Source: Thermococcus sp.
Lineage (GTDB): Archaea; Methanobacteriota_B; Thermococci; Thermococcales; Thermococcaceae
Assembly: GCA_015520705.1 (NCBI GenBank)
Contig: WAPO01000115.1
Coordinates: 1-33,989, forward strand
DNA length: 33,989 bases
Reading direction: 5' to 3'
The notes beneath the pieces are model-generated. The model saw only the letters and a program-made list of their open reading frames with translations, searched no databases and had not been told where the DNA came from. The number at the start of each line of letters is the position of its first letter. Positions within the stretch are counted from its first letter, which is position 1. Shown here piece by piece: positions 1 to 33,989 of this stretch. The position numbers and the translations under genes were made by a program.

Positions 1-807
1 ACTGTAGCGGGGCGCCCTGTGAAAAAGCGCCAGCAGTTTCGCTTTTGACTTTTCAGCCATCTCACACGCTTCTTCCACGGTTGTGTGATAGCTCTCGCCC
101 CTGTCTTTATCATCCAGATAAGTTGCTTCGTGAATCAGCAAATCGGCCCGCTCTCCGAAAAGCCTGACCCTATCACACGGCACGGTGTCGCCGGTATAGA
201 CAACTTTAACGCCCCTCCTCCGGGGCCCCGTAACATCCTCAAGGTGGACAACCCTCCCGTTGACCTCTATGCTGCCCTCCCTCTCAAGTTTTCCGAGGAT
301 TGGCCCTTCGCTCAGGCCATACTCAGCGAGCTTCTCAGGGAGGAACCTTCCCCTCCTGTCATCTTCCTTGAAAACATAGCCCAGAGCAGGGATGCCGTGC
401 TCCACCTTAAAGCTCCATATTTCGTAGCCCTTAAACCTGAGCCTTTCCTCCCCCAGCTCATGCACATGAATTTTAAATCCAGGTCTGAAAAAGCCGCTCT
501 TAAGGAAGTTCTGAATGAACTCAAATGTGTATTTCGGCCCGTAGATGTGGAGGGGCTTTTCCCTCTTCCAGAGGGTCATCGTCTGAATCAGAGCCATGAG
601 GCCGAGGTAGTGATCGCCGTGGAAGTGAGTTATGAAAATTTTCTCAATGCGCATGGGGCTCAGCTTTGCTGTGTTGAGCTGCCTCATCGTGCCCTCGCCG
701 GCATCAAAGAGGATTACCTCCCCCTCATGGCGGAGGGCAATTGAAGGAACGTTCCTTTCCGCCGTGGGCATGATGCCCCCAGTTCCGAGAAATATCACCT
801 CAAGCAT
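1..807 (-). CDS. rnz: Ribonuclease Z (tRNA 3' endonuclease), 3' end cut off
   Basis: This gene is read from the reverse strand. The ORF track misses it because it runs off the left edge; the 85..744 plus ORF is its shadow. It starts MLEVIFLGTGG and gives 269 in-frame codons to base 1. The metallo-beta-lactamase motif HFHGDHYLG lies near residue 65. YTGDT, followed by a conserved PCD, and HEATY lie in the second half, which are the metal ligands of RNase Z. The visible end, LFHRAPRYS, corresponds to the last histidine region. Family members have about 305 residues, so roughly 40 are missing. The enzyme removes the 3' trailer from tRNA precursors in the cytoplasm. A T-rich TATA-like element (CTTTTTAC on the minus strand) lies about 28 bases before the ATG and there is no clear Shine-Dalgarno, so the mRNA may be leaderless. 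Confidence 0.93.
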   Translation of the reverse strand, partial: MLEVIFLGTGGIMPTAERNVPSIALRHEGEVILFDAGEGTMRQLNTAKLSPMRIEKIFITHFHGDHYLGLMALIQTMTLWKREKPLHIYGPKYTFEFIQNFLKSGFFRPGFKIHVHELGEERLRFKGYEIWSFKVEHGIPALGYVFKEDDRRGRFLPEKLAEYGLSEGPILGKLEREGSIEVNGRVVHLEDVTGPRRRGVKVVYTGDTVPCDRVRLFGERADLLIHEATYLDDKDRGESYHTTVEEACEMAEKSKAKLLALFHRAPRYS

Positions 808-837
808 GCTTTAGAATAAGATGGAGGGGTAAAAAGG

Positions 838-974
838 TTATCGCCTGAGCTTCAGAAGGACAATAATGAGTCCAACTGCCGACGCCGCACTCAGGGAGAG
901 GGCAATCCAGGGAATATAGCTTTTCTCCTTGGGCTCCTTGGGAGCAGCGCAAACACAGCAGCCAGCTTCCTCAT
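838..974 (-). pseudogene. Possible remnant: signal-peptide start and C-terminal anchor in different frames
   Basis: An ATG overlaps the stop of the upstream gene (ATGA), with GGTGGAGG just before it, and opens a signal-peptide-like start, MRKLAAVFALL. That frame closes after 28 codons. A second frame over the same bases reads GCCVCAAPKEP, then a hydrophobic stretch (IPWIALSLSAASAVGLIIVLL) and KLRR before TAA. This looks like the C-terminal membrane anchor of a secreted protein, but the frame has no start codon. The span of 137 bases is not a multiple of three. I infer an internally deleted or frameshifted gene for a small exported protein. Chance or a sequencing error is possible. Confidence 0.35.
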
Positions 975-1960
975 CGCCTCCACCTCAATACAAACACCAG
1001 CACGATCACTATGACCGCCGCGAGGAGAAAATTCCCCTGTCTCTCCGCTGATGTCTCAAAGAGCTCCGAAGGATTGCCCTCCACACCGCGGAAGCTCACA
1101 TTCCCCACGATTTTTCCGGAGCACGACTCACCAAGGGAAGCCAGATAGAGGGGATGCCTGACATGAACGGACTTCTCGAATACAATGCCACCCCTCAGGA
1201 GTCTGATCGAGAGATTGCCGTCCCTTAAACTGAGCCTGACTTTATACATGCCCGGAGAGAGAACCGTTTTCTCTCTATAACATGTGCAGTAGTCCTCTGA
1301 CAGGCACGGGCTTCCATTGTTTATGCTGAATATTGGACAGGGTGAGCTCTTCCAGCCGCTCACAACGTCTTTATAACCCCCCGTGTATATATAGGTGAAG
1401 TTCAGCTCAAACTCCCTCCAGTAGGTTTTGTTGGCGAACTCGAATGCTCCGATTTCCGGCTCTTTCCCCAAGCATCTACCGGGAGTTTCAGCCATGAGGG
1501 GCACTTTTCTCGGGTTTCTCTTCGAAGTGACAAATACAAACCTCTTTATTATGATCTCACAGTTTTTAGCGTTGAGCGTGATGTTCAAACTGTAGGGGCC
1601 TCTGCTGAGGTTGTAGTGAGGGAAGCCATATAAATCGCTCTCAAACAGAGGCATATACAGAGTTCCATTTGTCTCCGATGTTCCATATTCCACATAGAAC
1701 TTTCTTCCTTCCCCATCAACAAGCGCTATCTCAGTGTCAAATGTGCAGTTCCCCAGAGCGGAAACAAGGGCTCCAGCCCAGTAGAGGTAATCACTCGTAT
1801 TCAGCAGGTATCCGTTCCATCTGAAGGATGTATTCCCCATATCCGCCCACGCGAACGCTGGCATCTCAGTGATGTTGTAATTATCCGTAGAAAAGGTAAA
1901 GCTGTATGCGCTGGCCAGCGGAAGGATAAAAACCAGCAATACAAGCAGGAGTTTTCTCAT
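971..1960 (-). CDS. Secreted, C-terminally anchored protein of unknown function
   Basis: I place the start at the internal ATG giving MRKLLLVLLVFILPLASA, not the ORF-track start. It has GGTGA six bases upstream and opens directly with a signal peptide. The product is 329 residues: a signal peptide (about 1-19), an extracellular domain rich in Asn, Tyr and aromatic residues with several N-glycosylation sequons (NITE, NGTL, NGSP), and one C-terminal membrane segment (LLAAVIVIVLVFVL) followed by RWRR. Cysteines cluster in PCLSEDYCTCYRE and occur singly elsewhere, suggesting disulfides. I recognise no family. It is divergent from the TPR gene and overlaps the remnant at 838-974 by ATGA, so the two may once have been an operon. 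Confidence 0.75.
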   Translation of the reverse strand: MRKLLLVLLVFILPLASAYSFTFSTDNYNITEMPAFAWADMGNTSFRWNGYLLNTSDYLYWAGALVSALGNCTFDTEIALVDGEGRKFYVEYGTSETNGTLYMPLFESDLYGFPHYNLSRGPYSLNITLNAKNCEIIIKRFVFVTSKRNPRKVPLMAETPGRCLGKEPEIGAFEFANKTYWREFELNFTYIYTGGYKDVVSGWKSSPCPIFSINNGSPCLSEDYCTCYREKTVLSPGMYKVRLSLRDGNLSIRLLRGGIVFEKSVHVRHPLYLASLGESCSGKIVGNVSFRGVEGNPSELFETSAERQGNFLLAAVIVIVLVFVLRWRR

Positions 1961-2022
1961 CGATCTCACCTTCAATAATTTCCAGATTACTTTAAGCAAT
2001 AAAACTTAAAAGCTTTGCTCAG

Positions 2023-2044
2023 GTGCATAAAGTTAAATATGCAC
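2023..2044. promoter_or_regulatory. Inverted repeat GTGCATA-N8-TATGCAC between divergent genes
   Basis: This is a perfect 7-base inverted repeat with an 8-base A/T-rich spacer (AAGTTAAA). It sits in the short divergent spacer between the secreted-protein gene and the TPR gene. CTTAAAAG at about 2005-2012 can serve as a TATA element on either strand, which would place the repeat over the expected TPR transcription start and behind the leftward promoter. This is typical operator geometry. The regulator is unknown. Confidence 0.45.
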
Positions 2045-2071
2045 GGAACCAAAATATGATGAGGTGGAAAC

Positions 2072-3031
2072 ATGGAGGAGATACTCAAGGCAATAGAGGA
2101 GAGGGACACAAAAAAGGTTGCAACCCTTCTATACTATAAGATGGACGAGCTGAGCGATGAAGACCTGAATGAGGTTCTCGAAAAAGCCGAGAAGCTGGCC
2201 CTTGAAAGTGGAGATTTTGAGCTGTACAAGCTCGTTGTGTATTACTATCATGAGCTTCTGGAAACTGACAAGATAACCGAGTTTGAAAGGATTGCCGAAG
2301 AAACTGATTCTTTCAATGTTAAGTTCAACCTCGCAGACCTATACTTCCTGATCGGAGAATTTGAGAAGAGTCTCGACCTGTACAGACAGCTTCTGGAGGA
2401 GGAAACGGAGAAAGGCAACAGGGAGAACATCGCAAAGATATACTATAATCTGGGGCTGATTCATGAGGAACTGCAGGAATATGAGAAGGCCCTTGAGCTG
2501 ATGGAGAAGGCAGAGGAAATCCTCAAAGAGCTGGGGAAGGAAGATGAGCTCCTCCATGTGAAGATATACAGAGGTTATATCAAGTTTGAGATGGGTGAAA
2601 AAAGCGAGGCAAAGGCTGATCTTGCAGATGTCCTGAGACAGGTGCGCGATAAGCCCTCCCTGAAAGCACAGATACACCTGGCATATGAGGAAATCTTTGA
2701 AGATGAGGACAACTACGAAGCGGCCATTCAGGAATGCTTCTATGCCATGCTCGAAGCCAAGGGCTCCGAATATGAAGATGTGGCCTTCGATGCCTTCATA
2801 GACGTAATCTGGCAGCTTATGGTGGAGGATGATTTTGAAAGGATATACAGGAACATGGACATGTTTTCAAGGGGAATACCAGAGATGGCTGACTTTTTTG
2901 AGGCGGTGAAGGCGATAGCCCTCTATAAGGGCGGAAAAATTGGCCTTGAAAAAGCGAGCGAAGCAGTCTCCAAGGTTGAAGACAGGCGGCTGCTTGATCT
3001 CCTTGAGTTCCTCACCGAGGCTGAGGCATAA
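2072..3031 (+). CDS. Tetratricopeptide-repeat protein
   Basis: The 319-residue, acidic, all-helical product has no signal peptide or membrane segment. TPR-like units are clear at about residues 80-115 (FNLADLYFLIGEFEKSLDLY) and 118-152 (AKIYYNLGLIHEELQEYEKA), with weaker repeats on both sides. Such proteins are cytoplasmic scaffolds for protein-protein contacts; the partner cannot be deduced. The start ATG has GAGGTGG four bases upstream. The GNAT acetyltransferase begins 12 bases after the stop and has its own GGTGG, so the two are probably cotranscribed. Confidence 0.85.
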   Translation: MEEILKAIEERDTKKVATLLYYKMDELSDEDLNEVLEKAEKLALESGDFELYKLVVYYYHELLETDKITEFERIAEETDSFNVKFNLADLYFLIGEFEKSLDLYRQLLEEETEKGNRENIAKIYYNLGLIHEELQEYEKALELMEKAEEILKELGKEDELLHVKIYRGYIKFEMGEKSEAKADLADVLRQVRDKPSLKAQIHLAYEEIFEDEDNYEAAIQECFYAMLEAKGSEYEDVAFDAFIDVIWQLMVEDDFERIYRNMDMFSRGIPEMADFFEAVKAIALYKGGKIGLEKASEAVSKVEDRRLLDLLEFLTEAEA

Positions 3032-3043
3032 ATTGGTGGTTTT

Positions 3044-3961
3044 ATGGAGATAAGGTACGGGAGGCTTGAAGACACCGCCGGAATCACCGAAGTCCACTGC
3101 TCGGATGTGGATGAGTGGCACCACTACAAGAACGGCAAAAGAACTGTGAAGGCCACGTATGAAGAGCTGAGCATACTTGAAAGGTACCTCCACGGCGGGC
3201 CATGGATGAGCGTGGAGAGCTGTGCGGTTCATCTGAACAGCCTCCTGCTTGAGGGGAACATCATCGCCGTTGCTGAAATTGACGGAAAAATCGTGGGGGA
3301 GGCAGAGCTCCTCATAAGCGAGGAAATGGTTAATGGAGAGCCCCACATGGTAGGGCATGTAGATGTTATTGAAGTCCACAGGGATTTCAGAAAACGGGGC
3401 ATTGGAAGGGCACTTATGGAGTTTCTGGAAAAAACCGCGAGGGAGAGGGGCTGCGACATGCTGACCGTAACCCCAGAGGAGAGAGCACTCCCCTTCTATG
3501 CAAAACTCGGGATTACCGAGGTCATCCACAGGGGCATCATGGTGGATTTTAATCTCGAAGAGTTTCCATCCAGAGGGGTTAAAGTTCGGAGCAGAGGGCT
3601 TGAGTGGGAGGAACTCAGGAGAAAAGAAATGCTGCTGGGGAGGTTTCAGAGCTCATACGACCACTGGTTTACAGCATTCAGGGATAGAACGGCTGGAGTT
3701 GACGACAGGCTTTATTTCGAGAGCGGCGAATTTGGAGAAACACTCTACATCCTTGAGAGCAGCTTCTTCGGTGGAGATATCGCAACTGCCTATGCATGGG
3801 GAAACACTGCTCTGGAAGCTCTCCTGATTCTTGGAAGCAGGGCAAGGAAAGCAGGATTCAAAAAGCTGAGGACCCTCATAAGGGAGCGGGATTACGAATC
3901 CGTAAAAGGCCTTAAGCCCGCGGTGCTTGGAAAGAGCGTTATCCTCGCAAAAAGGCTCTGA
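3044..3961 (+). CDS. GNAT-family N-acetyltransferase
   Basis: The product has 305 residues. The N-terminal half is a GNAT fold: VGHVDVIEVHRDFRKRGIGRAL at about 103-124 has the acetyl-CoA pyrophosphate loop (R-x-x-G-x-G), followed by the usual helix and ERALPFYAKLG near the end of the domain. The last 130 residues form a further domain I do not recognise, perhaps a second, degenerate GNAT lobe. It should transfer an acetyl group from acetyl-CoA to an amine; the substrate is unknown. The gene lies 12 bases downstream of the TPR gene. Confidence 0.85.
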   Translation: MEIRYGRLEDTAGITEVHCSDVDEWHHYKNGKRTVKATYEELSILERYLHGGPWMSVESCAVHLNSLLLEGNIIAVAEIDGKIVGEAELLISEEMVNGEPHMVGHVDVIEVHRDFRKRGIGRALMEFLEKTARERGCDMLTVTPEERALPFYAKLGITEVIHRGIMVDFNLEEFPSRGVKVRSRGLEWEELRRKEMLLGRFQSSYDHWFTAFRDRTAGVDDRLYFESGEFGETLYILESSFFGGDIATAYAWGNTALEALLILGSRARKAGFKKLRTLIRERDYESVKGLKPAVLGKSVILAKRL

Positions 3962-4032
3962 GCCGCTTCAGATCCCCCACTTATTCTATCTTAGAGTCCC
4001 CGATAAGTTGCATCAAAACCGATCTAAAGAGG

Positions 4033-4072
4033 GTTTATAACCTTAGGATTACGTTTCCAAAGGTTTATTTTA
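4033..4072 (+). promoter_or_regulatory. hypCD promoter with SurR-like half-motif GTTTATAAC
   Basis: GTTTATAAC (4033-4041) fits the core SurR motif GTTn3AAC but lacks the third GTT five bases on. A TATA-like GTTTATTTTA follows at 4063-4072, about 35 bases before the hypC ATG. The spacing from core to TATA (about 22 bases) resembles that at hypF. SurR control is inferred from the motif. GTTTATAAC could itself be a TATA element. Confidence 0.4.
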
Positions 4073-4105
4073 CCCCTCCTGAATTTAGATATAGAGGTGA
4101 GGGGA

Positions 4106-4330
4106 ATGTGTCTTGCAGTTCCAGCAAAGATTGTGGAAATCAAGGATAAAGTCGCCATCGTAGACTTTGGCGGCATCAAGAGGGAGGCGAGGCTCGACCT
4201 GCTGCCGAATGTTAAGGTCGGGGATTACGTTATAGTCCATACGGGATTTGCCATTGAGAAGCTTGACGAAAAACAGGCCCTTGAAAGCCTGAAAGCATGG
4301 GAAGAAATCATGCAGGTTCTGGGGGAGTGA
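4106..4330 (+). CDS. hypC: Hydrogenase maturation factor HypC
   Basis: The product is a 74-residue OB-fold chaperone beginning MCLAVPAKIVEI. Cys2 is the functional residue that carries the Fe(CN)2CO precursor together with HypD. I chose the ATG at 4106 over the GTG at 4097 because HypC must begin Met-Cys and GAGGTGAGGGG lies directly upstream. It is the first gene of a hypC-hypD operon; the hypD start follows the stop by two bases. It acts in the cytoplasm in [NiFe]-hydrogenase cofactor assembly. Confidence 0.96.
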   Translation: MCLAVPAKIVEIKDKVAIVDFGGIKREARLDLLPNVKVGDYVIVHTGFAIEKLDEKQALESLKAWEEIMQVLGE

Positions 4331-4332
4331 GG

Positions 4333-5445
4333 ATGCTCGATCTGAAGGTCTTTGAAAACCGCGAGCTGGCCCAGAAGGTTCTTCAGGCCATCAGAAGAGA
4401 GGCCGGGAGGATAGAGAGGGAAGTCAGGCTGATGCATGTGTGCGGGACGCACGAGGACACGGTGACGAGGAGCGGAATACGCTCTCTCCTGCCCGAGAAC
4501 GTTAAAATCGTCAGCGGGCCGGGCTGTCCTGTCTGCATTACACCCGTCGAGGACATTGTAAAGATGCAGGAGATAATGAGGAAGGCCAGAGAGGAAGGAG
4601 AGGACATAATCCTGACAACCTTCGGGGATATGTATAAGATTCCAACGCCGAAGGGGAGCTTTTCAGACCTCAAAAGCGAGGGCTACGATGTGAGAATCGT
4701 CTATTCAATCTACGACACCTACAGGATGGCAAAGGAGAACCCAGACAGGCTTGTTGTCCACTTCTCCCCGGGTTTTGAGACAACAACAGCACCTGCAGCA
4801 GGGATGCTCGAAACTGCCGTTGATGAAAATCTGGAGAACTTCAAAATCTACTCCGTTCACAGACTGACCCCTCCGGCAGTTGAGGCCCTCGTCAAACAGG
4901 GGACGAACTTCGACGGCCTCATCGCTCCTGGCCACGTCTCTACTATAATTGGAGTCAAGGGATGGGAGTACATAACAAGGGAATACGGCGTTCCGCAGGT
5001 TATAGCCGGATTCGAACCCGTGGATTTCCTGATGGGGATTCTGCTCCTCCTCAGAATGATAAGGAAGGGAGAGGCTAAAATCGAAAACGAATACACGAGG
5101 GCGGTCAGATACGAGGGTAACGTAAAGGCACAGGAGCTCATAGGCAAATTCTTTGAGGTGAAAGATGCCAAATGGAGAGCCTTAGGCGTCATTCCAGAGA
5201 GCGGGCTTGAGCTCAGAGATGAGTGGAAGGAATTAGACATCCAGAATCTATATCCTGTTGATGTTCCAAAACTGCCCGACCTTGAGAAAGGCTGCCTCTG
5301 CGGGGCTGTTCTCAGGGGAATGGCTCTCCCAACAGACTGCAAGCTCTTCGGGAAGGAATGCACCCCGAGGCATCCTGTCGGGCCGTGTATGGTATCCTAC
5401 GAGGGAACATGCAGCATATTCTACAAATACGGTGCTTTGTTCTAA
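4333..5445 (+). CDS. hypD: Hydrogenase maturation protein HypD
   Basis: The product has 370 residues, the family's usual size. Motifs are HVCGTHED (Cys37), SGPGCPVC (Cys65, Cys68) and FSPGFETTTAP. The C-terminal cysteine region (GCLCG, TDCKLFGKEC, GPCMVSYEGTC) binds a [4Fe-4S] cluster. With HypC it forms the scaffold on which iron receives CN and CO ligands. The start at 4333 follows GGGGGAGTGAGG and lies two bases after the hypC stop; the longer ORF-track start would overlap hypC. Confidence 0.97.
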   Translation: MLDLKVFENRELAQKVLQAIRREAGRIEREVRLMHVCGTHEDTVTRSGIRSLLPENVKIVSGPGCPVCITPVEDIVKMQEIMRKAREEGEDIILTTFGDMYKIPTPKGSFSDLKSEGYDVRIVYSIYDTYRMAKENPDRLVVHFSPGFETTTAPAAGMLETAVDENLENFKIYSVHRLTPPAVEALVKQGTNFDGLIAPGHVSTIIGVKGWEYITREYGVPQVIAGFEPVDFLMGILLLLRMIRKGEAKIENEYTRAVRYEGNVKAQELIGKFFEVKDAKWRALGVIPESGLELRDEWKELDIQNLYPVDVPKLPDLEKGCLCGAVLRGMALPTDCKLFGKECTPRHPVGPCMVSYEGTCSIFYKYGALF

Positions 5446-5474
5446 GGCAACCTTTGGTTTAAAACTCCCCTCTA

Positions 5475-5507
5475 GTTTTTAACTTTTGGTTTTAGAAACC
5501 TATAAAT
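5475..5507 (+). promoter_or_regulatory. hypF promoter with full SurR-type site upstream of TATA
   Basis: GTTTTTAACTTTTGGTT (5475-5491) matches GTTn3AACn5GTT at every fixed base. TATAAAT (5501-5507) follows ten bases later, and the hypF ATG is at 5540 with GGTGA at 5531. SurR is a redox-sensing ArsR-fold regulator of Thermococcales that activates hydrogenase genes when sulfur is absent. A site just upstream of TATA fits activation. The motif match is direct; binding is inferred. Confidence 0.65.
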
Positions 5508-5539
5508 GCTCCAAAAGAGAAGAAAAAAGCGGTGAGAAG

Positions 5540-7852
5540 ATGAAAAGCTATCACATTCACGTGGAGGGCATAGTCCAGGGAGTTGGCTTCAGGCCCTTCG
5601 TTTATAGAATAGCGCATGAAAACGACCTCAGAGGATACGTTAAGAACCTCGGCGATGCCGGCGTTGAGATAGTGATTGAGGGGAAAGAAGAGGACATTAG
5701 GAAGTTTCTCAGAGATTTAAAGGAGAAGAAGCCGCCTCTCGCCAGAATTGAGAGGATAAAGAAAAAGGAAATCCCCCCACAGGGCTTTGACAGATTCTAC
5801 ATAGAAAAGAGCTCTCAGAAGGGAGCAGGTGGAGACTCCATAATCCCGCCTGATGTTGCTATATGCGATGACTGCATCAGGGAGCTGTTTGATCCGGCAG
5901 ATAAACGCTACATGTATCCCTTTATTGTGTGCACCAACTGCGGCCCGCGCTTTACCATAATTGAAGACCTCCCCTACGACAGGGAGAACACCACAATGAG
6001 AGAGTTTGATATGTGCGATTTCTGCGAGAGTGAATACAGAGACCCGCTGAACAGGAGATATCACGCCGAACCTGTCTGCTGTCCGGTCTGCGGGCCGAGC
6101 TACAGGCTCTACACGAACAGTGGAGAGGAAATAACAGGAGACCCCCTCAAAAAAGCCGCCCGGCTGATAGACGAGGGCTACATCGTTGCCATCAAGGGGA
6201 TCGGCGGAATTCATCTGGCCTGTGATGCGACGAACGAGCAGGCTGTTGAGGAGCTCAGGAGGAGGACGTTCAGGCCCCAGAAACCCTTCGCTCTGATGGC
6301 CAGAGATCTGGAGACCATCGAAAGTTTCGCCATACTCGATGAAGATGAGAGGACAGAGCTAACCAGCTACAGAAGGCCCATACTGATCCTCAGAAAGAAG
6401 GACCCATTTCCCCTTCCCGAGAAGCTCGCCCCGGGTCTGCACACAATCGGCGTTATGCTGCCTTACGCTGGAACACATTACATACTCTTCCACTGGTCAA
6501 AGAGCCCCGTTTATGTTATGACTTCGGCCAACTATCCCGGTCTGCCAATGGCGAAGGACAACGAGAGCGCATTTGAAGAGCTCAGGAATCTGGCAGACTA
6601 CTTCCTGCTCCACAACAGGAAGATTCTCAACAGAGCAGATGACAGCGTTGCCCGCTTCGTCAACGGAAAGAGGGCCGTTATAAGGCGCTCCCGTGGATTT
6701 GTTCCCCTCCCAATCGATATACCCTTCACCTACACAGGACTGGCGCTCGGGGCCGAGCTCATGAACGCCTTTGGGGTTGCCAAAAACGGCAGGGTCTATC
6801 CCAGCCAGTATATAGGCAACACAGGAAAATTAGAGGTGCTGAACTTTATGAGGGAGGCAATAGAACACTTTAAGAAGATACTCAGGGTCGGAAAGCTGGA
6901 TTTAGTAATAGCAGACCTCCATCCAACCTACAACACAACGAAGCTCGGCATGGAGCTGGCAGAGGAATCTGGCACGGAATTCCTGCAGGTTCAGCACCAC
7001 TACGCCCACGCAGCCTCGATAATGGCGGAGCACGGCCTTGATGAAATCATAGGAATAGCCCTCGACGGTGTGGGGTATGGAACCGACGGAAATGTATGGG
7101 GCGGAGAGGTGATATACCTCAGCTATGAGGATGTTGAGAGGCTTGCCCACATTGATTATTATCCGCTCCCCGGAGGCGATCTGGCGAGCTACTACCCGTT
7201 GAGAGCCCTCATGGGCGTGCTGAGCAAACTCTACCCAGTTGAGGAAGTGCGGGGGATAATTCAGAAGCACTGTCCCAGAGCCATTGAGAGCCTTAAATAC
7301 GGAGAGGTGGAGTTCAACGTCATACTGAACCAGCTCACAAGAGGGATAAACGTCTCATACGCCTCCTCAACGGGGAGAATTCTCGATGCCTTTTCAGTTC
7401 TCCTCAACGTCGCATACCGGAGAACGTATGAGGGAGAGCCCGCGATGAAGCTTGAGAGTCTCGCGCTCAAGGGCAAAAACGACCTCGGCTTCCGTGTGCC
7501 CGTTGAAGGAGAGACAATAAAAATCGAAGAGCTTTTCATACAGGCTCTGGAGAGCAGGGCAAACCCCGCTGACATAGCATACAGCGTTCATTTAGCCCTT
7601 GGAAGGGCTTTCGGAGAGATAGCAATTGAAAAGGCCGGGGAGTTCGGGGTCAGGGCAATTGGCATCAGCGGTGGAGTTGCCTACAACGAGCTGATTGTCA
7701 AGACCATCAGAAAGATGACCGAAACAAACGGCCTGAAGTTCTACTCGACATATGAGGTGCCGAGAGGTGACAACGGAATAAACGTCGGGCAGGCGTTCCT
7801 TGGAGGCCTATACCTCGAAGGGTATTTAAGTAGGGAAGACCTGATGATGTGA
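5540..7852 (+). CDS. hypF: Carbamoyltransferase HypF
   Basis: The product has 770 residues and makes the cyanide ligand precursor by moving the carbamoyl group of carbamoyl phosphate (via carbamoyl-AMP) to the HypE C-terminal cysteine. Domains in order: acylphosphatase (1-90, HVEGIVQGVGFRPFVYR), two zinc fingers (about 105-200: CDDCIRELF, CTNCGPRF, CDFCESEY, CCPVCGP), YrdC-like (about 200-380), and a Kae1-like domain (about 390-770) with HHYAHAASIMAEH and SGGVAYNELI. The ORF-track start at 5486 lies inside the SurR site and before the TATA box. The ATG at 5540, preceded by GGTGA, starts the acylphosphatase domain at its usual place. Confidence 0.97.
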   Translation: MKSYHIHVEGIVQGVGFRPFVYRIAHENDLRGYVKNLGDAGVEIVIEGKEEDIRKFLRDLKEKKPPLARIERIKKKEIPPQGFDRFYIEKSSQKGAGGDSIIPPDVAICDDCIRELFDPADKRYMYPFIVCTNCGPRFTIIEDLPYDRENTTMREFDMCDFCESEYRDPLNRRYHAEPVCCPVCGPSYRLYTNSGEEITGDPLKKAARLIDEGYIVAIKGIGGIHLACDATNEQAVEELRRRTFRPQKPFALMARDLETIESFAILDEDERTELTSYRRPILILRKKDPFPLPEKLAPGLHTIGVMLPYAGTHYILFHWSKSPVYVMTSANYPGLPMAKDNESAFEELRNLADYFLLHNRKILNRADDSVARFVNGKRAVIRRSRGFVPLPIDIPFTYTGLALGAELMNAFGVAKNGRVYPSQYIGNTGKLEVLNFMREAIEHFKKILRVGKLDLVIADLHPTYNTTKLGMELAEESGTEFLQVQHHYAHAASIMAEHGLDEIIGIALDGVGYGTDGNVWGGEVIYLSYEDVERLAHIDYYPLPGGDLASYYPLRALMGVLSKLYPVEEVRGIIQKHCPRAIESLKYGEVEFNVILNQLTRGINVSYASSTGRILDAFSVLLNVAYRRTYEGEPAMKLESLALKGKNDLGFRVPVEGETIKIEELFIQALESRANPADIAYSVHLALGRAFGEIAIEKAGEFGVRAIGISGGVAYNELIVKTIRKMTETNGLKFYSTYEVPRGDNGINVGQAFLGGLYLEGYLSREDLMM

Positions 7853-7865
7853 GGAAAGGATTTAA

Positions 7866-7878
7866 CTGAGAAACTCAG
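7866..7878. promoter_or_regulatory. Short perfect hairpin CTGAG-AAA-CTCAG before hypE
   Basis: A five-base-pair perfect inverted repeat with a three-base loop lies in the 91-base hypF-hypE spacer. No T-run follows it, so it is not an obvious terminator. It may be an mRNA hairpin or an operator, or chance. Confidence 0.2.
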
Positions 7879-7943
7879 AATAAGGGTGGGGGATAACGGT
7901 TCCAATATGAGTCTAGGAGAATTGAAATACTGGGGGTGTGAGC

Positions 7944-8954
7944 ATGAAGATAAGACTCGAGCATGGTGCCGGCGGAGAGCTGATGGAAGAGCTCATAAGG
8001 AATATCATCCTGAAGAACCTCACGCTGAAATCAGCGGGCGGAATAGGACTTGATGCTCTGGACGACGGAGCAACGATACCCTTCGGCGACAGACACGTTG
8101 TTTTTACCATAGACGGGCACACCGTAAGGCCCCTCTTCTTCCCTGGGGGAGACATAGGTCGCTTAGCTATAAGTGGAACCGTGAATGATCTGGCTGTTAT
8201 GGGGGCAGAGCCTCTGGCCCTTGCGAATTCCATGATAATAGAAGCTGGCTTTGATGATACCAGCCTTGAGAAAATCCTCAAATCCATGGATGAGACGTCG
8301 AAAGAGGTTCCGGTGCCGATAGTCACGGGCGATACGAAGGTTGTTGAGGACAGGATAGGAATCTTTGTAATCACCGCTGGAATAGGCGTGGCTGAACGGC
8401 CTGTGAGCGATGCAGGCGCAGAGGTCGGTGATGCCATAATCGTAAGCGGGAGCATAGGGGACCATGGGATGGCGATAATGAGCTACCGTGAGGGGATTGC
8501 CTTCGAGAGCGACCTGAAGAGCGACGTTGCCCCGATCTGGGAGGTTGTTAAGGTCACTGCCGAGGCCGTTGGATGGGAGAACATCCACGCAATGAAAGAC
8601 CCGACAAGGGCCGGGCTGAGCAACGCTTTAAACGAAATTGCAAGGAAATCCGGGGTTGGGATTCTCGTGAGGGAAGGCGAGATACCAGTGAAACCCGAGG
8701 TCAGGGCGGCGAGTGAAATGCTCGGCATAAGCCCCTATGACGTGGCAAACGAGGGGAAGGTCGTGATGGTGGTGGCCAGGGAGTATGCGGAAGAAGCCCT
8801 CAAAGCCATGAGGAGAACAGAAAGAGGGAAAGATGCAGCAATAATCGGAGAGGTCATCGGCGAATACAGAGGAAAAGTGATCCTTGAAACAGGAATCGGC
8901 GGCAAGAGGTTTATGGAGCCCCCTGAAGGCGACCCGGTTCCAAGAATATGCTGA
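7944..8954 (+). CDS. hypE: Carbamoyl dehydratase HypE
   Basis: The 336-residue AIRS/PurM-like enzyme dehydrates the thiocarbamoyl group on its own C-terminal cysteine to a thiocyanate, using ATP, and then passes cyanide to the iron. The C-terminus ends in the signature PRIC. The N-terminus has LEHGAGGELM; the ATP-binding region has GDTKVV and the dimer core has GTVNDLAVMGAEP. I start at the ATG at 7944 because GGGGGTG lies just before it; the GTG at 7938 overlaps that site. It follows hypF by 91 bases and may be cotranscribed. Confidence 0.96.
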   Translation: MKIRLEHGAGGELMEELIRNIILKNLTLKSAGGIGLDALDDGATIPFGDRHVVFTIDGHTVRPLFFPGGDIGRLAISGTVNDLAVMGAEPLALANSMIIEAGFDDTSLEKILKSMDETSKEVPVPIVTGDTKVVEDRIGIFVITAGIGVAERPVSDAGAEVGDAIIVSGSIGDHGMAIMSYREGIAFESDLKSDVAPIWEVVKVTAEAVGWENIHAMKDPTRAGLSNALNEIARKSGVGILVREGEIPVKPEVRAASEMLGISPYDVANEGKVVMVVAREYAEEALKAMRRTERGKDAAIIGEVIGEYRGKVILETGIGGKRFMEPPEGDPVPRIC

Positions 8955-9114
8955 AAACTTTGCACCCCTTCGTTCAGTTCCTGTTTCTGCATTTTCCAGC
9001 TTTCCTCGTCTTTTATTAGGGCAAAAGGACGAAATTACCGCCCTGTTCCAATAAGACTCCCGGGACTAAGAAGGATTTACAGAAATTAAAGAGAGCATGG
9101 CATAAAACCGAGTA
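8955..9114. other. Convergent spacer between hypE and nikR
   Basis: These 160 bases separate the hypE stop from the nikR stop on the opposite strand. Pyrimidine-rich runs (TTTCCTCGTCTTTTATT) on the plus strand could end hypE transcription in the archaeal oligo-T manner. I see no gene, RNA motif or repeat. Confidence 0.4.
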
Positions 9115-9531
9115 TCAGACGAGGTGCTTCCCTGTTGTCGTCATGACGAGCTTTCCGTGCTTGACGCCTTTGAGGCTTATGAGTCTGTCGGCTATTTCCT
9201 TAACCCGCTTGGCTTTCCCTTTAACCACCACAACCTCAAGGCAGTTGTGTTCGTCCATATGCACGTGGAGGCTTGAGACGATTTCACAGACATAGTCATG
9301 CTGGAGGTCGAGGAGCTCCTTGACAACATCGGCCTCATCATGGTTGTAGACTATTGTGATTGTTCCAGCCACCTCTTCATCCCCTTCCTCCCACTCATGC
9401 CTCACAATGAAATCCCTGATGAGGTCTCTAATCGCTTCACTCCTGTTTGTATAACCCTTCCTTTCAATGATTGCATCAAACTCAGTGAGCAAATCATGGG
9501 GAATCGAAACACCAAAGCGCACTATCTTCAT
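9115..9531 (-). CDS. nikR: Nickel-responsive regulator NikR
   Basis: The product has 138 residues, the family's usual length. The N-terminal ribbon-helix-helix DNA-binding domain ([29 protein letters not shown]) is followed by an ACT-like nickel domain. The square-planar Ni ligands are all present: His78 (LQHDY), His89 and His91 (SLHVHMDEH) and Cys97, matching E. coli His76/87/89/Cys95 with an offset of two. The ATG at 9531 has GGTGAT upstream; the longer ORF-track start adds a non-homologous stretch. It probably represses nickel-uptake or nickel-enzyme genes when Ni is ample. It lies downstream of cooC on the same strand, inside the nickel-enzyme island. Confidence 0.95.
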
Positions 9532-9541
9532 GGTATCACCA

Positions 9542-9552
9542 TTACAGTGTAA
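9542..9552. promoter_or_regulatory. Palindrome TTACAGTGTAA at the nikR start region
   Basis: This is a perfect 5-1-5 palindrome 10 bases upstream of the nikR ATG. It lies downstream of an A/T-rich TATA-like stretch (AAATATTTTAAG on the minus strand), close to the expected transcription start. This position suits a repressor operator, possibly NikR itself. It is short, so the call is tentative. Confidence 0.3.
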
Positions 9553-9586
9553 GAAGGAGAGCTTAAAATATTTATGAAAAAAGAAA

Positions 9587-10492
9587 TCACTCAGCATAAT
9601 TTATCAGGATGTCTTTAAGCTCACTCACTTTCTTATAGGTTATCGAACTGGGATTTGAAAGGATGGCTTCCACTTCAGGATCATACTCCTCCACGAGCTC
9701 ATCGTACGGAATTATGGTTTTTGTCGTAAAATCATTAAAGCCGAGCTCACTCAGGATGTTTTCAACTTTCTCCAAGTGCGGATCCCTTTTTACCTTGTTA
9801 ATCACCAGATGTATATATTTGATCCCAAGCCCTCTGGCCAGTTTTGCTGCATCAACTGCGACCTGAACTGAATTGTATGTGGGCTCTGTAAGTATTACAG
9901 CCTGTTTGAATCCTCTTGCCAAAGCTCTGCCAAAATGCTCCAGACCTGCCTGGGTATCCATTAAAATAACCTCACCTTTGCGGAGATTTATGTATTTCAC
10001 CACAGCATCCAGCAGAGCGTTTTCAGGACACAGACAACCAGCAGCTGCCTGGACAACACTGCCCATTACAAGCAGCATGACATTATCGGGCCCAATAACG
10101 CCGAATCTCTCAACAACGTCCCTCACATCAGGTGTGAGCGAGAAATACAGCCCCCAGTTTGTTCCGGGTCTTGCTCCTGTCTTTTCCTCTATATAATCAA
10201 GATTCCTGTTTAGAGGAACTATCTTTTCTCTGATCTCCTTTGGAACTCCGAGTGCATGGGCAAGATTCATCTGGGGATCTTCATCCACAGCCAGAACCCT
10301 GTATCCCTCCCTGGCCAAAAGCCTTGCCAGGATAGCAGTCAGGGTTGTCTTCCCTACTCCACCTTTGCCTGTTATAACAACTCTGAATCCTTCTTCTTTT
10401 CTTTGCATTTGTGAGCGTTTACTTAACTCATCGGCTAGGCGAAATATCCTCCTTCTCCTCTCTTCTATTTCCGGCTTCAGTTTCTTCGACAT
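9587..10492 (-). CDS. cooC: CooC-type nickel-insertion ATPase for CO dehydrogenase
   Basis: The 301-residue MinD/ArsA-type ATPase has deviant Walker [12 protein letters not shown] (about 41-51), [10 protein letters not shown] (about 69-78) and [14 protein letters not shown]. The Cys153-Leu-Cys155 motif in [10 protein letters not shown] matches the CxC metal site at the CooC dimer interface. CooC inserts Ni into the C-cluster of CODH with ATP hydrolysis. An N-terminal extension of about 38 charged, helical residues precedes the P-loop, longer than in classical CooC. The start at 10492 has GGTGG eight bases upstream; the ORF-track start would include the promoter. It is divergent from cooF and upstream of nikR. 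Confidence 0.93.
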
Positions 10493-10522
10493 ATGATCCA
10501 CCATCTCAGTTATAAATACACT

Positions 10523-10555
10523 CTTATATATTGTTTTAGGTTTGAAAATCAAACC
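10523..10555 (-). promoter_or_regulatory. cooC promoter: TATA element and upstream inverted repeat GGTTTG-N5-CAAACC
   Basis: On the minus strand ATATATAAG (10523-10531) is a good TATA element about 35 bases before the cooC ATG. Directly upstream is the perfect repeat GGTTTG-AAAAT-CAAACC (10539-10555). A site just behind TATA suggests an activator. The repeat shares AAACC/GGTTT arms and a GAAAAT spacer with the repeat at the cooF promoter. Confidence 0.5.
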
Positions 10556-10772
10556 AACCTTATGAACATACTATTCTTTTTTTAACCATCAATGACCAAC
10601 TATGAATTTTTACATTCATCAAAATACATGAAGGTCTATTCTTGTACAACTTCTGGTTTAACACCTTTGGTTAATTAACTTGATGTAATAGTTAAAAGCA
10701 TAAATCGAACATTTTAAATTATATAAGGGAATTAATGTCCAATTCTGGATATTTTTCAAGAGTTTTTGATTA

Positions 10773-10795
10773 AAACCGAAAATGGTTTATAAAAG
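10773..10795 (+). promoter_or_regulatory. cooF operon promoter: AAACC-GAAAAT-GGTTT overlapping TATA
   Basis: The inverted repeat AAACCGAAAATGGTTT (10773-10788) runs directly into TTTATAAAAG (about 10786-10795), a strong TATA element. Transcription should begin near 10815, and cooF starts at 10826 after GGTGAATT. Protein bound to the repeat would touch or cover TATA/BRE, which suits repression. The regulator is unknown. Confidence 0.5.
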
Positions 10796-10825
10796 AAAAT
10801 TGTATTGTATAAACGGTGAATTGCC

Positions 10826-11434
10826 ATGACATCCCTAAATGCAAAGCCCACTATTTTCATTAATCCAGCAAAGTGCATTGGTTGCAAACACTGTGAGATA
10901 GCATGTGCCGTTGAGCACTCCCAAAGTAAAGACCTCTTCTCGGCAATCTTTGAAGAACCCCTGCCTCTGCCCAGAATCCACATCCTTCCTATGGGAGCCT
11001 ATAACGTCCCGATGAACTGCCGTCACTGCAATGATGCACCCTGTGTGGAGGTCTGTCCGACAGGGGCTCTCTACCATGATGACGATGGCGCTGTAATGAT
11101 AACCCCGGAGAAATGCATAGGATGCAAGATGTGTGCCATAGTCTGTCCCTTTGGTATACCTGAATTTGATGCCCTCAACGGCGTGATGTTCAAGTGTGAC
11201 ATGTGCCCGGATAGGAGGGCCGAGGGCAGACCGCCAGCATGTGTCGAGGCATGTAAGACTGGAGCACTCCAGTTTGGAACCATCGACGAAATTGTTGCAA
11301 ATGTCAGGAAGGAAACCGCCGAGAAGATAATCAAGCTGAAAGAAGGTGAATACGAAGAGGAATACAACGGATGGGACCTGTTTAGGTCCATGAATGCCGA
11401 GATTATTAGGATTAATGAGGGGGAGTCAAAATGA
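10826..11434 (+). CDS. cooF: CooF-type polyferredoxin, electron partner of CODH
   Basis: The 202-residue protein has four [4Fe-4S] ligand sets: Cys17/20/23/27 (CIGCKHCEIAC), Cys65/68/73/77 (CRHCNDAPCVEVC), Cys97/100/103/107 (CIGCKMCAIVC) and Cys124/127/139/143. This is the HycB/CooF pattern. It takes electrons from the CooS D-cluster and passes them to the next carrier. Its TGA overlaps the cooS ATG (ATGA), so the two are translationally coupled. It has no signal peptide and acts in the cytoplasm. Confidence 0.95.
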   Translation: MTSLNAKPTIFINPAKCIGCKHCEIACAVEHSQSKDLFSAIFEEPLPLPRIHILPMGAYNVPMNCRHCNDAPCVEVCPTGALYHDDDGAVMITPEKCIGCKMCAIVCPFGIPEFDALNGVMFKCDMCPDRRAEGRPPACVEACKTGALQFGTIDEIVANVRKETAEKIIKLKEGEYEEEYNGWDLFRSMNAEIIRINEGESK

Positions 11435-13401
11435 AGAAGTATAAGGAAGTTTCCATCGATAGTACTACCCAGCAGATGTATGAACGGGCTCAGGAGCTGG
11501 GTATAGAAACGGTATGGGAAAGGCTTGAGAAGCAGCAGCCCCAGTGTGGTTACGGTCTCCTCGGAGTCTGCTGTAGGAACTGTATGATGGGCCCGTGCAG
11601 GATAAACCCATTCGGCGGTGAGCCGAGAAGGGGAGTCTGCGGTGCTGATGCCGACACAATCGTTGCGAGGAACCTCCTCAGAATGATAGCCGCAGGTGCT
11701 GCTGCCCACAGCGACCACGGAAGGCATGTCGCCCTAACACTTCTCATAGCGGCCGAGATGGCCGAGAAGTTCAAGAAGGAGGGGAAGCCAGTTCTTGAAC
11801 TGGATAACATGGCTTCAAGCACACTCCCCTATAGGGTTAAGGATGTTGAAAAGCTCAAGGCTGTGGCAAAGAAGCTGGGCATAGAGATTGAGGGTAAAAC
11901 CATAAGAGAACTGGCCAAAGAGGTTGCCGAGATAGCTCTAAGGGATTTCGGGAAGCAGGATGAGGAGGCTTTGAGCTTCCTGAAGGCATATCTCAACCCC
12001 AAGACCTATGAGATATTTGAGAAGGCTCCAGAGAAGGCTGGAATGCCATGGTTCGAGAACGGTATCCTACCGAGGGGAATAGACAGAGAAATCGTTGAGA
12101 GCTTACACAGGACACACATGGGGACAGACCACGACCCGGTGAGCATACTCCTGCATGGACTCAAAACTTCGCTCGGCGATGCATGGGGAGGATCGCTCAT
12201 AGCGACTGAACTCCAGGACATACTCTTCGGCACGCCGCAGGTCATAAAGGCAGAGGCTAACCTTGGTGTCCTCAAGGAGGACTACGTCAACATAGTTGTC
12301 CACGGCCACGAGCCTGTTCTTTCTGAGAAGATAGTCGAGGCAGCCCAAGACCCAGAGCTTATAGAGCTCGCCCAGAAGCTCGGTGCTAAGGGTATCAATG
12401 TCGTTGGAATGTGCTGTACAGGCCTTGAGGTTCTCATGAGGCACGGCATCCCCATAGCAGGAAACTTCCTCCAGCAGGAAATGGCCATCGTAACCGGCGC
12501 AGTCGAGGCAATGGTGGTTGACGTCCAGTGTATAATGCCCGCCACCGTTGATGTTGCCAGATGCTTCCACACCAAGATAATTGACACCAGCCCGATAGCC
12601 ACCTTCCCAGGAGCAATACACATAAAGTTTGACGAGCGCAGAGCTGATGAAATAGCTAAGGAGATTGTAAAGACCGCCGTCGAAAACTTCCCGAACAGGT
12701 CAAAGAAGAGGGTTGAGATTCCAAAGGAGAAGATGTCCGGCTACGTGGGCTTCAGTGTCGAGGCCATACTCAAGCACTTCGGAGGGAGCCTCAAACCTAT
12801 AGAGGAAGCCATCGTAGAGGGTAAGATTAAGGGTGTCGCCGGCCTCGTCGGCTGTAACAACCCCAAGATAAAGCAGGATCACAACCACATTAAGATAGCA
12901 AATGAGCTGATGAAGAGGGATGTTCTGCTAATTGGAACAGGATGCTGGGCTACCGCTGCCATGAAACATGGCATCTTCCTGCCTGAATATGCTGACACAG
13001 ACAACGTCGGCCCCGGCCTGAGAGAGTTCGCTAAGGAATGGGGAATACCACCGGCCATCAATATGGGTTCGTGTGTTGACTGCACGAGGATGCTTGTTCT
13101 GGCAGATTTGATAGCTAGGGACATTGGCGTTCCCATCTCAGCGTTGCCTGTTGTGGGTTCTGCCCCAGAGGCAATGACCGAGAAAGCAGTTTCAATCGGA
13201 ACCTACTTCGTCGCGAGTGGAATCACGACCCATCTCGGCATAGTGCCACCGGTTCTTGGAAGCCCAGCGGTAGTCAAGATCCTCACCCATGATCTCTATG
13301 ACATTGTTGGAGCGGCCTTTATAGTCGAACCAGATCCATACAAGGCAGCGAAGCTGATGTACGAGCACATAATGAAGAAGAGAAAGGAGCTCGGCATCTG
13401 A
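11431..13401 (+). CDS. cooS: Ni-dependent anaerobic CO dehydrogenase, catalytic subunit CooS
   Basis: The 656-residue enzyme catalyses CO + H2O = CO2 + 2H+ + 2e-. D-cluster Cys39 and Cys47 and B-cluster Cys48, 51, 56 and 70 occur at the same numbers as in the Carboxydothermus enzyme (CGYGLLGVCC, CMMGPC). The proton-path histidines His93, 96 and 99 are present (HSDHGRH). C-cluster ligands are His293 (HGHEP), Cys329 or 328 (GMCCTG), Cys367 (DVQCIMP), Cys475 (GCNNPK), Cys505 (GTGCWAT) and Cys548 (GSCVDC). The catalytic lysine lies in TEKAVSIGTYF. Nothing essential is missing, so it should be active. It has no acetyl-CoA synthase partner here, so it is the monofunctional type. Confidence 0.97.
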   Translation: MKKYKEVSIDSTTQQMYERAQELGIETVWERLEKQQPQCGYGLLGVCCRNCMMGPCRINPFGGEPRRGVCGADADTIVARNLLRMIAAGAAAHSDHGRHVALTLLIAAEMAEKFKKEGKPVLELDNMASSTLPYRVKDVEKLKAVAKKLGIEIEGKTIRELAKEVAEIALRDFGKQDEEALSFLKAYLNPKTYEIFEKAPEKAGMPWFENGILPRGIDREIVESLHRTHMGTDHDPVSILLHGLKTSLGDAWGGSLIATELQDILFGTPQVIKAEANLGVLKEDYVNIVVHGHEPVLSEKIVEAAQDPELIELAQKLGAKGINVVGMCCTGLEVLMRHGIPIAGNFLQQEMAIVTGAVEAMVVDVQCIMPATVDVARCFHTKIIDTSPIATFPGAIHIKFDERRADEIAKEIVKTAVENFPNRSKKRVEIPKEKMSGYVGFSVEAILKHFGGSLKPIEEAIVEGKIKGVAGLVGCNNPKIKQDHNHIKIANELMKRDVLLIGTGCWATAAMKHGIFLPEYADTDNVGPGLREFAKEWGIPPAINMGSCVDCTRMLVLADLIARDIGVPISALPVVGSAPEAMTEKAVSIGTYFVASGITTHLGIVPPVLGSPAVVKILTHDLYDIVGAAFIVEPDPYKAAKLMYEHIMKKRKELGI

Positions 13402-13432
13402 GCTCTTTTCTATTATTTTTTGAGGTGATAAC

Positions 13433-13924
13433 ATGCTTGAACGCCTCAAGAGACTTCTGGGAAAGAAAAAGAACATTCCAGTTCAGGATATCGGGAGGGA
13501 AATAAAAGCACCTGAAGCTCCTGAAAAGAAGGAAGGCTTAAACGTAGATGCCTGCATAGGGTGCGGGCTATGTGCACAGCTCTGCCCTCACAACGCGATT
13601 TTTGTGATAGATGATGATAAGAAGGTCATCTCCTTCCACCCCGAGCTCTGCAAGGAGTGCAACTTTGAGTGCAACAGTATATGCCCGACCAAGGCCATTG
13701 AGGGTCATCCAGATAGAGTCGACCTTGAATTTGAATATGCCCACTGTCAGGTCTGCGGGAAGAAGCTTGATTATACTGTTAAAACCGCAGAATTCCTCTA
13801 CCACAAGCTCGAAAAGTTCTATGACCATCCCGAGATAGTTTTCATGTGTGATAAGTGCAAACATGATCGTGTTAAGGAGTTTCCAAGCGAATATCTCAGA
13901 TTCTTTGGGGGAATGCTGAAATGA
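13433..13924 (+). CDS. Two-cluster ferredoxin with C-terminal zinc ribbon
   Basis: The product has 163 residues. A basic, lysine-rich N-terminus (1-35) is followed by two [4Fe-4S] motifs: Cys41/44/47/51 (CIGCGLCAQLC) and Cys73/76/80/84 (CKECNFECNSIC). The C-terminal half carries two CxxC pairs (Cys105/108, Cys139/142) that probably bind zinc. The start has GAGGTGATAAC upstream, 31 bases after cooS. Its stop overlaps the next ATG. Since the flavoprotein that follows lacks the N-terminal Fe-S domain of GltD, I infer this protein supplies it in trans, passing CODH electrons to the flavin. Confidence 0.85.
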   Translation: MLERLKRLLGKKKNIPVQDIGREIKAPEAPEKKEGLNVDACIGCGLCAQLCPHNAIFVIDDDKKVISFHPELCKECNFECNSICPTKAIEGHPDRVDLEFEYAHCQVCGKKLDYTVKTAEFLYHKLEKFYDHPEIVFMCDKCKHDRVKEFPSEYLRFFGGMLK

Positions 13925-14973
13925 GGGGCATAAAATTTTCCTTTCTCTGCAGGAGCAAACCCGAGCCAACAGGAAAGAGGGTTGCCATTGTTGGCGCCGG
14001 TCCTGCAGGATTGACGGCAGCAGGTTACCTCGTTTGCAAGGGACACGCTGTCGACATATACGACAAGATGCCCGAACCCGGTGGATTAATGCTCTTTGTA
14101 ATCCCAGAATTTAGGATACCCATAGAGAGAGTCAGACTCGGTGCGAAGGAACTTGAAGAAGAGTTTGAGGTAACCTACTATCCCAGAACCAAGGTAATGG
14201 AGGGAAGCAGAGAGGATGAGGGAGATGAGTTCTACGAGAGGACTGTAAGGCTCAGCGAACTCAGGGAGAAGTATGATGCTGTGCTGATATCAACGGGAAT
14301 ATGGAACGTGAGAAGGATAGGCATTCCCGGGGACGACCTTGATGGGATATTCTCACCTCTTGAGCTTCTATTCTGGATAAAGGGTCACAAGATGGGTTAT
14401 GTTCCAAAGGAAAAGGTTCCGGAGCTTGAGAACAAGAAAGTGGGGATAATAGGGGCCGGTTTGACTGCTGTTGATGTGGCTTTTGAGTGCAACAGACTTG
14501 GAGCAGAAGTTGAAATATTCTACCGCAGAACGATAAGGGAGGCTCCTGCTGGGGCTTATGAGATAAACCTCCTCAGGCGGAGAGGGGTGAAGTGGTTTGA
14601 GCTTGTGACACCGAAGAGAGTCATCGGTGAAAATGGTCGTGTCAAGGCAATAGAACTCCTCAGAACCCGTTTAGGTGAGCCTGACGAGAGCGGGAGAAGG
14701 AGGCCAATACCTATACCAGGTTCAGAGTTTCAGGTGGAACTCGATTATCTGGTCTTTGCCATCGGGATGGTTTCAACCCCACCGGTTAATGGAGGATATT
14801 TAGCAACAGACAGGAGGGGAAGATTAATCGTTGATGGAAGGCACATGACAAACGTCGAAGGAATTTTCGCAGCCGGTGATGTTGTCAACGGACCCACCAA
14901 AGTAGGGAGAGCTATAAAGGATGGCCTTTACACAGCTGTTTCAATTGACCGCTGGCTCAGGGGGGAGCTGTGA
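13921..14973 (+). CDS. GltD/NfnL-like FAD-NAD(P) oxidoreductase
   Basis: The product has 350 residues. The FAD Rossmann motif VAIVGAGPAGLTAAGYL is at 21-37, then GGLMLFVIPEFR as in GltD/NfnL. A second Rossmann motif (VGIIGAGLTAVDVAFE, 174-189) is followed by YRRTIREAPAG, whose Arg pair is where this family binds the NADPH phosphate. FAAGDVVNGPTKVGRAI near the end closes the FAD site. The roughly 130-residue N-terminal Fe-S domain of glutamate synthase small subunit is absent. Coupled by ATGA to the ferredoxin gene before it. It probably moves CO-derived electrons between ferredoxin and NAD(P)H; NADPH preference is inferred. Confidence 0.88.
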   Translation: MRGIKFSFLCRSKPEPTGKRVAIVGAGPAGLTAAGYLVCKGHAVDIYDKMPEPGGLMLFVIPEFRIPIERVRLGAKELEEEFEVTYYPRTKVMEGSREDEGDEFYERTVRLSELREKYDAVLISTGIWNVRRIGIPGDDLDGIFSPLELLFWIKGHKMGYVPKEKVPELENKKVGIIGAGLTAVDVAFECNRLGAEVEIFYRRTIREAPAGAYEINLLRRRGVKWFELVTPKRVIGENGRVKAIELLRTRLGEPDESGRRRPIPIPGSEFQVELDYLVFAIGMVSTPPVNGGYLATDRRGRLIVDGRHMTNVEGIFAAGDVVNGPTKVGRAIKDGLYTAVSIDRWLRGEL

Positions 14974-15497
14974 TGGAGAGGGAATACCTCTATTTAGACT
15001 ATCTCACCTGCATAGGATGTGAAACCTGCGAGACTGTTTGTGGCTTCATCCATGATGGCAACCCTTACATAAGGATTTACGTGACAGAGAACAAGCAGTA
15101 TCTTCCCATAAACTGCAAGCACTGTGACGATGCTCCATGCCTACGTGTCTGCCCGACACATGCCATATATCGGGATGAGGAAGGTGCAGTTAGAATAGCG
15201 GAGAACAAGTGTATAGGCTGCCTAGTCTGCCTGCAGGTCTGCCCCTACGGGGTGCCCTTCTACAGTCTGAAGGTCAGGGCGATAACCAAATGCGACATGT
15301 GTGCCGAGAGAAGGGAGGAGGGTCTTGAACCCGCATGTTCCCTGATGTGCCCTGCCGAAGCTATACAATATGGCCCGCTGGAGATTGTTCTCGAACTCGT
15401 TAGAGAAAGACGCGCCAAGAACATACCTGAACATCAGAAGGAAGTGACAGAGGAGGAGCTCGCTAAGAGCGTTAGTTCAGGCTATATCTTTCTGTAG
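14973..15497 (+). CDS. HycB/CooF-like polyferredoxin
   Basis: The 174-residue protein has four [4Fe-4S] sets: Cys13/16/19/23, Cys48/51/56/60, Cys80/83/86/90 and Cys107/110/122/126. It is a paralogue of the CooF at the operon start; compare CKHCDDAPCLRVC with CRHCNDAPCVEVC. The ATG at 14973 overlaps the flavoprotein stop and has GGGGGGAG five bases upstream, so I prefer it to the GTG at 14970. It may connect the flavoprotein to another acceptor, such as a hydrogenase encoded elsewhere, or serve as a second branch from CODH. Confidence 0.88.
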   Translation: MEREYLYLDYLTCIGCETCETVCGFIHDGNPYIRIYVTENKQYLPINCKHCDDAPCLRVCPTHAIYRDEEGAVRIAENKCIGCLVCLQVCPYGVPFYSLKVRAITKCDMCAERREEGLEPACSLMCPAEAIQYGPLEIVLELVRERRAKNIPEHQKEVTEEELAKSVSSGYIFL

Positions 15498-15524
15498 TTC
15501 TCAAAATTTTTGAGGATGTTGCCT

Positions 15525-16010
15525 ATGGAACTCAATGAAATAATCGGAAATGCCAAGAGGATAGTTATCTGTGGTCTCGGAAATGAAAAATATGGGGACG
15601 AAGCTTTTGGGGTTATTGTTGCCAAGCTTTTAAAGCCCCTGATTCTCAATCCGGATGTCACTGTTATAGAATGCCATGAGATTCCCGAGAAACATGCAGG
15701 ACCCATAATCAGGTTTAAACCGGATTTACTCCTTCTGATTTCTCCCATTAACTATGGAGGGAAAGCCGGAAAGCTTGTGGTGGCTGATCCATGGGAAGCT
15801 CTCGAAGATCTACCTGAGACTCTCCAGCCACAGCTTAGAGTTACCCTTAATCATCTTAGAGAGCTGTTACCCGATACCAGATTTATGCTCCTCGGCTGTC
15901 AGATTAAAGACAAGAGAACATTCCGCAGATTAAGTCCTGAGGTAAAAGATAGTGCCAAAGCTCTTGTTCTTTCCCTCAAAAAGGAGCTTGAAAAAATTCA
16001 AACTTCTTAA
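15525..16010 (+). CDS. HycI-like hydrogenase maturation protease homologue lacking Ni ligands
   Basis: The product has 161 residues. It aligns without gaps to the HycI at 17258 over at least 120 residues, including NAKRIVICGLGNE. In HycI-type proteases the Ni of the hydrogenase precursor is bound by an acidic residue after GD, an Asp and a His. Here the first is Glu26 (GDEAFG, acceptable), but the Asp position is Ser73 (LLISPINYGG) and the His position is Leu100. The paralogue has Asp26, Asp73 and His100. It therefore probably cannot act as a normal endopeptidase. The start was chosen by alignment with the paralogue. It is the last gene of the CODH operon, 27 bases after the ferredoxin gene. 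Confidence 0.85.
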   Translation: MELNEIIGNAKRIVICGLGNEKYGDEAFGVIVAKLLKPLILNPDVTVIECHEIPEKHAGPIIRFKPDLLLLISPINYGGKAGKLVVADPWEALEDLPETLQPQLRVTLNHLRELLPDTRFMLLGCQIKDKRTFRRLSPEVKDSAKALVLSLKKELEKIQTS

Positions 16011-16017
16011 ACCAAAT

Positions 16018-16042
16018 GTTTTGAACTCCACAATTTTTAAGC
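16018..16042 (+). promoter_or_regulatory. hypA promoter with SurR-like half-motif GTTTTGAAC
   Basis: GTTTTGAAC (16018-16026) fits GTTn3AAC but has no third GTT five bases on. ATTTTTAAGC (about 16032-16041) is a plausible TATA element about 35 bases before the hypA ATG. Weak alone; it gains weight from the similar sites at hypC and hypF. Confidence 0.4.
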
Positions 16043-16073
16043 TCCCAGGAATATTCTAAGTGGGGATGCAAAA

Positions 16074-16487
16074 ATGCACGAATGGGCCTTAGCTGATGGT
16101 ATTGTTAGAACAGCCATAGAATTTGCAAGGACGCACGGTAAGGATAAAATCCTCGGCATAAGGGTGGTTCTTGGGGAGCTTCAGGACGTCAATGAAGAGA
16201 TACTGAAGTTTGCGATAGACGAGATAAAGAAGGGCACTATTGCCGAAGATGCGGAGGTTGAGTTCGTCCTTGAGGAGGCCGAATTCAGATGCAGGAACTG
16301 CGGCCATGAATGGAAGCTCAGGGAGGTCAGGGAAAGCTTCAACGAGCGCATAAAGGAGGATATACACTTCATTCCTGAGGTGGTGCATGCCTTCTTGGCC
16401 TGTCCGAAGTGCGGGAGCAGGGACTTTGAGGTCGTTAAAGGTAGAGGGGTTTATCTCTCGGCCATAAAAGTCGAAGGGGAGGAGTGA
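16074..16487 (+). CDS. hypA: Hydrogenase nickel metallochaperone HypA
   Basis: The 137-residue protein begins MHEWALA; the N-terminal amine and His2 are the Ni ligands of the family. The zinc finger uses Cys73/76 (CRNCGHEW) and Cys110/113 (CPKCGS). The roughly 33-residue insert between the pairs, with HFIPEVVHAF, is typical of Thermococcales HypA. It delivers Ni to the hydrogenase large subunit with HypB, which is encoded four bases downstream, and it is followed by a protease gene. The same hypA-hypB-hycI order is known from Pyrococcus and Thermococcus. Confidence 0.96.
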   Translation: MHEWALADGIVRTAIEFARTHGKDKILGIRVVLGELQDVNEEILKFAIDEIKKGTIAEDAEVEFVLEEAEFRCRNCGHEWKLREVRESFNERIKEDIHFIPEVVHAFLACPKCGSRDFEVVKGRGVYLSAIKVEGEE

Positions 16488-16490
16488 GCG

Positions 16491-17225
16491 ATGATAGGCG
16501 CTGTCGACCCCAGAATCAAGGCTATCGAAGCCCGTCTGGAGAAGGTCGGGAAAATAATCCCTGTCGTGAGCGGCAAGGGCGGCGTCGGGAAGTCGCTGGT
16601 CTCAACGACTCTGGCGCTGGCGCTGGCTGAGAAAGGCTACAGGGTGGGCCTCCTTGACCTCGACTTCCATGGAGCGAGCGACCACGTGATTTTAGGCTTC
16701 GAGCCGAAGGAGTTCCCCGAGGAAGATAAGGGCGTCGTTCCTCCGGAGATACACGGAATCAAGTTCATGAGCATCGTATATTACTCCGAGGACAGGCCAA
16801 CCCCGATGAGGGGGATGGAGATCAGCGACGCACTCATAGAACTCCTCGCCATAACGCGCTGGGACGAGCTTGATTATCTGGTCATAGACATGCCCCCAGG
16901 GATGGGCGATCAGCTCCTCGACATTCTCAGATTCCTGAGGAGGGGAGAGTTTCTGGTAGTTGCAACACCCTCAAAGCTGGCAGTTAATGTCGTCAGGAAA
17001 CTCATCATCCTTCTGAAAGAGCAGAACCTCAGGATTCTTGGGGTGGTTGAAAACCTCAGGCTCGATGATGAGGAGGACATCAGGAAGCTGTCGGAGGAGT
17101 TCGGCATTCCCTATCTGGCGGGGATTCCTCTCTACAGAGACCTCGAAGAGAAAGTCGGCAGTCCGGACGAGCTCCTGAGAACCGGCTTCGCGGAGAAGAT
17201 AAGGGAAGTCGCCGGGAGGATTTAA
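16491..17225 (+). CDS. hypB: ATPase-type HypB (Mrp/MinD family), partner of HypA
   Basis: The 244-residue protein has deviant Walker A VSGKGGVGKSL at about 26-36, LLDLDFHGASDH (about 54-65) and the switch region VIDMPPGMGDQ. This is the Mrp/NBP35 pattern, not the GTPase HypB of bacteria. The homologue in Thermococcus kodakarensis binds HypA and raises its nickel affinity in an ATP-dependent cycle. The N-terminal helix (residues 5-20) precedes the P-loop. GGGGAGGAG lies upstream of the ATG. Confidence 0.92.
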   Translation: MIGAVDPRIKAIEARLEKVGKIIPVVSGKGGVGKSLVSTTLALALAEKGYRVGLLDLDFHGASDHVILGFEPKEFPEEDKGVVPPEIHGIKFMSIVYYSEDRPTPMRGMEISDALIELLAITRWDELDYLVIDMPPGMGDQLLDILRFLRRGEFLVVATPSKLAVNVVRKLIILLKEQNLRILGVVENLRLDDEEDIRKLSEEFGIPYLAGIPLYRDLEEKVGSPDELLRTGFAEKIREVAGRI

Positions 17226-17257
17226 GGGCTTTTCTTTTTTCTTCTGGAGGTGGAAAG

Positions 17258-17731
17258 ATGAACATCACCGAACTCCTGAAAAACGCCAAGCGCATCGTCA
17301 TCTGCGGCATAGGCAATGAGAACAGAGGAGATGATGCCTTCGGTGTCGTGGTTGCGGAGAGATTAAAAAAGATTCTCCAGAAGCCCGGTATCATCGTGAT
17401 AAACTGCGGGGAAGTTCCGGAGAGCTACACAGGTGTCATAAAGCGCCACAGGCCGGATGTGGTTGTTTTCATAGATGCCATAGAATTTGGAGGAAAGCCC
17501 GGAGAGATTGTAACAGCAGACCCCGAGGGGACGCTGGGGAGTGCCGCCTCAACCCACAGCCTGCCTCTGAGGGTTCTGGTTCAGTATCTGAAGACAGAGC
17601 TGAAGGACACAGAATTTATCCTAATCGGCTGCCAGCCAAAGAGCACGGCCCTTTTCGGCGAGATGAGCGGGGAAATTAAAAAAAGCGCCGAAGAGCTCGT
17701 GAAAATGCTGGTCGATTCGCTGGAGGGCTAA
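17258..17731 (+). CDS. hycI: Hydrogenase maturation endopeptidase HycI
   Basis: The product has 157 residues. GNENRGDDAFG holds Asp26, VVFIDAIEFGG holds Asp73 and STHSLPL holds His100, the three residues that sense Ni in the precursor. The enzyme trims the C-terminus of a [NiFe]-hydrogenase large subunit after Ni insertion. GGAGGTGG lies upstream of the ATG. It closes the hypA-hypB-hycI operon and its stop overlaps the stop of the convergent gene by four bases. No hydrogenase subunit is in the window, so its substrate is encoded elsewhere. Confidence 0.93.
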   Translation: MNITELLKNAKRIVICGIGNENRGDDAFGVVVAERLKKILQKPGIIVINCGEVPESYTGVIKRHRPDVVVFIDAIEFGGKPGEIVTADPEGTLGSAASTHSLPLRVLVQYLKTELKDTEFILIGCQPKSTALFGEMSGEIKKSAEELVKMLVDSLEG

Positions 17732-18627
17732 AAGGGAAGCTCGCCCTCCTCAACGTTTACAGTCTCGGTTGTTCTCGTAATGAGCGCGCCCCTGCCCTTA
17801 TGTACATGCCTCCTCATAGCCCCCGGAGGAACACCGTTGCTCTCATACACAACGCTCTGTATGTCCGGATCGGTGTAGAGGAGGAGCGTCGGCCCCGCAA
17901 TATTGAGAACAGAGTCAATAGCATACCTCGTCCCAAGGACGGTCAGCCTTTTCTTAACGGGCCTTGTCAGGAGGGGCATTGCGGCGCTCCCTGCAGTTGT
18001 GTAGGCCAGAACAGCAGCATCGTCGATTCCCACCATAACACCCCGCCTCTTTTCAACAGCCGCTGCGAGAACCAGAAAGGCAGTTCCCACCACAGATACG
18101 CTGTGGGCATCTCCAAGGTTCACCAGAATGCTCCTGCCAAGCTCCGGCGGCTCGCCCGTATAGAACGCCTCATCCAGCCCCGTGTAGCCTTCCATTATAA
18201 CCTCGCTGTATTTCTCACCTGCCTTAGCGGCTTCAGGGACGCTGGAAATCTTCCCGGATAGAACATCAACATAAAGCCTGTCGGTGAGAACCCTGTCCAG
18301 CTCATAGACTGTTTGAACAACCGTTGCTGCACTGTAGATGTCCATAAGTCCTTTTTTGGCCATCTTTATGGGGTCGAGGCCTGTGGGCTTTCCATCCTCC
18401 ACCTTTACAACTGTATCAAATCCCTCCTCCGTAAAGCTGCCGTGCGTGTCAAAAATCACAATTCCATAGCCGAGCTCGCGGTATTTCCCGGCCATGTATT
18501 CCAAGACGCTTATCGGGTCATCATCAATTCCAAAAACCTTCAGTGTTCTTCCATGGTAAACCGGATCATAGTATATGCTCTGCTCCTCATTCCTGAGAAT
18601 CTCAACAGCCAGTTTGCTGTATTTCAT
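17728..18627 (-). CDS. Conserved-type archaeal protein of unknown function
   Basis: The product has 299 residues with no signal peptide or membrane segment. The start is the ATG at 18627, preceded by GGTGAAGTTT; the ORF-track GTG at 18636 lies inside this ribosome site. The N-terminal layout (strand, VFGIDDDPIS loop, helix, then GIVIFDTHGSF) resembles the P-loop and Walker B spacing of HerA/FtsK-like ATPases. The loop lacks GxxxxGK, so ATP binding is doubtful. A later GVMVGIDDAAVLAYT is Walker B-like. I do not recognise the family. A TATA-like GTTTATAC (minus strand) lies at about 18657. Confidence 0.7.
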   Translation of the reverse strand: MKYSKLAVEILRNEEQSIYYDPVYHGRTLKVFGIDDDPISVLEYMAGKYRELGYGIVIFDTHGSFTEEGFDTVVKVEDGKPTGLDPIKMAKKGLMDIYSAATVVQTVYELDRVLTDRLYVDVLSGKISSVPEAAKAGEKYSEVIMEGYTGLDEAFYTGEPPELGRSILVNLGDAHSVSVVGTAFLVLAAAVEKRRGVMVGIDDAAVLAYTTAGSAAMPLLTRPVKKRLTVLGTRYAIDSVLNIAGPTLLLYTDPDIQSVVYESNGVPPGAMRRHVHKGRGALITRTTETVNVEEGELPF

Positions 18628-18681
18628 AAACTTCACCGGTTTAATATCGCCCTTGAAGTATAAACGGCTTCTGGTTCAGGC

Positions 18682-19812
18682 TTAAATTACCCTCACCATC
18701 CTCTCAGCCCATGGACTTATGCGCACCCTCATATAACCTCTCAGCCTCTCATCAACCTCTCTGTTCCCTGTATAAACCCTCATCACTCCCTTTTCAATCT
18801 TAGAGGGCGTTGCAATGACGATTATATTGTCCTTCGGTATATGCTTCAGAACCTCGGCCGAGAACTGCTGGTTGCCCCTGCCGAAGAGGAAGTTCAGGCC
18901 TCCGATTACAGTGACGATGATCTTAGGATTTCTATCAACAAAGCGGAGAAGGTCTCTCTCCTGTGCGTCCTTAACGAGAAGCCTCGCCTTTCCGTCTCTA
19001 ACTTCCACAACATCCACGCCAAGGAGGGTTCCCTTTATACCGAGCCTGTCCTTCAGCCTTTTAACCGTTGAGCCGGCGCCGAGGAAGTATATGCCGTCTT
19101 CAAGCTCCTCTAAGAGGGCTTCAACTATCGCCTCAACATCCTCGACTTCGTTTGTTCTGCTCGGCTCCTTGGCCCCCTGAATGAGCAGCTCAACATAAGG
19201 AGTCAGCGCCTTCCCGTAATGTTTGGGCCTAACTTCATCATGCCTGAAGGCATCTTCATCCAGATCCATCACGTCCCTCTCAGTCACATTGGCATTTCCT
19301 TTCAGGAATTCAACGAGAATTCCGGCAGCATTCTCAGGAGAAGCCGCAAACACGCCGGAAAACATCTTAACTCCAGTCGGGATTCCAAGAAAAGGTTTCC
19401 TTCTGTCGATCGCAAGGTAGATATCCCTCGCAGTTCCATCCCCACCTGCAAACACTATAAGTTCAACCCTATCGGCCATCATTCTGGCGAGGGTTTTCGT
19501 GTCCTCATCCCTCGTATCAGGGATTTTAACCCCGAGAATATTCCTGTATCCAATCTCCCTATGCCTGAGAACCTCAAATGGAAAGCTGAAATCCTTCAGA
19601 GCATCTTCTCCAAGTCCATCAGGGCCTGTAAGAAACTCAACCTCCCGGCTCTCCGGGTAGTGGGAAAGTTCATGGAGGAAGAGCCTCGTCAGGTCAAGTG
19701 CCACAGGTCTGGCTCCTCTCCTGATTGCCTCCTCAACAACACCGTCAGTGCCCTTCAGGGCGACCTTTCCGCCCATTCCGGCGATTGGATTGATTATAAG
19801 TCCGATTTTCAT
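18682..19812 (-). CDS. ATP-NAD kinase-like protein (COG3199 type)
   Basis: The product has 376 residues. The N-terminus KIGLIINPIAGMGGKVALKG and the motif VFAGGDGTARD (about 140-150) define the NAD/diacylglycerol kinase fold. GIPTGVKMFSGVFA follows, as in the archaeal COG3199 group. NADP would be made from NAD, or a related small molecule phosphorylated; the true substrate of this group is uncertain. I start at the ATG at 19812, with GGGTGG upstream; the GTG at 19821 lies in that site. It follows the radical SAM gene by one base and is probably cotranslated. Confidence 0.85.
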   Translation of the reverse strand: MKIGLIINPIAGMGGKVALKGTDGVVEEAIRRGARPVALDLTRLFLHELSHYPESREVEFLTGPDGLGEDALKDFSFPFEVLRHREIGYRNILGVKIPDTRDEDTKTLARMMADRVELIVFAGGDGTARDIYLAIDRRKPFLGIPTGVKMFSGVFAASPENAAGILVEFLKGNANVTERDVMDLDEDAFRHDEVRPKHYGKALTPYVELLIQGAKEPSRTNEVEDVEAIVEALLEELEDGIYFLGAGSTVKRLKDRLGIKGTLLGVDVVEVRDGKARLLVKDAQERDLLRFVDRNPKIIVTVIGGLNFLFGRGNQQFSAEVLKHIPKDNIIVIATPSKIEKGVMRVYTGNREVDERLRGYMRVRISPWAERMVRVI

Positions 19813-19813
19813 A

Positions 19814-20764
19814 TCATCCACCCCTGCTCTTCAGCTTCCTCATGTAGAACCTCTCCCCGCGGTATTCAATCTGAATAAGCTTCCCATCTCTTAAAAGCTT
19901 TTCAACGATGCTCCATTCAGCCCCGGCTTTCTCCAGAAGTCTTTTAACGGCATCCTCCCTCATGGGATGCACCGCTGTTATGCTGAGCAGGTCTTCCTCC
20001 ACATCACCCGTAAATGCAAATGCATTCCCCTCATAGCCTATGAGGTATTCCACCCTTCCCTCCCCGAGAACTTCAGTGAATGTCTGGAATGCGAGGTTTA
20101 TTGTCTCCTCATCCGCCGGTTTTACCCATTTCTCCCATGGAGGCCTCGTTGGAACAGCTATATAAGCCACATCCGGCTTGAGCAGCTTCAGAAAGCTGGC
20201 TATTCTCTCAAACTCATCCCCGTATTCAATCCCTCCAATTAGCATGGTCTCCGTTACAAGCTTCCCCTCGAAGGCTTTTCTGAACTCAAGCATTCCGTTG
20301 AGTATATCCTCCAGTCTGAGGCTCTTATGGGGTCTGTCAATTCTCCTCCACAGACTCTCTGTGACAGCATCGAGCTTGAGGGAGACAAAATCAAAGCTCT
20401 GCAGGTCATTTCTCACGTCCTCACGCCATATGAGGGAGGAATTTGTGAGGATTGCAAGGGGGATTCCGAGCTCCCTCAGGAGCTCCACCTCTTTCCCGAG
20501 GTTTATGTCCAGAGTGGGCTCACCGTCCGGCACGAATGTGAGGTAGTCAATCCTCTCACCCCTGCTCAGGGCTTCTTGCACCTTTTCTCTGACTTCATTT
20601 AGTATGAAGGTCGGTTCGTAGAAGTGCCTCCTTGCGGCTTCCATTTTCAGGGTTCTTCCTATCTGACAGTAGACACAGGCATATGAGCACACCTTATCGG
20701 GAATGTTGTTTATCCCGAGACTCCTTCCAAGCCGGCGTGAAGGGACAGGACCAAAGGCTATCAT
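19814..20764 (-). CDS. Radical SAM protein (COG0731 type)
   Basis: The product has 316 residues. The cluster motif CSYACVYCQ (CxxxCxxC, near residues 26-33) binds the radical-generating [4Fe-4S]. The opening FGPVPSRRLGRSLGINNIP and FVPDGEPTLD are typical of the COG0731 group. The reaction is unknown; some relatives modify tRNA. The C-terminal 60 residues look like a winged-helix (EDAVKRLLEKAG, LIQIEYRG). The ATG at 20764 with GGTGGTGAT upstream is preferred, since the ORF-track start lies in promoter sequence. First gene of an operon with the kinase-like gene, divergent from the MFS gene. Confidence 0.88.
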   Translation of the reverse strand: MIAFGPVPSRRLGRSLGINNIPDKVCSYACVYCQIGRTLKMEAARRHFYEPTFILNEVREKVQEALSRGERIDYLTFVPDGEPTLDINLGKEVELLRELGIPLAILTNSSLIWREDVRNDLQSFDFVSLKLDAVTESLWRRIDRPHKSLRLEDILNGMLEFRKAFEGKLVTETMLIGGIEYGDEFERIASFLKLLKPDVAYIAVPTRPPWEKWVKPADEETINLAFQTFTEVLGEGRVEYLIGYEGNAFAFTGDVEEDLLSITAVHPMREDAVKRLLEKAGAEWSIVEKLLRDGKLIQIEYRGERFYMRKLKSRGG

Positions 20765-20859
20765 ATCACCACCGGAATTAGGTTGCCCTAAAAGCGTATA
20801 AACCTTGCCCATCTGAATGCACAGCTTAGAGCGTCAGGCACATAAAGCGAACAGGAATC

Positions 20860-20867
20860 TTTATAAA
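20860..20867 (+). promoter_or_regulatory. TATA element of the MFS transporter gene
   Basis: TTTATAAA lies 36 bases upstream of the ATG at 20903, which has GGTGG seven bases ahead of it. Position and sequence fit a Thermococcales core promoter. Confidence 0.55.
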
Positions 20868-20902
20868 TCAAATTCCTTCCCCAGTGAGCCTAAGGTGGGA
20901 AA

Positions 20903-22168
20903 ATGAGCCAGAGGATAAATGCAAGTCTCCATGCAAAGAGAGTTGCAAATATTTACCACGGGATGAGCTCGCTCAGAACTCCCCGCTGGTTCTACTCATT
21001 CATACCCTTCAAGGTAGCAACCGGGGGCAGTTCGCTGCTTATACCCCTTTATCTCCTCAGCCTGAACGGCACTGCAAAAGACGCCGGACTGCTCGTTGCT
21101 CTTGCAAGCCTCAGCTCGATGCTCGGGAGCCTGTTCTGGGGAAAGCTCAGTGACAGGACTCTGAAGAGGAAGTTCTTTATAATAATCGGAATGGCCAGCA
21201 CCTCGGTTTTCCTCTCCACGATGGCATTCGTCAGAACACCCCTTCAGCTTATGATTGTGAATTCAGTTTATTCATTTTTCCTCGCTTCAACCATCTCCGT
21301 TCCCATAGTCCTCGTCCTGAGGAGCGTGAGGAAGTATCTCTGGGACTACGGCATAGGGAGGTTCAACCAGATTTCAGGGTGGGCATGGGTCGCCGGGCTG
21401 GTTCTAGGACTGGGCCTGATAAGGAGCATGTCAATCCAGATGCTACTCCTCGTCTTCGCATTCATCAATGTATTTTCGGTTTTGTGGGCGGCGAGAAGCA
21501 TAAGGGAAGCGCCGATATACGTCAGCAGGAGGAACATCAGGAACTTCGGAAACCACGTGGTCGAAAAGATGCGCTACATGCCGAGCTTCATCCTCCACAT
21601 GCCGACAAAAGTGAGAACCCTCAACCATAGGGAGTTCTATCTATCTGCGTTCCTCTTCTGGATTTCTTCGGGCATATACTTCACCCAGTTTCCGGTTTTT
21701 CTGACTCATGCAGGCATCGACAGGAGCCTGATTTATCTTGCAGCGGTGCTCAACTCCGGAATTTCAGCGTTCATGTATCTGCGTGTGGGTCTGCTGATGC
21801 AGAAAAGGGACGGCCTTCAGATTTTGAGAAAAGGGCTCATTATGCGTTTGATTGCAACTGGTATAATGGCACTCTCTCCGCTGGTGAGTCCAATCTTGAT
21901 CCTGCTGCCGCTTGCCCTCCTTTCCTATGCATTAGCTGGCTATTCATGGTCATTCATCGGGATTTCATCCACCTCAATAGTCGGAAAGCTTGCAGGAGAC
22001 GGAGAAAAGGGTTCAGCGATGGGGTTCCTGAACCTTGTGAATTCCCTCGGCTACATAGTCGGCAGCCTGATGAGCGGCTTCCTGGTGGATTACGGATTTG
22101 CGGGTGCGTTTTCAGTTGGTGCTCTCTTCGTGGCCCTCAGCATGGGGGCGCTGAAGAAAACAAAATGA
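20903..22168 (+). CDS. Major facilitator superfamily transporter
   Basis: The product has 421 residues with about 12 hydrophobic segments in two halves, separated by a charged central loop (RNIRNFGNHVVEKMRYMPS, about 210-235). The loop between segments 2 and 3 has GKLSDRTLKRK, the MFS signature G-x-x-x-D-R-x-x-R/K. It lies in the cytoplasmic membrane and is probably a proton- or sodium-coupled exporter; the substrate is not predictable. Its neighbours give no clue, being a divergent radical SAM gene and a convergent NSR gene 15 bases away. Confidence 0.9.
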   Translation: MSQRINASLHAKRVANIYHGMSSLRTPRWFYSFIPFKVATGGSSLLIPLYLLSLNGTAKDAGLLVALASLSSMLGSLFWGKLSDRTLKRKFFIIIGMASTSVFLSTMAFVRTPLQLMIVNSVYSFFLASTISVPIVLVLRSVRKYLWDYGIGRFNQISGWAWVAGLVLGLGLIRSMSIQMLLLVFAFINVFSVLWAARSIREAPIYVSRRNIRNFGNHVVEKMRYMPSFILHMPTKVRTLNHREFYLSAFLFWISSGIYFTQFPVFLTHAGIDRSLIYLAAVLNSGISAFMYLRVGLLMQKRDGLQILRKGLIMRLIATGIMALSPLVSPILILLPLALLSYALAGYSWSFIGISSTSIVGKLAGDGEKGSAMGFLNLVNSLGYIVGSLMSGFLVDYGFAGAFSVGALFVALSMGALKKTK

Positions 22169-22183
22169 GCTGAAGCTAAAAGA

Positions 22184-23509
22184 TTAAAACTTCAGAACCC
22201 TTGCCAGAACCACGAGGGGATCCCAGACAGGGGCAAAGGGAGGAGCATAGGCCATATCCGCAAAGAACAGGTCTCTGACTGTGAAGCCCGCCTGAAGAGC
22301 GGCCGCAAACGTGTCTATCCTCGGGAGAATCTCAGCCCCGACAGCCTGAAGACCGAGAAGCCTTCCTGTTTCCCTGTCCGCAACCCCTTTCAGCCATATA
22401 TCCCTCGATCCAGGATAATAATGCGGCCTCGTCTTTGCCTTTATGAAGGCGGTTTTGACATCGTAGCCCTCCTTCATTGCTTCAGCCTCGGTAAGGCCGG
22501 TTTTCCCTATCTCAAGGTCGAAGAACTTTGTAATCGAAGTTCCCAGAACGCCTGGGAATGTAAGATTCATCCCCGCAATATTTGCCCCAGCAACGTAGCC
22601 CATCTTGTTCCCAGGGGGTGCAAGGGGAACCCAGACCCTTCTGCCGGTTATCAGATGCCTCGTTTCAGCGACATCTCCGGCGGCATAGACGTTCTCAGCG
22701 CTCGTCTGCATCCTCTCATTCGTCCATATCGCTCCGGTCTCACCGATTCTAACGCCAAGCTGACGGGCCAGTTCAGTGTTCGGCTTGATTCCCGTGGCTA
22801 TAACAACCAGATCGGCCCTGTATTCCCCAGCATCCGTTACAACCCTTTCCACCCTTTCATTTCCCTCAAACCTGAGCGTCAGCTCCTCCAGTCTGAGATT
22901 CAGCCGCTTTGAAAGTTTCTCCTCAACTATGGCTGTGATTTCCTCATCAAAGCTCTTCCTCAAAATCCTCTCGCTCCTTCCTATCAGGGTTACATTTTTT
23001 CCCTGAGCAGCAAACGCCTCGGCCATTTCTATGGCAATATAACCCGTCCCGATGACGACGACATCTTTCACATCCGTCTTTTTCATGTATTCCTTAATCG
23101 CAACTGCATCCGGAGGCAGATCTGCTGTAAATACACCCTCCAGATGGCATCCCTCAATCGCGGGAACCTTCGGTGATGCTCCGTTTGCAAAGAGCAGGTA
23201 GTCCCATTCATACTTATGCTCCCCATCACTTTCCCGAACCCTCACCTCGCCCTCCGACACCTCAACAACATGCGCATTCAGATGAAGGTCTATTCCCCTC
23301 TTTTTGATGAAGAACTCCGGGGGATAATGCATGAGCTTCTCCTCAGGTGAGATTCCCTCAACAACATAGGGAATGCCGCAGGGAGCATGACTCACCCATT
23401 CCGTCGCTTCAAAGACCTTAACATCCCAGCTGGGCTTTAAGCGCTTAACTCTCGAAGCGGCACTCATTCCCGCTGCTCCGCCACCTATAATAACGACATT
23501 CTTGGCCAT
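22184..23509 (-). CDS. nsr: NADPH:sulfur oxidoreductase / CoA-disulfide reductase
   Basis: The product has 441 residues, like the Pyrococcus enzyme. The FAD motif [16 protein letters not shown] is near the N-terminus. The single redox cysteine is in [13 protein letters not shown], and the NAD(P) motif [18 protein letters not shown] is in the middle; [11 protein letters not shown] closes the FAD site. The family reduces elemental sulfur or CoA disulfide with NAD(P)H and a CoA-dependent cysteine. The ATG at 23509 with GGTGAGCACT upstream is preferred over the ORF-track start, which lies inside the SurR-type site. In Pyrococcus furiosus this gene is repressed by SurR when sulfur is absent. Confidence 0.88.
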
Positions 23510-23527
23510 AGTGCTCACCACCCAATG

Positions 23528-23551
23528 GTTCAGAACCATGGGTTAAAAAGA
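23528..23551 (-). promoter_or_regulatory. nsr promoter with full SurR-type site downstream of TATA
   Basis: GTTCAGAACCATGGGTT (23528-23544, plus-strand reading) matches GTTn3AACn5GTT at every fixed base. The core is also the centre of a perfect 15-base palindrome, ATGGTTC-A-GAACCAT (23525-23539). On the minus strand the TATA-like CTTTTTAA (about 23543-23550) lies upstream, so the core falls between TATA and the transcription start and the third half-site overlaps TATA. This geometry fits repression. Confidence 0.65.
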
Positions 23552-23559
23552 TTAACGAC

Positions 23560-24720
23560 CTACTCCTTCCTCTCCCTGACGTAGTATCTGCTCCCGACCT
23601 TAATGAGCCTGTAGATCTCACCTTCCTTAAGCCCGGAATCAGGCCTTCCAAGCTCAAATGTTTCATAGCTCTCCATATCCATAAACTGGACATCTACGGG
23701 GGTTGAACTCGTCACCATAGCTTCTCTCTCTTCATATTCCACTTCATCCACCTTTTCCCTTCTCAGGGTTTTCCAGTCAAGATGCTCGATTCTCCGGGTG
23801 GAGAGGTTTCTCAAGCTCATCCCTCTGCCGCTGACCTCTTCGACCTCGTAGATGTTGCCCTTCCCATCGGCTACTATATCTCCCTTCCGGAACTTGGGCA
23901 GGCGCACGCTAACGCTCGTCCTGTAAACTTCCCTGCTCGTCTGTCTGTCCTGTCCAACAAGCTCGTAGGCTTCGCTTATGCTGCCGCCGAATCTCTCCCT
24001 TATCGCCTGAGCAAGCTTCCTCGCAGAGCTCGTTGAACCCATGTAAAAATCCAACCCCTCTTCCTTCTCAATCGTGTCCTGAATAAACCCCATTCTATCC
24101 TTACGCATTATTTCGTCGACCTTCTCCTCGACAAGCTTCTCAACCCCCTTCCTCTCCTCCTCGCTGAGAGGCCTGTCCTCTGCCCTGACCTGCAGAATCG
24201 CCTCGAAGTAACCCCCCAGAAACTTCTGGCATCTCGGACAGACCGTCTGCCTCACATACACCGTGACCCTCTTCTTCTCATCATGAAGCTCCCGCTGAAG
24301 CTCATGGAGTCTGGCTTTAACACGAACCTCATACGTGATTATAGCCGGAAAATGCTCGATATGCCAGCTCACAGCTTCAAACGATACACGTGCCTCTCCT
24401 ACCGGGAGCTCTTCCGTCGTCTCAACTTCCTCGGGAGACACTATGGCGACATGCTTAATCCGCTCATCGAGCCTGAGGTTTTCAGTCAGGGCACTGTCAG
24501 CAACCTCGAATACAAGCTCATCAAGTTCATACGTGCCCGGATCAACCCAGACCCCTCTCTTCTTGTAGCTGCCGCAGTTCTGACAGAGCTCTGTGTTTAT
24601 TTCATCCTCCATCAATAAAACGGGGTTCTCCTTTCTGAAGCACACCTGACACAAACCATCTATGAGTGGCCCACCTTCATCCTCGCTTATGCCACACCTG
24701 TAGCAGAATCTCCCCCCCAT
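23560..24720 (-). CDS. NMD3-family protein
   Basis: The product has 386 residues. The N-terminus has three zinc-ribbon CxxC pairs (CYRCG, CQVC, CQNC) and a further CPRC near residue 165, as in archaeal homologues of the 60S export adapter NMD3. The archaeal role is presumably in large-subunit maturation or translation. The start is the ATG at 24720 with GGTGATAGCT upstream. It is six bases downstream of the DUF424 gene, a common archaeal pairing. Confidence 0.9.
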   Translation of the reverse strand: MGGRFCYRCGISEDEGGPLIDGLCQVCFRKENPVLLMEDEINTELCQNCGSYKKRGVWVDPGTYELDELVFEVADSALTENLRLDERIKHVAIVSPEEVETTEELPVGEARVSFEAVSWHIEHFPAIITYEVRVKARLHELQRELHDEKKRVTVYVRQTVCPRCQKFLGGYFEAILQVRAEDRPLSEEERKGVEKLVEEKVDEIMRKDRMGFIQDTIEKEEGLDFYMGSTSSARKLAQAIRERFGGSISEAYELVGQDRQTSREVYRTSVSVRLPKFRKGDIVADGKGNIYEVEEVSGRGMSLRNLSTRRIEHLDWKTLRREKVDEVEYEEREAMVTSSTPVDVQFMDMESYETFELGRPDSGLKEGEIYRLIKVGSRYYVRERKE

Positions 24721-24725
24721 AGCTA

Positions 24726-25025
24726 TCACCACAGGAGCTTTGCCATCTGGGCGTGGGGGATGCCCTCGATATAAAGAACTCTATCCTTATCAACATACCC
24801 GAGCTCGATTGCCTTGGATACACACCTTTCGCCCACGAGATTTGCTATCGTGGCCTCTGCCAGAAGCTTCTCCAGTTCATTAACATCTTTAAGCTCCCCA
24901 CCGTAAAAGCGCTCCCTGACCTCCAGCTTCAGCTCTCCTTCCCTGAAGGTTCTGCCGAGCAGTTCCTCATCGCATGCAGCGAGCAGAACCTCACCCTGAA
25001 CATTGTAAATCTTGACGTAAATCAT
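24726..25025 (-). CDS. DUF424-family protein
   Basis: The 99-residue single-domain protein begins MIYVKIYNVQGEVLLAACD and contains NLVGERCVSKAIELG and YIEGIPHAQMAKLLW, characteristic of DUF424. Its role is unknown; archaeal neighbours are often translation-factor genes, and here NMD3 follows in the same operon. The ATG has GGGGAGATGAG directly upstream. A TATA-like GCTTTTAAAC lies about 35 bases before the start, inside the spacer after the protease gene. Confidence 0.85.
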   Translation of the reverse strand: MIYVKIYNVQGEVLLAACDEELLGRTFREGELKLEVRERFYGGELKDVNELEKLLAEATIANLVGERCVSKAIELGYVDKDRVLYIEGIPHAQMAKLLW

Positions 25026-25082
25026 CTCATCTCCCCTGAGCTCTGAAAGAACACAGGGGTTTAAAAGCTTAAGCTTCAGCCC

Positions 25083-25106
25083 GAAAACACAAAAAGAGAG
25101 AAAAGG
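25083..25106 (-). terminator. Oligo-T terminator of the giant protease gene
   Basis: Directly after the protease TGA the minus strand reads CCCTTTTCTCTCTTTTTGTG and then TTTTC. Repeated T-runs without a hairpin are the usual archaeal intrinsic termination signal. The DUF424 promoter follows. Confidence 0.55.
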
Positions 25107-25108
25107 GT

Positions 25109-28100
25109 TCAGCCCTTGAGGGCCTTTTCAAGTATCTTGCATGCCCTGTCCATGTCAAGATATGCCCGCCTCAGGTATATGAAGCTCTTCGAGTTTGAGA
25201 AGACTCCGCGGAGTGACACTTTCTCATAGAGGCTAACCGCTTTGTCTCTGTATTTGAGGGCCTCTTGAATCGTCTCGTTGCTGACGTTTGCGGCAAGCGC
25301 ATCCTTGTACAGCTTATCGAAGAGATGGGCTTTACCCAGATACTTCATGTAGAAGATATAGTTCAACAGTGAAACTCTAGCCTTTATAATTGAAGGCGTG
25401 AGATACTCAACGTAGACCTCTCCTGGAGAGTGTAGCTGTACCTTAATAGTCAAGAGGCTGTATGTATCGTATTGCGTGAGCTCCGTGCTTATAACATCGG
25501 CATCAACGGTTTTAACTGAATACTTGACGATATCCTTCGGAAGGATGACATAGAGGGTTGTGATTGCCTTGTGGGTTCCTTCAAGCTCCACGGTAATCTG
25601 AGCCTGTGTGCTCGAGGTTATGTTTTTGGCTTCCTTCACCTCTGCTGTTCCACCCTCTGTTTCGCCGATGAACACCGGTGCGCTTATTCCCTGTTCTTCA
25701 AGAGTCTTGGCGGCTTCAGGTGTGACCGGGGATTCTTCCTGTGTGCCGTAGGCCACCATCAATTTGGAGCCATTGTATACCCTGGCAGCTATCTTCAGGG
25801 TAACATTGTCTGGGAGGAATTCATAGGAGTATATTTCGCCGTTTGTTACGCTTACTGAGTAGAACGTCCTGTTCAGAGGCACATGAGCATACATTGTAAC
25901 AACAGCACCCTCATGAGCTGCAGCAAACTCTGCTATAATCGAACCAGTTGACACCGTTAAGTTCGTTACCTTAGCATAGCCAATGCTCTCCATCAATTTT
26001 GCAGTTTCAACTGACTGCTCTGGCCTAACACGCACAATGAAGCAGTTGTTGTCCATATTCACGTCATCACTGGCCTCAACAACAATCTTGTATGTGTGTA
26101 TGGAATCATCGACAATGGGTATCGTCAGGTTAGCTTCATAGGTTTCGCCAGCGTTTATCTGTGAAATTGTTTTGCCTATAACTTCCACAGGAGCACCGTC
26201 CCTGTACAGCAACACTTTGACTCCAGTAGCGTTATACGGCCCGTGATTTGTTATGTAGAGCGTTACTGTGTATGTGCCCCCAAGTTCAGGTATTCCTGTA
26301 GTATTGACGGCATCTATAGCGATGTCGTATGGAGACGGGGAAAGCGTTACCGGAACCTGGAAGAGCACCGGGTTCTTGCTGGTTCCAATTATAAGTATTC
26401 CTTGTAAGGGTTCTGTAGCGCTCAGATGCTCTGGAGTCAGGTTATACTTGACATTAATCTTGTATTCTCCGTTCTCCTGAGTAATGTTATTAACCCAGAG
26501 CTCATCTCCCTGAATTGTGGTTATCTCCAGATTATACGTGGCCTCACCAGGAGCAGGATTGTTGTAGGAGTAGACCTCAATTACATACTGTCCGGGGCGT
26601 GGGAAGTTTATGGTAACTCTCTCGTCTGCAGTTGGCGTTGTTGAGCTTCCAACAAGTTCAAGGGTGCCGTTGGCATTGTAATACACGTAGAGATCAAGGT
26701 CAAGTCCGACGAGGTCATCGTAGATGCTGTTCAGGTTGACATCGAGAATTGGAGAGTTGGTCACATTAACTGTATAGAAGTCTGAATCGCCGGTTTGTGG
26801 TGCCACAACATTGTTATATACCAGCGGAGTGCTGAATCCAACCGCAGTAACTGTTGGCTCTCCCGCCCACTCTGGCAGGTCAACTGTAAATGTCTTCTCC
26901 CCTGTCTGCGATGTGAGGACACCAACCCATTTCTCCGGATACATCTTTGCGAGTCCAACTTTTCCTGAGAATGTCCTGTAACTGGAGTTCCCATCAAAGA
27001 CGACGTTATGGAGCCACAGAGCGTTGAGTCCTTCGATTGCCTTACCGGCTATGAGCTCCTCGTTGCCTCCGCTTGAAGTCTGATACATGAACATGCCTCC
27101 GGCAACATAACCGTCGTCGCTTCTTGCAATCTCAGTGAGGCGATATGGTCCCATGACGTCCGGGAACTCAAAGCTCCACCCATCAACAGATGGTGCAAGC
27201 AGATGGAGGTTGATATCGGTTATCGTGCCATCCCATGCAACATCAGCAAGGACATATGTGCCCTTATCTACCTCCGGCACGTTGAAGTAGAAGAGTCTCC
27301 AGTCACCGCTTTCATATCTCCATCCCCAGTCCATATAGCCATAGACGTTGTTGTTGTCATACAAACCTGTTGCATTTGTGTTGCCTCCAAATTCAAAGTT
27401 CGGTGTGGGTGATGCAACCACTACACTAACCGGAATCGTTGTCTCAACACCGTCGTGTTTGAGGTATATAGCGCCCTCATACACACCATACTGAGCATTC
27501 TCCGGAACCGTTAATGTTGCTGTGAATGTGGCAGTGCCATTGGCTGAGATGTTTAGAGTGTTTTTGTCAATACTGACCCAGCTCCACGGAACTCTCTTAT
27601 AGAATTCAAGCTTGACTTTCGCCGGATATGTCTCTGTCTTTCCATAATAACGGAAGATATCCCTGATCTGGATCCACATGTCATCATGCATTTTCTTCAG
27701 CGGGTCTCCAATCATTGCGGAGGCTACTGTCCCTTCTTTTGCAGATTGCTGGAGCAGGTTAAGAGTTGGAACCGTGGAGTTTGTGTCAGGATCATAAACG
27801 TAGGTCACGTCATAGACCCTGAAGAAAGGATATGCATCTGGTGAGTAGTCCATGCCCTCATCAAAGTAGGTGTAATTAACATAAAGGGTTACCTTCATGA
27901 GCTCGGTTCCATTGGGTATCAGACTGCCTATCGGATAATAGTTCCATGAGTTTCCGACAACATCAAACTCCACTTCTCCTATCTTCTGGAAGACCTCTGC
28001 AGAGACATTGACCTCTTTGGCTGATGTTGAGTTCATATTCTCAACTTCGAAGACCTGAGTGTCATTCTCCCCAGGATACAGGACATTGGCAAGTCCCTTA

Positions 28101-31081
28101 TATTCTGTCTTTCCAGCCTGCCAGCTTGATGGTGAGACTACTATTCCATCCATGTGCATTGCTGCCTCAACAGCCCTGTAGGAGTTAAGGAATCCTGCAC
28201 CCTGACTGAAGACATCATGGTTGACGTTCTTTGCAGTGCTCATGAGAATATTCCTAACTTCCTGAGAAGTCGGCCAGACCCCGTATGTGTCGTAGTATGC
28301 TTCATAAACGAGCGCCGCTATACCTGCTGCCATGGGAGTTGCCAGACTTGTTCCCGCCCAGAGATCACTGGCCCAGAAGCCATCCCCGTACATATTAACC
28401 GGTTCACTTCCAAGCGCAAACTCTCCAACCGCCAGCACATCTGGGTCGGGCTGTCCGAGAGCGTTCGGGCCTCTGTTGGAGAAGTCTGCAACGTCACCAT
28501 AGTTTGCAAGCTCCATTGACCACGGGCCGTTATCATACCCGAAGAGTCCTCTGTATCCCCACTCCACGGAAGCTCCAACGGTTATTATGAAGGGTGATGC
28601 ACCTTCACTGGTCACCGTTCCATAGCCTGGCCCACCATTTCCAGCCGCGAAGAAGAATGTTGCTGTTGGAGCATAAACGTGAGTAACGTAGTATAGGAAT
28701 CTGTCAGCCCATGTGTAACCTTTGTTTATGACAGATGAGATACCATAGCTGTTGCTCGCTATCTGAGCCTCATCTCCAGTTCCCGGCTGCCCATCATAGC
28801 CTTCCACTGCAAAGAAGACATAGTCAATCCAGCTGCCTCCCTGATAGAGGGAACCTTCGGGGATTACCTTAGCGCCGATTGCATTACCAAATGTGAGGCC
28901 AAAGAATGTTCTGCCCCTCGCAGCCACTGCTGCAGCACATAGGGTTCCGTGATCTCCACCTGCGGTGAAGGGAGTTCCTATCATGAAGGCGACCAGCCCT
29001 CCATTCTCTGGAATCCTCAGAGGAAGTCCCCATCTCGCCGCAACTTCTTGAGAGTATGGAATCGGAGTGTGTCCATCAGCTATGAAGTAGATCAACCCTC
29101 CTGACAGATCAGCATACCCATCCTGACCATAGCTGTTTGTGAAGGTGTTCCAGAAGTCAAGCTGGATTACTGGATTGTCTTTGGTGTGCCCAACATCCTT
29201 GTTAAAGTCTATAACAGTTGCAGGTGCTATGTCAGCATAGACTGTATCGTAAGTCTGGTTTGCATGTGGGTCAGTTACGAGGACAAAGCCACCATACCAG
29301 TATGTCCACAATGCAAGATCTGGATGGAGACCAATTTTCATCGTTCCACTGACCGTTGGAACCTCCAGAGATTTGTTGAGCGGGAGCTTTATGTCCACAT
29401 AGATCCCATGAAGTTGGGGATCATAGGCATAGGCTGTGTATCCCACGATGAGAGGAGACGCATTGGCATCGGGGTATATGTAGTCTGCATTCAGGTCAGT
29501 TGGACTCTCATAAAGACCCCAGTAAACTTCTCCTCCATAGAAAGCATTGCCCGAATAGTCATAGATAACTGTCGGAACAGGGAAGTCCTCTAGAACAGCG
29601 GTTGTATTTACATGGAGGTAATCCACTGTAAAGTTGTACTTGACTGTCGTGTTGTTTAAACCTCCATCTTCCAAGTAGTCAGGACTTATAAGCCACAGCT
29701 TTCCGCCGTTCTTTAGGTAATCCGTCAGGTTCCCTATATCTGAATTTGTGAGGGTGTTGTTATCAGTTGCACCTGTGAACCATATGACGAGGCTGTAGTT
29801 GCTGAGCACAGTGACATTCGGGCCATTGGCAGTTTCGTTTGGAACTTCATAGTAGGTGTAGTTGACCCCAAGATTCTCAAGAGCCGTCATATAGAATGTC
29901 TCAAGGGAGTCCCCTCCGTCATCATCAACGAGAAGGACATTGGTGACATTACCAATCCAGTTCAGCGTGTCATTAACGAGAGTCGTTCTCTCAGTATCAT
30001 TGGGAATGTTTGCAAGGCTCATGCTTGTAAAGACCGTCGTAAAGTTCCCTTTATAACCGATTCCAAAGTATCCTCCCATCAAATACGGTTGCACGTCATA
30101 GCTGGTGTTTGCATACCAGGAGCCTAGATAACCCGTGAATGTTCCAAAATCCGCAAATGTGTATCCATACAAAAGATACGCCAGCAGTGAGTTGTCATCA
30201 AATGCAATTGGCCAGCCGTAGTATGGCGAATCCGGGTTTGTATCTACTGCATAGGCATCCTGAAGGTCTGGATTTCCGAAGTCAACACCGCTGTCAATCA
30301 CGGCCACCTTGACACCAGAACCGGTTATGCCGAGGTTAAACCACGTAGCCCAGGAGCCATGGTGATATATTGCGAAGTAGTCCTGTGGTTCAGGGGTTGT
30401 TTTGGCCTTTACTTTGGATTCGGTTATAGTTACATCTCCTTTTCTTGCAGGGCTCTGATCCTGAAGCTCTCTAAGCTTGCCTGAAAGTGTGTTTCTGAAA
30501 AGAAGAACCTTCTTTCCATCTAATGTGCCCTTTGGTTTCCACTCACTGATTCTTCCAGCAAATTTTGAGTGAGGTAGGGTTATCTTCTCCTTTGAAGATG
30601 AGTCCACAGTATCCTTTTTGGCTCCTATGGGTTCTACAGGATTTATCCTGGTAACTGCCTCGACCTGGGGGATCGAGGCTATTTTTATCAATGTCGGAAT
30701 GCTCTCCTTCTCAACCGGGAGCAGTGCCATGTAGATAACATTCCCAAGAATCTTTGTCTTTCCTACAACTTTAACTCCCCTCAATTTTTGAGATATATCC
30801 TCTTTTGCTATAATATGTATCATGATGAACTTCTGACCCTCTATTTCCATGACATTTTTTGATGTTTTACCGTTTAGAATGTCAAATAGAAGAGGTTCAA
30901 TCTTCTCTTTCGGTGAAATCTGGGTTTTTTCATGAGTTTTCCCTAAATTGACCTTTGATACTGAAACTGTGGCAGGGGTGGTTGTTGATGAAGTCCCTGC
31001 GCCCACATAGGGGAGGGCTAATGGAACCAGCGAAACTACCATTAAAAGAACTATCAAAAGACTCAGCGTTTTTTTATTCAT
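25109..31081 (-). CDS. Giant secreted pyrolysin-like subtilisin (S8) protease
   Basis: The product has 1990 residues. Signal peptide about 1-29 (LSLLIVLLMVVSLVPLALP), then a propeptide with an inhibitor-like fold to about 225. Catalytic Asp263 (VAVIDSGVD), His711 (GGDHGTLCAA), oxyanion Asn815 (FAAGNGG) and Ser912 (GTSLATPMAAG) are all present. About 450 residues separate Asp and His, including a flavodoxin-like domain at about 380-470 (VLLVDDDGGDS, LVIWFTGATDN, YLKNGGKLWLIS). The C-terminal half has beta domains: a PPC-like one (LDLDLYVYYNANG) and a CARDB-like one (PYDIAIDAVNTTG, YITNHGPYNATGVKVLLYRDG). A helical tail ends it. Many N-x-S/T sequons suggest heavy glycosylation. No membrane anchor is evident. 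GGAGGTG precedes the ATG. Confidence 0.95.
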   Translation of the reverse strand: MNKKTLSLLIVLLMVVSLVPLALPYVGAGTSSTTTPATVSVSKVNLGKTHEKTQISPKEKIEPLLFDILNGKTSKNVMEIEGQKFIMIHIIAKEDISQKLRGVKVVGKTKILGNVIYMALLPVEKESIPTLIKIASIPQVEAVTRINPVEPIGAKKDTVDSSSKEKITLPHSKFAGRISEWKPKGTLDGKKVLLFRNTLSGKLRELQDQSPARKGDVTITESKVKAKTTPEPQDYFAIYHHGSWATWFNLGITGSGVKVAVIDSGVDFGNPDLQDAYAVDTNPDSPYYGWPIAFDDNSLLAYLLYGYTFADFGTFTGYLGSWYANTSYDVQPYLMGGYFGIGYKGNFTTVFTSMSLANIPNDTERTTLVNDTLNWIGNVTNVLLVDDDGGDSLETFYMTALENLGVNYTYYEVPNETANGPNVTVLSNYSLVIWFTGATDNNTLTNSDIGNLTDYLKNGGKLWLISPDYLEDGGLNNTTVKYNFTVDYLHVNTTAVLEDFPVPTVIYDYSGNAFYGGEVYWGLYESPTDLNADYIYPDANASPLIVGYTAYAYDPQLHGIYVDIKLPLNKSLEVPTVSGTMKIGLHPDLALWTYWYGGFVLVTDPHANQTYDTVYADIAPATVIDFNKDVGHTKDNPVIQLDFWNTFTNSYGQDGYADLSGGLIYFIADGHTPIPYSQEVAARWGLPLRIPENGGLVAFMIGTPFTAGGDHGTLCAAAVAARGRTFFGLTFGNAIGAKVIPEGSLYQGGSWIDYVFFAVEGYDGQPGTGDEAQIASNSYGISSVINKGYTWADRFLYYVTHVYAPTATFFFAAGNGGPGYGTVTSEGASPFIITVGASVEWGYRGLFGYDNGPWSMELANYGDVADFSNRGPNALGQPDPDVLAVGEFALGSEPVNMYGDGFWASDLWAGTSLATPMAAGIAALVYEAYYDTYGVWPTSQEVRNILMSTAKNVNHDVFSQGAGFLNSYRAVEAAMHMDGIVVSPSSWQAGKTEYKGLANVLYPGENDTQVFEVENMNSTSAKEVNVSAEVFQKIGEVEFDVVGNSWNYYPIGSLIPNGTELMKVTLYVNYTYFDEGMDYSPDAYPFFRVYDVTYVYDPDTNSTVPTLNLLQQSAKEGTVASAMIGDPLKKMHDDMWIQIRDIFRYYGKTETYPAKVKLEFYKRVPWSWVSIDKNTLNISANGTATFTATLTVPENAQYGVYEGAIYLKHDGVETTIPVSVVVASPTPNFEFGGNTNATGLYDNNNVYGYMDWGWRYESGDWRLFYFNVPEVDKGTYVLADVAWDGTITDINLHLLAPSVDGWSFEFPDVMGPYRLTEIARSDDGYVAGGMFMYQTSSGGNEELIAGKAIEGLNALWLHNVVFDGNSSYRTFSGKVGLAKMYPEKWVGVLTSQTGEKTFTVDLPEWAGEPTVTAVGFSTPLVYNNVVAPQTGDSDFYTVNVTNSPILDVNLNSIYDDLVGLDLDLYVYYNANGTLELVGSSTTPTADERVTINFPRPGQYVIEVYSYNNPAPGEATYNLEITTIQGDELWVNNITQENGEYKINVKYNLTPEHLSATEPLQGILIIGTSKNPVLFQVPVTLSPSPYDIAIDAVNTTGIPELGGTYTVTLYITNHGPYNATGVKVLLYRDGAPVEVIGKTISQINAGETYEANLTIPIVDDSIHTYKIVVEASDDVNMDNNCFIVRVRPEQSVETAKLMESIGYAKVTNLTVSTGSIIAEFAAAHEGAVVTMYAHVPLNRTFYSVSVTNGEIYSYEFLPDNVTLKIAARVYNGSKLMVAYGTQEESPVTPEAAKTLEEQGISAPVFIGETEGGTAEVKEAKNITSSTQAQITVELEGTHKAITTLYVILPKDIVKYSVKTVDADVISTELTQYDTYSLLTIKVQLHSPGEVYVEYLTPSIIKARVSLLNYIFYMKYLGKAHLFDKLYKDALAANVSNETIQEALKYRDKAVSLYEKVSLRGVFSNSKSFIYLRRAYLDMDRACKILEKALKG

Positions 31082-31129
31082 TCTGACACCTCCAGATTTT
31101 GGTATTCATTAATGCTATGAAAGTACCAT

Positions 31130-31143
31130 GGATATAAATATTT
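31130..31143 (-). promoter_or_regulatory. TATA element of the protease gene
   Basis: AAATATTTATATCC on the minus strand lies about 55 bases before the ATG at 31081. It would start transcription near 31105 and give a leader of about 25 bases containing GGAGGTG. The 170-base spacer to the next gene holds nothing else I can support. Confidence 0.5.
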
Positions 31144-31251
31144 CGTTCACTAATGTGGTAATTTTAGTTTGAATGTACTATCATGGGTAGTGATGATTCA
31201 TTTAGGACTTGAGTGTATATTTAAGGTGGTAGATAGTAAGTAGTAAAACTC

Positions 31252-32292
31252 CTATTCCACGTTCCTGAAAAGCAGAGCTGAGAGAATTAAAAGCAGGATG
31301 AATGCATCCATGCCGGTCTCAATTACATATATCATAAGTGACAAGACAAGAGCAAGGGTTTTTGGGTTTTCTTCAGCCAGTTTCAGGAAAACACCAAATA
31401 GATATGCCTCAGAAATCCCGAGAATCCCAAAATCAGCTATGGGCTGACCAAAGAGGAAATAAGTGTAGTGCATGCTTGTTCCAAAAAGCCTTCCAATGAG
31501 ATATCTCGGGTTATCGCTCATCAGCAGAGCACCATGAAAGAGTCCCAGGGGCATGGAAAGCCTGACTATATTGTGGAATACCAAGAATGTAAAACCTACT
31601 CTGATCATCAGGTCTTTAAAACCGTGACTCAAATAGAGAACTGCAAAAAGAATGGAAAGAGCAAGTGCAGCAGTTTTAACATCCAGTTTAAGCTTGTTCT
31701 CAAAATATAAACCAAAGATATAACCCAAAAACACCAGTATCATCAGGGAACGGAATGTCCCCAAGAACAGGAACATCTCAAAAATGATGAGAAGCAGTGT
31801 CTTAATTCCGATAGGAACATCCAGATATATTATGCTCACAAGAGCCAGGAATGCTGCCATAACCAGAAATCCAACGAGTCTGTACCTGAGAGAGGGATCA
31901 AAAAAAGGCACACCTGCTAGGAGATACATAAGCAGGAGGGTTGTAAGTGCAGAAAAAAGACACAGGGGAGCATGAAGGGTTGAGGGATTCACCCTGCGCC
32001 AGTAAGTAATCAAAAGGATGACAGCTATAGGCGGAGCCCACGGAAGTTCAAAAAATGAGAGAAGAAAAATTGAGAGCATGAGAACCCTATCATCCAGTTT
32101 AATAGGTTTCACATAACCGAAAATCATAGCAAGAAAGAAAATCAGCGAAATTGCTGTTCCGAGAAAAAGCATGGAGGAGGAAAATCCCTTTGCATAAATA
32201 AGTTCACGGAGGCTTTTATCAAAATAGTTTGAATAAAGAGCGAGTATCAGATAGCTGAAAAAAGCCAAACTAAAAATTTTTAACCCCCTCAC
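31252..32292 (-). CDS. Polytopic membrane protein of unknown function
   Basis: The product has 346 residues, nearly all hydrophobic, with about 10 membrane segments and short loops. The start is a GTG, preceded by GGTGG with a four-base gap; an overlapping ATG is followed at once by a stop. The only polar landmarks are a short loop after the first segment (NYFDKSLRELIYAKG) and YWRRVNPS. It resembles polymerase/ligase-type or permease-like membrane proteins only in general shape. It is divergent from the STT3/AglB-like gene with a shared spacer, so a link to surface glycans is possible but unproven. Confidence 0.7.
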   Translation of the reverse strand: MRGLKIFSLAFFSYLILALYSNYFDKSLRELIYAKGFSSSMLFLGTAISLIFFLAMIFGYVKPIKLDDRVLMLSIFLLSFFELPWAPPIAVILLITYWRRVNPSTLHAPLCLFSALTTLLLMYLLAGVPFFDPSLRYRLVGFLVMAAFLALVSIIYLDVPIGIKTLLLIIFEMFLFLGTFRSLMILVFLGYIFGLYFENKLKLDVKTAALALSILFAVLYLSHGFKDLMIRVGFTFLVFHNIVRLSMPLGLFHGALLMSDNPRYLIGRLFGTSMHYTYFLFGQPIADFGILGISEAYLFGVFLKLAEENPKTLALVLSLMIYVIETGMDAFILLLILSALLFRNVE

Positions 32293-32382
32293 ATTACCAC
32301 CAATTAAGCTTGGAGCAAGAGGTTATAAAGATTAAAGGTTTTAGGTTTTAAGGGTGCAAAGGTCTGAAGGGGTGCTCAACTC
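32293..32382. promoter_or_regulatory. Shared divergent promoter spacer
   Basis: This 90-base spacer contains GGTTATAAAG (32321-32330), which can act as TATA on either strand (CTTTATAACC on the minus), and GGTTTTAAGG (about 32344-32353). The plus-strand gene has GGGGTG about seven bases before its ATG. Which TATA serves which gene cannot be decided by eye. Confidence 0.4.
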
Positions 32383-33989
32383 ATGAAGGCGAAATACAGG
32401 ATATACCTCATGATGCTTCTCGTAGTGTCATTCCTGCTGAGGCTGGTTCCACATCGAACTCTGCTTCTGGCAACATACGACGAATACCTCCACAGGGAGA
32501 TAACGCTGAGGCTTGTAAGGGAAGGTCTGGGCTCTGTATCGCACGATATACTCTCCCTCCTCGGGCTCAGAGCCTACAGCTATCCTCCAATGTTCCACAT
32601 CATCGGGGCACTAACCTACCGTATTTTTCCATCGAATTATGTCTTCCTCGTGCTTCCAGCGGTGTATGGGACGGTAGCGGTTTTTGGTTTCTACCTGCTC
32701 TTCAATGAAGTGATTCGGGATAAAAAGAAGGCTCTACTTGCCACAGTTCTGCTTGCATTCGCCCCCAACTTCATATACAGAACAAGCCTGTTCATCCCCG
32801 AGAATCTTGGGCTGGTTCTCTTCTCCTTCAGCATGCTGTTTCTGATCAGGTTCCTCAGACAGAGAAAGATTTCCAATTTCATTCCGCTCGCTGCGGTCTT
32901 TGTTGTTTATACATTCACCCACAGAGGATGGGTTTTCTTTGCAATCGCCTCCACAATCATAGCAGCCTCTGTTCTCTGGCCGGTGCTCAGGAGAAACCTT
33001 CAGTATGTCATTCTCGGTCTCGTTATCGCATATCTGGTATATCTGAAGGTGGATTTTGTGCACTCTCTTGTGAGCGATTTCTTCCTCAGGATGCAGAAGA
33101 CGGAGGTTAGCTTTCTCGGATATTTCAAATGGATAGGCGTAATCCAGCTTGTTTTCGGAGTTCTGGCAACAAAAATGTATTTTAAGAGGGATCCAATTCG
33201 CAGGGGATTTGCCCTGTGGGCGTGGGCATTCATGCTCTGGGGAGGAATTTCGTTCAGGTTCAGAGACCCCTACGCGGCAATACCTCTCTCAGCTATGGCG
33301 GCGGAGTTCATGGTTGAAAGTGTCATCCCTAACATCAGGCATGTAACGGAGCTAATAACGAAAGATATTCAGGGATTTGGTGCTAACACAATAAGGAAAG
33401 CTGTGCTCAACAGGCACGTGCAGGCGGCGATTGTCATCTCCCTTCTCCTCCTCCCCGTCGCTCAGGGAGCTTACGGTGCGGCCAAATACATAACACCGCC
33501 TTCGGTTACAGATAAGGAAGCATACGACTGGATTAAGGAAAACACCCCCCAGAACGCCGTGTTTCTAGTCTGGTGGGATATGGGCTATCTCCTGATAGGA
33601 AACACCCACAGAAAGGATATTGTCATCTGGAAGAAGGTTTATCAGGGCTTCTTTGAGAAGGCGCCAACGCCGAAGGAGGCCATAAAGGCCTATGCTGATC
33701 ACGTTGTCATGTTCAGCTCCAACCAGAGAGAGAGGGCATATTACCTCATGAAGCTCTATAATGTGAGCTATGTATTCGTTGATAGAAAACGCCGGAGCTA
33801 CGGCCTAATAAAATACGGACTGATGGAATACGCCCCCTATGACACCCACTTCAAACTGGAGTTCTGCAACGGAAACGCGGAGATATACAGGTTCATACCC
33901 AATCCGCCGCTCCGGCCGTGGAACCTTAATCCCCTCAACTACACGGGAAGATACTCCCCGCTCGTGGGCTTTCTTGAGAAGTTCTGGAC
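32383..33989 (+). CDS. STT3/AglB-like oligosaccharyltransferase-family protein, 3' end cut off
   Basis: This is absent from the ORF track because no stop occurs before the right edge. From the ATG at 32383 I read 535 codons without a stop. The N-terminus has one membrane segment and then ATYDEYLHREI, the place of the acidic metal/lipid-phosphate motif of STT3. About 10 membrane segments follow. The soluble part begins near residue 365 (TDKEAYDWIKENTPQ) and contains VWWDMGYLL, a variant of the acceptor-binding WWDYG motif. It should transfer lipid-linked glycans to Asn of exported proteins, or be a related GT-C glycosyltransferase. It may be a diverged AglB paralogue. Confidence 0.8.
   Translation, partial: MKAKYRIYLMMLLVVSFLLRLVPHRTLLLATYDEYLHREITLRLVREGLGSVSHDILSLLGLRAYSYPPMFHIIGALTYRIFPSNYVFLVLPAVYGTVAVFGFYLLFNEVIRDKKKALLATVLLAFAPNFIYRTSLFIPENLGLVLFSFSMLFLIRFLRQRKISNFIPLAAVFVVYTFTHRGWVFFAIASTIIAASVLWPVLRRNLQYVILGLVIAYLVYLKVDFVHSLVSDFFLRMQKTEVSFLGYFKWIGVIQLVFGVLATKMYFKRDPIRRGFALWAWAFMLWGGISFRFRDPYAAIPLSAMAAEFMVESVIPNIRHVTELITKDIQGFGANTIRKAVLNRHVQAAIVISLLLLPVAQGAYGAAKYITPPSVTDKEAYDWIKENTPQNAVFLVWWDMGYLLIGNTHRKDIVIWKKVYQGFFEKAPTPKEAIKAYADHVVMFSSNQRERAYYLMKLYNVSYVFVDRKRRSYGLIKYGLMEYAPYDTHFKLEFCNGNAEIYRFIPNPPLRPWNLNPLNYTGRYSPLVGFLEKFW

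Follow-up and report, generated by a model that had tools for sequence, protein, structure and literature searches.

A gene set of Thermococcus sp. built around a Ni-Fe CO dehydrogenase (CODH) very probably, as far as its gene content tells, lets this heat-loving archaeon oxidise CO and conserve the electrons in NADPH instead of H2. We consider it fairly likely that the operon products form a cytoplasmic CO:NADP+ oxidoreductase, with CooS and CooF replacing the formate dehydrogenase module of the Fdh3 architecture. The genes lie on a contig (WAPO01000115.1) that was analysed over its whole length of 33,989 nucleotides, referred to below as the window.

The operon and its surroundings

The operon, on the forward strand, starts with cooF (10826-11434), which encodes a four-cluster HycB-like ferredoxin subunit, and cooS (11431-13401), the gene of the catalytic subunit of a Ni-Fe CO dehydrogenase. 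These are followed by the genes of a HycF-like iron-sulfur protein (13433-13924), a GltD/NfnL-like FAD flavoprotein (13921-14973), and a second four-cluster HycB-like ferredoxin (Fd2; 14970-15497). This order had been proposed in a sequence-only reading, and both the positions of the five open reading frames and their family assignments were confirmed. The five genes are real, but they are not the whole unit: a sixth, co-directional gene (15510-16010), which begins about 20 nt past Fd2 and encodes a HycI-like protein, belongs to the operon as well. Also missed was that the operon is embedded in a hydrogenase-maturation cluster, with hypD-hypF-hypE upstream and hypA, the gene of an Mrp-type ATPase, and hycI downstream. 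Neighbouring genes overlap by 4 nt at three junctions; of the three ATGA overlaps reported earlier, two stand (cooF/cooS and HycF-like/flavoprotein), whereas the flavoprotein/Fd2 overlap reads GTGA if Fd2 starts at a GTG, the alternative start being the ATG at 14973.

The family assignment of CooS (Prismane/CODH, TIGR01702, 695 bits) and its PDB matches mark it as a full-length Ni-Fe CO dehydrogenase. As claimed before, every cluster ligand is in place: C39, C47, C48, C51, C56, C70, H291/H293, C329, C367, C475, C505, C548, and K585 make up the complete set of B-, C-, and D-cluster ligands and the catalytic Lys and His by which anaerobic Ni-Fe CO dehydrogenases are recognised. No second CODH was found in the window genome, where the search returned one weak match of 20 bits. 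CooF and Fd2 are paralogous 16-Cys HycB-like proteins (Fer4 dicluster assignments) that share 42% identity.

Divergent from the operon, on the reverse strand, is cooC (9587-10492), which encodes a CbiA/ParA-type ATPase for nickel insertion into CODH, and behind it lies an accessory nikR-like gene of a nickel-responsive regulator (9115-9597, reverse strand; NF003381, 230 bits), the position of which varies among relatives. Although the cooC reading frame extends to a TTG at 10552, the ATG at 10492 is probably the start, judging by the sequence, because a TATA-like box at 10521-10534 falls within the TTG-started frame; the start of the orthologue in a related locus (L032) also points to this ATG. 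In the divergent promoter region between cooC and cooF, an alignment of 16 upstream regions revealed a conserved block at 10646-10676, a putative operator. It is followed, at 10784-10820 on the forward strand, by a TATA-like box (TTTATA) and a ribosome-binding site (GGTGA) for cooF, which are conserved in 16 relatives and were assigned by consensus only.

The earlier claim that neither a hydrogenase nor an antiporter is encoded beside cooS holds for the entire contig, that is, for the whole window searched. The window thus does not contain a CODH-hydrogenase (ECH/Mbh) cluster, in which hydrogenase and antiporter genes accompany cooS; an operon without hydrogenase and a cooC placed outside it, on the opposite strand, are the features of the TcCODH-I type operon, which the window shares.

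The NADP cassette and the proposed electron route

The flavoprotein, which is the predicted exit for the electrons, belongs to NF009409/PRK12770 (putative glutamate synthase subunit beta; 494 bits vs a cut-off of 343) and matches the large subunit of PfNfnI (5jca_L, E 6e-65). It retains the GxGxxG motif for FAD (GAGPAG at 25) and, in the predicted NADP(H) site YRRT, the arginine pair R202-R203 at the position of the NADP 2'-phosphate. The HycF-like protein, whose gene follows cooS, contains 12 conserved Cys, arranged as two [4Fe-4S] motifs and a CxxC-x30-CxxC metal site. Its earlier description as a two-cluster ferredoxin with a zinc ribbon was right as to the two clusters; the metal site, however, is better read as HycF-type, since the AlphaFold model (pLDDT 77; residues 1-32 of low confidence) aligns over its full length with HycF of the E. 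coli formate hydrogenlyase (7z0s_F, E 8.4e-9), and HycF, with the same arrangement, binds one metal ion through a CxxC-x34-CPxC quartet (PMC9474812). By this model, the protein has a HycF-like fold.

The order of a HycF-like ferredoxin, an NADP flavoprotein, and a HycB-like ferredoxin, together with the arginine pair, is that of the Fdh3-type NADP cassette. In T. onnurineus, Fdh3 comprises a HycB-like protein, a small Fe-S protein, a GltD/NfnL-like NADP flavoprotein, and another HycB-like protein, as in the window, but it has a tungsten FdhA and a formate transporter in place of CooS, CooC, and the HycI-like protein (PMC8965080). In other Thermococcaceae (loci L122, L127, L128), homologous cassettes of the HycF-like protein, the flavoprotein (60-63% identical), and the ferredoxin adjoin genes of formate dehydrogenase alpha (TIGR01591, 935 bits) and a formate transporter, an arrangement that is the same as the published fdh3 layout of T. 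onnurineus; the previous reading of the CooS partners as directed to NAD(P)H gains weight accordingly. No second copy of this cassette was found in the window genome, in which the next flavoprotein matches are Nfn-like and reach 38-39%.

The purified Fdh3A/B/G1/G2 reduced NADP+ at 77.4 U/mg and NAD+ at 11.2 U/mg, and also reacted slowly with ferredoxin, whereas the catalytic subunit FdhA alone did not reduce NADP+; Arg204-Arg205 of the Fdh3B flavoprotein were modelled at the NADP 2'-phosphate (PMC8965080). Because Fdh3 reduces NADP+ and the flavoprotein of the window keeps both the arginine pair and the FAD motif, a route from CO to NADP+ can be envisaged as follows. CooS, matured by CooC, would convert CO to CO2; the electrons would leave the D-cluster of CooS for CooF and would reach, via the HycF-like protein and the second HycB-like ferredoxin, the flavin (FAD) in the GltD/NfnL-like subunit, where NADP+ would be reduced. 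The gene content, its conservation, the key residues, the homology of the cassette, and the perfect co-occurrence of the sixth gene are observed; from these, we infer the formation of a complex, the electron path, the preference for NADP, and the direction of the CO:NADP+ reaction. The place of the HycF-like protein in this chain is uncertain since the purified Fdh3 contained no equivalent of it (PMC8965080).

CO dehydrogenases linked to NAD(P)/FAD oxidoreductases are a known class (PMC6344411; PMC13056359), and in Geobacter that has a cooS-cooF-FNOR operon, extracts reduced NADP+ in a CO-dependent manner (PMC4703632). Like the proposed system of the window, the bacterial CooS-CooF-FNOR systems of Geobacter and Clostridium are hydrogenase-free and connect CODH via CooF to a FAD/NAD(P) oxidoreductase (PMC4703632, PMC6344411). 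Their oxidoreductases, however, are assigned to COG1251 (PMC6344411), whereas the flavoprotein of the window is not of this CoA-disulfide reductase/NADH oxidase type but matches PRK12770/GltD/NfnL, and is accompanied by two extra ferredoxins. Other archaeal relatives of CooS are found with different pyridine-nucleotide modules, namely, NuoE/F/G-like in Archaeoglobaceae and PadH/Nox-like in a Tiamatella contig.

Distribution, known relatives, and alternative fates of the electrons

We searched 94 genomes of Thermococcaceae and then 115 genomes of the phylum. The hydrogenase-free (type-A) CooS is present in 17 of the 94, all of them Thermococcus and including the window genome and one broken copy, which makes roughly one in four of the Thermococcus genomes covered by the search; the 115 phylum genomes added no further carriers. 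Within this group, the window included, the CooS proteins are 94-96% identical, whereas the hydrogenase-linked type-B CooS (about 60%) occurs in 15 of the 94 genomes. One genome (G033), counted for both types, has two CODHs, unlike the window genome, which has only one: its type-A CooS is 95% identical to that of the window, and its type-B CooS matches PDB 6t7j end to end, G033 being, by sequence, probably strain AM4 or a very close relative. A single further genome of the 94 (G044) has a CooS of 70% identity. In the CooS tree, type A, together with G044 and the Tiamatella contig (86%), is set apart from type B in supported clades.

Relatives share the gene order of the operon, with proteins 74-96% identical, so that chance is not the explanation; synonymous sites were saturated, which made dN/dS unusable. 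The order cooC / cooF-cooS-HycF-like-flavoprotein-Fd-HycI-like is intact in all type-A loci whose flanks are long enough, the divergent cooC orthologue (76-88%) being present wherever that flank is available. The flavoprotein is linked to CODH in 16 of the 17 type-A genomes and lies on another contig in the remaining one (G054), where the broken copy is split between contigs. The outer neighbours vary, being hyp genes, 2-oxoacid oxidoreductase genes, or unrelated genes, and homologues of hydrogenase or antiporter genes appear only at the far ends of the stretches of two relatives (L036, L038), past the hyp genes. The type-A set is, then, a conserved, transplantable unit, and the preservation of the six-gene order and the divergent cooC across different chromosomal contexts speaks for the CO:NADP+ oxidoreductase.

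With 17 of 94 family genomes carrying the cassette, the five-gene form is not unique, and the suggestion that it may be undescribed in Thermococcales is not supported; the core enzyme type is already published. The 2009 report on T. gammatolerans describes CooC, CooF, and CooS that, as in the window, lie apart from a hydrogenase cluster such as the one that T. onnurineus uses, and places hyp genes near the Mhy1 locus (PMC2718504). From Thermococcus sp. AM4, TcCODH-I, with cooC on the opposite strand, has been purified (Benvenuti 2020, via PMC13056359). It shares with the window its clade (E), the lack of a hydrogenase in the operon, and the opposite-strand cooC; PMC13056359 treats its operon type as specific to Thermococcus and describes it as confined to a small number of species of Thermococcus or Pyrococcus. 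The type-B CODH-Mbh-Mrp cluster of T. onnurineus encodes homologous CooS (about 60%), CooF, and CooC, but carries hydrogenase and antiporter modules, of which the type-A operon has none (PMC4731540). Our literature search retrieved no paper that links the type-A operon to the Fdh3-homologous NADP cassette and no description of its HycI-like gene, the gene list and account of Benvenuti 2020 standing outside this comparison; no priority is claimed for either.

The CO:NADP+ model has to face the argument that free ferredoxin is an equally possible acceptor of electrons from CooF, and the CooF-CooS pair appears able to work without the cassette, since the G044 locus (L047) has cooF and cooS but lacks the cassette. 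The electrons might then pass from CooS/CooF via a soluble ferredoxin to a membrane hydrogenase encoded elsewhere, yielding H2, with the flavoprotein serving as a side path or exchanging electrons between ferredoxin and NADP. We regard this as unlikely, even though several large subunits of the Complex1_49kDa type are encoded on other contigs of the window genome and the operon of the window sits among hydrogenase-maturation genes: other type-A loci are distant from hyp and hydrogenase genes, and the tight linkage of the flavoprotein would be left unexplained. As to the growth of strain AM4 on CO with H2, cited in PMC10025317, the hydrogenase-linked CODH-II can account for it.

Another possibility, which we consider distinctly doubtful, is CO removal or redox defence as proposed for CODH-IV of Carboxydothermus, with the CO-derived NADPH serving peroxide or sulfur reduction and not growth. 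A detoxifying role has been proposed for CooS-CooF-FNOR clusters (PMC4703632; PMC6344411), and T. gammatolerans cells contained CooC and CooS without added CO (PMC2718504); no rubrerythrin or peroxidase gene, however, was found in the operon of the window. This alternative concerns the physiological role and, improbable as it is, would be compatible with a CO:NADP+ oxidoreductase. Finally, an electron-confurcating or bifurcating enzyme that couples CO and a second carrier at one flavin is most improbable despite the homology of the flavoprotein to the bifurcating subunit NfnL, because residues 17-347 align only with the C-terminal part of the NfnL chain (153-471), the N-terminal NfnL domain being missing, the operon encodes neither an NfnS-like nor a second flavin subunit, Fdh3 displays a simple formate-NADP activity, and the potential of CO is low enough for direct reduction of NADP+.

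The HycI-like gene and the possible CO economies of Thermococcus

The sixth gene of the operon, with a probable start at ATG 15516 or 15525, encodes a member of the TIGR00072 family (HycI 5zby, E 3.5e-31). In this protease family, the nickel ligands, as known from HybD, are Glu16, Asp62, and His93 (PMC2670836). At the aligned positions, the HycI-like orthologues have Tyr or Glu, then Val, Ser, or Ala, then Phe or Leu: the first is nearly always Tyr, the window copy having Glu, and the Asp and His are replaced in all orthologues aligned, so that the product of 15510-16010 does not have the three Ni-binding residues of a HycI maturation protease. The genuine HycI encoded in the same window (17258-17731) retains Asp, Asp, and His. 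Among the 94 family genomes, the profile of the HycI-like protein scored above 160 bits in exactly the 17 with type-A CODH; the other 77 yielded no such score, and genuine HycI proteins stayed below 150. This co-occurrence is inherited within one genus, and the 17 genomes do not represent 17 independent events. The gene is missing from G044, which has no cassette. In three draft genomes, the HycI-like gene or neighbouring operon genes contain stop codons or breaks that could reflect either sequencing errors or decay.

The HycI-like protein is perhaps a dedicated accessory in the maturation or assembly of CooS. As a tentative suggestion, it could be a repurposed, proteolytically dead hydrogenase-maturation protease dedicated to CODH, acting as a chaperone of CooS assembly or nickel loading or as a quality check of the CooS-CooF-NADP assembly. 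If so, a hydrogenase maturation factor would have been recruited to CO dehydrogenase, and this pseudo-protease offers a concrete new target for studies of CODH maturation. Biocatalysis would benefit from a CO-driven, NADPH-regenerating enzyme that is stable near 80-90 C.

If the proposed wiring is right, a single NADP cassette has come to serve two different C1 enzymes, formate dehydrogenase in one case and CODH in the other, and Thermococcus would have two CO economies, one (type B) that yields H2 and an ion gradient and the other (type A) that yields NADPH directly, which would explain the persistence of CODH in genomes without the hydrogenase module.

The divergent cooC-cooF region

When the window is compared with the upstream regions of its relatives (loci L032-L046), the block ATAACCnnnGGTTTCACACTTTTGGRTAAT, found at 10646-10676 between the divergent cooC and cooF genes, is seen to be kept in most of the 16 genomes. 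In several of these, the same region additionally carries a TGACTN4AGTCA palindrome, the window copy of which is decayed.

Neighboring genes

Downstream of the hydrogenase-maturation (hyp) genes, an NAD-kinase-domain protein adjoins a radical SAM protein with a weak match to viperin-like models (18682-20812). Separately, the window encodes a subtilase with PPC and CARDB domains (25109-31081) that, at 1990 aa, is unusually large for a predicted protein.

Reduced, apparently broken and alternative CODH loci

In the Thermococcaceae genome G044, a 70%-identical CooS is accompanied only by cooF and the divergent cooC (L047, 7078-10619); neither the flavoprotein cassette nor the HycI-like gene was found at this locus. 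The type-A operon of another genome, G054, looks broken: it is split over separate contigs (C31 and C62), cooS has a stop and a change of frame, and the flavoprotein gene is interrupted by two stops.

One contig, which bears the title Candidatus Tiamatella (Thermoproteota), encodes a CooS that shares 86% identity with the Thermococcus type, but the genes after it are those of a PadH/NADH-oxidase-like flavoprotein and cooC (L059, 1-3704); this may reflect either lateral transfer with another partner or a binning error.

Finally, in two Archaeoglobaceae contigs, a three-gene module lies 3' of cooF-cooS (L060, 9409-14923; L061, 9385-14874). In L060, its genes match NuoE, NuoF and NuoG/HoxU-like models, and, by these matches, the L060 module would connect CODH with pyridine nucleotides by yet another route, the third.
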